From Candidatus Cloacimonadaceae bacterium (lineage in GTDB: Bacteria; Cloacimonadota; Cloacimonadia; Cloacimonadales; Cloacimonadaceae): DNA of 61,323 bases. Positions 1 to 61,323 of the stretch are shown here, in pieces. The DNA lies in assembly GCA_030693415.1 (NCBI GenBank), contig JAUYAR010000029.1, positions 1 through 61,323 on the forward strand. The letters are read 5' to 3'. The notes beneath the pieces were generated by a model. The model made no database searches. It saw nothing but the letters and a program-made list of their open reading frames with translations, and was not told the DNA's origin. The position numbers were made by a program, and so were the translations under genes. Positions within the stretch are counted from its first letter, which is position 1. Each line of letters starts with the position of its first letter.

Positions 1-1
1 C

Positions 2-409
2 AAGCAAGCCTACCAGAATTTCTACATTTATGGCGCTGTAGAACCAAAGACCGGTGAGAATTTCTCACTCTTTCTGCCCTGGGTCAACACTGAAATGATG
101 ACTCTGTATCTGGAACAAATGAGTCATGCGTTTACAGACGAAGAGATCGTCATTATCATGGACCAAGCAGGATGGCATAAATCAAAAGATCTAGTTGTGC
201 CTGGCAATATCGAAATCATCTACCTGCCTCCATACTCACCTGAGCTAAATCCGATTGAACGATTGTGGAAGTACATGAAAACAAACTTTATTCATAATCG
301 TGTCTTCGATTCACTCAAGCAAATGATGGCATGCATGGTAGACGTGTTTGGAGATTTGACTAACGAGACTGTTTCATCATTGTGCCATTGCAGTTATCTT
401 GATTTATGA
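2..409 (+). CDS. IS630-family transposase, C-terminal part
   Basis: This is the C-terminal half of a DDE transposase; the frame is open from base 2, so the gene begins left of the window. The visible protein runs YIYGAVEPKTGE, then a catalytic-Asp region (IIMDQAGWHKS) and the diagnostic IS630 block LPPYSPELNPIERLW, which holds the last catalytic Glu. The stop is at 407-409. An inverted-repeat-like end lies about 40 bp downstream. The family excises and inserts its element at TA dinucleotides. Whether this copy is intact cannot be judged from here. A related terminal sequence sits at the far end of the window (60863-60936). Confidence 0.92.
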   Translation, partial: KQAYQNFYIYGAVEPKTGENFSLFLPWVNTEMMTLYLEQMSHAFTDEEIVIIMDQAGWHKSKDLVVPGNIEIIYLPPYSPELNPIERLWKYMKTNFIHNRVFDSLKQMMACMVDVFGDLTNETVSSLCHCSYLDL

Positions 410-445
410 CATTACAATATAAAACCTGTATTATAGCTTAACCCA

Positions 446-467
446 AGTTTCGCAAAGTAGTGCCTAA
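446..467. repeat. probable right terminal repeat of the IS630 element
   Basis: The sequence AGTTTCGCAAAGTAGTGCCT continues into AA. It closely matches the reverse complement of 60917-60936 and, more loosely, 60863-60884. Its place just after the transposase stop is where an IS630 terminal inverted repeat would be. The left end of the element is outside the window. Confidence 0.5.
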
Positions 468-563
468 GTAATTGAAAAATAGACGGGAAGATTTTCATTT
501 TCTCTTCTCCTTAGAAGTTGATTTGGTGTCAACTTTTTTAGGACGGGACATCTTCCCCCTTTG

Positions 564-621
564 CATTACGGAATCAATACGGACTCATTACGGACTAAGT
601 CCGTATTGACTCCGTAATGCT
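564..621. repeat. long nested hairpin, copy 1 (CATTACGGA type)
   Basis: A 23-nt arm (564-586) pairs with 599-621 at 22 of 23 positions around a 12-nt loop. The loop carries a further copy of the arm motif CATTACGGACT. The 58-bp sequence is the exact reverse complement of 18059-18116, and its first 36 nt recur at 61179-61214. It is preceded by TTCCCCCTTT, as at the third site. No coding is visible from 410 to about 790; this hairpin and the IS end are all that is seen there. Confidence 0.9.
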
Positions 622-1058
622 CAGGAGAGAGATGGGCGTGCAGCACGCAATATGTTGAGGGATAATGATATAGATTGTTTTGCCGAGAGGCATGACATTA
701 CACGGTTATTCATTCGCCGACGGGATAGAGCTCCTTCGTGTCGCCGACGAGGACGTCGGCGTTCCATGATTCGACGTCCCCGTCGGTTCATATTGGCAGT
801 GATCGGATATTTTACGCCGTCAACCAGCATATCATCGACGTTTAAAACTAAAATTCTGCCCTGCGCCAGAACGCGATTCATCTCTTTTGCCACATTGGAC
901 ATCACTTCAAAGTACTTTTCATAGTCCTTGTAGAAACCTTCATAATCAAAAGGTGCATTGAAGTATGGAGGCGAAGTAACAATCAAGTGAATTGATTCGT
1001 CCTTCACTTCCGGCATTGTCTCACAATAACCGATGATTAGTTTATGAAATGTTTTCAT
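621..1058 (-). pseudogene. N4/N6 DNA methyltransferase, truncated by a REP-like repeat
   Basis: Residues 1 to about 88 look like the start of a beta-class DNA methyltransferase. They contain the catalytic motif IV as TSPPY (residues 29-33) and then FDYEGFYKDYEKYF and a VLNVDD strand. After KYPITA the frame runs into translated palindromic repeat (RRGRR, RRRPRRRH) and then unrelated sequence to a stop at 621. In this class the target-recognition region and the SAM-binding FxGxG motif follow motif IV; both are missing, so the product cannot be an active enzyme. No partner restriction gene is visible. The genuine part is about 797-1058. Confidence 0.8.
716..791 (+). repeat. REP-like hairpin pair inside the methyltransferase remnant
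   Basis: This contains the GCCGACGG prefix module, then GCCGACGAGGACGTCGGC (743-760) with the tail GTTCCATG, followed by a partial opposite-facing hairpin, CGACGTCCCCGTCGGTTCAT. It is the same repeat family as at 17753, 22351, 26357, 27633 and 35190. It lies at the exact point where similarity to DNA methyltransferases ends, so it looks like the interrupting insertion. Confidence 0.85.
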
Positions 1059-1268
1059 ATTTTTCGCTCACTTTATCTTCTTGCGGTTCAATGTGCATAG
1101 ACTATCTATTTTGTCACTACATATTTTGAATTCATCAGTATCGGCGCCGCCCCTTCGGAAACTCTTTCCAAATCCAATTCCTTTTCCTACATCTATTTAG
1201 TTCTCACAAGGCTTGAAAAGAAGGCGATTGAGACAGGCTGGGACGTCTGGCGTTCCTCTCACCAAGCT

Positions 1269-1309
1269 AAAAAAAGAACCGGCAGCAATGGGTCACACTG
1301 CTGCCGGTT
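1269..1309 (-). terminator. rho-independent terminator of the pilus operon
   Basis: On the minus strand the arm AACCGGCAGCA pairs with TGCTGCCGGTT, followed by a run of T. It lies about 50 bp downstream of the pilC stop. Apart from this, 1059-1358 holds only the methyltransferase start region. Confidence 0.85.
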
Positions 1310-1358
1310 TGAAATACAGGTCAGAGGGAAAATATCCCCTCCCCCGGTTAAGGAGTAA

Positions 1359-2612
1359 TTATTTGTATCCCTGACTGATAGCTTCACCGAGATCAAAGAT
1401 CGGCAGGTAGATCACGACGATGATGCTGCCAACGACGGTAGCCATGATCACGATCAATAGCGGTTCGATCAATGAAGTGAGGCGGTCAATCACGGAATCC
1501 ACCAATTTTTCATAGAACTGAGCGGCTTTGCCGAGCAGTTTATCCATGTCTCCGGTTTCTTCGCCGGTGGAGATCATTTGCAGCAAGGTGGGGGGAAAGA
1601 GCCCGGTTCTACGGAAGGAATTTGCCACGCCATAGCCTTCTTTGACCATCACTCGGGCACGCCGCACACCGCCTTCGACAACGGCATTTTGCACAACGTT
1701 TTCGGTGAGTTCCATAGTATCCATGATGGGCACGCCGGCAGCCATGAGGATGGAGAAAGTGCGGGAAAACTTGCTCATGATGGAGTTTTTGATCACGGAG
1801 CCGACTACGGGGATTCTCAGTTTGAAAGCATCGATGAAATAGCGTCCTCGATCGGTGAGATAGATGAGGAACAACCCGACGAAAGAAGCAATCAACAGCA
1901 AAAACGTGGCAAAGACGTTATCGGTCACGAAGTTGCTGATATTGATGGCAAGGACGGTGGGAGCGGGAAGTTCGGCGTCAAAATCCGCATACACGCCGGC
2001 AAAAAGCGGAATGATATAGTAGAACATAATCCAGATCACGCCCATCAAAAAGACCATGATAAACATGGGATAAGCCATGGCGGAAGCCACTTTGCGGCGG
2101 GTGTCCTCGATCTTTTCCAGATAGTCCGAAAGCTCGTCCAACACGGTGTGCAGAGTACCGGAAACTTCACCGGCTTTGACCAACGCCACATAGAGCGGAT
2201 TGAACACGCCGGGGTGCTGTTCCATCGCCTCGGAGAGGGAAAATCCCTTGCGGATGTCATCGCCAAGCTTGCGCAGAACTCTGGCAAACTTTTTGTGTTT
2301 CTCTTCTTTCTCGAGGTCGGTGATCGCTTTTTCGATGGTGAGACCGGCGGAAAACATGGTGGAGAGCTGCCGGGTGAAAAACACCAAAACCCGCAGGGAC
2401 ACGCCGGTGCGGATTTTGTAGATCGTGAGCATAAGCTTGTCAAAGAGGGAGAGCTTACCCTTGAAAGCGCCTTCGGAAGCGGCTTTCACGGAGATAATGG
2501 TATTTCCCTCCTTAGCCAGCTTTTCGACTGCCATGTCGAGGGTGTCACCTTTGATGATCCCCTCAATTCTGGCTCCCTTGGCGTCCTTTACGATGTAGGA
2601 AAAATTTGGCAT
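1359..2612 (-). CDS. pilC: type IV pilus inner-membrane platform protein PilC (GspF family)
   Basis: PilC is the polytopic platform that couples the PilB/PilT ATPases to pilin assembly in the inner membrane. The 417-aa length is usual. Two GspF repeats are visible at about residues 70-195 and 275-400, each with a conserved AG(V/L)xI and a GE(x)(S/T)G motif (AGEVSGTL, TGEETGDM). Hydrophobic segments follow each repeat (MVFLMGVIWIMFYYIIP near 190; the last near 385-405). It is the last gene of the pilus operon, 27 bp after pilB and directly before a terminator. Confidence 0.95.
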   Translation of the reverse strand: MPNFSYIVKDAKGARIEGIIKGDTLDMAVEKLAKEGNTIISVKAASEGAFKGKLSLFDKLMLTIYKIRTGVSLRVLVFFTRQLSTMFSAGLTIEKAITDLEKEEKHKKFARVLRKLGDDIRKGFSLSEAMEQHPGVFNPLYVALVKAGEVSGTLHTVLDELSDYLEKIEDTRRKVASAMAYPMFIMVFLMGVIWIMFYYIIPLFAGVYADFDAELPAPTVLAINISNFVTDNVFATFLLLIASFVGLFLIYLTDRGRYFIDAFKLRIPVVGSVIKNSIMSKFSRTFSILMAAGVPIMDTMELTENVVQNAVVEGGVRRARVMVKEGYGVANSFRRTGLFPPTLLQMISTGEETGDMDKLLGKAAQFYEKLVDSVIDRLTSLIEPLLIVIMATVVGSIIVVIYLPIFDLGEAISQGYK

Positions 2613-2639
2613 AGTGGATACCTTCTATTTTACTTATTA

Positions 2640-4349
2640 TTATTCGACAACAGTCATCTTGATGACTTCGCGGATGGTGGTGATGCCGCGTTTCATCTTT
2701 GCGATTGCGGCATCATGCAAAGTGCGCATTCCGGATTTGAGCGCGGAAGCACGAATCAAATCCTGGTTTCCGCCTTCGTAGATCAAGCGGCGGATATCGG
2801 CATCGACGGTGAGCAATTCAAAGATACCGGTTCTGCCGGAAAATCCTGTGTTATCGCAATGGACGCAGCCTCTGCCCATCTTGAACTTTGCGGTGGCGAT
2901 ATCTTCTGCGGAAAGCCCGCTATCAGTGAGTTCCAGCTCTGTGGGGACATAATCTGTCACGCAAAAGGAGCAAATCTTGCGAACCAGGCGCTGTGCCATC
3001 ACCAAGGAAAGTGAGGATCCCACGAGATAGGGCTTGATGCCGATATCGATGAGACGGGTGATGGTGGCTGGGGCGTCGTTTGCATGCAAAGTGGAAAACA
3101 CAAGATGCCCGGTTAGTGAAAACTTGATGGCGATATCCGCGGTTTCTTCGTCGCGGATTTCACCGATGAGCACGATGTCCGGGTCCTGACGCAAAACGCT
3201 GCGCAGGGCGGAACCGAAGGTGAGACCGATCTGTTCCTTGGTCTCGATCTGAGTGATGCCTTCGAGACGATATTCGACCGGGTCTTCCACGGTGATGATA
3301 TTGGTTTCGATATCCTCGATTTCTTTCAAGGCAGCATGCAAAGAGGTGGATTTACCGCTTCCGGTGGGTCCTGAAACGATAATGATGCCATAGGGACGAC
3401 GGATGATCTTGCTGAAGATGTCCATATCCTCTTGTTCAAAGCCGAGCGTAGTGAGCTTGAAGCCAAATTCGCCTTTGTCCAAAAGACGCATCACGACCTT
3501 TTCGCCAAGCACGGTGGGAGTGATGGACACACGCACGTCCACGCTTTTCATGGAGGTTTTCAGTGAGATGTGACCATCCTGGGGAAGGCGGCGTTCCGCG
3601 ATATTGAGTTTGGACATGACTTTGACGATAGAGATCACGCCGGGGTGCATGCCGATGGGTGGAGTCATCACTTCGCGGAGGGATCCATCCACCCGGAAAC
3701 GGATGCGGGTGGTCTTGGTGAGGGGTTCGATGTGGATGTCCGTGGCGCCTGCTTTGATGGCTTCGTTGATGATCAGGTTGATCAATTTGACGATCGGAGC
3801 ATCGGCATTGGAGGAGGCGGAGGATATGGTGATCTCATTTTCATCCTCGTCCATGGCGACGAAATCGAATCCGCCGACGGCGTCTTCCACCTGAGAGGTG
3901 GTGCGAATGCTTTTATAGTATTTTTCGATTGTGTCGTGCAGGACGGAATCTCCGATGAGTTCCGGTTTGATGTTTTTGCCCAGGAGTTTTTTCAGGCTGT
4001 CCAAAACGGTTAGATTTTCCGGATCAGAGAGAGCGACGACGATGCCGTCTCCTTCTTCGCGCAGAGCGATGACTCTGTTTTCTGTGGCATAGGGCTCCGG
4101 AATCAAGGCGACGATATCGATATCGAGATCCATCAATTCCTTGTCTTTGACGATGTTATATCCCAATTGGAGATGTAGGGCGTTTAAAAGTTCTTTTTCG
4201 GTGAGATAACCGAGCTTCAACAGTGTATCCCCTATTTTGAGACCAAAGTTGGTTTGTTTGATCAGGGCTTCCTTGACCTGATCTTCGTTGACGTAGCCCT
4301 CGTGAACAAGCACCTCGCCAAGACGGGCAAACTGTGGATTGTAACTCAT
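2640..4349 (-). CDS. pilB: type IV pilus extension ATPase PilB (GspE family)
   Basis: PilB is the cytoplasmic hexameric ATPase that drives pilus extension. The N-terminal MshEN-type domain spans about residues 1-150. The Walker A GPTGSGKST is near 325-333, the Walker B is VLIGEIRDEET, and a four-cysteine zinc site (CSFC ... CVHC) is near 465-505, which distinguishes PilB/GspE from PilT. The length of 569 aa fits. It lies between the Ig-repeat lipoprotein and pilC. An assignment to a type II secretion GspE cannot be excluded on sequence alone, but the pilM-N-O-P-Q and pilT neighbours favour the pilus. Confidence 0.95.
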   Translation of the reverse strand: MSYNPQFARLGEVLVHEGYVNEDQVKEALIKQTNFGLKIGDTLLKLGYLTEKELLNALHLQLGYNIVKDKELMDLDIDIVALIPEPYATENRVIALREEGDGIVVALSDPENLTVLDSLKKLLGKNIKPELIGDSVLHDTIEKYYKSIRTTSQVEDAVGGFDFVAMDEDENEITISSASSNADAPIVKLINLIINEAIKAGATDIHIEPLTKTTRIRFRVDGSLREVMTPPIGMHPGVISIVKVMSKLNIAERRLPQDGHISLKTSMKSVDVRVSITPTVLGEKVVMRLLDKGEFGFKLTTLGFEQEDMDIFSKIIRRPYGIIIVSGPTGSGKSTSLHAALKEIEDIETNIITVEDPVEYRLEGITQIETKEQIGLTFGSALRSVLRQDPDIVLIGEIRDEETADIAIKFSLTGHLVFSTLHANDAPATITRLIDIGIKPYLVGSSLSLVMAQRLVRKICSFCVTDYVPTELELTDSGLSAEDIATAKFKMGRGCVHCDNTGFSGRTGIFELLTVDADIRRLIYEGGNQDLIRASALKSGMRTLHDAAIAKMKRGITTIREVIKMTVVE

Positions 4350-4483
4350 TACAACTATCCTCTTGTATTATTTACTTATATAAATCTATATTTACACGGC
4401 AGTCTTCGATTCGATCTTTCTCCCTGTTTTTGGAGAGGGGACGGCGGGAAACCATCCCCTCAACCAAACTTCGTAATTATTGT

Positions 4484-6754
4484 TTAGGGTGGCGGAGTAG
4501 CGCCAGTCCAATAGCGATAGAGTATCACGCTGGTCTCGGCAGTGATATTTGTGCCAAGCAGTCTTGCGATAACAGTGGCGCTGGTCTGTCCCGGAACCTC
4601 CACGGGTGGTCCTTGACCCGCTGGGACTTCTACGCGGAAGAAACGTATCTGACCCCAAGCCCAGCCCCGGAATTCCCCGGTGCCGTAGCTGCCGTTGTCC
4701 GTCCGTATCTTCCAGGCAGGTGCTCCCGTTTGATTGTTAAATCCCGGGATTGCCACAAACTGACCCTTTGTCGAGAGCAGCATGATGTCGGAGTTTCCTA
4801 TTCCCAGACCCTGTCCATCGGTGAGCACGCAATAAATCTCGGTGGATTTAGTATCGGGGGAAGTGGCTCCAAAGTTCAAGTGTGCGGGGTTTGCCTGAGC
4901 TTCGAGACGCGGATCGTTGAGCGGTAGCTGCAAAGTTGCATAGCCATCCACTTGCGCGCCGGTGCCGGTGCCGGTGCTAGCCCGGACAGTGATCCAATCG
5001 TTGGTGTAGATACCAGAATAGGATAATGTGGTATAGGCTACACCGTTCAAAGAATCATCCTCGACGCTCACGTTGCCCACATAGGCATTAGCGCCGATCT
5101 GGCAATTGGAGACATTATCGATCAGTTCAAAGAACACCGAGGTTCCCCGGTCAACCGGGTTGCCATAGGTGTCTTTCACCACGGCTCCACCGACCACGCG
5201 CCAGAGACCGCCGCCCATGTTTTGACCGGTGTTGAATCCACCGATAAAGGGCCGCACTTCAGCGGGCGGACCGGCATGAATGACGATGTTTGCCTTGGTG
5301 GCACGTATCCAGCGGTTGTTTTTGACCACCGATGCACGAATCACGAGGATGCCGGATTCGGTGCCGCTATTCACTGAGATTTGAGCCTCACCTCCTGATG
5401 AAACGACCAATACCGAGTCCGCGACCGGCTGGTTATTCAGGTTTGCCCCGGCAGGCGGAATGGTGTTGACTATTCTGAAATAGACGTTTTGCGGGCTGTC
5501 GATCAGGTTGCCGTTGATATCCTTCAGTTTTACTCTCAGGATGGCGGATTCGGTGCCTCCGGTGTTGGCGACGTTCAGGTCGATCTGCCCAATCTGGGTG
5601 AAGCTGATCGAATGGATGTCGTCCGAGGTGACGTTGAAGATCAGTTGAGTCAGCAGAGTATCCCCATTGGCAAAAGCTTTGATCGTGGCTGCACCGGCGG
5701 AAAGACCGGGGGTGAAGCGAACCTGAGCTTCGCCATTTGCCTGGGTGTTGATCGTGACGGTCTGAGTAGTGTTTAGAAAGGTGCCCAGATTGGTCTCAAA
5801 ACGCACCGGTTTGGTCTGGCAGGGATTGCCATGACTGTCATTGAGTGTGGCGCGCATGAAAATGTGATTGGGGCTGGAGACAAAGCTTGTATCCGCCGGA
5901 ACCATCACATTGCCCACCTGGACAAAGGACTGTAAGCCAATCGCTGCGGGAGCTCCTGATCTGATCACTACTTCCCTGGTGCTCATGACTGTGCCGATTC
6001 CTGCCGACACGAATGCGTTTTCGACTCCGGGTGTCGTCGTTGCGACTACCCCGGCATTGTATTTCACATACGCTCGTCCGTTGATCGTTCTCGTCACTAC
6101 GGCAAGCCCCAGGATGTTTCCGGCATCATCTACAAATCTTCCCTTGGTGCAGAAGAAGGTGATCAATGTGTTGTTTGGCACGGGGTTGCCCAAGATGTTG
6201 GTGGCATGGGCGTTGAGCTCCGTGGTCTGCATCACCGTCATGGGATAGGGGTTTGCATTGGAAAGGAAGTTTAGGGTGACGCTTTGGATGGGCGGCACGC
6301 TGATGATGGTCACATTGATGTGCGTCGTGTCCGCAGAAACGACGGAATCTGGATTGGCGGTTGAATAATTACGTACAACTGCCGTGATCAAGGCGACTCC
6401 GATGTCTCCATCATCCCAGAAAGTGGATTTCGCCACGCCGGTGCTGTCGGTTGGAACATTGGTCAGGATTCTGCCCAGATTGGTTTTGAAGCTTACTATC
6501 TGGCTGGGAACGCCAAAACCCTCTCCGTTCTTGACCGTTACGGCAATTTCGGAATAGGTGATGTTGTTATCGGCATAGATGGTATCCGGAGCAGCCACGA
6601 TCTTGGTGATGATCCTGAGTTGGGATGCAGGAGGCGGAGCGGGGATCGCCGGAAGAATTGGCGGCGGGTTGCGCCTGTCGCAAGAAGTGGCAAGCGATAC
6701 CAGCAGCAGCGCCAGAATGGTGATGATGGGGATAATGCGGTTAAATCTTTTCAT
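4484..6754 (-). CDS. lipoprotein with about six invasin-like Ig (Big_1) repeats
   Basis: The start is placed at ATG 6754, where AAAGGGGA lies just upstream; a longer reading from 6778 overlaps pilQ and lacks a ribosome site. The protein has a basic N-terminus, a hydrophobic segment (IIPIITILALLLVSLA) and TSC, a lipobox-like end, then a proline-rich linker and about six tandem Big_1-like domains. Each domain carries a variant of V(K/T)D-x-GNPV and a following GVA-type strand. Big_1 domains are extended structural arms in invasins and intimins. Its place between pilQ and pilB suggests a surface adhesin or pilus-associated stalk; that role is inference. A 134-bp gap to pilB holds no clear terminator. 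Confidence 0.85.
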   Translation of the reverse strand: MKRFNRIIPIITILALLLVSLATSCDRRNPPPILPAIPAPPPASQLRIITKIVAAPDTIYADNNITYSEIAVTVKNGEGFGVPSQIVSFKTNLGRILTNVPTDSTGVAKSTFWDDGDIGVALITAVVRNYSTANPDSVVSADTTHINVTIISVPPIQSVTLNFLSNANPYPMTVMQTTELNAHATNILGNPVPNNTLITFFCTKGRFVDDAGNILGLAVVTRTINGRAYVKYNAGVVATTTPGVENAFVSAGIGTVMSTREVVIRSGAPAAIGLQSFVQVGNVMVPADTSFVSSPNHIFMRATLNDSHGNPCQTKPVRFETNLGTFLNTTQTVTINTQANGEAQVRFTPGLSAGAATIKAFANGDTLLTQLIFNVTSDDIHSISFTQIGQIDLNVANTGGTESAILRVKLKDINGNLIDSPQNVYFRIVNTIPPAGANLNNQPVADSVLVVSSGGEAQISVNSGTESGILVIRASVVKNNRWIRATKANIVIHAGPPAEVRPFIGGFNTGQNMGGGLWRVVGGAVVKDTYGNPVDRGTSVFFELIDNVSNCQIGANAYVGNVSVEDDSLNGVAYTTLSYSGIYTNDWITVRASTGTGTGAQVDGYATLQLPLNDPRLEAQANPAHLNFGATSPDTKSTEIYCVLTDGQGLGIGNSDIMLLSTKGQFVAIPGFNNQTGAPAWKIRTDNGSYGTGEFRGWAWGQIRFFRVEVPAGQGPPVEVPGQTSATVIARLLGTNITAETSVILYRYWTGATPPP

Positions 6755-6764
6755 GTGTTCCCCT

Positions 6765-8153
6765 TTATTCTTCTTCATATTCGATCAACGTACGCGTGAG
6801 GCGTTCGTCAATTTTGGGTACTGGACTCTTTTGATTCACGGAAACCAGGCGAGGCGTGATCTCTATGATCAGATCAGTATTTTCGACTACTTCATAGCGA
6901 TGCTGGAACAGCTTGCCAATATAGGGCAGGTCGCCCAAGAATGGAAGTTTGGTGGTTTTTTGAGTGATCGAAGAATTGAGCAATCCGCCCACGATGATCT
7001 TCTTTTCGTTTGGAACCGTGACGGTGGTGGATATGCGGCGCACTTTGGTGCGAGGGACATACCCGCCGACGAGGTCGGTGACGGAGCTAACTTCGGGAGC
7101 GATGTGAGCGGTGATCATACCGCTGGAATTGACGGTTGGGGTCACGCGTAGCATGATGCCAACTTCTTCGCGTTCCACCTGGATCTGCTTGTCGTTGTCG
7201 GATACGACGAAGGGGACGACCTCACCGATGTGGATAGTGGCTTCGACACCGTTCAGAGCCGTCACGCGGGTATCGGTGAGCAGCTTGGCGGCATTGTTTT
7301 CCAATAGCCAGTCGATTGTGATGTCAAACGCTGTGAGCTGACGGCTGAAATGACCGATATCATTGAAGCCGTCCAGCCTTTGGAAATACTGCTGATTGGG
7401 CAGTGCTCCAAAATCGGTGGGATCGCCGTGAGGCAAGTAGCCGGTGACATCGTTGTAGTTATAGGGCAAGCCGGCTCCATGCTGGTTGACGGGGTCTTCT
7501 GCCAAGATGGTTGAGAGGTGATTCAGACGGCTCCAATCGATGCCAAATTTCTTGGCATTGGAAAGGTGGATTTCGATCAGCCGGACACGGATTTCGATCT
7601 GCTGTTGTTCGACATCAATCTCTTTGATCAGCTTTTCGATGTTTGTGAATGTTTCCGGATTGGCATAGATCATCAGGGCGTTCTGACCTTCCAGGGGAAC
7701 AATCACTCCGGTGGTGTTTTCCAGAGATTTGCTCACCTTGACTGCGTTCAGATTGTTCAGATAGATGATCTTGCTACGTTCGCCGGATTCTTCCATGATG
7801 TTCTGCTTGGTGCCCACGAGGAAAGTGTTAGCTCCCACGACACGGTATGACAGACCGCTGGAGCGGGAAACCAAAGAGACCGCGGTCTCGATCGGAACAT
7901 CTTTTACGTTGATGGTTACACGTTTTTCGTCGCGTTTATCCTTGTCTCCGGATTGATCGATCGCCAGAACGATGTTGGTTCCGCTCAATCTTGCCAGAGC
8001 GTTCAAAACCGAAGACAGGGTGGCATCATCAGCATTGAAGGTGACCTTGGTATTTAATGTGCTCGTCTGTGCCATCGCAGTCGTGACCATCAGAATGAAG
8101 GCCAAGACCAGGATGCTACACAGGAAACGTTTTGAGTTTAGCTCATGTTTCAT
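6765..8153 (-). CDS. pilQ: type IV pilus secretin PilQ
   Basis: The secretin forms the outer-membrane gate through which the pilus exits. The start is ATG 8153 with GGGAG upstream; the signal peptide ends around TAMAQ. An N-terminal STN-like domain (ATLSSVLNALARLSGTNIV) is followed by one N1-type domain (IIYLNNLNAVKVSKSLE) and the C-terminal secretin core ending in IIVGGLLNSS, PFLGDLPYIGKLF and DLIIEITPRLV. At about 462 aa it is compact: no AMIN repeats are seen. It follows pilP in the usual pilMNOPQ order. Confidence 0.93.
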   Translation of the reverse strand: MKHELNSKRFLCSILVLAFILMVTTAMAQTSTLNTKVTFNADDATLSSVLNALARLSGTNIVLAIDQSGDKDKRDEKRVTINVKDVPIETAVSLVSRSSGLSYRVVGANTFLVGTKQNIMEESGERSKIIYLNNLNAVKVSKSLENTTGVIVPLEGQNALMIYANPETFTNIEKLIKEIDVEQQQIEIRVRLIEIHLSNAKKFGIDWSRLNHLSTILAEDPVNQHGAGLPYNYNDVTGYLPHGDPTDFGALPNQQYFQRLDGFNDIGHFSRQLTAFDITIDWLLENNAAKLLTDTRVTALNGVEATIHIGEVVPFVVSDNDKQIQVEREEVGIMLRVTPTVNSSGMITAHIAPEVSSVTDLVGGYVPRTKVRRISTTVTVPNEKKIIVGGLLNSSITQKTTKLPFLGDLPYIGKLFQHRYEVVENTDLIIEITPRLVSVNQKSPVPKIDERLTRTLIEYEEE

Positions 8154-8185
8154 ATTTACTCCCACTATACTATATTTTTTTTTCA

Positions 8186-8725
8186 TTACCAATTACCGGA
8201 TGTATTTGCTTCGCCCGGTTTGTTGAAGTCGGGCATGGGGGGGCGGGACGCCAATTCTGTAGAGTAGGTATTGCCCGCATAGAAATAACGGATGGTTTTT
8301 TCACCGATATCCACGATCCTTCTGCCCTGAATGGTCTCACCGATCCTGGCGGCATGAATGGCACCCTGATACTCGATGTAAGCGATCTTATTGCCGTTTT
8401 CATCGATGGCGGTGGTGGAGAGGCGGAACGTGTTTCGGATCATATCCTCAAACTCTTTTTCCAGATCCATCTTATCTTTGATGATGTTTCCCTGACGCAG
8501 GGGATCGCGGGTGTTTGAAAACACAAAGTTCTTGCGTTCCTGGATAGAAGTTTCGATTCCCTTGATCTTGTTCAACAGAGTGTCGGAAACGGATTCCTTG
8601 GAGTGGATGGATTTATCGGGAATGGCGGTTACCTGAAAATAGACTGTGTAAAGTCTGATTCCAAAAGCCAGAAGCATGATCACGATGAGCGCGATGGCAA
8701 AGTCTTTCACATATCTCAGTTGCAT
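8186..8725 (-). CDS. pilP: PilP-like pilus assembly protein
   Basis: A 179-aa protein with one N-terminal membrane segment (about residues 8-28) and a periplasmic part ending in a beta-rich domain (YIEYQGAIHAARIGETIQGRRIVDIGEKTIRYF is the region, near 118-150). It resembles the PilP/GspC homology domain that contacts the secretin. Classic PilP is a lipoprotein; here an uncleaved anchor replaces the lipobox, as in GspC. The identification rests mainly on position between pilO and pilQ and on the C-terminal domain. Confidence 0.7.
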   Translation of the reverse strand: MQLRYVKDFAIALIVIMLLAFGIRLYTVYFQVTAIPDKSIHSKESVSDTLLNKIKGIETSIQERKNFVFSNTRDPLRQGNIIKDKMDLEKEFEDMIRNTFRLSTTAIDENGNKIAYIEYQGAIHAARIGETIQGRRIVDIGEKTIRYFYAGNTYSTELASRPPMPDFNKPGEANTSGNW

Positions 8726-9280
8726 CTATGCCTCCTTCTTCACTTTAAATATGGATAGCTCGATGGTGACCCGGTAGCGGGATTCGGTGTTCGCCAGCTT
8801 GGATTTGTCCTTGTCGCTGATCTGAGCAGGTGTAATATCCAAGGCATGAATCTTGATGATATGATCCAAGGCTTCCAGATCGGAAACAAACTGACCCATC
8901 TGGACGAACGTGGCTTCAAGCTCCATGTTATAGGTGGTTTCGATCAAGCCGGGTAGCGAGAACTTGTTTGCGTCCGAAAGCTTGTTGATCGTGATCCTGC
9001 GATGATGAGCCAATTCGCCGATGCTGGTCTTGAACTGATTAACCTCGTCAAAGCTGAAACTCGGCTTGCGCGTGAGGCTGTTGTCGATGATCAAGGCAAA
9101 CTGACTGAGCTGTTCATCCATGATGCGGGCGCTGTTCAGCTTTTCCTGCGATACTTTGATCTTGTTATCCAATTGCCCGATATTGCTGGTATTTTTGCTG
9201 ATCATGCTGGCAGTCAGCATAAAGAATCCAACCGCGACCAGCAAGATTATCAGGATTAATACGATGTATTTCTCTCTCAT
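8726..9280 (-). CDS. pilO: PilO-like pilus alignment protein
   Basis: The protein has 184 aa, one N-terminal transmembrane helix (about 5-24), a coiled-coil stretch (about 30-75) and a C-terminal ferredoxin-like part containing FVQMGQFVSDLEALDHIIKI, the usual PilO signature. PilO pairs with PilN in the periplasm and links PilM to PilP and PilQ. It overlaps pilN by 4 bp (ATGA) and abuts pilP, which implies translational coupling. Confidence 0.85.
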   Translation of the reverse strand: MREKYIVLILIILLVAVGFFMLTASMISKNTSNIGQLDNKIKVSQEKLNSARIMDEQLSQFALIIDNSLTRKPSFSFDEVNQFKTSIGELAHHRRITINKLSDANKFSLPGLIETTYNMELEATFVQMGQFVSDLEALDHIIKIHALDITPAQISDKDKSKLANTESRYRVTIELSIFKVKKEA

Positions 9281-9879
9281 GGTTGAAATCCTTTTGCTGC
9301 TTGCTGGGAATCCATGCTATAGCATTCAATCACAAATTCCATGATTGCCGTATCTTTGACGATCTGCTTGGTGATCAGGCCGGATTTGATCTGCGGGAAG
9401 TCGTTGCTGATCTCGGGGTTTGATTTGAGCCTGAGGATAAACTCGTTGATCAAATCAAGCTCACGCACGTTGATATCCACCGGAGTGATGCCGTTGAGGG
9501 TCAGCACACCATTGGCATAAGAGAACTTGCGCACCGCGAGTTTCTGATCGATCTCGCGGCTCAAAGCCACCATCTTGTTCGCCCAGAAGATACGGTTGTT
9601 AAAGGTTCTCTCCAGCTTGTCGAGGTCGGCGCTGGAAAGGTAATCGCCGCTGGTCTGATAGCTCTGCAATTGGCGTTCTGTATCAGCCAGAAACTGTTTG
9701 CGGCTTTGCACTTTTTCCTTGAAACTCATGTTTAGATAGATGTAAGCAGACATCACGATGATCATTCCGACCACGAACGCGATGATGGACTTTTGGAAAG
9801 TTTTTCTTTCCCGTTCGCCCAAGAGCTTCATCTCGCCAAACTTGTTCATGTTGATTTTGAAGTAAAACGCGTTTGTCAT
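9277..9879 (-). CDS. pilN: PilN-like pilus assembly protein
   Basis: A bitopic protein of about 200 aa. The likely start is ATG 9879, with AGGGAG five bases upstream; two in-frame start codons precede it. A cytoplasmic stretch of about 30 residues (in PilN this binds PilM) is followed by one membrane helix (about 32-50), a coiled coil and a domain with VLTLNGITPVDIN near 125. It lies between pilM and pilO, its usual place. Confidence 0.85.
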   Translation of the reverse strand: MTNAFYFKINMNKFGEMKLLGERERKTFQKSIIAFVVGMIIVMSAYIYLNMSFKEKVQSRKQFLADTERQLQSYQTSGDYLSSADLDKLERTFNNRIFWANKMVALSREIDQKLAVRKFSYANGVLTLNGITPVDINVRELDLINEFILRLKSNPEISNDFPQIKSGLITKQIVKDTAIMEFVIECYSMDSQQAAKGFQP

Positions 9880-9888
9880 CATCACTCC

Positions 9889-10959
9889 CTATTCAGCCCG
9901 CATTGCCAAACCAATTGCCAAAGCCAATTGGGGATCTTTTTTGTCCTGGAATTTCTCGGGCATTTCCACATTGATAAACGGCATAAATAACTCGGTGGGA
10001 ATGCTCACTTTATCCTGAATATACTCCAGGAAACCGCGCAGCTTTGCAGTGCCGCCCATCAGATAGAGCTTTCTGAAATCGCTGTTTCCGGCTTCTTTGA
10101 CGTAGAAACGTAGCGACCGGCGGATTTCTTCGACGATGGCATCTTCGGTGGACTTTTCAGATATATCCAGCATGCTGATCGTCTTACTTTCTCCGATACT
10201 GGGATCGTCCAACAAGCCCCATTCGAGTTTGTGAGCATCGGCTGCCTCCCAATCAAGCTGACGTCTGCGCATGATATCGCGGGTAAAATGGTATCCGCCA
10301 TAAGGAATATCACGGGCAAAGAACTTGGATTGCGGACCCCAGATCACCATGTTGGTGCGGTGGGCGCCCAGATTGAGAAGCACAAATACTCCATCCTCTG
10401 CAAACGCATTGAGCGCAAAACTATTGGCGATGGCAAGAGAATCGATATCGACGATATTGGGACTCAGCCCCGCGGTCGCCAACGTGTTGGTGTGCTCGTT
10501 GAGCAGTTCTTTGGAAGTGGCGGCAAGCAGGATGTTCATGTTATTCGTCTTTTCTTCGACGCTCAATACCTGATAATCCAGCACCATGTCCGTTCCGCTG
10601 ATAGGGATGTGCTTTTTGGCTTCGAAAAACAATGCTGATTCCAGCTCATCATCCGGCAGAAAGATAGTCTTGATCTGCTTGATGCTGGTGTTGTCTCCGC
10701 CAATGGAAGTAACCAGATGTTGGATTTTTTTGGGGTTGATCCGCAGGGTTTTTAGGATCTCCACGATCACCGGAGCGAAACGCTCATGCCGTAGATCGCT
10801 GGGGAGATACTCAATTCCGTGGGGAACAGTGGGGCGAACCTCATAGTTCAACAGCTTGAATCCGTCGTGCAATCTCTTCAGATGGACGACCTTTACGCTG
10901 TGCGAACCGATGTCGATTCCCACTGATTCCTTGAACTTAAGCGTTTTTGTTTTCTTCAT
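9889..10959 (-). CDS. pilM: type IV pilus actin-like protein PilM
   Basis: PilM is the cytoplasmic actin/FtsA-fold member of the alignment subcomplex and binds the N-terminus of PilN. The phosphate-1 motif is VGIDIGSHSVKVV (residues 13-25), and a second nucleotide loop, YLMGGTAKLRGF, is near 305-316. The protein has 356 aa, the usual length. It lies 9 bp upstream of pilN. Confidence 0.93.
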   Translation of the reverse strand: MKKTKTLKFKESVGIDIGSHSVKVVHLKRLHDGFKLLNYEVRPTVPHGIEYLPSDLRHERFAPVIVEILKTLRINPKKIQHLVTSIGGDNTSIKQIKTIFLPDDELESALFFEAKKHIPISGTDMVLDYQVLSVEEKTNNMNILLAATSKELLNEHTNTLATAGLSPNIVDIDSLAIANSFALNAFAEDGVFVLLNLGAHRTNMVIWGPQSKFFARDIPYGGYHFTRDIMRRRQLDWEAADAHKLEWGLLDDPSIGESKTISMLDISEKSTEDAIVEEIRRSLRFYVKEAGNSDFRKLYLMGGTAKLRGFLEYIQDKVSIPTELFMPFINVEMPEKFQDKKDPQLALAIGLAMRAE

Positions 10960-10983
10960 AGTTCCTCTTATCTATGACTATAT

Positions 10984-12837
10984 TTATAAGCTTTCGGGTG
11001 GACGTTTGATAACCCAGTTGAGTGCCGCAAAGGGAGTTTCGTCCTTGCGGGTGACTTCAGGAAAATCTATGGGTGATGTCTTGTAAAATCTACTGTCGTA
11101 GAAATAATTTTTCTTATACCCGGTTCCGTTGCCGCTGGCTCCGGGATAGTTCACATTCGTGAGCGGAATTCCCAGCACGGGATCGGTATGGGCGACCAAT
11201 CCGGGCGCGCTTGAGCCGCCGCAAAAGTCGTTCGGTTGATTCCAGAGACCGCCTGATGGCCATTCCGCGTCCAAATAGCTGCGGTGGACAAATCCCCTGC
11301 GGCGTTGCGACACCGAGCCATAGATGCTGATGTATCCGCGTTCCAGATAGGGAACCCGCTCGGGCCAGATCGGATTATACCAGGGAAAATCAATCAGCGG
11401 AGGCCATGGCACAGATTGCGGAAATCTCCTGCGATGTAGGTCGATCCATTTATATACCGTGTTTCCAATTCTAAAGTTTGGCACCGATGGATGCGGGTGT
11501 TGATATTCAAAAGTGAAGACGCCATCCTTCCAGTTTACGCCTCTACCGTCCCCCAAGGCTGCCATTGCGGCATAGATCCAGATTCCACCAAAGCCGGTGT
11601 CCGGTCCCATATTGGTGTGAATGCGCAGTGAGTCCACAGGACTGCGATAGGCATATTTCACCACGATGGATTTCTCGGATACAAGCCCGACGACATCGCT
11701 GCTATTGCCCGCCGGATTGGTTCCCCTGCTTGTTCCGGAGAGCAAAATGTCTCCGATCAGGAAAAGAGTGTCCGCGCAACCCCAGGTTTGATATGACCCG
11801 AAGGTGCCTTTCAGCCACAGCTTGCTGTTGACAAATTGAGACCGGTTCCCTGAATTACCGTTGCCTGCCATCGTCCACACGGTATCACGGATCATATAAC
11901 TGTTGCGATATTGTAGGTTTGCCGGATTAGGCGGCGGGTAGGGAATATAGACATCGGAAAAACTTCGCACCCAGTCAGTTGGATCCCCCATTTGTGCAGT
12001 ATAGCTTGATCCATTGACTTCAACTAACATTATGCGTTCACGATCGAGATCGGAGGGACCCACATAGTTTCCTGTATTGCGAATGCGGTTTGCCTGATCG
12101 GGGAATACCACGTGACCGTAATTCTCGGTCAAGCCTCCGGGGAATACTTCGTTCACGTTGTAGCCCGCTGGATTAGAAAGCACTACGCCGTTGGTGGTTA
12201 CCCACCCATGAAAGATCGGCCATCCGTTGTTGTCTCCGCCGCCGCCTTGTTTGATCCGGATATCGGTGTTGCTATGCACTCTGCCATACAACATGTCTGG
12301 TCCCCAGAAATACACGGGGTTGCCATGCATCGAAGCATCGGTATCGCTAAAATACATAAACTTGGCGAAGGTTTCGCTTTCCAGGGTCAAAACTCCATAT
12401 TTACGGATGATGGAGTGCTTGGGATTGGCAAACGCCACCTGACCGATCCCGGTTTTGGATCTAACTAAGGAGCGCACTTCGGTCATTTGTTTTTGATCGC
12501 CCACCACGATATCTTCCAGGGTATCCAATGTGGTTCCCTTCTGAAGCACGGATTGCATTTTAAACGTCTTTTTCATGGCTGAATTGACGATCTCCACCGC
12601 TCTTTCGGTGGTTCTGACCGGAATAATAACTGAGCCCATCTTTTGGGCGATCTTTTGCCCGCGGTAGGCTTCCGAACGCAGAAACAGCATCGTCTGAAGA
12701 TTCTCAAAGTCATACTGAAACGCCATCACGTCTCGCATCGCCAGGCTGGACAGGGTGAAACCGGACATCATCGCGATCACCATCAAAAGCATGGCTACGG
12801 TGATGTTCCCACTGGGTTTTCTTATGTATTGCAGCAT
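10984..12837 (-). CDS. PilX-like, membrane-anchored pilus-locus protein (possible DUF4900 type)
   Basis: A 617-aa protein with a hydrophobic helix at about residues 12-33 (ITVAMLLMVIAMMSGFTLSS) followed by an amphipathic stretch, as in PilX-type minor pilins, but without the G/FxxxxE prepilin peptidase site. The long C-terminal part is aromatic- and Gly/Asn-rich with MLYGRVHSNTDIRI and WVTTNGVVLSN, which resembles DUF4900 proteins; I recall this family and have not searched it. It lies between two prepilins and pilM, so a role as a large pilus-tip or priming subunit is likely but unproven. Confidence 0.6.
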   Translation of the reverse strand: MLQYIRKPSGNITVAMLLMVIAMMSGFTLSSLAMRDVMAFQYDFENLQTMLFLRSEAYRGQKIAQKMGSVIIPVRTTERAVEIVNSAMKKTFKMQSVLQKGTTLDTLEDIVVGDQKQMTEVRSLVRSKTGIGQVAFANPKHSIIRKYGVLTLESETFAKFMYFSDTDASMHGNPVYFWGPDMLYGRVHSNTDIRIKQGGGGDNNGWPIFHGWVTTNGVVLSNPAGYNVNEVFPGGLTENYGHVVFPDQANRIRNTGNYVGPSDLDRERIMLVEVNGSSYTAQMGDPTDWVRSFSDVYIPYPPPNPANLQYRNSYMIRDTVWTMAGNGNSGNRSQFVNSKLWLKGTFGSYQTWGCADTLFLIGDILLSGTSRGTNPAGNSSDVVGLVSEKSIVVKYAYRSPVDSLRIHTNMGPDTGFGGIWIYAAMAALGDGRGVNWKDGVFTFEYQHPHPSVPNFRIGNTVYKWIDLHRRRFPQSVPWPPLIDFPWYNPIWPERVPYLERGYISIYGSVSQRRRGFVHRSYLDAEWPSGGLWNQPNDFCGGSSAPGLVAHTDPVLGIPLTNVNYPGASGNGTGYKKNYFYDSRFYKTSPIDFPEVTRKDETPFAALNWVIKRPPESL

Positions 12838-12868
12838 AAGACCTCCTTAGGCAGTAAAAAAGATATTG

Positions 12869-13474
12869 TCATTTTTTCACCATCTTGGTCTTGTATTTGA
12901 TATAACGGAATGCGTCCTTGCCGGTCTTGACCTTTCCGTGCAAGGTCACTTCGATAGCGATTAATTCCGGACCTTGGTTGACCTTTTTGATCTGGAACTT
13001 TTCCAGGGTCATCGTGTCCAGCTTGTCTCTTTTGGGAAATAGATAAACAGGTGAGGAGATCTGGATGCCGCGATGCACATAAGTGGCGCGAACCGCGTTG
13101 TCATAGAGAAAGAACTGTGCATAGTCCGTGGTTTCCAGACCGTCCTTGGTGGGGGGAGTCACTTTGATTGCATTGCCGGTTGTAGCACCAAAGGGTGCTC
13201 CGAGCAATCTCATATATATGGCATTGTTCACACCGAGAAATTCAACGTTGTTTCCGGTGCCGGCAGCGATGCCGTTTTTGATCGTATTCAGGCATTCAAG
13301 ACCGTCTTTTTGCAAATCCGCCCAGGCATTTAGCTCCTGGTATTTACGGAAAAACAAGCTGATCCCCACTGCGGAGATCATGATCAGGATCACCACGATC
13401 ACCATGACCACGATCACTTCGATCAGGCTGACGCCGCGCTGGTTTGACAAGGGGTGTTTCAGATTCAACTTCAT
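12869..13474 (-). CDS. prepilin-like minor pilin (PilW/GspJ-type)
   Basis: The leader peptide ends NQRG, followed by VSLIEVIVVMVIVVILIMI, so Glu5 of the mature protein is present and the hydrophobic pilin helix follows. ATG 13474 is chosen; an in-frame GTG at 13486 immediately after the upstream stop is possible. The mature part (about 188 aa) is typical for a minor pilin. It is processed by a prepilin peptidase, which is not encoded in this window. Confidence 0.85.
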   Translation of the reverse strand: MKLNLKHPLSNQRGVSLIEVIVVMVIVVILIMISAVGISLFFRKYQELNAWADLQKDGLECLNTIKNGIAAGTGNNVEFLGVNNAIYMRLLGAPFGATTGNAIKVTPPTKDGLETTDYAQFFLYDNAVRATYVHRGIQISSPVYLFPKRDKLDTMTLEKFQIKKVNQGPELIAIEVTLHGKVKTGKDAFRYIKYKTKMVKK

Positions 13475-13486
13475 CGGGTTTTCCAC

Positions 13487-13966
13487 TTACATAAAATAGT
13501 CTTCGCGCATGCGGATATAGCGTGGTTCCTTGGTGAATGGATCACGCCAGGTGAGGGTCGCCACCAGGTAAACAAAATCCAGCAATTGCTCGTTTGAGGA
13601 TTCCTGACCACGCCTAAGCTCGATCGTCATCCTGCCGGTGAGCACCTTGCCTTTGGTGAGCTCATCGATCACATACTCAACGCCGGTCTGGAGAAGGAAA
13701 GGCTGGCTGCGGGAATGACGGTAATACTCCATCTCCAATTCTCCGGTGACGAGCAGAGTAGCAACCCGGTCACGATAATTCGTGACCAGCTGCTTCTCCG
13801 CAAAAACTACTCCGATATAGATGCTGATTACCAGTATGACAATCACCAGCACCAAAACCAGTGCTTCGATCAGGGTCATGCCGCTTTGTCGGCGGATGAA
13901 CTCAAAGGGTTTATCCGCCCTAAAGGTCAAATCGGTTGCCTGAGATGTCATCTTAGTAATCCTCAT
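13487..13966 (-). CDS. prepilin-like minor pilin (PilV-type)
   Basis: The leader ends RRQSG and the mature protein starts MTLIEALVLVLVIVILVIS, with Glu5 in place. From ATG 13966 the leader is 29 residues; an internal ATG at 13951 has a better spaced GAGG and would shorten it to 24. The C-terminal region (LVATLTWRDPFTKEPRYIRM) resembles PilV-type pilins with a WxDP-like strand. It starts 2 bp after the pilT stop. Confidence 0.85.
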   Translation of the reverse strand: MRITKMTSQATDLTFRADKPFEFIRRQSGMTLIEALVLVLVIVILVISIYIGVVFAEKQLVTNYRDRVATLLVTGELEMEYYRHSRSQPFLLQTGVEYVIDELTKGKVLTGRMTIELRRGQESSNEQLLDFVYLVATLTWRDPFTKEPRYIRMREDYFM

Positions 13967-13968
13967 TA

Positions 13969-15024
13969 TCAGAATCCTGCACCAGTGGCAAATTGTTTCG
14001 CATTTTCGGCAAATTCTTCCGCGATGGTGCGCTCGATCAGATTGTTCATCACGAGGTTATACAGTGATTGATCGCGGGTTTGCATGCCTTCTTTGGTGCT
14101 CGCTTGGATGATGGAAGGGAGCTGATAGGTCTTTTCTTCGCGAATGAGGTTTCTCACCGCGGCGTTTGCTACCATGATTTCCACTGCCGGAACGCGTCCC
14201 TTGCCGTCTTTGGTGGGCAGAAGGATCTGCGAGATCACCGCTTCCAGGGATTCGGAAAGCATGGAACGAACCTGTTGCTGCTGTTCCTTGGGGAACATGT
14301 CGATGATCCGGTCAATGGATTTGGTGCAGCTTCCGGTGTGCAGAGTGGCAAAAACGAGATGTCCCGTTTCCGCTGCTGTCAACGCCAGCGACACGGTCTC
14401 CAAATCCCGCATTTCACCTACTAAGATGACGTCCGGATCTTCACGCAGGGCGCTGCGCAGGGCAGCAGTGAAACTCCAGGTATCGTGCCCCAGCTCGCGT
14501 TGGTTGATCAGGCTGTTTTTACTCCTGTGAACAAACTCGATGGGGTCTTCCACGGTGATGATGTGACAATTTCGCTTTTCGTTGACGGAATCGATCATTG
14601 TCGCCAGAGTTGTGGATTTTCCGCTTCCGGTGGGTCCGGTCACGAGGATCAGTCCCTTTTCCTTGGTGGTCAACCGCTTCAGAATTTCCGGCAGATGCAA
14701 TTCATCATAGCTCTTGATTTCATTTGGAATCACGCGGAAAGCGGCGGAAATGCCGTTGATCTGATGAAACGCGTTCACACGAAAGCGCACATCGTTACTT
14801 AGCTTGGTGGAAAAGTCGATTTCCAGGTTTCTTTTAAAGAGCTCCTGCTGGGATTCGTTCATGACGCCGAAGACCAGGTTCTCCACTTCCTCCACGGAAA
14901 GAATGGGTAGGTTCAGGCGTTTCATTCTGCCGTTGACGCGCACCATGGGATGCGAGCCCGCTGCGACGTGCAAATCCGATGCACCGGCTTCGGCAGTGAA
15001 ACGTAGCAGTTCGTGGATAGTCAA
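13969..15024 (-). CDS. pilT: type IV pilus retraction ATPase PilT
   Basis: PilT powers pilus retraction and twitching. The start is taken as TTG 15024: GGGAGG lies 8 bp upstream, the protein then begins with the conserved (M)TIHELLRF, and the overlap with pilA disappears. An ATG at 15099 would put 25 unrelated residues inside the pilA gene. Walker A GPTGSGKST is near residue 130, Walker B is ILVGEMRDLET, and the PilT-specific AIRNLIRE motif appears as AVRNLIRE near 305. The length of 351 aa is usual. There is no zinc tetracysteine, unlike PilB. Confidence 0.95.
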   Translation of the reverse strand: MTIHELLRFTAEAGASDLHVAAGSHPMVRVNGRMKRLNLPILSVEEVENLVFGVMNESQQELFKRNLEIDFSTKLSNDVRFRVNAFHQINGISAAFRVIPNEIKSYDELHLPEILKRLTTKEKGLILVTGPTGSGKSTTLATMIDSVNEKRNCHIITVEDPIEFVHRSKNSLINQRELGHDTWSFTAALRSALREDPDVILVGEMRDLETVSLALTAAETGHLVFATLHTGSCTKSIDRIIDMFPKEQQQQVRSMLSESLEAVISQILLPTKDGKGRVPAVEIMVANAAVRNLIREEKTYQLPSIIQASTKEGMQTRDQSLYNLVMNNLIERTIAEEFAENAKQFATGAGF

Positions 15025-15040
15025 CTTATCGTCCTCCCGA

Positions 15041-15478
15041 TTAGTCCGTTTCCGTTCCTCCGGATTCAGGGTTTGTCCAGGTATCGACACCATAGCCATG
15101 GAACTTTGCCTCTTTCACTTCATACCATACCTGTTTGCCTTCGCCGCCGGCGAAATCCTGGGTGGAAGTTGCGATGATCTTGTTGGGGGGATTGCCGGTC
15201 ACGTCAAACTTCCAGTTTTTGATTGTGGCTTCGCCCAAGCGGGCTTCTTTCATGGCAAGCACGACGGAAAAGTTATCGGTGCTGCCATTGGTTTGAAGAT
15301 AGACGTCGTAAGTTTTGCGAATCGTGCTGATCGCAGTTTGCGCTTCGGTTGAGCGGGATTTTTCCACATATCTGAGATAGCGGGGAACTGCCAAAGCTGC
15401 CAGGATGGCAACGATGATCACGACCACCAATATTTCGATAAGCGTGAAGCCCTTTTGGTTTTTCAGTTTACTGAGCAT
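15041..15478 (-). CDS. pilA: major type IV pilin (PilA)
   Basis: A short leader (MLSKLKNQKG) is followed by FTLIEILVVVIIVAILAALAV, the canonical class IVa N-methyl-Phe pilin start with Glu5. The mature protein is about 135 aa. AGGAGG lies upstream. As the first gene behind a sigma-54-like site, it is probably the most expressed pilin. A GspG-type pseudopilin is possible but less likely given pilT beside it. The C-terminus has no disulfide-loop cysteine pair. Confidence 0.92.
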   Translation of the reverse strand: MLSKLKNQKGFTLIEILVVVIIVAILAALAVPRYLRYVEKSRSTEAQTAISTIRKTYDVYLQTNGSTDNFSVVLAMKEARLGEATIKNWKFDVTGNPPNKIIATSTQDFAGGEGKQVWYEVKEAKFHGYGVDTWTNPESGGTETD

Positions 15479-15521
15479 TTTGTCTTCCTCCTAAGGAATA
15501 TTTTTATTGTAACTTGGTATT

Positions 15522-15541
15522 AAGCACATTGTGTGCCAAAG
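15522..15541 (-). promoter_or_regulatory. sigma-54-like promoter of the pilus operon
   Basis: On the minus strand the site reads TTTGGCACACAATGTGCTT, with GG and GC separated by 10 bases as required for the -24/-12 elements, and it matches TTGGCAC-N5-TTGC except for one base. Transcription would start near 15513, about 35 bp before pilA. Control of pilA by RpoN and PilR is well known in other bacteria. An overlapping TTGCAC-N17-TTAATA could serve sigma-70 instead. Confidence 0.55.
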
Positions 15542-15651
15542 TGCAAAAAAATACTATTTCCACACTGTTTCAATAAAATGACTTGACGTATCTTTGTCCA
15601 CATATTTTTTGCACCCATTGAAAACTAATCTGAAATCAAAGGAGCTTCATA

Positions 15652-17685
15652 ATGCATCCATCCTCATTCAGAGCACTCATAACGGCGCTCGCGCTCATAG
15701 CTGCGCCGATGTTAGTCGCCGAAATCGTGTTGGTTCCCACTGCAGTGACCAATCAAAATAGACTGAACGACACGGACGTCCTTGCCGAATATAACGGTGG
15801 CGCGATCCTGCGTAGCGATCTCGACAAAAAAATCTCCAAAATCCCGCCCAACGCCCAGGGAAGATATCGCACCGTGGAAGGGCAGATACAGGTTCTGGAT
15901 ATCATGGCGGTGGAGGAAGCCTTTATGGCAAAGGCTTTGCAATTGGGCATCGACAAAGAACCCGAAGTGGCTGAAAAGATCAACTCCGGATTGAGACAAT
16001 TCTATATCCAGGAATTCTATACCCGCAACGTCGGCAACTTGGTCGTAATCACCGAAGATGACAAACGCACATATTATCTGGAAAACAAAGCCGCCTTCTA
16101 CCTCTTTCCAAACATCAGCATAAACTACCTCCAAGCCGAGAACGAAGAGCAAGCCCGGCTGGCGATCCAGATGCTAAACAAAGGTGATTCCTTTTCCAAC
16201 GTTTCTGATCTGTATAATATGAATACCTACGTGAAGGGGCTCAAAGGCGTGGTCAAAAACATCCGGCTCAATGGAAACATCCCCGGCATCGGAAACGACC
16301 TCCCTCTCGAAAACCTCATCGCCGCCAATCTCGAAAAGCTGAACTCCATCGTCGGTCCCGTGCAAACCTCCACCGGATGGCATGTCTTCATGGTGATAGA
16401 ACACGTTGCCGGTAGCCAACGGGACTACTCTGAAGTGCAGCCGGAACTCGATCAGCGCGTCCGTCCACTCGTCGAAAGACGCATCCTCAACGAACTAACC
16501 GACCGCATCAAGGCAAAATATAACGTGGTTATCAAAGACGATTTGCTCGCAGAGATCGACCTGAAAGTCCTCAAAGCCAAACCCGAGATCGAATCCGCCC
16601 TCGTCGTCACTTCTTCCAATCCCGAGATCTCGATGAGCGTCAAACAGGCTTATGACAGCTTCAACCGCCTCAGCCAGCAGGAACAGCTTTTTTATACAAA
16701 AGGCGGCGGCGCGGCACAATTAGTCGAACAGGAGCTGATCCGCAACCTCCTTTTTGTGGAAGCCAAAGCACTGAACTACGAACAGTATTTTCAAGGCAAC
16801 GAAGAATATGAGCAGATGCGCCGCTATTTTATCCTGAACGTTGCTTTCCGCAGACTGGTTTTGGATGCCATCAAGGTCAGCTCCGAAGAAAGCAGAAAAT
16901 ACTATGATGCACGTCTCAGCGAATACACCTCACCCGCCTCCCGCGCCATCCAGGTTCTCTGGTTTAAAAATGAAAAAACCGCAAACCGCGCCTGGAAGAA
17001 CTTTAAACGCGCTCACAAACTCAATGACGAAAAACGCATGCAAAGCCTGATCGCGGAATATTCCACCCGTCCGGAGCAAGCCCTGTTGGACAATCAATAT
17101 AACAACGGCGTCATCACCGGCATCGGGCAGGACGCTGATTTTTCCAAACGCATCTGGGACAACCCGGTCGGCTATCTCAGCCCGGTCTTTACCACCGCCA
17201 AAGGCGAAGTCGTATTCTTCCGCACTACCAAGGAAAACCCCGAGATTGTGAAACCCTTCACCGAGATGGAACCCCGCATCTTTGGCATCCTCAAAAAGGA
17301 AAAAGAAACCAGCCAACAGCAAAAAGTATCCCAAGAACTGTTTGAAGAATTCAACCTGCGCAAATATCCGGAACGCATCCGCCTGCTCCTCAGCGCCGAA
17401 GAACTCTTTAACCTCGCGGACAATTCTGCCCGAAACCGCAGTTTCAACGACGCCATCACCTTCTACAACCAGATCATCCAAAACTATAAAAACAACACCG
17501 ATGACTATAAAGCCTCTTTCATGAAAGCTTTCATCATCGCCGAAGAAATGAAGAACACCGATCTCGCTCTCGATCTCTTCAAGGCTTTCGTGAAAGATTT
17601 CCCCACAGGTGATCTGCATGAATCCGCGCAATTTATGATCGAATCCCTCGAAGGAAACATCGATCTCAATATCGACGGCGAATAA
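15652..17685 (+). CDS. SurA/PpiD-like periplasmic peptidyl-prolyl isomerase with TPR end
   Basis: The protein has 677 aa and a signal peptide (residues 1 to about 23, ending MLVA). An N-terminal chaperone region (VLAEYNGGAILRSDLDKKI, near 42-60) precedes a parvulin-like domain at about 150-255 ending in STGWHVFMVIEH. A second, weaker parvulin-like unit lies at about 425-530. The C-terminus (about 575-665) has two TPR-like repeats, a feature absent from classical SurA. The likely role is folding of outer-membrane or exported proteins. It is divergent from the pilus operon, with its own terminator. Confidence 0.8.
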   Translation: MHPSSFRALITALALIAAPMLVAEIVLVPTAVTNQNRLNDTDVLAEYNGGAILRSDLDKKISKIPPNAQGRYRTVEGQIQVLDIMAVEEAFMAKALQLGIDKEPEVAEKINSGLRQFYIQEFYTRNVGNLVVITEDDKRTYYLENKAAFYLFPNISINYLQAENEEQARLAIQMLNKGDSFSNVSDLYNMNTYVKGLKGVVKNIRLNGNIPGIGNDLPLENLIAANLEKLNSIVGPVQTSTGWHVFMVIEHVAGSQRDYSEVQPELDQRVRPLVERRILNELTDRIKAKYNVVIKDDLLAEIDLKVLKAKPEIESALVVTSSNPEISMSVKQAYDSFNRLSQQEQLFYTKGGGAAQLVEQELIRNLLFVEAKALNYEQYFQGNEEYEQMRRYFILNVAFRRLVLDAIKVSSEESRKYYDARLSEYTSPASRAIQVLWFKNEKTANRAWKNFKRAHKLNDEKRMQSLIAEYSTRPEQALLDNQYNNGVITGIGQDADFSKRIWDNPVGYLSPVFTTAKGEVVFFRTTKENPEIVKPFTEMEPRIFGILKKEKETSQQQKVSQELFEEFNLRKYPERIRLLLSAEELFNLADNSARNRSFNDAITFYNQIIQNYKNNTDDYKASFMKAFIIAEEMKNTDLALDLFKAFVKDFPTGDLHESAQFMIESLEGNIDLNIDGE

Positions 17686-17703
17686 AACAAGCTGCGAACC
17701 TGA

Positions 17704-17743
17704 CCCAAAAGAAACCCCTCCACACGGAGGGTTTTCTTTTTGG
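17704..17743. terminator. terminator after the SurA-like gene
   Basis: CCCTCC-ACAC-GGAGGG is followed by TTTTCTTTTT. The flanks extend the pairing (ACCCAAAAG...CTTTTTGGGT), so it could act on both strands. Confidence 0.85.
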
Positions 17744-17752
17744 GTGAACGCT

Positions 17753-17880
17753 ATGGAATTACCGACGTCCCCGTCGGTTCATGTCCGCAGGATCAGTTAC
17801 AGATTTGTGGATGGATTACGATATGTGCAAATGTGTCAAGCTCAGCGCCACCGTCGCCGACGGGGACGTCGGCGTTCCAT
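17753..17880 (+). repeat. composite REP unit U1
   Basis: It opens ATGGAATT and hairpin ACCGACGTCCCCGTCGGT, continues with one TTCATGTCCGCAGGATC module and a TTACAGATTTGTG module, and closes with hairpin GCCGACGGGGACGTCGGC and GTTCCAT. It is the shortest complete unit, at 128 bp. From here to 18058 I see no gene. Confidence 0.9.
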
Positions 17881-18058
17881 GAGGTGGCGCTGTGGGGAAT
17901 CGGAATTACCCACCCCACTGGGAAGCCGAACTCCGATTCGGCTAAGTCGTAAAAAAAAACTCTCCTCCCCATGCTTGACATTATGTCATCATAGTCCGCA
18001 GTAATGCAAGAACATATCAATACTATACACATATTCATAGCAAGCTTGTCTCTCCTTA

Positions 18059-18116
18059 GCATTACGGAGTCAATACGGACTTAGTCCGTAATGAGTCCGT
18101 ATTGATTCCGTAATGC
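18059..18116. repeat. long nested hairpin, copy 2 (inverted)
   Basis: This is the exact reverse complement of 564-621 over 58 bp. It is followed by AAGGGGGAGATGTAGCG and the modules in the next entry. Confidence 0.92.
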
Positions 18117-18121
18117 TAAGG

Positions 18122-18235
18122 GGGAGATGTAGCGCAGGATGCCGATCCTGCGGGTGAACAGATGAGCGGGTGAACAGGTGAGTGGGTGAACAGGTGAACC
18201 CGTCATTCCAGCGAAGGCTGGAATCCAGTCCTTGA
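18122..18235. repeat. accompanying modules: GCAGGAT palindrome, GTGAAC repeats, ATTCC palindrome
   Basis: In order: GCGCAGGATGCCGATCCTGCG (an inverted repeat), a run of GTGAACAGGTGA-like 8-mers at about 18154-18200, and CATTCCAGCGAAGGCTGGAATC at about 18204-18225, a palindrome resembling the CATTCCCGCGAA repeats found in many bacteria. The first two recur in the same relative order, inverted, at 61060-61134. No gene is seen in 18236-18355. Confidence 0.7.
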
Positions 18236-18355
18236 CTTAAAACTTTGCCTGTAAATGATTTAATGGTTTTTATTAGATGTCAACGGCGGAGTTTTGGGTT
18301 AAAGCGAAGTCTCAGCAAAATAAAGACGTGAAATTTATGGGGTTGCCGCGTAGTA

Positions 18356-18381
18356 ACCGACGAGGACGTCGGTAATTCCAT
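18356..18381 (-). repeat. solitary REP-like half unit
   Basis: ACCGACGAGGACGTCGGT followed by AATTCCAT: one hairpin of the REP family with no partner, about 120 bp before rpmH. Confidence 0.85.
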
Positions 18382-18503
18382 GTTCGCTCCACCTTTCCCC
18401 CCTTCCACCTTTCCACCAATAAATAATTGCCTTGACATTTCAGGGCTGTCCAAAACATTGGCGTTTCAGAGTAAATATCTCATATTATCAAGGAGTTAGA
18501 TAG

Positions 18504-18638
18504 ATGAAACGCACCTACCAACCGTCCAACCGTTCACGTAAGAACACACATGGTTTCAGAAGCCGTATGGCTACCAAGAATGGCAGAAAACTTTTAGCAC
18601 GCCGCAGAGCTAAAGGAAGAAAAACCCTCAGCGTATGA
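18504..18638 (+). CDS. rpmH: 50S ribosomal protein L34
   Basis: A 44-aa, highly basic protein, [18 protein letters not shown] and onward to AKGRKTLSV, matching L34 along its whole length. AAGGAG lies upstream and a TTGACA hexamer is at 18432-18437, although no good -10 follows. It begins the conserved order rpmH-rnpA-yidD-yidC-khpB. The dnaA gene that often precedes rpmH is not found; repeats lie there instead. Confidence 0.97.
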
Positions 18639-18641
18639 GCG

Positions 18642-18971
18642 ATGTTGCGCTGGATCACTCAGCACAAGGAATACACAGGCTTTTCTTCACCTCAGATCTA
18701 TATCCGGACGGCACACTTTTATGCAGCCGTGCAGACCTCGGAAAATGAATTTGCCCTGGGCATCACCATCAGCAAACGCGTCGGCAAAGCATGTCTGCGA
18801 AACTTTCTCAAACGGCGGATCAAATCCTGGATTCGCTCACGTGGGGATCAATTACCCATCGGATTCAAGCTCAACCTGGTAGCGAAACCAGGCGCGGGCG
18901 CCCTTTCCTGGCAAGATTTATGCGCGCAATTGGAAGAACTGACCCTCAAGCTGCGCGTGCAGGCGGACTGA
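18642..18971 (+). CDS. rnpA: ribonuclease P protein component
   Basis: RnpA assists the RNase P RNA in 5' tRNA maturation. The diagnostic basic helix is present as GITISKRVGKACLRNFLKRRIKSWIR (motif spread over residues 40-65), equal to the family pattern (S)KKVG-A-RN-KR. The 109-aa length is typical. It starts 3 bp after rpmH. An ATG at 18635 overlaps the rpmH stop but reads another frame that closes quickly. Confidence 0.92.
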   Translation: MLRWITQHKEYTGFSSPQIYIRTAHFYAAVQTSENEFALGITISKRVGKACLRNFLKRRIKSWIRSRGDQLPIGFKLNLVAKPGAGALSWQDLCAQLEELTLKLRVQAD

Positions 18972-19201
18972 TCACCATCCTTTTGCGCTTGCCAAACTAT
19001 CTTTTCATCCTGCTGATCACGCTGTATCAGAGGATTCTCTCACCTGTGCTGCCACGCTCCTGCCGCTTTGAGCCAAGCTGCAGTCACTATGGCAGGCAGG
19101 CATTTCAGAAATACCCTTTGCCCCAGGCGCTCTATTTGACGCTTTGGCGCATCATTCGCTGTAACCCCTTTTGCAAGGGCGGTTACGACCCACTTCCCTA
19201 A
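18920..19201 (+). CDS. yidD: membrane protein insertion efficiency factor YidD
   Basis: The diagnostic core is LYQRILSPVLPRSCRFEPSCSHY, then RIIRCNPFCKGGYDPLP at the C-terminus, as in YidD. The start is uncertain: ATG 18920 overlaps rnpA by about 50 bp, while non-ATG codons near 18968-18991 would give the more usual length of about 75 aa. The amphipathic N-terminus docks it on the inner membrane next to YidC, the next gene. Confidence 0.9.
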   Translation: MRAIGRTDPQAARAGGLITILLRLPNYLFILLITLYQRILSPVLPRSCRFEPSCSHYGRQAFQKYPLPQALYLTLWRIIRCNPFCKGGYDPLP

Positions 19202-19210
19202 GGAGGAAAC

Positions 19211-20833
19211 GTGGATAAAAGAACTTTGACCGCATTATTGTTAATGCTGATCCTCTTTCTCGTCTTCCAGCAATTTATCTGGAAAAAACCACCTGCCGCG
19301 GCAGCTCCGCAAAGCAGTCAACTAGCAGACACAATTGCAGCTACGCAAAAAGCCGACAGCCTCGAAATCGCCGTTCCCGTGGTGCTGGACAGCCTGCTCG
19401 CCATTGGTGCGGGAGAAAAAACCCTCACCCTCTCCAACGATCTGATGACGGTCAGTTTCTCCAATATTGGGGGAGCGGTCACCGCCGTCCACATGAAGAA
19501 GTTTTTCTATCAGAACTCTCAGGAAGTCAATCTCATACCGGAAAACGGCAGGCTTGCCGGCACAAAGATCTTCCAATCCGGCGTGCAGAAAGACCTGGGC
19601 AAGATTCCCTTCCTCTATCGTGAAGTGCCGGATTCAAACGCGGTCGAATTCTATCTCGGCGATGCGGCAAACCCCCTGATCGTCAAACGCTACCGGATTG
19701 ACGGTAAATATGGCATCCTGCTGGATGTCCTGGTTCAGAGCCATGATCCGGTCAGCGGCATCGCTTTGGACTTTTCAGACGGGATTGCGGACAGCGAAAA
19801 GAACACCAAATCCAAGCCGCAGGAATATAAGTTTTGCCTCAATGCCAACAACGAGATCAAGAAGACCTCGCTCGCCAAGCTGAAAAAAGCACCCCTCGGT
19901 GAATCGGTAAGCTCCTTCTCCTGGGCTGCCATGCGCAGCAAGTATTTCAACATCTCTGTGTTGGACAATAGCAATCTCATCCGCAACTATGAAGCGTTTG
20001 TGAATACCAGAACCGGCAATCCCGCCATGCGTCTCGATTCCCGTCAAAGGGATTCCAGCAACACCTGGGAACAGTCTTTTGTCATCTATGCCGGACCGAA
20101 CGATTTTGAGATACTCTTAAGCTATGGCAAACAGATGGAAGACATCACCGAGCGCGGGATATCCTGGCTGCGCTGGCTTTCCAGCATCATCGCCTGGTTT
20201 CTCAAATTCCTGCATAGCTACATCCCGAACTATGGCATCGTGATCGTCATTTTCTCCATCGTGCTCAAGATCGTCCTGCATCCGCTCACACACAAAAGCA
20301 TGGACGCCAACCTCAAGATGCAGCACATCCAACCTCAGGTGCAGGCAATCCAGTCGCAGTATAAAAGCGATCCGCGCGTCATGCAGGTGGAGCTTTCCAA
20401 GCTTTACAAGGAAACCGGCGCCAGCCCCTTCTCCGGCTGCCTTCCACTGCTTTTGCAAATGCCGATTTTCTTCTCGCTTTATAGCGTGTTGCGCAACACT
20501 CTGGATATGCGCAACGCCCATTTCGTCGGGTGGCTCAAAGATCTCTCAGAGCCGGATCCCTATCTGGTGCTGCCCATCATCATGGGTATCTTCATGATCC
20601 TCCAAAGCCTGATGATGAAACCGCCCGCGGGTAACATTGCTCAGATGGACGACAAACAAAAAGCCGCCCAACAAAGCCAGAAAATGATGACCTGGCTGAT
20701 GCCGATCATGATGTTCTTTATCTTCAAAGGCATGCCAGCAGGGCTGGTGCTCTATTGGACGGTTTTCAACATCCTCACCGTGATCCAGCAATACTATTTA
20801 CAAAAACATTTTAAACAAAAGGACAGCAAATGA
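19211..20833 (+). CDS. yidC: membrane protein insertase YidC
   Basis: A GTG start with AGGAGG spaced perfectly. An N-terminal membrane anchor (about 3-20) precedes a large periplasmic beta domain, as in Gram-negative YidC, and the conserved insertase core near 330-535 has GIVIVIFSIVLKIVLHPLT, the cytoplasmic hairpin, PFSGCLPLLLQMPIFFSLY and a C-terminal GLVLYWTVFNILTVIQQY. It has 540 aa. It inserts membrane proteins with or without SecYEG and overlaps khpB by 4 bp. Confidence 0.97.
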   Translation: MDKRTLTALLLMLILFLVFQQFIWKKPPAAAAPQSSQLADTIAATQKADSLEIAVPVVLDSLLAIGAGEKTLTLSNDLMTVSFSNIGGAVTAVHMKKFFYQNSQEVNLIPENGRLAGTKIFQSGVQKDLGKIPFLYREVPDSNAVEFYLGDAANPLIVKRYRIDGKYGILLDVLVQSHDPVSGIALDFSDGIADSEKNTKSKPQEYKFCLNANNEIKKTSLAKLKKAPLGESVSSFSWAAMRSKYFNISVLDNSNLIRNYEAFVNTRTGNPAMRLDSRQRDSSNTWEQSFVIYAGPNDFEILLSYGKQMEDITERGISWLRWLSSIIAWFLKFLHSYIPNYGIVIVIFSIVLKIVLHPLTHKSMDANLKMQHIQPQVQAIQSQYKSDPRVMQVELSKLYKETGASPFSGCLPLLLQMPIFFSLYSVLRNTLDMRNAHFVGWLKDLSEPDPYLVLPIIMGIFMILQSLMMKPPAGNIAQMDDKQKAAQQSQKMMTWLMPIMMFFIFKGMPAGLVLYWTVFNILTVIQQYYLQKHFKQKDSK

Positions 20834-21531
20834 CCACTATCGAAAAGACCGGACAAAGCATCGAAACACTGATCGCCGAATTCCGCAAAGAACACAACCT
20901 CAAGGACTGGGAACTGAGATATGACATTTTGAAGAAACCCTCCTCAGGTTTCTTGGGACTATTTTCAAACAAGATCGCCGTCGTGCGTTTCGACCTTCCC
21001 GCCCTTGAAGACCGAGTCCGCCTCTTTTTGCAGAAACTTATGGAAAAGATCGGCATCGGATTTGACAGCGTCACCGCCAAGCGTGAAGGAAAGATCATCT
21101 ATCTGGAAATCTTCGGCTGCAAGGATCCCGGCTTTCTCATCGGCAAAAACGGGACCATGCTCGAGACCATTCAATTTTTGCTCAACCGCTCTTTTGAAAG
21201 CGACCGCAGCCTGGACAATATCTATCTCGATGCGGAAGGTTACCGCGCCCGCAGGGAATCATCCTTCCTGCGTCCATTCATCCCTATGATCTCCAAGATC
21301 AAAGCGCACGGAAAGCCTCTCACGCTGGATCCGATGAGCGCCGGCGAAAGACGCATCATTCATCGGCACGTGGAACGCGATCGCGGCTTGCGCACTCTCA
21401 CCATCGGCGAAGGCGAAAAGAAACGCATCGTCATCTTCTCCTCCAAACATAAGGAGAGCGAAGTGCTTTCCCAAGCCCGCGAGCAACATCCCAAACGCCC
21501 ACCCCGCAAGGATGACGATCCCAAAGGATAA
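20830..21531 (+). CDS. khpB: RNA-binding protein KhpB (Jag)
   Basis: The three-part Jag layout is visible: a Jag-N domain with KKPSSGFLGLFSNKIAVV (about 37-54), a KH domain with FLIGKNGTMLETIQFLL (about 101-117; GKNG is the GxxG loop) and an R3H domain with SAGERRIIHRHVERD near 170-184. It has 233 aa. KhpB binds RNA and affects cell-envelope growth in other bacteria. The yidC-khpB pairing is conserved; the usual next gene mnmE is absent. Confidence 0.93.
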   Translation: MTTIEKTGQSIETLIAEFRKEHNLKDWELRYDILKKPSSGFLGLFSNKIAVVRFDLPALEDRVRLFLQKLMEKIGIGFDSVTAKREGKIIYLEIFGCKDPGFLIGKNGTMLETIQFLLNRSFESDRSLDNIYLDAEGYRARRESSFLRPFIPMISKIKAHGKPLTLDPMSAGERRIIHRHVERDRGLRTLTIGEGEKKRIVIFSSKHKESEVLSQAREQHPKRPPRKDDDPKG

Positions 21532-21539
21532 ACCTGCCC

Positions 21540-22340
21540 ATGAGCATTAGGATAGACAAAATCTATGCCGGAGACTATTGGTCGGATGGCGGTGCCTTCA
21601 TGGGGGTGCTGCCATATTCGATCTGGGGCAATACCACTCAGATCGACGAACGCCACCGCAAATCCCTTTCCCTCAATCTTGTCCTGATCCGCACCCTTGA
21701 AAGATGCATCCTTGTCGATACCGGTCTTGGTAACCGTCTGAACAAGAAACAGATCGACATCTTCAAACCCTCCGAATTCCTGCTTCCGCAATCCCTGAGC
21801 GAGCTTGGTATTCGGGATATCGATATCACGGACGTGATCATGACGCATCTGCATTTCGACCACGCGGGGGGAATCGTCACCGGCTTCCAGGACACCGACC
21901 GGCTCACCTTTCCCAATGCGGAATATTGGATTCAACGCAGCGAATGGGAAGTCGCCAAAAATCCTGACGGATTGAACCGCGCTGCCTATGCCTTTGAACA
22001 CCAACTCTCGCTACTTGAATCAGACGGAAAGATCAATCTGATCGAAGGCGACAGCGAAATCTACCCCGGCGTTCGTCTCACCCTTTCCAAAGGACACAGC
22101 GTCGGCCATCAAATCATCGAAATCGATAGCCACGATGGATTCTATATCTATGCCGGAGACATCATCCCCACGATGTTTCACGCACTCCCGGCGATCACTT
22201 CCGCCTATGACGTCTGCCGCAAGGACACCTTCAAAGCAAAACAATACATCTATGCCAAACTAAAGGAAAAACAAGGATTTCTCCTGCTCGACCACGATAA
22301 CGACAAATGGGCGATCCCCCTTGCCGATTTGCGTATCTGA
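21540..22340 (+). CDS. metallo-beta-lactamase-fold hydrolase
   Basis: The zinc-binding signature THLHFDHAGG lies near residues 101-110. Further probable ligands are the His in KGHSVGHQII near 188, an Asp in YAGDIIP near 206 and a terminal DHD. The 266-aa arrangement resembles quorum-quenching lactonase and alkylsulfatase-like members of the fold, but the substrate cannot be told. It follows khpB by 8 bp and is probably cotranscribed. Confidence 0.85.
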   Translation: MSIRIDKIYAGDYWSDGGAFMGVLPYSIWGNTTQIDERHRKSLSLNLVLIRTLERCILVDTGLGNRLNKKQIDIFKPSEFLLPQSLSELGIRDIDITDVIMTHLHFDHAGGIVTGFQDTDRLTFPNAEYWIQRSEWEVAKNPDGLNRAAYAFEHQLSLLESDGKINLIEGDSEIYPGVRLTLSKGHSVGHQIIEIDSHDGFYIYAGDIIPTMFHALPAITSAYDVCRKDTFKAKQYIYAKLKEKQGFLLLDHDNDKWAIPLADLRI

Positions 22341-22350
22341 TTGACGGTAT

Positions 22351-22496
22351 ATGGAATTACCGACGTCCCCGTCGGTTCCTGTCCGCAGGATCGGTTACAG
22401 ATTTGTGCATGGTTTACAGATTTGTGCATGGTTACGAAATTGGTAGATGTGTGATGTTTATCGCTACTGTTGCCGACGGGGACGTCGGCGTTCCAT
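22351..22496 (+). repeat. composite REP unit U2
   Basis: The order is ATGGAA hairpin, one TTCCTGTCCGCAGGATC module, two GGTTACAGATTTGTGCATG modules, a constant block (TTACGAAATTGGTAGATGTG ... ATCGCTACTGT), then the GCCGAC hairpin and TTCCAT. It starts 10 bp after the hydrolase stop. Confidence 0.92.
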
Positions 22497-22545
22497 GAGG
22501 TGGCGTTCCATGAGGTGGCGTTCCATGAGGCGGCGTTCCATGATT

Positions 22546-22709
22546 ATGGAATTACCGACGTCCCCGTCGGTTCTTTTCCGCAGGATGGTTCCTGTCCGCA
22601 GGATCGGTCACAGATTTGTGCATGGGTCACAGATTTGTGCATGGTTTACGTATTGGCAGATGCGTCATGTTGATCGCTACTGTTGCCGACGGGGACGTCG
22701 GCGTTCCAT
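22546..22709 (+). repeat. composite REP unit U3
   Basis: As U2, but with two GTCCGCAGGAT modules and two CACAGATTTGTGCATG modules. Between U2 and U3 (22497-22545) the closing foot GGCGTTCCATGA is repeated three more times in tandem. Confidence 0.92.
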
Positions 22710-22734
22710 AATCTTTCCACATTTCCACTATATT

Positions 22735-23016
22735 CTATACGTACAAACAATAATAAGCGGTTTGTTCAGCCACTTTTAGCTTGAACTTGGCATTGGCGGG
22801 AACCATAAAAGTCTCGCCTTTACTAAATGTTTTCCACTCGGTTTCGCCGGGCAGCAAAACGGTGAGTGCACCGGATACGACGCTCATGTATTCCACGGTT
22901 GATGTGCCGAATTCATAATCCCCGATCTCCATGACCCCCACGGTGGACTTGCCGGAAATGTTTTCCAGCGCGATGGATTTGACCTTCCCTTCGAAATATT
23001 CGTTGACTCTTAGCAT
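22735..23016 (-). CDS. ppnP: pyrimidine/purine nucleoside phosphorylase PpnP
   Basis: A 93-aa single-domain cupin matching PpnP (formerly DUF1255, YaiE). Visible family features are VNEYFEGKVKSI near the start, GVMEIGDYEFGTSTVEYMSV and ETFMVPANAKFKLKV. PpnP phosphorolyses diverse nucleosides to bases and ribose 1-phosphate. AAGGAGAT lies upstream. It stands alone between repeats and secreted-protein genes. It complements the adenosine deaminase further right in nucleoside salvage. Confidence 0.93.
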   Translation of the reverse strand: MLRVNEYFEGKVKSIALENISGKSTVGVMEIGDYEFGTSTVEYMSVVSGALTVLLPGETEWKTFSKGETFMVPANAKFKLKVAEQTAYYCLYV

Positions 23017-23090
23017 ATTGATCTCCTTGAATTGATTTTGCCCAGGTTATATTTCAGCGCCAAATTGTCAAGCACGGATCATGTAAACAG

Positions 23091-23116
23091 CAAACGCCCC
23101 GGAAGATCCGGGGCGT
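23091..23116 (-). terminator. terminator of the 212-aa/742-aa gene unit
   Basis: AACGCCCCGG pairs with CCGGGGCGTT around a short loop, 25 bp past the gene stop. The T-tract on the minus strand is weak (TTTGCTGTTT). Confidence 0.65.
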
Positions 23117-23141
23117 TCACGTTAGCTACGATGAGCTTAAG

Positions 23142-25370
23142 TTATTTTACAATGACCATTTTCTTGGTCTGGTTCATGGACGGGGTGCTCAGCTTGTAGA
23201 AGTAGATACCGCTACCGCAGGCATTGCCCTTGCTGTCCTTACCATTCCAGTTGATGTTGTGGACACCTTCGTTGACGCTGAAGGTCTTCACGGCTTGGCC
23301 AAGGATGTTATAGATGGTGATGGTTCCGTTTTCGCCGGCTTTGATCTCGACGCCGATATTCACATTGCTGTTTGATTTGAAGGGGTTGGGATAGGCATTG
23401 CGCAGTGTGGTGGCTTCGGGAAGCACGGGCGGAACGCTACCTTCGACGGTGACGCTCACGGGGCCATGGAAGTTGCTGGAGTTATAGTCAACGCTTTCCA
23501 GCCAATACCAGTAGGTGCTGCCGATAGATACTTCGCTATCGGTGATGCTATAGGTTTGGGTGGTGCTGGTGTTGGTGGCGGGCACCATCACGGGAGTGAT
23601 CATCAGCGCGCCGGCTTGGTTGCTGCTCTCGCTGCGATAGACTCTGTAGCCCAGCAGTCCGGTTTCGGAATGGCTGATCCAGGTGAGTTTCACGAAGTAT
23701 TGAGCAGTGAGAGAGGCATAGAAACCGCTCAGCTCGACAGGGAGGGTGGGATCCACAGGACCAAGGATGAACGGCAATAAGGGAATGTCCTTAGCCGCAG
23801 TAATCTCGAAGGTGATCAATCCATCGATGTTGGCCACGGCATGCCATGAGCCGCTCTGGTAGTAGGCGCCCCAGGGTGAGGCGGTGGCGATGGTGATGAC
23901 CCAGGGACCGGCACCATACAGATGAAGAACAAATTCTTCATCCGCGACAAATCCGGGATTGGGGAATCCGGGAATGATACCACCGGGAACGTTGTCGGCA
24001 GGTCCGCCGGTAAGAGTGATAGTGACTGTTAAGAAAGGAGTCGGGACGCCTTCTTCAAAGTCATAATCCCCTGGTGGAACATCAGGTGTTCCGACGAAAT
24101 GTGCCGTATGATTTTCCATGATATTGGTCACAACATATTCCAGGGGTAACCAAGTGTAGTCAACCATCATCACGCTATAAGTGGCACTGGTGCCTTGCAG
24201 CATTGAGAAGGTGTGCGGGGTGAAGTGCTCCGTGGGAATACCATTGACATGAATCATGGCACCAACGGGATTGGAGGTGACAGGCACATTCCAATAAATG
24301 GGCGGTGGCGCATCGCGGTTGATTTCGAAAGCCCAATAGACACAGCCTTGGGCATCGCCTTTGGGGCTGGCTTGGGCACTACGTGTATTGGGAGCGATTC
24401 TGGCAGCGACCGGAGCGAGAATGCGCTTTCCGCCGGGGGCGACAGGATCGGTGATGTAAGGAACTATTTTCCAAACGTAGGTGCCAACGCCAAGGACGGG
24501 GGTCATCCAGCTCAAGGTGCCTGCGGGAAGATTGATCGGCACTGCGGCGTCGTTCCACCACAGTTTGTATCCTTCAGGTGTGGGTCCCGCGTCGGGCATC
24601 CAGGCAAGCATGATTGGGCCGTCCGGAGCATTCCATGCCCAGTTGATCACTGCTCCGGGGAGCGGATACGTGGGAATGGCAGGCGGGGGATTGACGATGG
24701 TGGGTGTTCCCACGAAATGAACATTCGCATTCGCTTGCAGGTTGTTGATCGGGAAAGTCGCAGGATTCCATGTGTAACCAGGCCAAACGACCGAGAATGA
24801 TCCGGTGAAACCTGCAGGGAGGGTAAATACCCAGGGAGTGGAATTTTCGGTAGGGATACCATTAATATGGATCGGCACACCGGCAGGAGCGGATGTGACC
24901 GTGACGGTGTAGTCAGTTGGGATCACTGGAAAGGGAGGGACTCCAACCCATGCATTCGCGTCTATACGGCTCCAGCTAGCCGTACCGGTGGGAACTATAA
25001 CATCATACGTTGCAGTTTCTCCAGTTGGGATATAGGTTAGGCTAAGGATCAGAGTTGATCCAATTGGCCACGCTGCAGGGAAAATAGATTGGTTAACGGA
25101 TGCAACCGCTCTACCCCCTAAACGACATACTCTAATAAGAGAAGCTCCATGAGTCGCATTAGAGCGTGTCTCGTTCTGTGTTACATTGTGGACGCTGTAG
25201 AAATAATCAGTTGTATGGTTCGGAGAATCCGCGGTCACATAATCATAAATTGCTCCCGTATGGGTTGGGTCCAACCTTATCTCTTGCGTCAATGTCCTCG
25301 ATGGTGCTTGAGCATAAGCCCAAACAGTAAATATTAGGGCTAATACAGTGATAAACAATATCTTCTTCAT
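23142..25370 (-). CDS. secreted PEGA/Fn3 protein with type IX-style C-terminal sorting domain
   Basis: 742 aa. A signal peptide of about 20 residues ends in AYAQ. Two related PEGA-like units, near residues 155-225 and 355-425, share (V)HINGIPTE and (N)xHFVGTP. A fibronectin-III-like stretch (about 560-640) precedes the C-terminal domain near 655-742, which holds AYPNPF, YNILGQAVKTF, WNGKDSKGN and GIYFYKL; this domain directs cargo across the outer membrane in type IX systems. The protein is therefore surface-exposed or released. Ligand or enzyme function is not visible. It starts 12 bp after the 212-aa gene. Confidence 0.85.
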   Translation of the reverse strand: MKKILFITVLALIFTVWAYAQAPSRTLTQEIRLDPTHTGAIYDYVTADSPNHTTDYFYSVHNVTQNETRSNATHGASLIRVCRLGGRAVASVNQSIFPAAWPIGSTLILSLTYIPTGETATYDVIVPTGTASWSRIDANAWVGVPPFPVIPTDYTVTVTSAPAGVPIHINGIPTENSTPWVFTLPAGFTGSFSVVWPGYTWNPATFPINNLQANANVHFVGTPTIVNPPPAIPTYPLPGAVINWAWNAPDGPIMLAWMPDAGPTPEGYKLWWNDAAVPINLPAGTLSWMTPVLGVGTYVWKIVPYITDPVAPGGKRILAPVAARIAPNTRSAQASPKGDAQGCVYWAFEINRDAPPPIYWNVPVTSNPVGAMIHVNGIPTEHFTPHTFSMLQGTSATYSVMMVDYTWLPLEYVVTNIMENHTAHFVGTPDVPPGDYDFEEGVPTPFLTVTITLTGGPADNVPGGIIPGFPNPGFVADEEFVLHLYGAGPWVITIATASPWGAYYQSGSWHAVANIDGLITFEITAAKDIPLLPFILGPVDPTLPVELSGFYASLTAQYFVKLTWISHSETGLLGYRVYRSESSNQAGALMITPVMVPATNTSTTQTYSITDSEVSIGSTYWYWLESVDYNSSNFHGPVSVTVEGSVPPVLPEATTLRNAYPNPFKSNSNVNIGVEIKAGENGTITIYNILGQAVKTFSVNEGVHNINWNGKDSKGNACGSGIYFYKLSTPSMNQTKKMVIVK

Positions 25371-25382
25371 TACAAGACTCCT

Positions 25383-26021
25383 TTATTTTTGATTGCTTCG
25401 AACAACGCGGTTTCTAGTCCCAGGGAAAACACCGGTCTGATCTGAGTTCACCATGAGCGGGTCGCCGATTGAAGTTGAGAAGTTGTTGTCCCATTCTCCC
25501 ATCCAATCGATGTATTCGGCAGCAACAAACGCTTGTTCAGTGTTGCTCCAGTAACTTACTGTCGTTGCGCTTGCCAAATCGCCGACTAAACCAGCAAGGT
25601 TAAGATCGCTGCGATTCAAAGGAATCATTAACATGCTGTTACCAGAGACTATTTGATATACAGGGTGAGTTGCAGGGAGTCCGCCAATGCTATAAAACGT
25701 TGTTGATGCACCACAATTAACCATTAATACTGAGCCGTTCTGAACAGGGAAATTGTTGTCCCATTCTCCCATCCAGTCGATATATTCGGCAGCAACAAAA
25801 GCTTGTTCGGCATTGTCCCAATAACTTACTGTCGTAGCGCCGACCAAATCTCCTACTTCACCAGCAAGAGACAGACTCATGGTCATTGGTAGAGCAAGCA
25901 TCGAGTTACCAGATGCAATCTCATACTTTACATATCCGACGACTTCGGACGGAGCAGATTCGACCGCTGCCAACATGCCAAAGGCAACCAGGAGCAACAG
26001 CGGCAATAATAATTTTTTCAT
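25383..26021 (-). CDS. small secreted protein made of two near-identical repeats
   Basis: 212 aa, a signal peptide (MKKLLLPLLLLVAFGMLA) and two tandem repeats, about 31-108 and 118-197. Both contain SGNSML, GDL, ATTVSYW and the identical run FVAAEYIDWMGEWDNNF. No family is recognised. The C-terminus has no sorting domain. GGAGG lies upstream, and a Fur-box-like palindrome precedes it. It is cotranscribed with the 742-aa protein and may be its partner. Confidence 0.75.
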   Translation of the reverse strand: MKKLLLPLLLLVAFGMLAAVESAPSEVVGYVKYEIASGNSMLALPMTMSLSLAGEVGDLVGATTVSYWDNAEQAFVAAEYIDWMGEWDNNFPVQNGSVLMVNCGASTTFYSIGGLPATHPVYQIVSGNSMLMIPLNRSDLNLAGLVGDLASATTVSYWSNTEQAFVAAEYIDWMGEWDNNFSTSIGDPLMVNSDQTGVFPGTRNRVVRSNQK

Positions 26022-26034
26022 AACATTCCTCCAT

Positions 26035-26053
26035 GAGAATGATAATCATTTAA
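26035..26053. promoter_or_regulatory. Fur-box-like palindrome
   Basis: GAGAATGATAATCATTTAA contains the perfect 13-bp palindrome AATGATAATCATT and agrees with the 19-bp Fur consensus at 15 of 19 positions. It lies 14-32 bp before the 212-aa gene, downstream of the likely promoter, where a bound repressor could block transcription. Confidence 0.5.
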
Positions 26054-26187
26054 TCTTTTAAAATGGTTTTGCTTGCAAACCGCCGCAAGGCAGGCTCACA
26101 AACGACGTGGAATACAATATCGGTTAGCGCCCAACGGGCTTCACCGGGTTTGATCTCGAAAGTGTGGTTTAGTATTTCATCGCACAT
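26050..26187 (-). CDS. possible small protein, 45 aa
   Basis: An ATG frame reading MCDEILNHTFEIKPGEARWA and on to ASKTILKD. Its composition is protein-like (two Cys, one Trp, a mixed charged and hydrophobic pattern). It begins about 35 bp after the predicted transcription start and ends 28 bp before the 212-aa gene, so it would be first in that unit. The ribosome site is weak. No family is recognised; it could be a leader peptide or chance. Confidence 0.3.
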   Translation of the reverse strand: MCDEILNHTFEIKPGEARWALTDIVFHVVCEPALRRFASKTILKD

Positions 26188-26226
26188 TACACTCTATATA
26201 TATTAAGCTACTTTGCTTCTGCTACC

Positions 26227-26254
26227 AATATGATTACAGCCGTAATCTTGTCAA
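26227..26254 (-). promoter_or_regulatory. promoter with an inverted-repeat operator in the spacer
   Basis: On the minus strand TTGACA (26249-26254) and CATATT (26227-26232) are 16 bp apart. The spacer is almost filled by GATTACggctGTAATC (26232-26247), a 6-bp inverted repeat placed as a repressor site would be. It would drive the 45-aa, 212-aa and 742-aa genes. Confidence 0.5.
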
Positions 26255-26356
26255 GAAAGAAATGCGTTTTTTTGCATTTATTTTTTACTTAGTTGTGGAA
26301 TTGCACAAATAACAGCCATTTACGAGATTGGGAAAGCATGGATTATTCGCGTCTTC

Positions 26357-26832
26357 GTGTCGCCGACGGGATAGGAGCCCGTTCGTGTCGCCGACGGGGA
26401 CGTCGGCGTTCCATGGTCATGGAATTACCGACGTCCCCGTCGGTTCATGTCCGCAGGATCGGTTCATGTCCACAGGATCGGTTTATTTACGCAGGATGGT
26501 TTTACGAAATTGGTGGCTGTGCGATGTTCATCGCTACTGTCGCCGACGGGATAGGAGCCCGTTCGTGTCGCCGACGGGGACGTCGGCGTTCCATGGTCAT
26601 GGAATTACCGACGTCCCCGTCGGTTCTTGTCCGCAGGATCGGTTCATTTACGCAGGATGGTTTTACGAAATTGGTGGCTGTGCGATGTTCATCGCTACTG
26701 TTGCCGACGGGATAGGAGCCCGTTCGTGTCGCCGACGGGGACGTCGGCGTTCCATGGTCATGGAATTACCGACGTCCCCGTCGGTTCATGTCCGCAGGAT
26801 GGTTCATGTCCGCAGGATCGGTTCTTGTCCGC
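26357..26832 (+). repeat. REP array left of the RAYT gene (two complete units and two halves)
   Basis: A leading half ends at 26414, unit U4 spans 26419-26594, unit U5 spans 26599-26755, and a trailing half starts at 26760. The units carry one to three CATGTCCGCAGGATCGG modules, a constant block with TTACGAAATTGGTGGCTGTG, and an extra GGGATAGGAGCCCGTTCGTG module before the closing hairpin. Adjacent units are joined by GGTC. The array stops 25 bp before the RAYT stop codon. No real gene lies in 26188-26857. Confidence 0.93.
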
Positions 26833-26857
26833 ACACTCACCTCTGCACTTTCAGTCA

Positions 26858-27499
26858 TTATTCAATCAACCCAGGATGATAATAACTATTCCTCCACTCA
26901 GACCTATCTTTGACCAAACCTGCTTTGACCGGATTGTCCAGAATATACTCTACTTCATGGTAATAGTGTTTTGGACTACGGATAAACCGGTCAAAATATT
27001 CATGTGCCCATAGCGTTCCTGAATGATTCATCACTTTATTTATCTCTTTAGCAGAATAAGTCTTGATCTTTTTCACTATCTCGCTGGTTTTGTGCCACAT
27101 TCCAGAATTTTCTTTGAGGGGCTTGATCATGAGATGGACATGGTTTGACATCACGCAATATGCGTGCAACTCATATAACCGGTCATTATAATAATGAAAC
27201 GCAGTTGTCAAAATCAGTGCGGTGGACGTTTCAGTCAAAGATATCCCCTTTAGTGAGCACTTTCCAAGGTAAAGATCGATCTCCTGCAATTTGTCACCGA
27301 TTCGGATGAATTGATCAGAATCGTATTGAGCAGAATCAAGGTCATTTCCCCATGATTTCATCATTTCTCGTAGATCTTGATAGTGAAAAAGCAGCGGCTT
27401 TGGTAGTGTGAACGCTAAGCGCCACGTTAGTGAAATGATCTGACCTTGCTTTAGAAAATGAGGCAGTCTGCCTTTGTGATTTTCAATTATATTCGACAT
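26858..27499 (-). CDS. REP-associated tyrosine transposase (RAYT, Y1_Tnp family)
   Basis: RAYTs are single-copy, HUH-type nucleases related to the IS200/IS605 transposase; they bind and cut REP hairpins as single-stranded DNA. Here 213 aa carry the HUH motif in CVMSNHVHLMIKP (His120, His122) and the late helix EYILDNPVKAGLV with the candidate catalytic Tyr185. EYFDRFIRSPKHY (167-179) is also typical. AGAGG lies 6 bp before the ATG. Palindromic arrays lie on both sides, the usual RAYT arrangement, so these are its likely substrates. The protein seems full length. Confidence 0.92.
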   Translation of the reverse strand: MSNIIENHKGRLPHFLKQGQIISLTWRLAFTLPKPLLFHYQDLREMMKSWGNDLDSAQYDSDQFIRIGDKLQEIDLYLGKCSLKGISLTETSTALILTTAFHYYNDRLYELHAYCVMSNHVHLMIKPLKENSGMWHKTSEIVKKIKTYSAKEINKVMNHSGTLWAHEYFDRFIRSPKHYYHEVEYILDNPVKAGLVKDRSEWRNSYYHPGLIE

Positions 27500-27632
27500 T
27501 GAGACCTCTCAGAAGTGTTAGTAGGGGGCAGCATCTGGCCGTCGGGTATATTTGTAAAGATATATTTTGATCAGTCCTCAAGATAATAACATGGTTCTGG
27601 TTATTCGATCTCGGGTTAGAAGCCCGTTCGTG

Positions 27633-27960
27633 TCGCCGACGGGGACGTCGGCGTTCCATGATCATGGAATTACCGACGTCCTCGTCGGTTCATTTCCGCA
27701 GGATCGGTTCATGTCCACAGGATGGTATTACGAAATTGGTAGATGTGTGATGTTCATCGCTACTGTTGCCGACGGGGACGTCGGCGTTCCATGATCATGG
27801 AATTACCGACGTCCTCGTCGGTTCATGTACGCAGGATCGGTTCATTTCCGCAGGATCGGTTCATGTCCACAGGATGGTATTACGAAATTGGTAGATGTGT
27901 GATGTTCATCGCTACTGTTGCCGACGGGGACGTCGGCGTTCCATGGGGTGGCGTTCCATG
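27633..27960 (+). repeat. REP array right of the RAYT gene (two complete units and a half)
   Basis: A leading half ends at 27659; unit U6 spans 27664-27792 and unit U7 spans 27797-27944, followed by an extra GGGTGGCGTTCCATGAG foot. Modules are CATTTCCGCAGGATCGG and CATGTCCACAGGATGG types, then the constant block TTACGAAATTGGTAGATGTG. Units are joined by GATC. Both opening hairpins here carry GTCCTC instead of GTCCCC in the loop. No gene is seen in 27500-28033 otherwise. Confidence 0.93.
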
Positions 27961-27975
27961 AGTTGGAAAAGGCAC

Positions 27976-28005
27976 AAAAAAACAGCCCCCAAATCGAGGG
28001 GGCTG
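27976..28005 (-). terminator. terminator of the 1228-aa gene
   Basis: CAGCCCCC pairs with GGGGGCTG around a 7-nt loop and is followed on the minus strand by seven T. It lies about 30 bp past the stop. Confidence 0.92.
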
Positions 28006-28033
28006 CCATTTTTAGTGGATCAGGTTATTTGGT

Positions 28034-31000
28034 TTATTTGGTCCGCGGAGTAAAGACACCAGCTTCAACAGGTGCAGTATCCCTGCGGGGATTGGCTCTA
28101 AGGTTAAGGTTTTCGACACCATTCATAACGGGAGCGGTTCTAGCCCGGGTGTTATAGGCTATCACTTTATAGAACTTCTTGGCTTCGGGGAAGGTGGGAT
28201 CCAGCCAGGAAAGCTGTGGGGTGCTCCCCAGATAGGTATAAGGACCATAGGGATCGAACGCATAGTGGACATGATAGCCGGTCGCGCCAGTGATCGCATT
28301 CCAGCTTAATCCACCAGTTGTAATTGTTACGACAGGCGGGTCTAAGGGTAGGACTGCGCCCCAGGGAATGGCAAATCCGGTCAGTTCTGAACCGCTTTGG
28401 AAATCACCGATCTTCCAGGCAGAACCATTGACGGGGTAAATCCAATAGAGCGAGCCAATGGTGGTGTATCCTGCAAGATACAAGTGTCCGTTGTTACGGT
28501 CAAAGGCAATATCCTGAGCATAGTTCAGGTTAATGCCAAGCGAGCCAACCATCGTGGCAGCACCGGTGGTGGTGTTGATCGTGTACAGATAACCGGGCGA
28601 GCCAAGGGTCACGCCATAGAGGACGCCATTACCATAGGCAATACCGATCATCGTGCTTGCGCCGATCGTGCCGAGGGGGCCAATTAGAGTGGCTACGCCG
28701 GCGGGACTGATGGTATAGAGATCGCTTGGTGAGCTGGCATAAGTGACGTTATTGACTTGATCATAGGCTACGCCGGTGAGTGAGGCACCCGTTAGTCCGA
28801 GGTTTGTCCCGGATCCGTCAAGGGCGATCTGCCACCAGGCACTTGAAGTAGTGCTATAATCCGCGCCTTTCCAAATGTTAACGCCCATCCAGTCCGCTCC
28901 GGGCATGAAGTTTGTTCCGAAGGGATTGGTTGGATTCAGGTCGGTGATGGTTCCCGGTGTCCTCAGATTAAAGGATGAGGGTCCATCGAGAACTGCTGCC
29001 GGATCGTAAGCGGCATCGGCATAAGCCGGCACATCCAGAGGCAGGCAGATCAATACGCCGTTGAGCACGTCGTTGGCAATGTTTTGATCCGTTCCCAGCA
29101 GAGTGGTGACGGTGACGTTGTAGGCTGTATTTACTATGGGAAGGAAGGACGGGAACGATACCAACTGGCTGAGACCGGCGCCGAGAGCGTTGACATAAAA
29201 CAACTCGGAATATGTGCCGATCTGCATACGGACGTTGAAACTGGCTGCGTTCACACCGTTGTTGATCACCGTGGCTTGGGGGATTCGAGCTTCAACATGG
29301 ACAACTTGAGGCATATTAATGGCTGTGGGGGCTACATCCCAGTTCAAGGGGATAAACAACCGGACATCATCCACATACCAATAGTCATACTGGTAGTGAT
29401 CGCCGTCCATAGTCCAGCCAAGGTATGTCACCGGTTGGGTGAGTCCGCCGACCTGAGCCGTTATCGTTCCGAGATGATTACCGGCGCCGCTGGCATAAGA
29501 CCAGGGTGTGTTGAACCATTCGGTAAGGTTATGGCTATACTGCAGTCTGGCTGTCACGCCTGCTCCCCAGTCATCAAAGAAATGCTTGAATTCGGTTATG
29601 AATGAGCCGATACCGTTGGTATTGATCGGAGGAGAGATCAGACGGCTGATACCGATTCCCGAGGTCCAGGAGTTCTGCATTTCATTGGCAGTTCCTCCGG
29701 CATTTGCAGTGGTAGCCACAGTCCAGCGGTTTGATGTCACGCCGCCGGAGAAGGTCTGAGTCCAGCCTGAGGGGAACGTTGCCGCGGCAAAAGCCTGGGT
29801 ATGCGGAATGGTGATCGAAGGATCGGCTTCGATCCGGAACCAGCGCGGAGGCTCAACAACTGCCGAACCGGCAGTGTTGACGGCTTCGACCGTCCAATAC
29901 CAGCGTTCGCTGTAGTTGAAGGTTATGGGTGCGCCGGGGCCACCGGCATAGGTAGTGGGATTGAGGAAGGTAGCTGTGGTTTCGAAATACACGTCACCAT
30001 AGATCGTGCCTTCGTCCATGGACATATACACGGCATACCAATCCGGTGCTCCACCTGTGAGAGCGGGTGACCAGGTTAGGTTAAACCCGGCTCTGGGCAA
30101 TCCTGTGGCAGCGTCGGCAGGGGTATTGAGGGTTACTGGATTTGGAGGACCGACGGGGGTGGCACGGATCAGGACGTTATCGACCATCAGGTCGTTATCC
30201 GCGTCTTGACCGACAGGACCGGCATCTCCATAAAAGGCAATATACCTGATGCCGGTATAGTCGCTTAGATCGATGGTGATGTGTTCGCCGGCGGGATTGA
30301 TGTTGTTCAGCACAAAGGGGGATCCGGCATTATCCCACAGACGCACCACATTGGCAGGCGTCCAGGATGTGCCGTCGCCGATCAAAACGATGAATTTGTC
30401 ATCGGCGCCAGCCATCTGGGGAGGAGTGCTTATCCCGTTCCAGGCCATGTAGGCGACGTCAAATTCAAGCTGATAACCGGCACCGGGCATTTGGATGGGC
30501 GGAGTGATCAGCCAGCCGTTGATTGTACTATAGATATTGATCTTGGCTGCTTTGTTTAGGGGGCTTACTACATTGCACCAGTCGTCCTGCAACCAGGATC
30601 CGGTTCCGGCAGCGCCAAGAACGGTGGGATCAGCCAGCACGCCGCTGTATTTGTTCCAGTTTATTGGTAGCCAATGCGCGGCAAGCGTTCCGAAATCAAC
30701 CGACCATGGGAAGCTGGAAACCAAGGGATCCGGTATGGTGGTGAAGCTCCAGACCGGGCAACCCACAGCAGGCCCAAATTCATTCCGGGGGACTATCTGC
30801 CAGATATAAGTCGTTGAGTATGCCAATGTTCCCGGAGCATAGGTTGTAGCTGTTTGGTTTATCGGGGTTACCGCTCCATTCCAATATACGTCATAGGAGG
30901 TGGGCATTCCGCCGCCGGACGCCCAGGAAAGAGTGGGAGTGAGGCTGATGTTTATAACACCTGATGGGGTTGGAAACACCAGGTTAGCCGGGTTCGGAGG

Positions 31001-31720
31001 TGTTCCGGCAACCGGCGGAGTCCACGTATAGGTCTGCCCGCTAACAGGAAATACAGTAGCCGTGCAGGTCATGGTGGCGCTATTTGCGGCACCGTTTGCA
31101 GGAGCTGACCAAGACGTGGTGGACGTGAGATTCTTGAAATCGGTGTTGTTTATGCCACGCAGACCTACTTGTACAACAGTGGCGGTGGCGTTATTGGTCA
31201 TTGATCCAAATACTGCGATCGCTTTGTTTGTAGTTTCCTGCAGACGAATCTGGAAATTGAAGTTATCGCCGGTAACATTATATTTCCTGGCATTTTTCCA
31301 TTGGACGACAAATTCGCGGTTAGGTGTGGTGCCTACAGTGTGATAACGGATTTCGCTTGTGGCGTCAATTCCTTGCAGGTCACGCGTAAAGGCGGAAACA
31401 ACATTGGGGCCGGTTGTTGTTGAGCTGATCGGCGTATAGCCGAGAGAAACGGTCCCACCAAGGATTAGATATCCGTTGGGATTGATTGTCAAGCCAGTAT
31501 AGGCTGTTTCATTGAAGGTAAAGGTAAAGGGGATAGTTTCGACAGGGAGAACGACAACAGTGTCGTCCCACGTGCCGGTAGCTGCCACGATACCTTCGGT
31601 GGTCAGCGCATTATAGGGACCCGCTGTGGGAGCGAAGGTATAATCAACCGCAAGCGCCCAAGCGCTGGTAAACAGCCCCAAGCACAGCACCGCTATAACT
31701 ATGATTAATGGTTTCTTCAT
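28034..31720 (-). CDS. giant secreted multidomain protein (Fn3 and choice-of-anchor-J type)
   Basis: 1228 aa with a signal peptide ending SAWA. After a beta-rich N-terminal domain (about 25-240) there are Fn3-like units (PANLVFPTPSGVINISLTPTLSW near 255; PPNPVTLNTPADAATGLPRAG near 540) and two domains with WLPINWNKYSG / TFPSGWTQTFSGG starts, resembling MAM or choice-of-anchor-J modules (near 355-535 and 655-800). A propeller-like YDQVNNVTYASSPSDLYTI region lies near 1010-1130. Unlike its neighbours it has no YPNPF sorting domain; it ends AGVFTPRTK. The function is unknown, probably binding on the cell surface. Confidence 0.75.
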   Translation of the reverse strand: MKKPLIIVIAVLCLGLFTSAWALAVDYTFAPTAGPYNALTTEGIVAATGTWDDTVVVLPVETIPFTFTFNETAYTGLTINPNGYLILGGTVSLGYTPISSTTTGPNVVSAFTRDLQGIDATSEIRYHTVGTTPNREFVVQWKNARKYNVTGDNFNFQIRLQETTNKAIAVFGSMTNNATATVVQVGLRGINNTDFKNLTSTTSWSAPANGAANSATMTCTATVFPVSGQTYTWTPPVAGTPPNPANLVFPTPSGVINISLTPTLSWASGGGMPTSYDVYWNGAVTPINQTATTYAPGTLAYSTTYIWQIVPRNEFGPAVGCPVWSFTTIPDPLVSSFPWSVDFGTLAAHWLPINWNKYSGVLADPTVLGAAGTGSWLQDDWCNVVSPLNKAAKINIYSTINGWLITPPIQMPGAGYQLEFDVAYMAWNGISTPPQMAGADDKFIVLIGDGTSWTPANVVRLWDNAGSPFVLNNINPAGEHITIDLSDYTGIRYIAFYGDAGPVGQDADNDLMVDNVLIRATPVGPPNPVTLNTPADAATGLPRAGFNLTWSPALTGGAPDWYAVYMSMDEGTIYGDVYFETTATFLNPTTYAGGPGAPITFNYSERWYWTVEAVNTAGSAVVEPPRWFRIEADPSITIPHTQAFAAATFPSGWTQTFSGGVTSNRWTVATTANAGGTANEMQNSWTSGIGISRLISPPINTNGIGSFITEFKHFFDDWGAGVTARLQYSHNLTEWFNTPWSYASGAGNHLGTITAQVGGLTQPVTYLGWTMDGDHYQYDYWYVDDVRLFIPLNWDVAPTAINMPQVVHVEARIPQATVINNGVNAASFNVRMQIGTYSELFYVNALGAGLSQLVSFPSFLPIVNTAYNVTVTTLLGTDQNIANDVLNGVLICLPLDVPAYADAAYDPAAVLDGPSSFNLRTPGTITDLNPTNPFGTNFMPGADWMGVNIWKGADYSTTSSAWWQIALDGSGTNLGLTGASLTGVAYDQVNNVTYASSPSDLYTISPAGVATLIGPLGTIGASTMIGIAYGNGVLYGVTLGSPGYLYTINTTTGAATMVGSLGINLNYAQDIAFDRNNGHLYLAGYTTIGSLYWIYPVNGSAWKIGDFQSGSELTGFAIPWGAVLPLDPPVVTITTGGLSWNAITGATGYHVHYAFDPYGPYTYLGSTPQLSWLDPTFPEAKKFYKVIAYNTRARTAPVMNGVENLNLRANPRRDTAPVEAGVFTPRTK

Positions 31721-31780
31721 AATCTTAATCTCCTCAAAGAGTATTGAGTTTGTTTTGAGTGAAGAATCGAATAGGAGTCC

Positions 31781-32068
31781 TTAGGTCACCAGGAATGTTT
31801 GTGATTGACCCGGATGTGACTCCCGGTTTGATTTTTTAGTTTTGGAGCCAGGTACGGACGGACACAGCTTCGCCGGACACGCATCAGACGTGTTCATGTG
31901 CGATGAATCTTTGGCAGACATAGTGCCGGGGAGAGTGTGTTGAATCCGAGATGAAATACAAATGAGGTTTGAATAGGCTGGAGATGAACGCAAAGATGGG
32001 CGCTTGCATCCTTCGGCGCTTTTGGCACCGACTGCAAGATACTGACCGAAATCCGAAGAGTTCTGCAT
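31781..32068 (-). CDS. doubtful 95-aa frame in the leader of the 1228-aa gene
   Basis: ATG 32068 has AAGGAG exactly 9 bp upstream, and the frame lies between a likely promoter and the 1228-aa gene. The translated sequence (MQNSSDFGQYLAVGAKS onward) is Ser- and Lys-rich, without hydrophobic core patterning, and looks more like untranslated leader. It is recorded because of the well-placed ribosome site. Nothing else is recognised in 31721-32423 except short stem-loops (32122-32144 and about 32257-32280). Confidence 0.2.
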   Translation of the reverse strand: MQNSSDFGQYLAVGAKSAEGCKRPSLRSSPAYSNLICISSRIQHTLPGTMSAKDSSHMNTSDACPAKLCPSVPGSKTKKSNRESHPGQSQTFLVT

Positions 32069-32209
32069 CAATCAATACTCCTTACCCCGCTTTGCGGAAC
32101 TTTCTTGTTAGTCATGCAACTTGCGAACCCTGTGCAGGTTCGCATCCTGAGTGCCACTGGATAACGCATTTCATAGCAGGTATGACAGCAGACAACTCAA
32201 GCTGATGAC

Positions 32210-32239
32210 CATATACTATGCACCCTATAATTATGTCAA
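32210..32239 (-). promoter_or_regulatory. likely promoter of the 1228-aa gene
   Basis: TTGACA (32234-32239) and TATATG (32210-32215) on the minus strand, 18 bp apart. The resulting leader would be about 480 nt. Confidence 0.45.
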
Positions 32240-32423
32240 GTGTTTTTTTTGTGAATACCGAAAATTCACTCCGGTTTTCGGATCAATAGACGGCTAACTA
32301 ATTGGGTTTATTGAAGTAATCGCTGCACAGTTTCATCTTATACGAGATCGCCGCCATACGATTGTGCTTGACATGCAAACGCTTTCAATTAGCTTGTATC
32401 GTCTATAAAGAGGTTTATACATT

Positions 32424-33503
32424 ATGAAAATCAAGATGACAAGAGAATTCATCGAAAAGCTGCCGAAGACCGATCTGCACGTGCATCTGGACGGCAGTGT
32501 GCGCATCGCAACGATCATCGATCTGGCAAAGACGCACGGCATCAAGCTGCCAACCATGGATGCGGAGGAATTGCGCAAACTGATCGTCTGCGGCGAACAC
32601 ACCGTGAGCTTGGAAGACTATCTGCGCGGCTTTCACATTGTGAATCTGGTGCTGCAAAACAAGGAAGGCTTGAAACGCGCCGCTTATGAGCTTGCCGAAG
32701 ACGCAGCCAAAGAAAACGTGCGCTACATGGAAGTGCGCTATTCCCCCATCCTGCACACGCTGAACGGCTTGAAACTCACCGAGATATCCCAGGCGGTGTT
32801 GGATGGACTGAAACACGCGGAGAAGGATTTTCCGATCAAGACCGGGGTCATCATCTGCGGCATCCGTAATATGGACCCCACTACGTCATTGAAGCTGGCG
32901 GAGCTCGCCATTGCCTTCAAAAACAAAGGCGTGATCGGATTTGACCTCGCCGGCGGAGAATATAACCACCCTGCCAAGCATCACAAGGAAGCCTTTGACC
33001 TGGCGCTGAAAAACAACCTAAATATCACGATCCATGCCGGAGAAGCCTACGGACCGGAAAGCATCCACCAAGCCCTTCACTATTGCGGAACCCACCGGAT
33101 CGGTCACGGAACCCGCCTGGTCGAAGACGGTGATCTGCTGAATTATGTAAACGACCATCGCATCCCTCTGGAGATCTGCATCAAGAGCAATTTCCACACC
33201 AAAGCGGTGCCGGATATCCGCTCCCACCCGATTGATTTCTATATCGATTATGGCTTACGCGTCACGATCAATACGGACAACCGCGTGATCTCGGACACCA
33301 CCGTCACGGACGAATATATGCTCGCCATCCAAGAACTCAAGCTGGATTATACCACGATCAAATACGTGATCCTCAACGGCTTTAAAAGCGCTTTTCTGCC
33401 CTATAAAGAACGCGTCCGCCTGATCAACGAAACCCTGAGAGAGTTTGAGGAAATCGAAGAAAGCGAGCTCAAAACCAAGGTGAAAGTGAAGGAAAGTCTC
33501 TGA
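32424..33503 (+). CDS. add: adenosine deaminase
   Basis: This zinc enzyme converts adenosine to inosine. Zinc ligands are visible in TDLHVHLDGS (His19, His21) and in ITIHAGEAYGP near 200; the catalytic Glu is in HAGE, and the GTHRIGHGTRL and TINTDNR blocks follow, the latter a variant of the usual NTDDP. The protein has 359 aa, slightly long. AAAGAGG lies upstream. It is followed by gmhA after 1 bp. An adenine deaminase or AMP-deaminase-like activity is less likely. Confidence 0.9.
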   Translation: MKIKMTREFIEKLPKTDLHVHLDGSVRIATIIDLAKTHGIKLPTMDAEELRKLIVCGEHTVSLEDYLRGFHIVNLVLQNKEGLKRAAYELAEDAAKENVRYMEVRYSPILHTLNGLKLTEISQAVLDGLKHAEKDFPIKTGVIICGIRNMDPTTSLKLAELAIAFKNKGVIGFDLAGGEYNHPAKHHKEAFDLALKNNLNITIHAGEAYGPESIHQALHYCGTHRIGHGTRLVEDGDLLNYVNDHRIPLEICIKSNFHTKAVPDIRSHPIDFYIDYGLRVTINTDNRVISDTTVTDEYMLAIQELKLDYTTIKYVILNGFKSAFLPYKERVRLINETLREFEEIEESELKTKVKVKESL

Positions 33504-33504
33504 T

Positions 33505-34146
33505 ATGAAGCCGCTGAAGGACATGATCACGGCAGCGTTAGCTCTCTCGAAACAGACGCTCGAACGCTTTCTTTCAAATAGCGATAACATCCTGCAAATG
33601 GAGGAGATGGCAAAGCTTATCGCCAATGCATATCAGCGCGGGGCAAAGGTGATCATCTTTGGCAACGGCGGCTCCATGTGCGATGCCATGCACTTTGCCG
33701 AAGAACTCACCGGCAGGTTTCATCTTGATCGTCCCGCTTTGCCTGCCATCGCCATTTCCGATCCGGCGCATCTCACTTGCGTGGCAAACGACTATGGATT
33801 TGACCAGGTATTTTCCCGCGGTGTGGAAGCTTATGCCAAGCCCGGCGACGTCGTGATCGGCATTTCCACCAGCGGAAACTCTCAAAACGTGATCAAAGCC
33901 CTTGCCAAAGCGCAGGAGCTCAAATGCTTCACCATCGCGCTTTTGGGCAATAGCGGCGGCTTGCTCAACGGCACCTGCGATTATCAGTTGATCGTTGCTG
34001 CCCAGACCACCGACCGCATCCAGGAAGTCCATACCGCCATCCTGCACATCCTCATCCAATGCATCGAAGCGCAATTGTTCTTTGCCGAAGATTCCGCTTC
34101 GCAAACAACCACTGACCCCAACCCACCCTACGGAGATAACCAATGA
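33505..34146 (+). CDS. gmhA: phosphoheptose isomerase
   Basis: GmhA converts sedoheptulose 7-phosphate to D-glycero-manno-heptose 7-phosphate for the LPS core. The SIS-domain motifs are nearly those of E. coli GmhA: FGNGGSMCDAMHFAEELTGR (near 52-71), AISDPAHLTCVANDYGFDQVFSR, GISTSGNSQNV and IQEVHTAILHILIQCIE. It has 213 aa. The gene overlaps the nuclease gene by 4 bp. DiaA-type SIS proteins are related, but the heptose-enzyme motifs are complete here. Confidence 0.93.
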   Translation: MKPLKDMITAALALSKQTLERFLSNSDNILQMEEMAKLIANAYQRGAKVIIFGNGGSMCDAMHFAEELTGRFHLDRPALPAIAISDPAHLTCVANDYGFDQVFSRGVEAYAKPGDVVIGISTSGNSQNVIKALAKAQELKCFTIALLGNSGGLLNGTCDYQLIVAAQTTDRIQEVHTAILHILIQCIEAQLFFAEDSASQTTTDPNPPYGDNQ

Positions 34147-35180
34147 AAGCACCTAAGACATTAATACTCCTTGCACTTATCCTCGCGTTTGCGTTCGCGC
34201 ACGCCGGATATTATGATTCCGTAATCAACCTCACCGGTCAAAACCTCTATCTCGGACTCCGCACCCTCATTTCCACAAATACCTATAGCAACTACGATGG
34301 CGCCAAAGTGTTTCTGTTTCAGACTTTGGACAACGTAAACGGCTATGTGAAATGCATTTATACGGGATATAACTACAACGTCGGCTATTCTTACACCGGC
34401 TCCACCAATCCAAACACGGAACACACCTATGCCCAAAGCTGGTTTTCACTGCCACAGACCAGCATCAAAAAGGCGGATCTGCATCACCTTTTTCCCAGCA
34501 ATTCCGTCGTGAACAGCTCTCGCGGAAACTATCCCCTCTTCACGGTCGCAAATCACGCGTCTGCAAATGTTTATTATAACGACACGCCCTGGCAGAGCTT
34601 TCGCGGAAACAGCAACTCCGGCTATACCGTTTTTGAACCCGCAAACCAGAGCAAAGGCAATATCGCGCGCGTCCTATTGTATTTCAATACCCGCTACAAC
34701 GATCCCCTCACCCAGCAAAACGTGAATATGATTCCAGACCTGGTTGCCTGGCATTATCAGGATTTGCCGGATGCAGCGGAAATTGCCCGCAATCAAGCAA
34801 TTTTCACGTTTCAAAGCAACCGAAACCCCTTCATTGATCATCCGGAATTTGTCGGAAGGATCTGGGGCGGCTCCTCAAACGAGGATATCACTATCCCCAA
34901 TCCCTCGCCAATCGTCTTCCGCTTAGTCTATCCCAATCCTTTTTCGGACAAGCTTTCCATCGTTTTGGACTCACAAAGCAAAGCCGCCATCGAACTCGCG
35001 GTCTATAACCTGCGCGGAGAAAGAATCCGCAAGCTGGATATATTTGATCTTTCCGATGGGGATAGCATCTCCTGGGATGGTAAAAATGAACGCGGCGATA
35101 GCGTCCCCAGCGGAATTTATCTGATCCGCGCCATTCAGGGAGATCATCAAGCGATCCAAAAAGTGCTGAAAAGCAAATAG
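34143..35180 (+). CDS. secreted endonuclease I-family nuclease with C-terminal sorting domain
   Basis: 345 aa. The signal peptide ends AFAHA. The EndA/NucM catalytic region is visible as TEHTYAQSWF and ADLHHLFPSNSVVNSSRGNYP (near 93-135), in which the His-His and Asn bind the active-site metal. The C-terminus (about 262-345) is a YPNPF-type sorting domain with YNLRGERIRKL, SWDGKNERGD and GIYLIRAI. The product is thus an exported DNase/RNase. With add in the same operon it fits scavenging of external nucleic acid. Confidence 0.9.
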   Translation: MKAPKTLILLALILAFAFAHAGYYDSVINLTGQNLYLGLRTLISTNTYSNYDGAKVFLFQTLDNVNGYVKCIYTGYNYNVGYSYTGSTNPNTEHTYAQSWFSLPQTSIKKADLHHLFPSNSVVNSSRGNYPLFTVANHASANVYYNDTPWQSFRGNSNSGYTVFEPANQSKGNIARVLLYFNTRYNDPLTQQNVNMIPDLVAWHYQDLPDAAEIARNQAIFTFQSNRNPFIDHPEFVGRIWGGSSNEDITIPNPSPIVFRLVYPNPFSDKLSIVLDSQSKAAIELAVYNLRGERIRKLDIFDLSDGDSISWDGKNERGDSVPSGIYLIRAIQGDHQAIQKVLKSK

Positions 35181-35189
35181 GATTTGCTC

Positions 35190-35402
35190 ATGGAACGCCG
35201 ACGTCCCCGTCGGCGACACGAAGCTCTATCCCTATGCGAAAATAGCGATAAACCTGACATGTCCACCAATTTCGTAAATCATCTACAAATCTGTAGTCAA
35301 CCCACAAATCTGTAGTCAACCCACAAATCTGCAGCCGATCCTGCGGACATGAACCGACGGGGACGTCGGTAATTCCATACGCCGACGTCCCAGTCGGCGA
35401 CA
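35190..35402 (-). repeat. composite REP unit U8 with an extra half unit
   Basis: U8 (35190-35377) is inverted relative to the others: read on the minus strand it has one CATGTCCGCAGGATCGG module, three ACAGATTTGTGGGTTGACT-like modules, the constant block, and a module ending GAGCTTCGTGTC before the GCCGAC hairpin. A further hairpin, CGCCGACGTCCCAGTCGGCG, follows at 35379-35402. It starts 9 bp after the nuclease stop. No gene is seen in 35181-35543. Confidence 0.92.
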
Positions 35403-35458
35403 ATCACCTCTCATCTTACATATCTCCCTCTTTTTTTTTAAGCACTCTCACATTTAGA

Positions 35459-35486
35459 TTGACAATTTTCTTAAGTTGATTAGTAT
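35459..35486 (+). promoter_or_regulatory. promoter of the hrcA heat-shock operon
   Basis: TTGACA (35459-35464), a 16-bp spacer, then TAGTAT (35481-35486); the CIRCE operator begins 10 bp downstream, across the expected start site. Confidence 0.75.
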
Positions 35487-35496
35487 GTCTCTGAAA

Positions 35497-35523
35497 TTAG
35501 CAGTTCGCCGTTGCGAGCGCTAA
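35497..35523. promoter_or_regulatory. CIRCE operator (HrcA binding site)
   Basis: TTAGCAGTT-N9-GAGCGCTAA agrees with TTAGCACTC-N9-GAGTGCTAA at 15 of 18 arm positions. It lies 20 bp before hrcA, so the operon is autoregulated by HrcA. Confidence 0.9.
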
Positions 35524-35543
35524 GATTATGAGAGGTAAATATC

Positions 35544-36590
35544 ATGAAGAAGAATCAGCTCAGATTGAATGAGACTCTGGCTGCGCTGGTTGACGAATAT
35601 ATCAGCAGTGTGGAGCCGGTTTCGTCGCGAATCCTGAACGAAAAGTATCTCCGGGATGTGAGTTCCGCCACTTTACGTCTGGATTTGATGAAGCTGGAAC
35701 AGCTCAATCTGATCTTTCAACCGCATACATCTGCGGGCAGGATGCCAACCCTTGGAGGCTATCGCGCTTACATGGCTCTGATCGAACCGGATCATGAAAA
35801 TGTCCGCTATGAGCGGATGGAAGTGTTGCGCGAGCTTATAATCCACAATTACAAGGACACTCCGCGGGCGCTGCATTACATCATGCAGATGCTGGCAAAG
35901 GAAACCGATCAGCTCAGCTTTGTGGCGGAGCCGGAAGTTTCCAACGGATATCTTGCCAAGCTGGAGGTATTTTCCATTGGCGGGCACAAGTATCTCTTTG
36001 TGGTGAGCTTGGATTCCGGGCTGGACAAAACCGTAATGATGAAATGTGATTATGAAATCTCGGATACGCAATTGCGCAAGCTGGTGCGCTATCTCAATGA
36101 CGAATTAGCGGGATTGCGCGTCTATGACATCGCCAATAAGGTTTTGGTCGAGATGCGTGAAAACCTGCACGAGGACAACAACCTGGTGAGCATGTTCTTG
36201 CGGGAATTGCACAAAGCGTTCATCGAGATTTCGGATTTCTTTATCCACTTTGATGGCAGCATCAGGTTTTTGGAACAGCCGGAATTTGATTCCAAGGAAA
36301 ACATCCTCAGCTTTATGAACCTGATCCAGAGGCAGGATTATCTGCTCAATCTGATGCGTCTCAAAGAAGGAACAAAGCCTGTCAACGTGCTGATGGGTGA
36401 GGATTTCAACGAAGGCGCCTGGACGAGTTTTTGCCTAATTTACGGCAAATACGAGGTTTTTGGCATACCTGGCTACCTTGGCGTGATCGCACCGGTTCGA
36501 ACCGACTATCGCAAACTCATTCCACTGGTGCGGGATATCACTCAAACCATCACCCAGACGACGCGCCGGGGCATGATGGTCCCGAAATAG
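35544..36590 (+). CDS. hrcA: heat-inducible transcription repressor HrcA
   Basis: HrcA binds CIRCE and represses chaperone genes when GroEL is free. The N-terminal winged helix (about 1-75) has SSATLRLDLMKLEQLNLIFQPHTSAGRMPT, the family signature (SSATIR-x-M-x-LE..G...PHTSAGR-PT). A GAF-like middle and C-terminal VLMGEDFNEGAWTSFCLIYGKYE and LGVIAPVRTDY follow. 348 aa is normal. It is the first gene of the operon directly behind its own operator. Confidence 0.96.
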   Translation: MKKNQLRLNETLAALVDEYISSVEPVSSRILNEKYLRDVSSATLRLDLMKLEQLNLIFQPHTSAGRMPTLGGYRAYMALIEPDHENVRYERMEVLRELIIHNYKDTPRALHYIMQMLAKETDQLSFVAEPEVSNGYLAKLEVFSIGGHKYLFVVSLDSGLDKTVMMKCDYEISDTQLRKLVRYLNDELAGLRVYDIANKVLVEMRENLHEDNNLVSMFLRELHKAFIEISDFFIHFDGSIRFLEQPEFDSKENILSFMNLIQRQDYLLNLMRLKEGTKPVNVLMGEDFNEGAWTSFCLIYGKYEVFGIPGYLGVIAPVRTDYRKLIPLVRDITQTITQTTRRGMMVPK

Positions 36591-36603
36591 GAGACAATAG
36601 AAC

Positions 36604-37176
36604 ATGTCTAAAAAGAAACATTACGACGAGCAAAAACACAAAGAGGAATTGGAAAAGATGGCTTTTGAAGAAGAAATCGCCACCGTCAAGGCTGAGCTGG
36701 AAAGCACGGACCAGCTTGTGGAATTGGATAAACAATGCTCCGAATGGAAGGATAAATATCTGCGGAATATGGCGGAATTTGACAACTACCGCAGGCGCAG
36801 CAATCTGGAAAGAGTGGAATGGATCAGACTCGCCACCCAGATTTTTGCCCTTGAAATCTGCGAGGTGTTAGATAATTTTGAACGCGCACTGCTGCAGCTA
36901 AAAGAAGATCAGATGGAAGACACCTTCGTTAAAGGCATCCTGATGATCGAACAGCAGCTTCGTGGCGCATTGGAAAAAGAGGGAGTCAAACGCATCGACG
37001 CTTTGGGCAGGGAATTTGACCCCGCCCGCCATGACGCCATTGCGCATATCCCCAGCGAATATGAAGAAAACGTGGTTGCCGCCGTGATCAAAAACGGCTA
37101 TACCATGCACGACAAGGTGATCCGTCCCGCAAGTGTGGCGGTCTCATCCTCAAAACACGACGAAGATAAAAATTAA
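36604..37176 (+). CDS. grpE: nucleotide exchange factor GrpE
   Basis: 190 aa: a charged N-terminal coiled coil (about 1-90) with KYLRNMAEFDNYRRRS and a C-terminal beta part with VKRIDALGREFDPARHDAI and GYTMHDKVIRPASVAVS. It releases ADP from DnaK. AGGAG lies upstream, 13 bp after hrcA. Confidence 0.96.
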   Translation: MSKKKHYDEQKHKEELEKMAFEEEIATVKAELESTDQLVELDKQCSEWKDKYLRNMAEFDNYRRRSNLERVEWIRLATQIFALEICEVLDNFERALLQLKEDQMEDTFVKGILMIEQQLRGALEKEGVKRIDALGREFDPARHDAIAHIPSEYEENVVAAVIKNGYTMHDKVIRPASVAVSSSKHDEDKN

Positions 37177-37197
37177 AAAAATCCCTGGAGGTAAAAA

Positions 37198-39147
37198 ATG
37201 GGAAAGATAATTGGAATTGATCTCGGAACAACTAACTCATGCGTGGCAGTGTTAGAAGGCGGAAAGCCCGTCGTCATCACAAACGCGGAAGGAACCAGAA
37301 CGACCCCGTCCGTGGTGGGATTCGCCAAAGACGGTCAGCGTTTGGTTGGTCAACTGGCAAAAAGACAAGCGGTCACGAATCCCGTAAACACGGTTTTTTC
37401 GATCAAACGGTTCATGGGACGCGCTTACAACGAAGTGAGCGAAGAAATGAAACAAGTCCCCTTCAAAGTGATCTCCGGCTTGAAGGGACAGGCGGCGGTG
37501 CATATCGATACGGATAATAGAAACTACACGCCGCAGGAGATTTCCGCAATGGTGCTCACGAAGATGAAGGAAACGGCAGAAGCCTATCTGGGACAAGCCG
37601 TTACCGAAGCTGTGATCACCGTGCCGGCATATTTTAACGATGACCAGCGTCAGGCGACCAAGGATGCCGGAAAGATCGCCGGTTTGGACGTGAAACGCAT
37701 CATCAACGAACCCACCGCCGCGGCTTTGGCTTATGGCATGGAAAACAAGAAAGAACAAAAGGTCGCGGTCTATGATCTGGGCGGCGGCACCTTCGATATC
37801 TCGATTTTGGATATCTCCCAAGGCGTGGTCGAAGTGCTTTCCACAAACGGAGATACGCACCTTGGCGGAGATGATTTTGACAAACGCGTGATCGACTGGA
37901 TTCTCGAGCAATTCAAGAAACAGGAAGGGATTGATCTCTCCAAAGACCCGATGGCGATGCAGCGTTTGCGCGAAGCCGCCGAAAAAGCCAAGATCGAGCT
38001 TTCCGGCACGCAAATCAGCAACATCAACCTGCCTTTCATCACCGCGGACGCCACCGGACCCAAGCATCTGAGCCTGGACCTGTCTTTGGCGGAATTTAAT
38101 CGTCTCACCGAAGATCTTGTGCAAAGAACTCTTGGACCCTGCCGTAAAGCGCTTGAAGACGCCAAGCTCGGCACATCCGACATCCGGGAACTCCTACTGG
38201 TGGGTGGAAGCACACGCATCCCCGCGGTTCAGGACGCCGTCGAGAAGTTTTTTGGCAAAAAGCCGAACCGCAGCTTGAACCCAGATGAAGTGGTCGCCAT
38301 CGGAGCATCGATCCAGGGCGCCATCCTTTCCGGAGACGACCACGTGAGCGAAGTGCTGCTTTTGGACGTCACGCCTCTCTCCCTGGGCATTGAAACCCTC
38401 GGCTCGGTGATGACAACCCTGATCTCCCGCAATACCACTGTTCCAACCAAAAAGAGTCAGGTCTTTTCCACCGCCGCGGACAATCAAACTGCCGTGAACA
38501 TCCAAGTTTTGCAAGGCGAACGCCCCATGGCTCAGGACAACAAATCCCTGGGTAGATTCGATCTCGTTGGCATCCCTTCCGCGCCTCGCGGCATGCCGCA
38601 AATCGAAGTCACATTCGATATCGACATCAATGGCATCCTGCATGTTTCTGCAAAGGACAAAGGCACCGGCAAGGAACAATCCATCAAGATCGACCGTGCC
38701 GGAAACATCAGCAAGGAAGACATCGAACGCATGATCAAGGACGCGGAACTGCACGCCGAGGAAGACAAAATACGCCAGGAATTCATCACTGCCAAGAATG
38801 AACTGGACGCCCTGGTCTTCAGCACCGAAAAGAGTTTCAAGGAATATGGCGACAAGCTATCCGAGAGCGAAAAAAACGAGCTGGAGGCGGAAATCAAAAG
38901 CGCCAAGGAAAAGCTGGAAAGCGCCACCGAGACCTCTGAGCTGGAAAACATCAAGGAAAGCCTGGGGAAAAAAGCCCAACGCCTCGGTGAGATCATCTAT
39001 GCCAACATGCAGCAGCAAGGCGGAGCGGGGGGCGATCCCAACGCCGCGGGCTTCAATCCTGAGGATTTTGCTCAAGGCGGACAGAGCGAACCACAGCAAG
39101 AACAGGGGCCCATCGATGCGGACTTTGAAGTGGTTGACGATAAATAA
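37198..39147 (+). CDS. dnaK: molecular chaperone DnaK (Hsp70)
   Basis: 649 aa. ATPase signatures are [19 protein letters not shown] at the N-terminus, [15 protein letters not shown] near 190-205 and [13 protein letters not shown] near 335. The substrate-binding domain has [13 protein letters not shown] and a C-terminal helical lid with an acidic tail ending [10 protein letters not shown], as in Gram-negative DnaK. TGGAGG lies upstream. Confidence 0.98.
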
Positions 39148-39228
39148 CCTTAAAAACAAGAGTGCGAAGGGCGTATGTATTGCGCTCTTCGCGTTCATAA
39201 GATAATATCCGGCAAGGAGATAAAATAA

Positions 39229-40383
39229 ATGGCGAAACGGGATTACTATGAAATTCTCGGTGTGAACAAGAGCTCTGATGAAGCGGAAATCAAGAAGGCT
39301 TACCGCAAGCTGGCGATGCAATTTCATCCGGATAAAAACCCTGATAATAAAGCAGCGGAAGAGAAATTCAAGGAAGCCTCGGAAGCCTATGAAGTCCTTT
39401 CGGACAAGGACAAACGGCAGATTTACGATCAATATGGCCATGCCGGATTGGAAAGCCAGTTTGGCGGCGGCGGATTCAATTGGGACAATTTCACCCATCG
39501 CGGCGATCTGAACGACATCTTTGGCGACGGATTCAGCAGCATTTTTGAGACTCTCTTTGGTGGCGGATTCGGCAGCGGAGGCAGATCCCAACGTTCCTCA
39601 AACCGCGGCGAAGACCTGCAGATCGAGCTTTCCATCACCTTGAAAGAGATCGCGCTCGGAACTGAAAAAACGATCAAGATCGGGGTCAAGGATTCCTGCG
39701 ACAAATGTGGAGGCAGCGGCAGCGCGGATGGAAATTCCGAAAGCTGCACCCAATGCCGCGGTACCGGACAGGTGCGAACCGTGCGCCAATCCCTTTTCGG
39801 ACAGATGCAAACCATCGCGGAATGCCCTTCCTGCCGCGGCGAAGGCAAGATCATCAAAAACAAATGTGCCAAATGCTATGGCGAAGGACGCATGGGCAAG
39901 GTCAGCGAGATCAACGTCAAAATCCCCGCCGGAGTGGAGGAAAACCAATATATCCGTCTGCGCGGACAGGGTAATGTCGGTGCTCGCGGAGGCGTCAGAG
40001 GAGACATCCTCGTGCTCATTCATGAGAAACAGGACGATACCTTTGAACGTCATGGCAACGACATCCTCCTCGAATATCCCATCTCGCTTTCCCAAGCCGT
40101 GCTGGGAGATGAAATAATCGTTCCCACTCTCACTTCCACCGTGAAGATGAAAATCCCCGCGGGAACTCAGAGCGGCAGGCTCTTTCGCCTCAAGGGACAA
40201 GGCATCCAGGGTTTGAATACATATTCGCGCGCGGATCAGATCGTGCGCGTCATTCTGGTCACACCCACCAAAATCTCCAAGGAAGAAACCGAGCTTTATC
40301 ACAAGATCCGCGAGTTTGACAGCAAGCGCGTACTCAAACCCGGCAAGGGGTTCATCAACAAGCTGCGCGATTTCTTCACCTAA
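39229..40383 (+). CDS. dnaJ: molecular chaperone DnaJ (Hsp40)
   Basis: 384 aa. J-domain (1-70) with [20 protein letters not shown] contains the HPD motif. A G/F-rich linker follows, then a zinc domain with four CxxCxGxG-type repeats ([32 protein letters not shown]) and the C-terminal client domains. It stimulates DnaK ATPase. Separated from dnaK by 81 bp without a terminator. Confidence 0.97.
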
Positions 40384-40391
40384 GTGACATT

Positions 40392-41141
40392 ATGCCATCA
40401 TATTACTGCCCCGAACTGAATCAGTCCAAACCCATAATGGGCACGCGGATCAGTCTCGCAGGTAGCGAAGCGCATCATCTGATCAAGGTCTTGCATGCCA
40501 GAGCGGGGGACTATATCAAGTTAAATTCCGGAAGCGGCATCTTTGCGGCAGCGGTGATCACCACTTTGGACAAACACATTGTGGAAGCGGAGTTGACGTC
40601 TTTTGAAAGCGTCAAACGCTCCTTACCGGAATATGCCATTGCTTTTTCGCTGCTCAAGAACAAACACGACGAATTGCTTCTCGAAAAGTGCACCGAGCTG
40701 GGTGCAAGCGCGTTCTTTCCCTTTACCGGCGTAAATTCAGTGCGCAAGGGATCGGAGAACGCCATTGACCGCTTTGAAAAGATCGCCCTGGCAGCGATCA
40801 AGCAATGCGACAATCCCTGGCTGCCAAAGGTCTCTCAGGCATTACCACTGAAAAAGGCGCTTGAAAAAGCGATCGCAGAAGGTTTTCAACCTATTATCTG
40901 TTCTGAACTGCGTCCGCAGGTTTGGCTGCATCATTTGTCTTTCGAAGAAATCGGGCGTCCCTGTTTCGTAATCGGTCCCGAGGGCGGTTTTTCAATTGAG
41001 GAATATCGGATGTTTTCTGGTTCCGCCTATCAGGAAATATCTTTGGGGCACCTGATCACAAGAGCGGAGACAGCCGCCATCGCCATCGCCGCGCAGTTCA
41101 ATGCCTACGCAAACCAAGGCAAGACAATCGGCACCACATAA
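40392..41141 (+). CDS. rsmE: 16S rRNA (uracil-1498-N3)-methyltransferase RsmE
   Basis: A SPOUT-fold methyltransferase. The PUA-like N-terminus (GSEAHHLIKVLHARAGDYI near 25-40) and C-terminal knot motifs FVIGPEGGFSIEEY and ISLGHLITRAETAAIA are all present. 249 aa is usual. It follows dnaJ by 8 bp, a common arrangement, and its 3' end overlaps the convergent transporter gene by 37 bp. Confidence 0.94.
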   Translation: MPSYYCPELNQSKPIMGTRISLAGSEAHHLIKVLHARAGDYIKLNSGSGIFAAAVITTLDKHIVEAELTSFESVKRSLPEYAIAFSLLKNKHDELLLEKCTELGASAFFPFTGVNSVRKGSENAIDRFEKIALAAIKQCDNPWLPKVSQALPLKKALEKAIAEGFQPIICSELRPQVWLHHLSFEEIGRPCFVIGPEGGFSIEEYRMFSGSAYQEISLGHLITRAETAAIAIAAQFNAYANQGKTIGTT

Positions 41142-42352
41142 TACACCCACAGCGTGATGATCCCCGCGCTACTTAGATTCATCAGCAAACCCGCACCCAT
41201 CATATAGAACAGCGATACCTTCGAGGAAGATCCATAGCCCAAGCCGTTGGATGGGGTCGCGATCGGAGACATGAATGCGCAGGTCGAGCAGAGTGAGATG
41301 ACCAACATCATCTCCCAAGATATTTCGGGAAAGACCTTCGTGAGCGGAAAGAGGGTCATGAACATGCTGATCTGGATCACGGAATTGCTCACCAGTTCCG
41401 TCGCGAAGGTCGTGATCAGTGCGATTATCAGTAGCAGCAAGAGCAGCGAATAATCCGCTTTGATCCAGGTGACCGCGTATCCGGCAACGCTTTCCGGAAA
41501 CTTCAACAAGACCAACACCAGGGTGAGCAATATCCCTCCCAATATCCAAAGCAATCCCTTTTTCGGCACGTCGTGCAGGATGTCTTTGGCGGTCAACAGC
41601 ACGATCTTCTCGCGATCTTTGAATATCCTAAACTTATGCAGGAAGAAGATATAGAGGAAAAGCAAAGTCCAGATCGAATTGATGATATAGATCTCGGGAC
41701 GATGGGTTCTGAAGAAGGTCATGGAAAAAGACAGCAACGCGGAGCTGACCATGAATGCGATTGCCAGAAGAATGCATAGTTTTTGCGCACTCAGCGGGAA
41801 CTCAAGGGTGCTGAGATGTTGGCGGATATTCAAACCCGAAAGTTTGTGATTGGGACGGAAAACCAGCATCAGGATCAGCCAACCCACCACGCAGAGAATG
41901 AATGCCAGCGGAAGCGCCCAAGCCATCCAGGATAGGAAGGTGAAGCTGTGACTGATGGGAAACTTGTAGGCTTCAAACATCCCCACGAGGATGCCGTTGG
42001 TCGTCGTTCCAGTCAGCATTCCCATGCCTCCGATATTGGCGCCCCAGATGGCAGCTAACATCACCAGAGTGTTGAATTTCCTCTTTTCCGATGGCTTGCC
42101 GTCATATTCCGCCTGAATCATGATCAATACCGGCACCAGTGCCATCAGCGTGATCACGTTGGCGATCACGATGGAGAGCAGCGCCGTGCCGGAAATCAAC
42201 AGCCAGGTGAGCCTGGAGATGGAAACGTGCTTTTCCTCAAATAGCCAATAGACAATGCGTTGCGGCAGCATGAAACGCACAAAAACCCGCGAGATCAGAT
42301 ATGAGATCAGGAAAAAGTGGATGAGCTGGATCTTGTCAAGATACTCGTACAT
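41105..42352 (-). CDS. SLC13/DASS-like anion transporter
   Basis: A 415-aa polytopic protein with about 10-12 hydrophobic segments. Two related re-entrant regions are visible: IWGANIGGMGMLTGTTTNGI (near 101-120) and CAFMSPIATPSNGLGYGSS (near 365-383), each with the Ser/Thr-Asn-Gly pattern of the ArsB/NhaD and SLC13 superfamily substrate sites. Likely substrates are dicarboxylates, sulfate or similar anions, driven by Na+ or H+; which one cannot be told. It is the last gene of the minus-strand operon and overlaps lpxK by 17 bp. Confidence 0.7.
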   Translation of the reverse strand: MYEYLDKIQLIHFFLISYLISRVFVRFMLPQRIVYWLFEEKHVSISRLTWLLISGTALLSIVIANVITLMALVPVLIMIQAEYDGKPSEKRKFNTLVMLAAIWGANIGGMGMLTGTTTNGILVGMFEAYKFPISHSFTFLSWMAWALPLAFILCVVGWLILMLVFRPNHKLSGLNIRQHLSTLEFPLSAQKLCILLAIAFMVSSALLSFSMTFFRTHRPEIYIINSIWTLLFLYIFFLHKFRIFKDREKIVLLTAKDILHDVPKKGLLWILGGILLTLVLVLLKFPESVAGYAVTWIKADYSLLLLLLIIALITTFATELVSNSVIQISMFMTLFPLTKVFPEISWEMMLVISLCSTCAFMSPIATPSNGLGYGSSSKVSLFYMMGAGLLMNLSSAGIITLWVYYVVPIVLPWFA

Positions 42353-43415
42353 TCTCGATCCTCTTCATGATATCTTCCATTAGCGCAGCGTCATCATCGC
42401 AAGCCAGATCAAGCACCAACGCCGTAAGCAGGGCTTGGATGTCTTGGTGTCGGCTCAGTTTCATGATATCCTTCTCGGTGCAGACTATGCGCTCTATACT
42501 GTTATCTTTACAATAAGTTATGATGTCCGAAACGGATGACTGACCACTGTAGGAATAGTGATCAGGGAAGGCGAAATGCTCCCGGATATCGATACCGAGT
42601 GAGTGAACGCTTTTGGTGAGTGAATCAGGATTGGCGATGCCGGAAACGAGGATGCAGCGCTTGTTCTTAATCAATTCCAACGGGATCGGATTGCCTTCAA
42701 AATCCCTGCCCATCGTGATCCGATAGTCACAGGTATAGATATCCCCGCCCAAAAGCCTTAAATGGCTGTTCAGCGCGGAGATGTCCGCATCGGGGTGTTT
42801 GCGGTTAATGACGATGATCTGGGCGTCTCTCAAAGCGGAAAGCGGTTCGCGCAGATAACCGGCAGGTATGAGCAAACCGTTGCCGATGCCTGTGTCCGCA
42901 TCAAAACAAGCGATGTCGATGTTCCGCCGCACCTTGAGATGTTGAAACCCATCGTCCATGATGACGATCTGGGTATCGGGATGGCTACCGAGGATGAGAC
43001 TAATCGCCGCTTTGCGGTCTCGACCGACGGCTACGGGAATTCCCTTCAAGCGGCTGGCTATGAGATATGCCTCATCCCCACAGAGACTTGCGGGGTAGAG
43101 CAGCGAATCCTCGTCCGAGATCAGATGTGGTGAATGCTCAAAACCACCTTTGTATCCGCGATGCGAGACAGCGACCTTGAATCCTTTTCCGGTCAGCGCT
43201 TTTGCCAGATGGATGGTCAGAGGAGTCTTGCCGCTGCCGCCGCTGGTAATATTGCCAATGCTGATAACAAAGCAGGGCGCTTGAAAAGCTCCGATGCGTA
43301 TCAGCTTGCGGCGCCAGGTTTGCATGAAAGCGTTTAAAAATGATAAAGGACTTAGCAGATAGCTAAGTCCTGAGCGTTTCAAAAGGTGTCTGTTGATGAA
43401 ACGGTGAGAGATCAC
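42336..43415 (-). CDS. lpxK: tetraacyldisaccharide 4'-kinase LpxK
   Basis: This enzyme phosphorylates the lipid A disaccharide to give lipid IVA at the inner membrane. An N-terminal membrane-associated helix (about 15-32) precedes the unusual P-loop SIGNITSGGSGKTPLTIHLA (near 52-71). GDEAYLIA, MDDGFQHLKVRRNIDI and PLREP (in LREPLSALRDA) follow as in the family. It has 359 aa. It shows that the organism makes lipid A. It overlaps the response-regulator gene by 4 bp. Confidence 0.95.
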   Translation of the reverse strand: MISHRFINRHLLKRSGLSYLLSPLSFLNAFMQTWRRKLIRIGAFQAPCFVISIGNITSGGSGKTPLTIHLAKALTGKGFKVAVSHRGYKGGFEHSPHLISDEDSLLYPASLCGDEAYLIASRLKGIPVAVGRDRKAAISLILGSHPDTQIVIMDDGFQHLKVRRNIDIACFDADTGIGNGLLIPAGYLREPLSALRDAQIIVINRKHPDADISALNSHLRLLGGDIYTCDYRITMGRDFEGNPIPLELIKNKRCILVSGIANPDSLTKSVHSLGIDIREHFAFPDHYSYSGQSSVSDIITYCKDNSIERIVCTEKDIMKLSRHQDIQALLTALVLDLACDDDAALMEDIMKRIENVRVS

Positions 43416-43798
43416 GGTTTCGGACTTTCCGCCAATCTCCGGTTGATGAGTTCGGCGAGTACTTCCACGTCGAAGGGTTTATAGAGGACGTCTTTGAGTC
43501 CGTTGGTTTTGGCACGCACCAACACGTGATTGGGATCATAGCCAAAGCCGGTCATCATGATCACGGGGATGGCGGAGCAATAATCCTTCACGCGCCAGTA
43601 GAGCTCATAACCATCCATATCCGGCATGGCGATATCCGTCACGACGAGGTCGATCTCGCCCTTGAGGATCTCCTTGAGCGCCTGCATCCCATTGGAATAC
43701 GTGAGGATAGACCAGTCCGGGCGCATGGACGTGAGCTCGATTCTGAGGTTCTGGGTCAGTTCGTCTTCGTCATCTACGATGCAAATCAACTTGGGCAT
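43412..43798 (-). CDS. single-domain response regulator (CheY-like)
   Basis: A receiver domain only. The start MPKLICIVDDEDE at ATG 43798 is preferred over one 14 codons earlier that lies inside purC. The acidic pair is in IVDDEDE, the phosphorylated Asp in VVTDIAMPDMDGYE, the Thr in IMMTG and the Lys in YKPFD. There is no output domain and no kinase nearby, so the partner is encoded elsewhere. It lies between purC and lpxK. Confidence 0.88.
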   Translation of the reverse strand: MPKLICIVDDEDELTQNLRIELTSMRPDWSILTYSNGMQALKEILKGEIDLVVTDIAMPDMDGYELYWRVKDYCSAIPVIMMTGFGYDPNHVLVRAKTNGLKDVLYKPFDVEVLAELINRRLAESPKP

Positions 43799-43799
43799 C

Positions 43800-44681
43800 T
43801 CAGATTGTTTCTCCAGTGATGATTTTATAGATTTGGGCATATTTTTCTCGGGTTTTGGTAATGATATCCTCCGGTAGATGAGGAGCCGGGGGTTGTTTGT
43901 CCCAGCCGGTCTGATTCAGATAATCGCGGACAAACTGCTTGTCATAACTCTTGGGGCTTTTGCCGATCTCATAATCCACCAGCGCCCAGAATCTTGAGGA
44001 ATCCGGGGTGAGAGCTTCGTCGATGAGATACACTTCGCCGCCAATAGTGCCAAATTCAAATTTGGTGTCCGCGACCACGATGTTTTGATGCATCATTAGT
44101 TCATGGGCATAGCTATAGAGCGCCAGCGAGCTGTCCTTGAGAAAGAGGGCGAGCTTTTCGTCCAGGCGGCTCAGCATCTCGCGATAGCTGATGTTTTCAT
44201 CGTGCCCCCCGAACGCTTTGGTGGAAGGCGTGAACAGCGGCTGGATAAACTTCTGGCTTTCCTGCATCTGATCGGGGAGGAGCATGCCGCCTACCGTATT
44301 TGTATTTTTGTATTCCGACCAGGCACTGCCGCTGATATATCCGCGCACGATGCACTCAAAGGGTATCACGCGGGTCTTTTTGACCAGCATGCTGCGTCCT
44401 TCCAGATAATCCCAGAACGGTAAAAAATCGACCGGGTAATCCGCAACTTGGTCGCTGAGAAAGTGATTTTTGACGATATGCGCGGTAGTCTTGAAGAAAT
44501 GCGCGGCGATCTTGTTCAGCATCTTTCCCTTGTCCGGAACCGGATCAGGGAAGACGACATCGAAAGCGGAGATGCGGTCTGAAGTGACGATCAGCATGGT
44601 CTCGCCGAGATCATAAATATCGCGCACTTTGCCTTGCCGGTTGTCTCTCACGATGTCCAGTTTACTGATATGATCATGCAT
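43800..44681 (-). CDS. purC: phosphoribosylaminoimidazole-succinocarboxamide synthase
   Basis: PurC joins CAIR and aspartate in purine synthesis. Conserved blocks: GKVRDIYDLGETMLIVTSDRISAFDVV (near 17-43), ECIVRGYISGSAWSEYK, ISYREMLSRL and VVADTKFEFGTIGG, with DEALTPDSSRFW for substrate binding. The 293-aa form matches the longer type found in many bacteria and eukaryotes. Its start overlaps the upstream stop by one base (TAATG). Confidence 0.96.
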   Translation of the reverse strand: MHDHISKLDIVRDNRQGKVRDIYDLGETMLIVTSDRISAFDVVFPDPVPDKGKMLNKIAAHFFKTTAHIVKNHFLSDQVADYPVDFLPFWDYLEGRSMLVKKTRVIPFECIVRGYISGSAWSEYKNTNTVGGMLLPDQMQESQKFIQPLFTPSTKAFGGHDENISYREMLSRLDEKLALFLKDSSLALYSYAHELMMHQNIVVADTKFEFGTIGGEVYLIDEALTPDSSRFWALVDYEIGKSPKSYDKQFVRDYLNQTGWDKQPPAPHLPEDIITKTREKYAQIYKIITGETI

Positions 44682-45631
44682 TAGTTCACCTCTTTATGCT
44701 TTGTGTAGTATTCGTAGATGATGCGGGCTTCGTCCACGAGATCGAGATTGAGCGCCAGGGCTTCGTTGGGGCGATACAGAGTGATGCTTTGGGGAAAGTG
44801 ATACTCACAATCTTCAATGCAGCACCAGATGATTTGTCCGTTTACCACCTTCAAATCAGGCTCATCGAAAGCAAGCTCTTTTCCAATGTAGAGGAAGTTC
44901 AGCCAGTCCCGATAGCGTTTTAGCAGGTCGAGTTCGTCGTCAAGCAGATCCGCTTTTTCAAATTCCAGATTGTCAAAATAGGCATCCCGGTGTTTTTGGA
45001 TCATGTCGATGATAGCATTTTGGGGATGGACGTAAGCTTCTTTGAGCAGTGGGACAAGCTTTTCCAAGCTCGCTTGCGGTATGCCGGATTGTTCGCTATC
45101 GAGGCTGAGACAATAGCCTCTGCAGATATCTTTATCGAGCTTGTCGCAGGGATAAGTGTCGGTCTCGCAATAAGGTATCTTCAGGATGCGGGAGATGCTT
45201 TCCATCACGTCCGCGAGGAAAAAGCGGCTGCGAAAAGGACCAAGATAGAACCAATCGTCGTTGGTATGGGATTCGATAGTAACGAAAGGAAAGCGCAGGG
45301 CGTCGATGCCCAAATAGACATAGCTGCCCCAAGTGTGGATGCGTTGCTGAAAAGCTGGATGGGTTTTCTGGAGTGCTATCTTATATTGGATGAGAGCGGA
45401 AATCGCGGTTTCGTGATCCATAAAGTGCAGTGTGCTCGCTTCTGATCTCAGCTCCGCATAGAGCTTGTCCTCATCGGCTTTTTCCCAGATCATTTTCAGG
45501 CGATGCGGGAGGTTTCCGGAATAGCCGCAATAGAGATGTTCCTTGCCCTTTTTGAGGGTAAAGAAACACCAGCCGGAAGGGATTTCCGCGATGATGTCGT
45601 TTATGCTTTTATCCAGTTTTATGCTTTTCAT
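44681..45631 (-). CDS. UvrC/Cho-like protein lacking the RNase H-like nuclease half
   Basis: The N-terminus (about 20-45) has GWCFFTLKKGKEHLYCGYSG and NLPHRL, which aligns with a GIY-YIG nuclease start (Cys-Phe-Phe in place of GIY; Tyr-Cys-Gly for YIG). Then WFYLGPFRSRFFLADVMESI and a cysteine-containing C-P-C region resemble the UvrC segment YFGPFPS ... C. A UVR-like helix (FDNLEFEKADLLDDELDLL) lies near 225-250. The C-terminal endonuclease and HhH domains of UvrC are missing. The ATG 45631 is preferred to a GTG three codons earlier. It may be a repair or nuclease-like accessory protein; activity is uncertain. Confidence 0.65.
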   Translation of the reverse strand: MKSIKLDKSINDIIAEIPSGWCFFTLKKGKEHLYCGYSGNLPHRLKMIWEKADEDKLYAELRSEASTLHFMDHETAISALIQYKIALQKTHPAFQQRIHTWGSYVYLGIDALRFPFVTIESHTNDDWFYLGPFRSRFFLADVMESISRILKIPYCETDTYPCDKLDKDICRGYCLSLDSEQSGIPQASLEKLVPLLKEAYVHPQNAIIDMIQKHRDAYFDNLEFEKADLLDDELDLLKRYRDWLNFLYIGKELAFDEPDLKVVNGQIIWCCIEDCEYHFPQSITLYRPNEALALNLDLVDEARIIYEYYTKHKEVN

Positions 45632-45724
45632 GCAAGCCACAGTTTTCGCGCTGTGCTTTGTGTCAATGAAAGATTGCCTTTGCCGGACTGAACAGCGCTC
45701 AAGATTTTATCCAAAAAGCACTTC

Positions 45725-46804
45725 TCAATCAATGATGCCTCCGCCGAGGAGGGTGTTTTCATGATAGATTGCCACAACCTGACCGGGAGTGATGGAAAGC
45801 TGCTCAAGGTTGAAGATCACGCGCACTTTGTTCTTTCCCAAAGGGATGACCGTGCATGGCGCGGGATCGTGTTGCAAACGTATCTTGGCAGAGGCTTTGA
45901 TTTCTGTTTCCGGTGGCGCAATAGAAAGCCAGTTCACGTTGCTTGCGCTCAGTTCTTTCCGGTAAAGGTATTGCTTTGGACCCATGACGACGCGGTTGGC
46001 TTGCGCGTCGATGGAAAGCACATACCAGGGTTCGCTCCGCCCGCTGATTCCAAGGTTGCGTCTTTGTCCGATAGTATAGTGGATCAAGCCCTTGTGCGTT
46101 CCGATCACATTGTTCTGAAGATCCACGATATCGCCTTCGGAAAAGGCGTTTTGCTCAAATAGCACACTATAATCATCCGTTTCGAGAAAGTCCTGGCTTT
46201 CTTTTTTCTCGGTCAGATAGGTAAAACCCTTTCGCTTTGCGAGCTCGCGAATCTCCGCCTTGGTGAGCTCTCCCAAGGGAAAGATCACGTGCGAAAGCTG
46301 CTTTTGAGACAGGAAACAAAGGAAATAGGATTGATCCTTGCCGCTATCCGCTGCGCGATGCAACTGCCAACGCTGCAATGCCTTGTCATAGCTCTTCCGC
46401 ACATAGTGCCCGGTGGCGAAATAGTCGAAATCCAGCCCCATCGCTTTTGCCCTTTCCGGCAGGAAGCCAAATTTCATGCGTTGGTTGCACATCACACAGG
46501 GGTTGGGGGTTTTACCATCCAAGTAGGTATCGCAGAAATAGGAGAGCACGTTTTGGGAGAATTCCTCTTTGAGCTCGATGATATAGTGCTCGATACCCAA
46601 TTCCGCGCAGGCTTTTTTTGCCGCCTCAAGATCATGGATTTCCCCCGGTCCATAGCACCCGCTCTTGATCGATTCCTTGATGTCGATGCTGTCGTCCCAG
46701 ATCGCCATAGTGATACCGATCACCTCATATCCTTGTTCCAGAAGCAGCAGAGCGCTCATGGTGGAATCGATCCCGCCGCTCATGCCAAGCGCCACTTTTT
46801 TCAT
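45725..46804 (-). CDS. mnmA: tRNA-specific 2-thiouridylase MnmA
   Basis: MnmA adenylates and thiolates U34 of Lys, Glu and Gln tRNAs. The PP-loop is MSGGIDSTMSALLLLEQG (near 8-25); the first catalytic Cys is in NPCVMCNQRMKFG (near 101-113); QSYFLCFL, HYTIGQRRNLGI and the C-terminal beta barrel are present. The usual second catalytic Cys is missing: the stretch reads KKESQDFLETDDY where others have SQEICF. It overlaps the next upstream gene by 4 bp. Confidence 0.9.
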   Translation of the reverse strand: MKKVALGMSGGIDSTMSALLLLEQGYEVIGITMAIWDDSIDIKESIKSGCYGPGEIHDLEAAKKACAELGIEHYIIELKEEFSQNVLSYFCDTYLDGKTPNPCVMCNQRMKFGFLPERAKAMGLDFDYFATGHYVRKSYDKALQRWQLHRAADSGKDQSYFLCFLSQKQLSHVIFPLGELTKAEIRELAKRKGFTYLTEKKESQDFLETDDYSVLFEQNAFSEGDIVDLQNNVIGTHKGLIHYTIGQRRNLGISGRSEPWYVLSIDAQANRVVMGPKQYLYRKELSASNVNWLSIAPPETEIKASAKIRLQHDPAPCTVIPLGKNKVRVIFNLEQLSITPGQVVAIYHENTLLGGGIID

Positions 46805-47781
46805 CCGTGCACCTCAAAAAAGCTTTCCAGCCGCAGTAATGTGCGGTTGTCGATTTCCTCGGGTTGATCGCCTTCCAAGGTTAGAAAAGGAAGGTCTATG
46901 TATTTCTTGAGCAGGATGTTATCAATCTGTAGGTGGCAAAAGGACTGCGTGTAGCTGATCACGACGTCGATCTTCCTTTTTTTTAGCTCGGGTATGATGT
47001 CTTTCAGCCGCGCGAATACGCTGTAGGAATATGTATATGCGATGTATTGGTCTACGATGTCCGGCAAGAGATGCGGCATGGAAAACTGGCGCTGCACTTC
47101 GTTGAAGACGACGCCGGAGCCCAGATCGGAGATGGTGTCATAGAGATTTTGGTAGATCGGCGGCACCCCGAGATAGGCAACCCGCAGCTTGAGCTTGAGG
47201 GGATCACGCAAGGCGGCTTCGCGCATAAAAGCATCCAGCTCTTCCTCAAAGCGGTCTGGATCGCCGTTGAAATCGGAGGAATTCACCAACCAAAAGTGGT
47301 TTTCCTTTCCGCTGACGATTCCCTCTCTCCAGGTCCATTCATCAAGGCATACGAGCTTGGCGCGGATTTCATCAAGGCGGCGTTTTTGCTTTAATGTTTC
47401 TTCACGGCTCACCCCAAAATGCCGTTCCAGACGCGCGATTTCGGCATTCATCTGTTCTTGCGAGCGCTCCGGAGGAAAGGAGAAATGCCGGATCGGCATA
47501 CCTTCCTCGCCAAGCATTTCAACCAGAGACTGCCCGTTTGAACAATCCCCTTGCACGATCCCGATCACTTCATCGAGATTGGCGGCAAGCGCGGCGGCAT
47601 AATTTCCCTTGATCCATGAGCAAATCGTGCGTGGAAATCCTTTCAGTTCGGCATGATGGATGTGCTTCGCCGAATCACCTGTGAGAAAGATGTTGTTTAG
47701 ATCGATGGGAATGTGCCCCGCGGCAAAGACCACTTCCACGGGAAATGAGGTGGTGAATCCGACGCGGCGTTTAGTCTTCAT
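46801..47781 (-). CDS. 2-hydroxyacyl-CoA dehydratase D-component family protein
   Basis: 326 aa resembling the HgdB/HgdC subunits, which hold a [4Fe-4S] cluster. Seen: RVGFTTSFPVEVVFAAGHIPIDLNN near the N-terminus, Cys in GFPRTICSWIKGNYAAAL and IVQGDCSNGQSL, and the C-terminal TQSFCHLQIDN and LPFLTLEGDQPEEIDNRTLLRLESFFE, equal to the family's LVLEGD ... Q-R-EAF end. No partner subunit or activator ATPase is encoded nearby. It may be a non-dehydratase family member. It overlaps both neighbours. Confidence 0.75.
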   Translation of the reverse strand: MKTKRRVGFTTSFPVEVVFAAGHIPIDLNNIFLTGDSAKHIHHAELKGFPRTICSWIKGNYAAALAANLDEVIGIVQGDCSNGQSLVEMLGEEGMPIRHFSFPPERSQEQMNAEIARLERHFGVSREETLKQKRRLDEIRAKLVCLDEWTWREGIVSGKENHFWLVNSSDFNGDPDRFEEELDAFMREAALRDPLKLKLRVAYLGVPPIYQNLYDTISDLGSGVVFNEVQRQFSMPHLLPDIVDQYIAYTYSYSVFARLKDIIPELKKRKIDVVISYTQSFCHLQIDNILLKKYIDLPFLTLEGDQPEEIDNRTLLRLESFFEVHG

Positions 47782-49690
47782 AACTCATACTCAAATATTG
47801 GTCTTCCAGATCAAGTATATGGCTTCGCGCTTCACGGATTTCCTCCTCCAGACGCTGCATCGCTTCACGCAGAGAAGGCAGGCTGCTTTCGTCCGCATAG
47901 GTCTGGGGCGAGGAAAGCCTTTCGTGGATTCGGTTCAGATCCAGATTAAGCCCTTCGAGCAGGCTGCTTTGCGCTTCGATGTTTTTGTGGATTTGTTCCA
48001 AATGCCAGGGGTTGATCTTGCGTTTTTTCTCCCGCGGGGTTGGGGATTTTTTTATGACCTCCGCAGCGGCAAAGGCAAGTCCGATGGCGGCTTGCGCGTC
48101 CGTGTCAGGTTGTTCGACGCTTGTATAGATGTTTCTGCCGTTGGCTTTTTTGCAGAAGACCCAAAACTTATCGGCAAGTTCACAGAGGAAATAGCGATCG
48201 TGAGAGACGAAGATGATCGTGCCCCGATATGCCTTGAGCGCGTCTAATAGGGAATCCGCCATACCGATATCCAGATGATTGGTGGGCTCGTCCATGATCA
48301 AAAGATTGGGATTTTGGTGGATCAGCACGCAAAGATATAGACGGGATTTTTCGCCGCCGCTGAGAACAGCTACTCTTTTTTCCACGTCGTCTCCGGTGAA
48401 TCCAAACCGCGCCAACCATGATAGCACATAGCCGCGCGTGGCGTCCGGAACGATCTGCCAGAGCGTTTCCATCACCGTCAGGCTCTCCTCAAGGGAGACC
48501 TGATGTTGGTCAAAATAGCCGATCGACAGGCTGGCTCCGGTTTTGAACAGACCTTTTGAGATATCGTGTTCGCCCAATAGAATCTTCAAAAGCGTGGTTT
48601 TGCCGCAGCCATTGGGACCGAGGATGCAAATCCTGTCCTGAAAGTGGGCGCGGATATTGACTTCCCGGGCGAGTTCGATCCCGCCCGGAATACCAAATGA
48701 GACATCCTGCAATGTATAAACGTCGTTTCCGCTACGGGAAGAACTGTTCAATGGCAGGCGCAAACGCTTTTCGCTACCAGGTTTTTGCACGATCTCGATG
48801 CGCTGCAGCATCTTGAGCCTGGATTTTGCCTGATTGGTCTTCTGCCCGGCGATGTTTTTTTGGATGAAGGCGCGGGTCTCTTCCAGAAACTTCTGCTGGC
48901 GTTCATATTGACGTTCCATGCTCATCCTGGCAATCTCGTCAGCGGCTTTGAACGAGCTGTAGTTTCCCTTGGTGATGGCAAGTCCGGCATCGCGAAGGAG
49001 ATAGATGGAGCTGACGGTATTATCCAGAAAACGCCGGTCGTGAGAGACGATCAGATAGGGTTTGTCCTGTTTGAGCAGATAGTTTTCCAGCCAGGTGATC
49101 ATCGCGATATCCAGATGATTGGTGGGCTCATCCAGGATCAATACGTCGTGCGGCATCAAAAGCATGGAGGCGAGGCAGATCCTGGTTTGCTCTCCGCCGC
49201 TAAACAAGCCCAAAGGCTTTTCAAGGTTTCCGATGCCGATACCAAGGGACTCAAGCACATACTTGATCTCGTTGTCCCATTCGAAACCGCCCAGAGCGGT
49301 GAAACGTTCCACCGCCTCCGCCAGTTTTTGTTCGGTGGAAAGATCAAGATTGAGCCGGTTGGACAGCGTGGTGATCTGCTTTTCCAGATTACCGATCTCC
49401 GGGCGGCTGGTTTTGATATAGTCCACCAGGCGCAGCTCCCCCTCCAGTTGCATATTCTGGGGCAGATAGGCAACCCGGCAAGTTTTGGCACGCAGCACCT
49501 TTCCTTCAGTGGGTTGAAGCAAGCCAAGCATCAGGCGGATCAGAGTGCTTTTCCCGCTTCCGTTGGCGCCGATCAGTCCAATGCGACTGTTGCGTTCCAC
49601 GGTGCAGGAAATGTTCCGCAAAATGTAGTTCCCCCCAAATTCCAGAGAAAGATCGATGACCTGTATCAAGCTCATATTTTTTTTCTTCAT
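47771..49690 (-). CDS. ABC-F family ATPase
   Basis: 639 aa, two ABC modules and no membrane segments. Module 1: GANGSGKST (near 42-50), LFSGGEQTRICLA, VLILDEPTNHLD. Module 2: GPNGCGKTTLLKIL (near 360), VLSGGEKSRLYLC, LLIMDEPTNHLD. The linker between them is helical and basic (near 255-310), and a C-terminal coiled coil (about 565-635) follows, as in the Uup and YheS groups. These proteins act on ribosomes. ATG 49675 is an alternative start. Confidence 0.92.
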   Translation of the reverse strand: MKKKNMSLIQVIDLSLEFGGNYILRNISCTVERNSRIGLIGANGSGKSTLIRLMLGLLQPTEGKVLRAKTCRVAYLPQNMQLEGELRLVDYIKTSRPEIGNLEKQITTLSNRLNLDLSTEQKLAEAVERFTALGGFEWDNEIKYVLESLGIGIGNLEKPLGLFSGGEQTRICLASMLLMPHDVLILDEPTNHLDIAMITWLENYLLKQDKPYLIVSHDRRFLDNTVSSIYLLRDAGLAITKGNYSSFKAADEIARMSMERQYERQQKFLEETRAFIQKNIAGQKTNQAKSRLKMLQRIEIVQKPGSEKRLRLPLNSSSRSGNDVYTLQDVSFGIPGGIELAREVNIRAHFQDRICILGPNGCGKTTLLKILLGEHDISKGLFKTGASLSIGYFDQHQVSLEESLTVMETLWQIVPDATRGYVLSWLARFGFTGDDVEKRVAVLSGGEKSRLYLCVLIHQNPNLLIMDEPTNHLDIGMADSLLDALKAYRGTIIFVSHDRYFLCELADKFWVFCKKANGRNIYTSVEQPDTDAQAAIGLAFAAAEVIKKSPTPREKKRKINPWHLEQIHKNIEAQSSLLEGLNLDLNRIHERLSSPQTYADESSLPSLREAMQRLEEEIREARSHILDLEDQYLSMSYED

Positions 49691-49844
49691 TCGCCTGATG
49701 GATACGGATTTGAAACCGCGCCGGCAGGCAAAACCAGTCCTCTATTTTGAATCTGGAAGTCATTTTATTCCAAGCCCTCTAATGTCAAATACAAATTTTC
49801 CTTGTCAAAATAGCGCCCTCCAATTTCCGTGAACTCTACCGGCT

Positions 49845-49922
49845 CGGGATGTAGCGCAGTCCGGCTAGCGTACTTGAATGGGGTTCAAGTGGTCGCAGGT
49901 TCAAATCCTGTCATCCCGACCA
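49845..49922 (+). tRNA. tRNA-Pro (GGG)
   Basis: Acceptor stem CGGGATG pairs with CATCCCG, and the gene encodes the 3' ACCA. The anticodon stem CTTGA/TCAAG encloses ATGGGGT, giving anticodon GGG for the codon CCC. The T arm is GCAGG-TTCAAAT-CCTGT. A T-rich run (TTTTTTTTT) follows at once. It is divergent from the ABC-F operon. Confidence 0.95.
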
Positions 49923-50075
49923 GTTTTTTTTTGAGCGGAAAATCAAAGGGTATTTTTGCAAAACAGAAAGGCACAGAGCTTGCCGGCATTGGGTTTGGGC
50001 ACCATTATCAGATCTCCACATGCACTATTTGTATGAGTCCATTTCTCTTTTTTCCACGATCCTTGATCGATATCC

Positions 50076-50138
50076 TCCTGTCATCCACCTGTCATCCTCC
50101 TGTCTTTATGACAAGAGGATGACAGGTGGATGACAGGA
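50076..50138. repeat. long nested hairpin (CCTGTCATC type)
   Basis: A 29-nt arm built of CCTGTCATC-like units pairs with 50110-50138 at 28 of 29 positions around the loop TTTAT. It differs in sequence from the CATTACGGA hairpins but has the same design. The rest of 49923-50219 has no gene. Confidence 0.9.
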
Positions 50139-50219
50139 AGTATGCATGAGGCTATTGGGAAAGATGCGGTTTTTTGGTCAAGGTATTGAATGCGTTAGAA
50201 TACACGGAAAAGAAGCTGT

Positions 50220-51236
50220 CTATCCTTTGCCCAGATACTGTCTGATGGTGCCCAGATGCAAGTAGGAGAGAGCTCTGGAGCTGACGGTGTAGCAGGTGTT
50301 CCAACAGCCCTGACAGCTCTGAAAGTCCTCTTGTTGCGCTTTCCAGTCTCCGGCCCGAAAGATGTCCTCGATGTCGCTTGTGATCAGGTTTCCGATGGCA
50401 TTGGGCATGCAGGTGTGGATGTCACCTTTTTCGTGGATGAAAAACTTGCTGCCAAAGGTGGGTGAGATCAGATAGGGGCATTGCTTGTTCATCGCTCCGT
50501 GCTGCAGCTTTTCCAGGCCGTCAAAATACCAGAGCGGAGTCTTGAGGTTTTTCGCTTTGCGGATCAAGGCGATCGCGTTCAGGATTTGGTCCTTGTCCTT
50601 GATCTTCAGGATGTCTTCCTCACGGTGATTTGCCGAGCCCCAACGGTAGAGATCGATGTTTATGTTCCAATCCAGCTCTTCCAATCGCGCTATGATGCGA
50701 GGCAATTGATCGATGTTCAAAGCGCTGACCACGACGGTGGCGGTGGGTTTCTTTTGATAGGCTCCGCTTTTGCGCAGTTCATTGATCATCAGCATGGCGC
50801 GTTCGACGGTTCGCTGCACTTTGGAAGCGCCACGAAGCTTGTCCGCGACCTCTGCGAAGCCATCATAGGAAGTGTGGATGCCCACGTGATATTTGATCGC
50901 CAAACCGATCACCTTGTCCTGCAAGGCGTCGGAATAATAGAGGTTGGTCAGCAGGTTCACCGATCTGAAGTTCGCCGCTTCCGCGATCTGAAAGATCCGT
51001 TCGAGCTGAGGATGCAGAGCAGGCTCGCCACCGGTGAGGGAAAGAACCCTCGTGCCATATTTGCGGAGCCGGGCAGTGATCACGCCAAAGGTTTCGGGAT
51101 CCATGAAAGAGCCGTCGGATTGGCTGGGAATGCTGCATTGCAGACAGTTTTGGGAGCAAAGCGAACATATCCGGATCGAGCAGAAAAACATCGATGGTCT
51201 GCGCAGAAAAAACTTCTTGAGGTGCGTTACCGCCAT
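50220..51236 (-). CDS. radical SAM protein with C-terminal Cys-rich region
   Basis: The 4Fe-4S/SAM motif is CSQNCLQC (CxxxCxxC) near residues 28-35, followed by LSLTGGEPALHP, the glycine-rich SAM site. A SPASM-like C-terminal part has CMPN and CQGCWNTCY near 275-310, which could hold an auxiliary cluster. ATG 51236 with AGGATG upstream is chosen over a GTG at 51272. It resembles peptide- or heme-type maturases, but no small substrate gene is visible next to it. Confidence 0.85.
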   Translation of the reverse strand: MAVTHLKKFFLRRPSMFFCSIRICSLCSQNCLQCSIPSQSDGSFMDPETFGVITARLRKYGTRVLSLTGGEPALHPQLERIFQIAEAANFRSVNLLTNLYYSDALQDKVIGLAIKYHVGIHTSYDGFAEVADKLRGASKVQRTVERAMLMINELRKSGAYQKKPTATVVVSALNIDQLPRIIARLEELDWNINIDLYRWGSANHREEDILKIKDKDQILNAIALIRKAKNLKTPLWYFDGLEKLQHGAMNKQCPYLISPTFGSKFFIHEKGDIHTCMPNAIGNLITSDIEDIFRAGDWKAQQEDFQSCQGCWNTCYTVSSRALSYLHLGTIRQYLGKG

Positions 51237-51497
51237 GATACATCCTATCGGGGTATTTTGTATTTGCTGCACTGACTTCTGGGTGGGGAAGATGGCATTG
51301 CAGCTCTGCCAGCTTTCCTTTATGTGCTGTTTTGCATCTCAAAACCGCCCTGCAAATCGGTCAAGTTATTTGTGTAATATTTTCCTGATACGGTAAGGGG
51401 TGTGGATGTTTTGATCAGTTTTCACATGAATCCCGGCTTGACAATATTCCCCTCGCGGATAGGATTGTCTCAGCAAAGATTTTCCTAAGGAGACAAG

Positions 51498-52058
51498 ATG
51501 AAGACAATGATACTGCTGAGCCTTTTACTCATGATCTTCGGCGCGGCGCTTTATGCCGAAGCCACCGAAGAGATCAAGCTTGACGATCCCCGCGAAGAGA
51601 AACTGGAAGCCTTTCATGTGATCGGTCTGCAAATCAAGGATTCCATGGAATCAGAGGAAATGATGAAGCTTTGGATGGATTATTTCGAGGTTCGTGATCT
51701 GATCCCGGATCGCTATCCGGAGGCTGATTATGGCGTCACCTATTTCACCGAGGACTTTGATCCCCAGACCTGGAAAGGTTTCTACTACCTCGTCGGCTCG
51801 CAGGTCAAATCCCTCGAAAAGATCCCCGAACCCCTCGTCGGACACACCGTCCCCGGTGGATTATACCTCGTTTTTGAACACCTTGGCTCGGTCGCAAGCA
51901 TCGGCAAAAGCTATGATTACATATTCTCGATGTATTTCATGGATAGCAAATATCAACCCCTTATGCAGGAAGTTTTCGAACGCTATGGCGAGCGCTTTAA
52001 ACACGGAAACGACAAATCCGTCCTGGAAATCTGGGTACCGGTCAAGAGAAAAGGCTAA
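51498..52058 (+). CDS. exported GyrI-like/effector-binding domain protein
   Basis: 186 aa. A signal peptide (about 1-20, ending ALYA) is followed by an AraC-effector/GyrI-like fold: AFHVIGLQIKDSM, the central PGGLYLVFEHLGSV and YDYIFSMYFMDSKYQ, then FERYGERF and LEIWVPVKR, the usual end of the domain. Members bind small molecules or gyrase in the cytoplasm; export is unusual. AAGGAGA lies 6 bp upstream. It stands alone; 51237-51497 upstream holds only its leader. Confidence 0.75.
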   Translation: MKTMILLSLLLMIFGAALYAEATEEIKLDDPREEKLEAFHVIGLQIKDSMESEEMMKLWMDYFEVRDLIPDRYPEADYGVTYFTEDFDPQTWKGFYYLVGSQVKSLEKIPEPLVGHTVPGGLYLVFEHLGSVASIGKSYDYIFSMYFMDSKYQPLMQEVFERYGERFKHGNDKSVLEIWVPVKRKG

Positions 52059-52175
52059 TTACAGTCTGGGATCATTCACTGATCACTCATCTTTTCAGAC
52101 AGAATGCTAAAGCCCCAACCGTTTAGGAATAAACGCGCCGATCGGCAAGAGCCTTTCTAACCCACGGATAATCGG

Positions 52176-53489
52176 CTATATCGCAGAGAAATTGTCGTTT
52201 AGCTCTCTCATCATTGCTTTGCGGTTTTTGTATTGTAGCTTGTAGAAATCGCGAATAGCGATTACTTTCGGTTTTCCGCCTTCGATTTCCAGCATTTGTT
52301 TCATGCAGCGGGTGATCCTTGGATATGCATTGGTATCAGCCACTTGGGATATTTTTTGCAGAAGCGCTTCAAAGAGTTGTAAAATCTCGCATGGAAAATC
52401 ACCTGCAAGATGGGCAGCATATTTTTCCAGAAGATCTCCTCCGATCTGCATTTCTTGAATCAATTCCAGCAGGGCTTGGTTCATGTTATCGTGTTTGTAA
52501 ATCATGGCTAATTTTTCAACTTGCGAAGAGCTTTTTACTGATTGGATGCGGGCGATGGTTCGATCCCGGAATTTGGCTCTATGCTCTTCCGGATACAGTG
52601 ATTCGAGCTTGATGTATCTATCCAGACTGAAGTATTCGGTCCAAAATATCTCTTCCAACCATTTTCTTTGCTCGGGTATGTTTTCCGTCTGCTCGGCTAT
52701 TTTCAGCAACAAGGCATGATATGAATTTATGTAGCGTGCTCTTTTCTCGGATATTGCATTTTGAATGCCCTGCAAGCAGAGCTCATTAGCTTCAGCATAG
52801 TTCTTTCCCTCGATCAGGGTGGAAATCAGTTTTTCTCTGATATTGTGATATTGTAGGTTTTCCTTCATTACTTGCATAGCGACTTCGGGGCGCCCGAGTT
52901 GCTTATACATATTGATCTTGCATCCGATAAGCCGTGCAACCATCCATTCCCGCTCAGTGTGTGCATCATGATGATCGATACACTTATCCAGTATTGTTAG
53001 AAATGATTCTTCCTGATTGATATTTGTAACCGCGTAAGCCATCAGACACAAGATGCTATTGTGTACATCGCTGCCCAGAAAACCAGGTTGCGTGCTGATG
53101 TCGTAGAGAAATTCAAATATATCGCTTTTGATCTGCGGCTTGCAGGATTCCCAAATGTCACCGATCGAATCGGTGATTTGTTCGGTGAGATGGGTAGTTT
53201 CCCCTTGATAATCAGGAAGATCATGGATGGAAACAAGGACTTCGCGCAGCATAACACTACAAATATCCCATGCCTCCTGGTGATTATCGTCCCGGACAAA
53301 CTTTCTTGCCTGATCCAACAGGTCATGAAGCTCCAAATATACATCATCCGGGTCGTGATAATAGTCTCCATTGTCATAATCCCTGGCAGAATCCAAGGCA
53401 TCGGTGACGAATAGATAGTAATCGTCCTTGTTATCCATGTTCCTCTCGGCAAAGTGCTTGTTAAACAATTTTTTAAGCTCCATCATCAT
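52176..53489 (-). CDS. helical-repeat protein, probable partner or second half of the SWIM protein
   Basis: About 437 aa, nearly all helical, with TPR-like pairs and many acidic residues (DSARDYDNGDYYHDPDDVY near 35-53). It resembles the C-terminal part of long SWIM zinc-finger proteins. The start ATG 53489 (MMMELKKLF) lies 17 bp inside the end of the SWIM gene and has no ribosome site, so coupling or a frameshift is likely. It ends NFSAI. No function is known. Confidence 0.6.
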   Translation of the reverse strand: MMMELKKLFNKHFAERNMDNKDDYYLFVTDALDSARDYDNGDYYHDPDDVYLELHDLLDQARKFVRDDNHQEAWDICSVMLREVLVSIHDLPDYQGETTHLTEQITDSIGDIWESCKPQIKSDIFEFLYDISTQPGFLGSDVHNSILCLMAYAVTNINQEESFLTILDKCIDHHDAHTEREWMVARLIGCKINMYKQLGRPEVAMQVMKENLQYHNIREKLISTLIEGKNYAEANELCLQGIQNAISEKRARYINSYHALLLKIAEQTENIPEQRKWLEEIFWTEYFSLDRYIKLESLYPEEHRAKFRDRTIARIQSVKSSSQVEKLAMIYKHDNMNQALLELIQEMQIGGDLLEKYAAHLAGDFPCEILQLFEALLQKISQVADTNAYPRITRCMKQMLEIEGGKPKVIAIRDFYKLQYKNRKAMMRELNDNFSAI

Positions 53490-53886
53490 GGGCAAAGAGA
53501 TACTGGGCAAAGCTTTGCCATTCCGCGACACTAAGCTTTACCATTAGTTCTTTTGCCGGCTGACTTTTTTGGCTGGCATCGATTGCGCTATCGCAATTCG
53601 AGCTAATTACTGGGGCTTTGACAAGGATATCTTTCAGCATGATTGCCACAGCCGCGGTATGCTTGCAAACATCTCCCATATCAAAGGGACAAGAGCAATG
53701 CCACCTGATGATATCTTCATCCTTAAGCCAGATTTGAACCTTGTATTTATCAGTTCCCCTTACAAAGGCAACCCACTCACCGGGAGCGGCTTCGGAGAGC
53801 TTTTGGGTCAAACCGGATACTATGTAATCTTTGGCTCTGTCCAGAATAACAACCGGGATTTGCTCGATAAAATCCAGTATTTTCAT
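53473..53886 (-). CDS. SWIM zinc-finger protein
   Basis: 137 aa. The SWIM finger CxCx(n)CxH is WHCSCPFDMGDVCKHTAAV (near 62-80), preceded by the typical VRGTDKYKVQIWLKDEDI strands. SWIM domains bind DNA or protein. Homologues are usually longer, with helical repeats fused behind; here those lie in the next, overlapping frame. Confidence 0.8.
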   Translation of the reverse strand: MKILDFIEQIPVVILDRAKDYIVSGLTQKLSEAAPGEWVAFVRGTDKYKVQIWLKDEDIIRWHCSCPFDMGDVCKHTAAVAIMLKDILVKAPVISSNCDSAIDASQKSQPAKELMVKLSVAEWQSFAQYLFAHDDGA

Positions 53887-55122
53887 TTCTTTATCACCAT
53901 TAATCTAGTTTTTGTTAACCGTGTAATCGTGCTCTATTGTGTCATCGCTTTGATGTGGAGCAGGATGCCGATCCTACTCAGTAAACACTTTTTTACCGCG
54001 AGCAAGTGGCTTCACAATCCATTCCAATGACCTTTCTCCCAAAGAAAAAACATGGCAATCCTGTCAAGTGCAATCAGGTTTTTCTCACATCCCCCCGTTT
54101 TACATGCAGGGGATTTCCGGGCGCAATAATCCCTCCTCACAATCTTCAATCTGAGCTTTCCTACTTGCATGAACTCCCTTCGAGCATACTGTCTAACCAA
54201 GTCACAAAATTGTTTCCCCGTTTCAGTTTGATCCGTTTTGTGAAAGATGCCGGTAGCACAAAAGAGAAAGGGCATTCCACAATGGAGATGATCTTTTTGA
54301 AACAGGGCAGCACAAAAGATAAGCCCCGTAGGGGCGTCATATCTTAGCGAGGGACTTTACACCCCTCGCTATTCTTCTGATATTTATGGAAAAACAGCAA
54401 TACCGGTAGCCATTGAGTAGAAAATTGGAAAGAAAAAAACTACGCTATCGCCCAAGAGCCGACAAACAAGAGCACTTGGGAAGGTAAGAGAAACTGCTCC
54501 AACTGCTCCAACTTGCTTTATTTTCAATCTATTGCCATTCCTTCCTCTTTCCAAGGCCTTAATCAAGCCTTAATCAAGCGTTAATCAAGCGTAATAAAAC
54601 TAACGCTTGATTAACGCTTGATTAACGCTTGATTAACACTGTGGATGTAGCGCAGCATAGTGGAATCGGAAATCCAAGAAAAATTGCCTTAATTCCTGTG
54701 ACCTGGCGTGTCACCCTGTGACCATCATGTGACTGAAAATAAGGCTGGTATTACAAATGGGAGAAAGCCTTATTGATTAATCATTGACAGAAATACATTG
54801 ATCCAATTGTATGCTCTTTATTATCTGTCGTGATTATAAGTGAGGTTATTATGGTTGAAGTAAAATCGAAATTCTCGTCAATAACTTTCATATCCATAAA
54901 GTATCTACCTCTTGAGAATTGAGATTTGAGACGGCTTGCAGCTTTGCAGGGCTATAATACATCAAAGAATGGCAGACGCTCGGAAAACAGAGCCACTCAA
55001 GTGCGGATTTGCTTGATCCCGATCCACCAACCCCTCTCTTTCGATTTTCTCATTGACGAAAAAGGCGAACCGCGCAGAGAGTGATTGGATACGAAAATTG
55101 CCGTCCAGGCAAGGAGATAGAT
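53887..55122. other. repeat-rich intergenic stretch of 1.2 kb
   Basis: Contents seen: GGAGCAGGATGCCGATCCTAC at about 53959-53979; a GC-rich palindromic block (AAGCCCCGTAGGGGCGTC and CGAGGG ... CCCTCG) at about 54321-54372; the nested hairpin at 54559-54636; GATGTAGCGCAG at 54645-54656; and several GTGAC-type short repeats near 54700-54735. Frames of 60-113 codons occur on both strands at 54006-54347 but look random. I find no convincing gene. Confidence 0.7.
54559..54636. repeat. long nested hairpin (TTAATCAAGCG type)
   Basis: The left arm has three tandem TTAATCAAGC(G/C) units and the right arm three CGCTTGATTAA units, separated by a 9-nt loop around AATAAAACT. The design matches the hairpins at 564, 18059 and 50076. 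It is followed by GATGTAGCGCAG, as at 18125. Confidence 0.9.
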
Positions 55123-57561
55123 ATGTTTTTGACCGACGCTCAATTGTTCTCGGAAATCCGGCGTTGCGAGTTTTGCGCCGAAAAGCCCTGTAAAACCGCC
55201 TGCCCTTGTGATTGTTCTCCGGCGGATTTCATCATGGCTGCCGCCAAAGGCAGGCCCTCGGATTTCAAGCGTGCCGCGGGCATCATCTTGTCCAGCAATC
55301 CATTGGGAGGGATTTGCGGAGACGTATGTCCTGATCATCACTGCGTGGAAGCCTGCTGTCGGGAGACCTTTGATCACCCGATAAATATCCCTGCCGTGCA
55401 ATCCACGATCGTGCAAAAAGCGCGCGAACTGGGACAGATACCGGATTTTGTTTCGCCTGCCCAAAACGGAAAAAGGATTGCAATCGCGGGTGGGGGACCG
55501 GCAGGAGTGGGAGCTGCGGTTTCATTGATCCAGCTTGGCTATGAGGTGGACATCTATGATCCTGATATCCTTGGCGGACAAGTGAATCTGATCCCTGATG
55601 CCAGGCTTGACCGCGGAGTGTTGATCAGCGATCTGCTCTTTTTGACTGAAACCTTCAAAATCAATCACATCCGCCGCGCAGTGAAATCTGCAAAGGAGCT
55701 TTTGACAGATGGCTACGAGGCAGTCGTCCTCGCCGGAGGATTGAATCAGCCGATCCGGCTGAACATTCCCGGGGACGAAAGCGCCATCTATGGCTTTGAT
55801 ATATTGAAAAATCCCGGCTGCTACCTTTTCGAAGGCAAACGCATCGCCCTTGTGGGTGGCGCGATTGCTGCCGACCAGGCTTTGATCGCTGCTAAAAGAG
55901 GCGCCGCGCATGTGGAGATGTTTACGCTCGAATCCTGGGATGAAATGCCTTTAACCAAGGACGAAAAACTGGGTTTGACCGGTGCGGGAGTGGATTTTAC
56001 GCACCGCACGCGCATCAGCGAAATCGTAAATGTAGCCGGAATAACCGTGGGGATCAAGATCAAGCCGGTTTTCCTGCCCAAAGGCGAAAACTTCCATCCC
56101 TCCAAGATTCAGGATGAAGCCGGCAGCACGGAACTCTACCGTCCCTTTGACCTCGTCGTGATCGCGGTAGGCAACAAACCCAATTTCAAAGAGGAAGGCG
56201 CATCTATCTATCACTGTGGAGACCAGGCAAATGGTCCCACAACCGTCGTGGAAGCGGTCGCTGCGGGCAAAAACACCGCCCTGAAGATCGACGCGGATAT
56301 CCGAAACGCGCAAAAACCGCAAATCGACATCGAAACCAAGAGCTGCGTGCCCGTGCTTGGATGGAAAAAATATCCCGTGCCTCTGGACGCGGATTTCTTC
56401 GGACGCCGGATCGATTCCCCTTTTCTGCTTTCCGCTGCGCCGCCCACCGATGGCTATGAACAGATGAAGCTCGCCTATGAAGCCGGCTGGGCTGGCGGGA
56501 TCATGAAAACCGCCTTTGACAACCTCGAAATCCACATCCCCGGCGAATATATGTTCGTTTGGAACGGTACCACTTTCGCCAATTGCGACAACGTCTCGGA
56601 TCATCCGTTGGATCGCGTCTGCGAAGAGATTACGCGCCTGGTGAAAGAATATCCGGATAAACTGACGATGGCTTCCACTGGAGGACCCGTTTCCGGCGAT
56701 GATGCCTCCGATATGCTTGTCTGGCAATCAAATACGCGCAAATTGGAAGCCGCGGGAGCGATGGGCATCGAATACAGCCTGTCCTGTCCGCAAGGCGGAG
56801 ACGGCACGCATGGAGATATCGTTGCCCAGGATGCGGCGCTAACGTCGAAAATCATCGATTGGGTGATGCAGACTTCGGATGGAAAGATCCCCAAGCTCTT
56901 CAAACTAACCGGCGCCGTGACAGCGATTTATCCCATCGTGAACGCCGTGCGCAACGTGCTTGCCACATATCCGGACAAGAAAGCCGGAATCACTCTGGCA
57001 AACACCTTTCCCACCCTCGGTTTTCGTGAAAGAGAGGGTGCTTGGGACGAAGGAATCATCGTTGGCATGAGCGGCGAAGGCGTCCTTCCGATCAGCTATC
57101 TGAGCTTGGCAAGGGCATGCAGCATGGGGGTCACGGTCTCCGGAAACGGAGGCGCGATGAGCTATCTCGATGCCACGCACTTTCTTGCCCTCGGAGCCGC
57201 CAACGTGCAGTTTTGCACCATCGCCGAGAAATATGGCTATGGAATCATCGACGAGCTCAAACTTGGCTTGAGCCATTTGCTTGAGGCAAAAGGACTTGGC
57301 TCGGTATCAGAGCTGATCGGCATCGCGCAGCCGCGTCCGGTCACAGATTTTATGGATCTTCCGCCAAAAAGCAAGAGTTCGACGCTCTATCGCGAACTTT
57401 GCGTGCATTGCGGAAATTGCACCCGCTGCCCCTATCTGGCAATCACGCTTGATGAGGAGAAAAACCCCGTCATCGACAAAGACAAATGCGTGGGCTGCTC
57501 GCTCTGCGTGAAGCTTTGCTTTGCAGGAGCGCTCTATATGGGCGAGGATGATAAGGTTTGA
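55123..57561 (+). CDS. PreT-PreA-like fused flavoprotein (dihydropyrimidine dehydrogenase-like)
   Basis: 812 aa from ATG 55123 (AAGGAG 7 bp upstream). The order is as in dihydropyrimidine dehydrogenase: N-terminal cysteine clusters (CEFCAEKPC, CGDVCPDHHC, about 15-80), an FAD site AIAGGGPAGVGAA (near 120-132), an NADPH-type site LVGGAIAADQA (near 242), a dihydroorotate-dehydrogenase-like barrel (about 405-720) with catalytic SLSCPQ near 550, and two C-terminal 4Fe-4S motifs CVHCGNCTRCP and CVGCSLCVKLC. Several residues that bind pyrimidine in DPD seem changed, so the substrate may differ. Confidence 0.85.
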   Translation: MFLTDAQLFSEIRRCEFCAEKPCKTACPCDCSPADFIMAAAKGRPSDFKRAAGIILSSNPLGGICGDVCPDHHCVEACCRETFDHPINIPAVQSTIVQKARELGQIPDFVSPAQNGKRIAIAGGGPAGVGAAVSLIQLGYEVDIYDPDILGGQVNLIPDARLDRGVLISDLLFLTETFKINHIRRAVKSAKELLTDGYEAVVLAGGLNQPIRLNIPGDESAIYGFDILKNPGCYLFEGKRIALVGGAIAADQALIAAKRGAAHVEMFTLESWDEMPLTKDEKLGLTGAGVDFTHRTRISEIVNVAGITVGIKIKPVFLPKGENFHPSKIQDEAGSTELYRPFDLVVIAVGNKPNFKEEGASIYHCGDQANGPTTVVEAVAAGKNTALKIDADIRNAQKPQIDIETKSCVPVLGWKKYPVPLDADFFGRRIDSPFLLSAAPPTDGYEQMKLAYEAGWAGGIMKTAFDNLEIHIPGEYMFVWNGTTFANCDNVSDHPLDRVCEEITRLVKEYPDKLTMASTGGPVSGDDASDMLVWQSNTRKLEAAGAMGIEYSLSCPQGGDGTHGDIVAQDAALTSKIIDWVMQTSDGKIPKLFKLTGAVTAIYPIVNAVRNVLATYPDKKAGITLANTFPTLGFREREGAWDEGIIVGMSGEGVLPISYLSLARACSMGVTVSGNGGAMSYLDATHFLALGAANVQFCTIAEKYGYGIIDELKLGLSHLLEAKGLGSVSELIGIAQPRPVTDFMDLPPKSKSSTLYRELCVHCGNCTRCPYLAITLDEEKNPVIDKDKCVGCSLCVKLCFAGALYMGEDDKV

Positions 57562-57621
57562 AATATATGTTGAGACTGTGTCTCGGCAGCCAACCGGGAC
57601 AATTAGAAAAGAGGCATTACG

Positions 57622-58470
57622 ATGTTTAAGAGATTGCTGTTTATTCTGCTTCCTATTTTCAGCGCGATCGGATTCATCATGATCTCCGCGCATCCAGTGA
57701 ATGAAGCGATCGTGGAAGACCTGCGCATTGACGAGGCTTCCGGGATCGCCGCCAGCTTCAAAACGGAAGGGATTCTCTATACCCACAACGATTCCGGCGG
57801 GGAAGCGGCAGTTTATACGCTCAACCAGAGAGGACTGATGCCCGCCAAACTAATGCTCTTTGGTATTAAAAACCGGGATTGGGAAGACATCGCAGTCTCC
57901 CGCGATCCAAAAGACGGCAGGTCATACGTATTTGTGGGTGAGATCGGAGACAACGGGGCGCGTTATTACTCAGTTTTTGTCTATCGTTTCGAGGAACCGG
58001 CGCTGGTCGATACCATTCTACCGATCAGAAGTATAGACAAGATCGAGATCCGGTATGAAGACGGACCCCGCGACGCGGAAGCGCTATTCGTTGACCCCAA
58101 AAGTGGTGATATCTATATCATCTCCAAACGGGAGGAAAAGGTTGGGCTCTATCAGATCGCTTATCCGCAATCCTTCAAGGATGTAAATACCGCCAAAAAA
58201 GTGGCAACTCTACCGATGACGATGGTGACCGCGGCTGATATCTCTCCGAATGGAAAATACATCATGGTAAAGACTTATACTGGTGTGGTACGCTATTCCA
58301 GAAGCGGGAAAACCACCATCGCCAAAGCTATGGGTAAAAAACCCAAGCCGATGCCATACAAGATCGAACCACAGGGAGAAGCGATCGGCTGGGGTTATGA
58401 CGGTAAGGGCTATTTCTGCATCAGCGAACGCAGCGGCGAGCAGCCGTTGATTTTATATTATTACAAATAG
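57622..58470 (+). CDS. exported beta-propeller-like protein
   Basis: 282 aa with an N-terminal signal or anchor (about 4-23). Repeated blade-like strands include ASGIAASFKTEGILYTHNDSGGEAAVY, DWEDIAVSRDPKDGRSYVFVGEIGDN, and DAEALFVDPKSGDIYIISKRE. The EDIA and DAEAL positions resemble esterase-like/SdiA-regulated or phytase-like propellers, which bind calcium with such acids. The exact role is unknown. AAAGAGG lies upstream. Confidence 0.65.
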   Translation: MFKRLLFILLPIFSAIGFIMISAHPVNEAIVEDLRIDEASGIAASFKTEGILYTHNDSGGEAAVYTLNQRGLMPAKLMLFGIKNRDWEDIAVSRDPKDGRSYVFVGEIGDNGARYYSVFVYRFEEPALVDTILPIRSIDKIEIRYEDGPRDAEALFVDPKSGDIYIISKREEKVGLYQIAYPQSFKDVNTAKKVATLPMTMVTAADISPNGKYIMVKTYTGVVRYSRSGKTTIAKAMGKKPKPMPYKIEPQGEAIGWGYDGKGYFCISERSGEQPLILYYYK

Positions 58471-58614
58471 AGGTTGGGACTGGCGCAGCGCGACACTTAT
58501 TTGAACTGATCTGGTGCCAAGCCGGAGCTTGGGACTCCAAACGCTTTTTCTTATTGCCGTATTCAGCAAGCGGAATATCATATCTAACAGATAGATATTA
58601 AGGAAGATAAATCC

Positions 58615-60843
58615 ATGATACAAAAGATAAACATCGGCATCGACGGGATGCATTGCGCCTCCTGCAGCGCGAACGTGGAAAAGGTGCTTGGCAAGCTTCC
58701 GGGGGTGATTTTGGCACACGTCAATCTTGCCCTTGAAGAAGCCAGCATTGAATTTGACGAACGGCGTTTAAGCCCTGAACAGATAAACAAAGCTATCATC
58801 GGAGCGGGTTATTCCGTGCGCGAGGAGGTCAACCTCAGCGAAGATGAGCAGATCCGCGCGATGAAAGACGGTTTCAGACGCATGATGTTGATGTGGGCGA
58901 TCACCATCGTCATCACGGTATTCATGGTTCCAAATATGCTGATGGGCAAGATGCTGGTCTCGCATTCTTTCGACAATTGGTTCGTTTTCATCCTGACACT
59001 CGGAGCGCTGCTGTTTCCCGCCCGCGGAGTCTATATTTCCGCTTTCAAATCCGTGAAAAGCGGCTCCGCCAATATGGACGTTCTGATCGCCATGGGCACG
59101 CTTGCCGCTTTCGCGGTGCTGCCGCTTTCCTATCTGGTGGAAGGGGTCGAATCTCACAACTTCATCGGCATAGCGGCAATGATCCTGGCATTTCATCTAA
59201 CCGGAAGATACCTTGAATACCGAGCCCGCGGGAAAGCATCCGAAGCGATCCGCAAACTCGTCAATCTGGGCGCCAAGACCGCTTTGATCATGGTGGAAGG
59301 CGTGGAAACCGAAGTTCCGATCCGCAAGATCAAGACCGACGACGTTTTCATCGTGAAACCGGGAATGAAGATCCCCACGGATGGCGTGATCATCGACGGG
59401 CAGGGCAACATCGACGAATCGATGGCGACCGGGGAATCCATGCCTCTGCTCAGAAAAGCGGGCGATCCGATCATCGGCGCGACCATCAATACCGATGGAT
59501 ATTTCAGCGCCAAAGCTACGAAAATCGGCAGCGACACCTTCCTCGCTCAGGTGATCAAACTGGTGCAGGATGCCCAACACTCCAAAGTGCCGATCCAGCT
59601 TCTGGCAGACAAGGTCACGGCGATCTTCGTGCCCACGATCCTGGTGCTGGCAAGCCTCACCTTTGCAGTGTGGATGCTGTTTCCGGAAACGATGGCAATG
59701 GCGGGAAACTTTCTGCGCGGATTCATCAATATCGCCATTCCGCCAAGCCCGATCGCGGCTGCATTGATGGCTGCGATCGCCACTCTCGTGATCGCTTGTC
59801 CATGCGCGTTGGGACTTGCCACTCCGACGGCGCTGATGGTGGGCAGCGGCATTGGTGCCAATCGCGGCATCCTCATTCGCAACGGCGAAGCGCTGCAGCG
59901 CATGAAAGATATCAAGGCGATCGTGTTTGACAAAACGGGCACCCTCACCCACGGAAAGCCGGAATTGGTGAAGATCCAGAGTTTCGGCGCCGATGAAAAC
60001 GAAATCCTGGTGTTGGCGGCTTCACTGGAAAGCGGCAGCGAACATCCCCTGGCGAAGGCGATTCTGAAAGCTGCAACGGCAAAGAGCCTCACCACCAAAG
60101 AAATATCCGGCTTTGAAAACAATCCCGGCAAGGGCGTCAGTGCGATCATCGCGGGACAGATTATCCATGCCGGCAGTCTTTCATTCATTGAAGAGAAGGG
60201 TATTTCGACCTCGGGACTGGATGTCAACCCTCTATTAAAAGATTTCTCCTACGCCAGCCGCGTCTATCTTGCAGATAAATACGGAATCATGGCAGTAATT
60301 TACATCGCCGACAGCATCAGAAGCGAAGCGCGCGAGGTGATCCAAACCCTCAAAAGCATGGGCATCGAACCGATCATGCTAAGCGGTGACAATCAGGATA
60401 CCGCGGATGCCATCGCCGCCCAATGCGGAATCTCGCGAACCCGCGCCAAAGCCCTACCCGCGGACAAAGTAAACATCATCCGCGAACTCCAACATGAATT
60501 TGGCGCCATCGCCATGGTGGGAGACGGCATCAACGACGCTCCCGCGCTCAAACAAGCGGACATCGGAATCGCCATGGGACAGGGAACGGACATTGCCATC
60601 GAGGCAGCGGACATCACGATCATGCGGGACAACCTGCACAGCCTGCCAATCGCCATCAACCTCTCCGTTCAGACCTTCCGCAAGATCCGCCAAAACCTTT
60701 TCTGGGCTTTCTTCTACAACCTTATCGCCATCCCCCTGGCGGTGATCGGAATCCTGCATCCCATCATTGCGGAAATCGCCATGGCAAGCAGCTCCGTGAC
60801 CGTGGTGACCAATGCTAATTTGCTGAAGAGGAAGAAGATCTGA
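58615..60843 (+). CDS. copA: copper-exporting P1B-type ATPase
   Basis: 742 aa. One heavy-metal domain with GMHCASC (Cys14, Cys17); the membrane metal site CPC in ACPCALGLATPTALM (near 394); TGESMPL; the phosphorylated Asp in DKTGTLTHGKPE (near 438); SEHPLAKAI; MVGDGINDAPAL (near 635). The C-terminal NLFWAFFYNLIAIP and MASSSVTVVTNA hold the Asn, Tyr and Met-Ser-Ser residues of Cu(I) pumps. No copper chaperone or CueR-type gene is visible. AAGGAAG lies upstream. Confidence 0.94.
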   Translation: MIQKINIGIDGMHCASCSANVEKVLGKLPGVILAHVNLALEEASIEFDERRLSPEQINKAIIGAGYSVREEVNLSEDEQIRAMKDGFRRMMLMWAITIVITVFMVPNMLMGKMLVSHSFDNWFVFILTLGALLFPARGVYISAFKSVKSGSANMDVLIAMGTLAAFAVLPLSYLVEGVESHNFIGIAAMILAFHLTGRYLEYRARGKASEAIRKLVNLGAKTALIMVEGVETEVPIRKIKTDDVFIVKPGMKIPTDGVIIDGQGNIDESMATGESMPLLRKAGDPIIGATINTDGYFSAKATKIGSDTFLAQVIKLVQDAQHSKVPIQLLADKVTAIFVPTILVLASLTFAVWMLFPETMAMAGNFLRGFINIAIPPSPIAAALMAAIATLVIACPCALGLATPTALMVGSGIGANRGILIRNGEALQRMKDIKAIVFDKTGTLTHGKPELVKIQSFGADENEILVLAASLESGSEHPLAKAILKAATAKSLTTKEISGFENNPGKGVSAIIAGQIIHAGSLSFIEEKGISTSGLDVNPLLKDFSYASRVYLADKYGIMAVIYIADSIRSEAREVIQTLKSMGIEPIMLSGDNQDTADAIAAQCGISRTRAKALPADKVNIIRELQHEFGAIAMVGDGINDAPALKQADIGIAMGQGTDIAIEAADITIMRDNLHSLPIAINLSVQTFRKIRQNLFWAFFYNLIAIPLAVIGILHPIIAEIAMASSSVTVVTNANLLKRKKI

Positions 60844-60862
60844 GATAGTGAATTGTAGCCAT

Positions 60863-60936
60863 AGTTTCGCATAATGACAGCTAAGTTATTGATAAATAAG
60901 GGTTGATTTTTTCATTTTAGGCACTACTTTCGAACT
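60863..60936. mobile_element. 74-bp IS630-end pair (MITE-like remnant)
   Basis: Its left end AGTTTCGCATAATGACAGCT and right end TTAGGCACTACTTTCGAACT form an imperfect inverted repeat; the right end closely matches the IS630 end at 446-467. There is no coding between. It may be a non-autonomous derivative or a deletion remnant. Confidence 0.5.
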
Positions 60937-61059
60937 GAGCAGAGGTGGTAACCGGAGCAACGCACTCACCCGCTCACCTGCGGTCTTCTTCTCGATAGAA
61001 CACAGATGACGCGGATCGTTATGATCTTCATGATCATTATAACCTGAATCGAAACAACT

Positions 61060-61214
61060 CGTTCACCCTCTCACCCGTTCACTTGTTCACTCGTTCACTT
61101 CGCAGGATCTTCGCAGGATCGGCATCCTACGCTACAAAAACCCATCTTGCACCCTAAAAATCCGTTTCTTCCCCCTTTGCATTACGGAATCAATACGGAC
61201 TCATTACGGACTAA
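61060..61214. repeat. composite of GTTCAC repeats, GCAGGAT palindrome and hairpin copy 3
   Basis: In order: GTTCACCCTCTCACCC and further GTTCACT units (about 61060-61100), GCAGGATCGGCATCCTACGC with TACA, a spacer, TTCCCCCTTT and GCATTACGGAATCAATACGG onward (61179-61214). The last part equals the first 36 nt of the hairpin at 564, then breaks off at GGACTAA. It mirrors 18059-18200. No gene lies in 60844-61227. Confidence 0.8.
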
Positions 61215-61227
61215 TACCAATTCGCTT

Positions 61228-61323
61228 TCATATATCCAAATTCATCCACTTAAAATAGGTCAGTCTTGAAACCATATCTTTGTTGTTGTCCAGGTATTCA
61301 AAGCTATCAATCAGGGCATTCTG
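61228..61323 (-). CDS. C-terminal end of an unknown protein (cut by window edge)
   Basis: Open on the minus strand from the window edge to a TGA at 61228-61230: 31 residues ending DNNKDMVSRLTYFKWMNLDI. The composition is protein-like. The family is not recognised. Its last codons lie 13 bp from the broken hairpin, so the hairpin may have been cut by the arrival of this sequence. Confidence 0.5.
   Translation of the reverse strand, partial: QNALIDSFEYLDNNKDMVSRLTYFKWMNLDI

Follow-up and report, generated by a model that had tools for sequence, protein, structure and literature searches.

Composite repeat units of a Cloacimonadaceae bacterium as probable REPINs with a modular, variable interior

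The composite repeat units of Candidatus Cloacimonadaceae bacterium are best explained as REPINs that would be mobilised by a REP-associated tyrosine transposase (RAYT) encoded inside one of them; we assign a probability of approximately 0.82 to this reading. At the sequence level it is based on inverted hairpins with the fixed ends ATGGAA...TTCCAT, on the RAYT gene within a unit, on the matched hairpins and on the module differences between units. The analysed stretch of DNA, below named the window, comprises 61,323 nt and corresponds to contig JAUYAR010000029.1 of assembly GCA_030693415.1. Units of the genome are designated by contig and position.

Architecture and distribution of the composite units

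According to the first-pass annotation, each unit begins with an ATGGAA-hairpin (left end, LE), continues with A modules (GTCCGCAGGAT), B modules (ACAGATTTGTG), a constant block and an optional C module (GATAGGAGCCC), and is closed by a second hairpin ending with TTCCAT (right end, RE). This order is obeyed by all eight complete short units of the window, which start at positions 17753, 22351, 22546, 26419, 26599, 27664 and 27797 of the plus strand and, on the minus strand, occupy 35190-35378. The span 22351-22709 consists of two such units, 22351-22496 (A1 B2 C0) and 22546-22709 (A2 B2 C0), which are separated by 49 bp. The features of the window are:

743..767, plus strand: RE hairpin; an LE-like hairpin core (773-786) lies 5 nt further on
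17753..17880, plus strand: composite unit A1 B1 C0
18354..18381, minus strand: LE hairpin without RE (other tail type)
22351..22496, plus strand: composite unit A1 B2 C0
22497..22545, plus strand: spacer between tandem units, with the 15-bp RE-foot repeats GGCGTTCCATGAGGT
22546..22709, plus strand: composite unit A2 B2 C0
26370..26414, plus strand: truncated unit that lacks LE and consists of a C module and the RE hairpin
26419..26594, plus strand: composite unit A3 B0 C1
26599..26755, plus strand: composite unit A2 B0 C1
26760..27659, plus strand: RAYT-bearing unit with LE, two and a half A modules, the RAYT gene, a C-like module (27615-27632) and RE
26858..27499, minus strand: RAYT gene, 213 aa, HVH motif; Y1_Tnp, REP-associated tyrosine transposase
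27664..27792, plus strand: composite unit A2 B0 C0
27797..27944, plus strand: composite unit A3 B0 C0, identical to 27664..27792 except for one 19-bp module
35190..35378, minus strand: composite unit A1 B3 C1

The window contains further repeats. An 11-bp based repeat, CATTACGGACT, is located at 551-630, 18047-18125 and 61167-61214, that is, close to both window ends and at 18 kb, with one copy in opposite orientation. A long inverted repeat of 11-bp units (GCCTTAATCAA / TAACGCTTGAT) with 43-nt arms, 10 nt apart, occupies 54550-54645; a similar stretch also follows the LE at C80:20351. A 212-aa ORF on the minus strand (25383-26021), for which no Pfam match was found, holds a 120-nt direct repeat with 85% identity.

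In the window, GTCCGCAGGAT occurs 16 times with at most one mismatch (1.17 expected), GATAGGAGCCCGTTCGTG four times (0.03 expected), and the hairpin core 23 times (0.31 expected), which excludes chance. The draft genome (2.81 Mb, 185 contigs, 99.81% complete) contains 229 hairpin cores with at most one mismatch; the reversed control gave none. With at most two mismatches, 145 LE and 70 RE hairpins were identified, and 52 LE-to-RE units were extracted from 85 stretches and the window. The stretches cover 100 of the 145 LE places and all 70 RE places. The set of complete units should therefore be nearly complete, and the counts of solitary LE copies are lower bounds. Short units (n = 51) have lengths of 65-263 bp, and one further unit comprises 900 bp. 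An exact search for the core CCGACGTCCNCGTCGG, which leaves diverged hairpins of other genomes uncounted, yielded 208 copies in this genome, seven in G013, two in G027 and none in the other 114 of 117 genomes. The 116 genomes searched in addition to this one belong to other genera, and the reversed pattern had no match across all 117.

The units are intergenic: 7 of 51 unit centres lie within an ORF of at least 120 aa, compared to 2047 of 3042 control positions (67%). Near-identical units are found at separate places with different flanks, which would fit movement as a unit. Some LE copies have a different interior or no RE, and among the LE copies of the stretches taken, 40 of 132 carry another tail. 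In one array (L097, G000:C143:10487-11303), LE copies with the other tail GCTACGCGGCAACCTCATCAAAGG follow each other at a spacing of 72 bp, interrupted by one composite unit.

All genomic units were parsed by means of dynamic programming with A (CGGTTCATGTCCGCAGGAT), B (CGGTTACAGATTTGTGGAT), the block (K), optional C and RE. The same grammar holds genome-wide for 48 of the 51 short units, the exceptions being C44:889, C121:115 and C116:326. The fitting units contain one (42 units), two (4 units) or three (2 units) A modules. The number of B modules is 0, 1, 2, 3 or 8 in 11, 12, 14, 10 and 1 units, respectively, the eight copies being those of C65:18605, and a C module is present in 13 units. 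For units with one A and no C module, the lengths are 100-109 bp (B0), 125-128 bp (B1), 146-148 bp (B2) and 165-168 bp (B3). For the inner modules, originally given as 17-19 bp, the length is mostly 19 bp in A and B (49 of 61 and 60 of 78 parsed modules, respectively) and 23-28 bp in C. Furthermore, the block deemed constant is not constant; its first approximately 19 nt often resemble another B module. Outside the unit, the RE foot is often tandemly repeated (GGCGTTCCATGAGGT, 15 bp), in the window at 22487-22543 and at unit flanks genome-wide. These copies form a second variable repeat adjoining the units.

Whole-module differences between units

An all-pairs alignment with strict gap costs bears out the proposal that the ends are fixed while the interior varies by whole modules. 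The closest pairs differ by gaps of exactly module length, and the contrary outcome, that is, scattered substitutions only, was not found. No substitution and one 19-bp gap distinguish C29:27664 from C29:27797 and C150:647 from C82:5295. One substitution and a 20-bp gap were found for C80:40634/40845 and for C2:213/359, and one substitution with gaps of 19 and 28 for C143:34806/C53:21917. The pairs C29:26419/26599 and C65:18434/18605 each show two substitutions, combined with a gap of 19 bp in the former and of 96 bp, corresponding to five modules, in the latter. At an identity of at least 94%, 12 of 36 pairs are gap-free. Note that only pairs combining few substitutions with module-length gaps were taken as evidence; some forced alignments between distant units remain, and their gaps (112+23, 82+53) are meaningless.

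Both processes suggested at the outset, slippage within units and recombination between them, have left a trace. B modules of one unit differ from each other by 3.24 edits and those of different units by 4.72 edits, a closer similarity within units that local slippage or duplication predicts; this difference was reached in 0 of 2000 permutations of a test that ignores the relatedness of units. For A modules, no within-unit similarity was seen (2.50 versus 2.72 edits, 793 of 2000 permutations). A trace of recombination is C143:10847, which joins two unit types. It follows five LE copies of the 72-bp array and has the upstream sequence, the LE and the tail letters GCTACGCGGCA in common with them, and beyond GCTACGCGGCA its interior is that of the C2/C120 lineage. 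Whole modules have also been gained independently in the related genome G027: two units at its C2 contain the inner RE-side segment twice and thus have 135 letters, compared to 102-104 in the others of this type.

Slippage or unequal exchange between the 19-bp repeats is the most likely source of changes in module number. Because the modules share the borders GGATCGGTT, either process would gain or lose whole modules; in addition, homologous LE copies may sometimes swap their interiors. Recombination between units alone, with no contribution of slippage, is an unlikely origin of module number. It agrees with the clear chimera C143:10847 and with tandem unit arrays that have identical ends, but not with private module variants that are amplified in one unit or pair (AGACTAAACTTGTGGATGAT at C80, GAGAATTGTGGAT at C65), nor with the closer similarity of B modules within units. 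It is extremely unlikely that the draft assembler gained or lost the 19-bp repeats. The position of the units would allow for misassembly of some tandem or end copies: 17 of the 52 units lie at most 200 nt from a contig end, and only 27 are separated from one by more than 500 nt. However, both members are more than 500 nt away from contig ends in four of the ten module-change pairs checked (those of C29:27664, C80, C143/C53 and C29:26419), and the length classes of 125-128, 146-148 and 165-168 are sharp. The modules might also be functional binding sites whose number is kept by selection, given that their sequence is recognisable across the genome; IHF or gyrase sites occur in E. coli BIMEs. 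This is quite unlikely, since the B count ranges from 0 to 8 with no fixed number, units that differ by a single module show no further difference, and the units of relatives have wholly different interiors.

Many contigs end at units because introns land at the hairpins. A multi-copy family of group II introns is represented in the genome by 14 domain V matches and 16 identical 5' ends. In 15 of the 16 cases, the 5' junction is located exactly at the foot of a hairpin of the first family, after LE (9) or RE (6), at the TTC/CTC end; the remaining junction adjoins a hairpin belonging to the second REP family. In the 12 of 14 3' ends that were read, the 3' side starts with CAT. Among the contigs concerned are C7, C34, C52, C120, C121, C124, C128, C132, C138, C149, C150, C153, C161 and C164. 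This preference is tighter than the one described for P. putida KT2440, where 2 of 9 group II introns are REP-associated (PMC1525189).

The RAYT gene and its hairpins

The ninth LE-RE pair of the window (26760-27659) has a transposase gene as its interior. The ORF (26858-27499, minus strand) matches Pfam Y1_Tnp above the cut-off (1.9e-7) and the NCBIfam profile of REP-associated tyrosine transposases (NF047646) with 1.5e-21 and 76.8 bits, which narrowly misses the cut-off of 80. The family profile matches the TnpA-REP chain 4er8 at 8.2e-13. H120, H122, Tyr179 and Tyr185 are invariant in 11 proteins, and either tyrosine is a candidate for the catalytic residue. The location of this gene inside a unit, which the first-pass annotation overlooked, tells what the repeats are: since the RAYT lies within one unit, the short units look like non-autonomous derivatives of it, and the transposase encoded in this one copy probably moves all units. 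No counterpart to the K block of the short units was recognised by eye in the RAYT unit.

The 52 LE/RE pairs are inverted REP palindromes with a spacer, as in REPINs. In each of the four window units that were folded, the ends are predicted to pair with each other, so that the whole unit forms one fold, with z values of -3.5 to -6.0. This predicted whole-unit fold is shared with REPINs, as are the high intergenic copy number and the link to a cognate RAYT. The foot of most hairpins in this and three related genomes reads GGAN, not GTAG or GTGG.

RAYT matches were found in 78 of 117 genomes. Judging from the organism names in the public collection, the closest relatives of the RAYT fall in Candidatus Cloacimonadota. 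The closest RAYT (53%) is from G027, where two RAYTs are each located between LE and RE hairpins. From 31 RAYT loci, one partial match was omitted and 30 were read; 26 had flanks of at least 200 nt on both sides. The two flanks of one locus have a word of 14 nt or more in common in 24 of these 26 loci, compared to 3 of 650 cross-locus pairs. In the hairpins of G027, G013 and G039, the apex ACGTCC(C/T)CGT is kept, as is mostly the GGA foot, and the stem has changed on both sides. Thirteen hairpins from four genomes were compared; they had been selected for being palindromic around the apex, so that pairing is favoured. Of their stem cells, 99% are paired, and 27 cells have changed on both sides. 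Stem covariation of these hairpins is 0.712, compared to 0.193 after shuffling; the number of pairs with a change on both sides is no higher than in the shuffles (155 of 500).

The interiors of the relatives' units are wholly different from those described here. G027 units contain the extra inner hairpins AAGCTTCGCAGAAGCTT and AAGGCCCTCCGGGCCTT, and the flanking modules of relatives have the character of a second hairpin, which was likewise overlooked at first. The idea that C is a second hairpin everywhere was dropped, because a clear stem is confined to 3 of the 13 C modules (stems of 5, 5 and 7 bp). All that remains in the A module is a short stem around GCA, and the resemblance of this module to the CTCCGCAGGAG hairpin found in G013 and G027 is no more than suggestive. 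A second RAYT of the genome (C45:955-1587) is 42% identical to the first and belongs to another hairpin family. On either side of this RAYT is a direct copy of a composite repeat that contains GCCGAANTCCGATTCGGC hairpins (L092:750-1740). Hairpins of this type have 39 copies in the genome with at most two mismatches, one of which adjoins the first window unit (17891-17945).

In the mechanism we propose, the RAYT would bind single-stranded LE and RE hairpins via the GGAN foot and the ACGTCC(C/T)CGT apex and would copy or move the whole unit, as is thought for TnpA-REP with GTAG hairpins (PMC8266576). The interior would not be read by the transposase and hence would be free to vary. Each module ends with GGAT, which resembles the GGAN foot in front of the hairpins, so that cuts by the RAYT at internal borders are conceivable. 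If it edited module number itself, by cutting and rejoining single-stranded DNA there in 19-bp steps, the units would be REPINs with a length set by their own transposase; we regard this as highly improbable. Alternatively, the units might be MITEs or elements of the BOX type, mobilised by an ordinary double-strand DNA transposase; the RAYT would then merely have landed in one of them. Terminal inverted repeats and module variation also exist in BOX, which is thought to depend on an IS transposase (PMC3049150). Such an origin is very unlikely, as repeats of their own surround the RAYTs of relatives at 24 of 26 loci and the two G027 RAYTs lie between LE and RE hairpins; repeated chance capture is unlikely.

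Relation to known repeats and implications

Literature searches for Cloacimonadota with RAYT or REP and for 19-bp module variation in REPINs gave no related report, which for the latter does not prove absence. To our knowledge, BIMEs contain no 19-bp tandem modules. The units share inverted palindromes and short modules in a mosaic with enterobacterial BIMEs, as far as these are covered by excerpted descriptions; hairpins and modules are different.

The following comparisons refer to excerpts of the cited papers. REPINs consist of inverted REPs, two per element, that enclose a spacer of lower conservation; they are predicted to form a single hairpin, and are intergenic and RAYT-associated (Bertels and Rainey 2011, PMC3116915). 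All of these properties recur here; in contrast to REPINs as described there, the spacer changes in steps of whole 19-bp modules, GGAN takes the place of GTAG at the foot, and a RAYT resides inside a unit. With TnpA-REP and the REPtron, the system has in common an HUH-type Y1 protein adjoining its own hairpins and a tetranucleotide 5' of the stem (PMC8266576, PMC6006769; 4er8). The characterised TnpA-REP proteins use GTAG/GTGG (PMC8266576, PMC6006769); subclasses that lack GTAG and have atypical structures at their flanks have also been described (PMC6006769). In the behaviour of its modules, BOX of Streptococcus pneumoniae (PMC3049150) comes closest among known systems; it is mobile and modular and has fixed ends (boxA, boxC) and a variable tandem boxB. 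For BOX, dependence on ISSpn2 and not on a RAYT has been proposed (PMC3049150), and the likeness is one of architecture only. In REP dimers with structured spacers, the spacer measures 20-100 bp and in some cases carries small stem-loops at one end or at both, as in CGTC-3 of A. tumefaciens (Di Nocera 2013, PMC3733652); the excerpt of that report describes no variable tandem modules.

The REPIN/RAYT kind is already known, and so is BOX-like module variation; new are the variable interior and the occurrence in the little-studied phylum Cloacimonadota. The variable units would be usable as strain markers, and the natural length variants are material for testing whether hairpin spacing matters. 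The phylum-wide matched sets of RAYTs and hairpins, in which apex and foot are constant and the stem covaries, offer data on the recognition of non-GTAG repeats. With ends that are strictly kept and a spacer that is a variable tandem repeat, the units tell on which REPIN parts selection for mobility acts.

Follow-up and report, generated by a model that had tools for sequence, protein, structure and literature searches.

The C29 locus lies in a 61,323-nucleotide stretch of DNA (the window) and is very probably a REPtron, in which a single-copy Y1/HUH RAYT is accompanied by cognate REP hairpins in a BIME/REPIN-like arrangement with the tag ATGGA. The REPtron and its BIMEs are the known part of this system, and the tag is the new part. 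The original prediction recognised the repeats but missed their non-canonical tag. It also knew of no description of such composite units for this lineage; this may hold for the lineage, but the REPtron, the BIME and the heterodimeric REP architecture have been well described elsewhere (PMC2817692, PMC3733652, PMC6006769).

The RAYT (TnpA-REP) gene encodes a protein of 213 residues. The HUH motif (Asn119-His120-Val121-His122), Trp164, Asp170, Tyr185, Asn189 and Pro190 are at the expected places, and among 36 homologues all of these residues are invariant except Val121, which is variable. The HUH/Y1 ORF, its two histidines and its tyrosine are exactly where the original prediction had located them. 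Tyr185 belongs to a Y...NP motif (Y185-I-L-D-N-P), as is characteristic of class 2 TnpA-Y1 proteins, so the protein does not fit class 3 TnpA-Y1, in which Y...EQ is required. The sequence matched Pfam Y1_Tnp at 1.9e-7 and NCBIfam REP_Tyr_transpos at 1.5e-21, where the score of 76.8 bits is below the NF047646 cut-off of 80 bits, a naming threshold and not a biological trait. When the AlphaFold model (pLDDT 90.3) was compared with the PDB using Foldseek, 4ER8, the structure of E. coli TnpA-REP in complex with a REP hairpin, was the only match with an E-value below 0.001 (3.1e-8), with TM-scores of 0.48 by query and 0.61 by target, and a profile search again gave 4ER8 as the best sequence match (3.1e-13). 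The model has the TnpA-REP fold. The gene is present in a single copy, and the other two Y1 genes of the genome are distinct from it, the nearest paralogue being 42% identical. An IS200/IS605 insertion sequence was rejected on account of this single copy, since several near-identical transposase copies would be needed.

The hairpins around the gene are of the type CCGACGTCC[CT]CGTCGG. Eleven of them lie inside 26357-27960 (span 26390-27937); ten pair head to head as five complete doublets, and the eleventh is single (Table 1). The original count of four complete units and three halves was therefore incorrect, and an extra ACGGGCTCCTATCCCGT hairpin may have been taken as part of a unit. Across the window, the hairpin GCCGACGGGGACGTCGGC has 23 matches with up to three mismatches, against 0.06 expected, and the five further repeat loci that had been predicted were all recovered. 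A search of Rfam gave no match. As single-stranded DNA, a whole doublet folds into one long hairpin (z of about -7 against shuffles). Inverted REPs on both sides of the gene, together with the low gene copy number, are the organisation of a REPtron. On both sides, short tandem duplications, a 19-mer (TCGGTTCATGTCCGCAGGA) and a 15-mer (GGCGTTCCATGAGGT), begin precisely at the foot of the hairpin, and they may have arisen by cutting and rejoining or by slippage. The tag segment and hairpin foot are also tandemly duplicated at 22487-22543 (GGCGTTCCATGAGGT, 3.8 copies) and 27920-27970, which may reflect processing at the tag.

Table 1. RAYT gene, REP hairpins and associated repeats, in window coordinates.
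Feature	Position	Strand	Remarks
RAYT / TnpA-REP gene	26861..27499	(-)	213 aa; H120, H122, Y185, W164; stop codon 26858-26860
REP hairpin, G-foot subtype	26390..26407	(-)	tag ATGGA on minus strand
REP hairpin, A-foot subtype	26427..26444	(+)	doublet partner of 26390-26407 around TTCCATGGTCATGGAA
REP hairpin, G-foot	26570..26587	(-)	doublet with 26607
REP hairpin, A-foot	26607..26624	(+)	doublet with 26570
REP hairpin, G-foot	26731..26748	(-)	doublet with 26768
REP hairpin, A-foot	26768..26785	(+)	doublet with 26731
REP hairpin, G-foot	27635..27652	(-)	doublet with 27672
REP hairpin, A-foot	27672..27689	(+)	doublet with 27635
REP hairpin, G-foot	27768..27785	(-)	doublet with 27805
REP hairpin, A-foot	27805..27822	(+)	doublet with 27768
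Single REP hairpin, G-foot	27920..27937	(-)	tag segment duplicated (GGCGTTCCATG twice)
Tandem 161-bp unit with doublets	26459..26823	(.)	2.3 copies, 95% matches
19-mer tandem TCGGTTCATGTCCGCAGGA	26440..26501	(.)	starts in 3' foot of a REP
19-mer tandem TCGGTTCATGTCCGCAGGA, further	26620-26662, 26781-26833, 27685-27723, 27818-27875		
Dispersed REP doublet	~743..787	(.)	C29 hairpin family
Dispersed REPs	17761..17873, another at 18356-18373	(.)	C29 hairpin family
Dispersed REP cluster	22359..22702	(.)	C29 hairpin family; four hairpins
Dispersed REP cluster	35197..35398	(.)	C29 hairpin family; three hairpins

In the whole genome (2.81 Mb, 185 contigs), we counted 226 C29-family hairpins with at most one mismatch, and a reversed control pattern gave none. 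The true number may exceed 226, because the assembly probably breaks at the repeats: in the sampled contigs, 45 of 111 hairpins lacked a called ORF on one side, in many cases owing to a nearby contig end. The anatomy of the family was determined from the 111 of the 226 hairpins that were read. The foot pair splits them into two subtypes, A-T (59/111) and G-C (46/111). Orientation alternates in 64 of 66 neighbour pairs, and the doublets with facing tags combine an A and a G subtype in 28 of 30 cases. Based on simple ORF calling, all but one of the hairpins (110/111) are outside called ORFs, which cover 81% of the sequence read, and the 65 hairpins that could be placed lie between convergent (24), co-directional (24) or divergent (17) ORFs. 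The linker modules, namely the 19-mer and ACAGATTTGTGCATGG, are confined to the vicinity of REPs in the sequence read, with 34 of 34 copies of the 19-mer at the sampled loci within 200 bp of a REP. The family is thus of high copy number, dispersed, extragenic and alternating in orientation, as are REPs, BIMEs and REPINs; alternation, heterodimers, linkers and extragenic sites are features of BIMEs and REP dimers (PMC2817692, PMC3733652).

When the hairpins were aligned by subtype, the A type was 5'-ATGGAaTTA-hairpin and the G type 5'-ATGGAaCG-hairpin. Canonical REPs carry GT[AG]G at that 5' position (PMC6006769, PMC8266576). The unpaired 5' tag of the C29 family is instead TGGA, carried by 101 of 107 hairpins, and the family was therefore filed as a variant REP. 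We dropped the idea that the hairpin is of the CGTC type because the conserved flank is ATGGA. We infer that ATGGA acts as the guide. It might instead just be where the spacer of the doublet ends, and owe its conservation to the copying of intact doublets, and the palindrome TTCCATGRTCATGGAA formed by the two tags of each complete doublet would suit such an origin. However, 46 of the 49 hairpins that lack a partner on the tag side retain TGGA. Beyond ATGGA, the upstream sequences of these unpaired hairpins have little in common, so the conserved stretch ends immediately upstream of the tag. In addition, NGGA persists near the foot in members of the same RAYT clade whose stems are quite different. 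As such, a spacer end seems unlikely, and a guide is the reading that we prefer.

To see how tags are distributed over the enzymes, we compared them with a tree of 70 RAYT sequences obtained by a short search. The C29 RAYT groups with L035, L036, L068, L038, L069 and L042 (support 93), whose readable tags are NGGA, and the sister group with the motif W.xFYFDR (L032, L037, L040) has TGGG. NGGA recurs in a second clade (L062, L063, L075, L076, L077, L081), which is separate and well supported, and all other labelled loci have GTA[GCA] or GTGG. The class-level relatives L160 and L163 have, by eye, GTAN. With curated labels for 50 loci, the tag class changes three times on the tree, whereas 300 shuffles needed 13.7 changes on average and never fewer than 11. 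The labelling was done partly by hand from the hairpins, which is a weakness: L056 (wrong hairpin chosen), L097 (too few), L101 (long branch) and L033 (borrowed repeats) were left out, and a second reading assigned GTRG to L091, L096 and L098. Purely automatic labels gave seven changes, where shuffled ones averaged 16.1 and never fell below 11; since the automatic labels point the same way, the agreement between tag and tree holds despite the hand labelling. Among the W-motif positions compared (those of Q95, E100 and H101), no residue separated GTRN from NGGA RAYTs, and Q95, which is conserved in GTAG-type RAYTs, is an alanine (Ala165) in the C29 RAYT. Whether this clade has exchanged GT[AG]G for NGGA (ATGGA here) as the tag that it reads, and so forms a guide class undescribed for class 2 RAYTs in the open-access literature, is in our judgement evenly balanced; such a class would have arisen at least twice in the phylum (the W...YFDR and W.xEYxDxW clades), with TGGG in the sister clade.

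The TnpA-REP proteins of E. coli, S. maltophilia and Marinomonas bind the tagged hairpin as a single strand and cut it at CT or CA, and in Marinomonas Mb the cut dinucleotide tracks changes of the tag, GTGG going with CC and GTAC with GA or GT (PMC8266576). By analogy with the E. coli and S. maltophilia enzymes, the C29 RAYT would bind single-stranded REPs exposed in replication and would read both the 5' tag and the hairpin. Tyr185 would then cut at a dinucleotide picked by pairing with the tag, and rejoining of the strands would copy REP doublets to new intergenic sites and multiply them beside the RAYT gene. If the Marinomonas rule applies to TGGA, the guide-pairing model predicts cleavage at TC and not at CT. 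RAYTs could in that case retarget by altering the guide tag, with cleavage sites changing to match. How RAYTs choose their REPs and stay matched to them in evolution has been studied mainly in GTAG systems. In this phylum, related RAYTs form a natural series in which the tags are GTAG, GTAC, GTAA, TGGG and NGGA and every RAYT has a hairpin of its own; this permits a direct test of the guide-pairing model and of its residue determinants.

The original prediction had proposed that unit numbers be compared genome-wide and in relatives with and without the RAYT, and the outcome favours it: the 226 hairpins here compare with at most nine in any of 124 other species of the phylum, all from genera other than that of the source (G013 nine, G028 four, the other 122 species 0-2; reversed control 0-2), and genomes without a detectable RAYT have 0-16 hairpins of other families. 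Three other REP families likewise peak where the matching RAYT resides (G028 33, G040 26, G013 31). The families of two of these relatives also occur in genomes, 59-93% complete, with no profile-detectable RAYT (G031 16, G034 7, G042 7, G047 4, G043 1). These low counts imply that REPs can outlast the enzyme or arrive without it, and they look like relics or transfers. The 16 hairpins in G031 are of the G028 family, and with this genome 82% complete they are either orphan REPs or a sign of a missing gene. Persistence of REPs in such relatives is what would be expected had the RAYT been domesticated and put to use by the host, for example in single-strand processing or in the control of genes, with spreading ceased and the copies left as relics. 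The single copy and intact catalytic residues fit this equally, and a domesticated role has been suggested for RAYTs as a group (PMC8266576). It is nonetheless improbable here as an account of the C29 family, given that 44 of 75 seventeen-base hits to the hairpin core are exact and that the 161-bp tandem units beside the gene are so alike, which suggests fairly recent multiplication.

Counting the source genome, a homologue of the RAYT was found at an E-value of 1e-5 in 44 of 80 genomes, and 72 RAYT loci were gathered. The same hairpin occurred on both sides of 48 of the 59 non-HYH RAYTs with loci long enough to test, where first-order Markov shuffles gave an expectation of 0.00, and the stem sequences vary from genome to genome. 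The association between RAYT and hairpin is therefore systematic and no accident of the C29 locus, which bears out the original view that this RAYT is flanked by its probable substrates; on that view, the protein would also mobilise or maintain the repeats. HYH-type RAYTs had hairpins on both sides at only one of seven loci, in agreement with the REP-less subclasses (PMC6006769).

Another enzyme might have moved the C29-family repeats, for example the third Y1 gene of the genome, an HYH-type paralogue on contig C71 (L033, G000:C71, ~1332-1944). Three C29-family hairpins are found downstream of this gene, but on that side only, and it has no hairpins of its own, as is usual for HYH-type RAYTs of the order. 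The second RAYT, on contig C45 (42% identity), has its own, different hairpin family GTGGGGAATTCCGATTCCCCAC with 32 copies. Movement by another enzyme of the genome thus seems very unlikely, and the RAYT between the arrays is the preferred candidate. That the hairpins are ordinary terminators, mRNA-stabilising elements or protein-binding sites, with the RAYT a bystander in a repeat-rich spot, would suit their extragenic position and the many convergent or co-directional settings, but it is highly improbable given the 17 hairpins between divergent ORFs, the absence of a T-run after the hairpins, the conservation of a tag outside the hairpin, and arrays that flank RAYT genes across the order.

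Among known systems, the E. coli REPtron (TnpA-REP/RAYT with Y and Z2 REPs in BIME-2; 4ER8) shares with the C29 locus the HUH/Y1 fold, a single-copy gene between alternating REPs, dispersed extragenic copies and heterodimeric doublets. It differs in the tag (GTAG, against ATGGA here), in the hairpin, which in the C29 family has a perfect 7-8 bp stem and a TCCC/TCCT loop without a bulge, and in the protein, which has 165 residues and Gln95 where the C29 RAYT has 213 residues and Ala165. In TnpA-Y1 subclass 2.7 (Quentin et al. 2018, PMC6006769), NHVH, YI[LR]xNP and the median length of 213 residues match the C29 RAYT by eye (motifs only), whereas this subclass has WQ and canonical GT[AG]G REPs in place of WA and TGGA. 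The hairpins beside class 3 and subclass 2.6 genes likewise lack GT[AG]G (PMC6006769), and the CGGA variants of the C29 clade (L036, L068) are similar to the CnGA foot of class 3. Neither fits the C29 RAYT, as class 3 has Y...EQ in place of Y...NP, and subclass 2.6 has YIH[QN]NP and weak atypical hairpins (PMC6006769). The CGTC-tagged REPs (PMC3733652) are likewise short perfect hairpins arranged as head-to-head heterodimers, but their tag is CGTC and no transposase was found for them, while the C29 family has TGGA and the gene is present. We observed CGTC-tagged hairpins (CGTCATTCCAGCGAAGGCTGGAA), of the REP class said to have no transposase, at ~18200 in the window and at L032:366-383, within ~600 bp of the C45 RAYT.

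The window also contains a second repeat family at 549-634, 18049-18130 and ~61165-61212, which is a nearly perfect palindrome of ~80 bp on CATTACGGACT/CAATACGGACT. The first two copies are 96% identical and in opposite orientation, and the third is apparently a half; the family looks like a small MITE. On either side of the locus, the large ORFs at 23142-25370 and 28034-31720 resemble, by eye, secreted proteins, and the former ends in a C-terminal YPNPF...GIYFYKL-type domain that is reminiscent, again by eye, of type IX secretion sorting.
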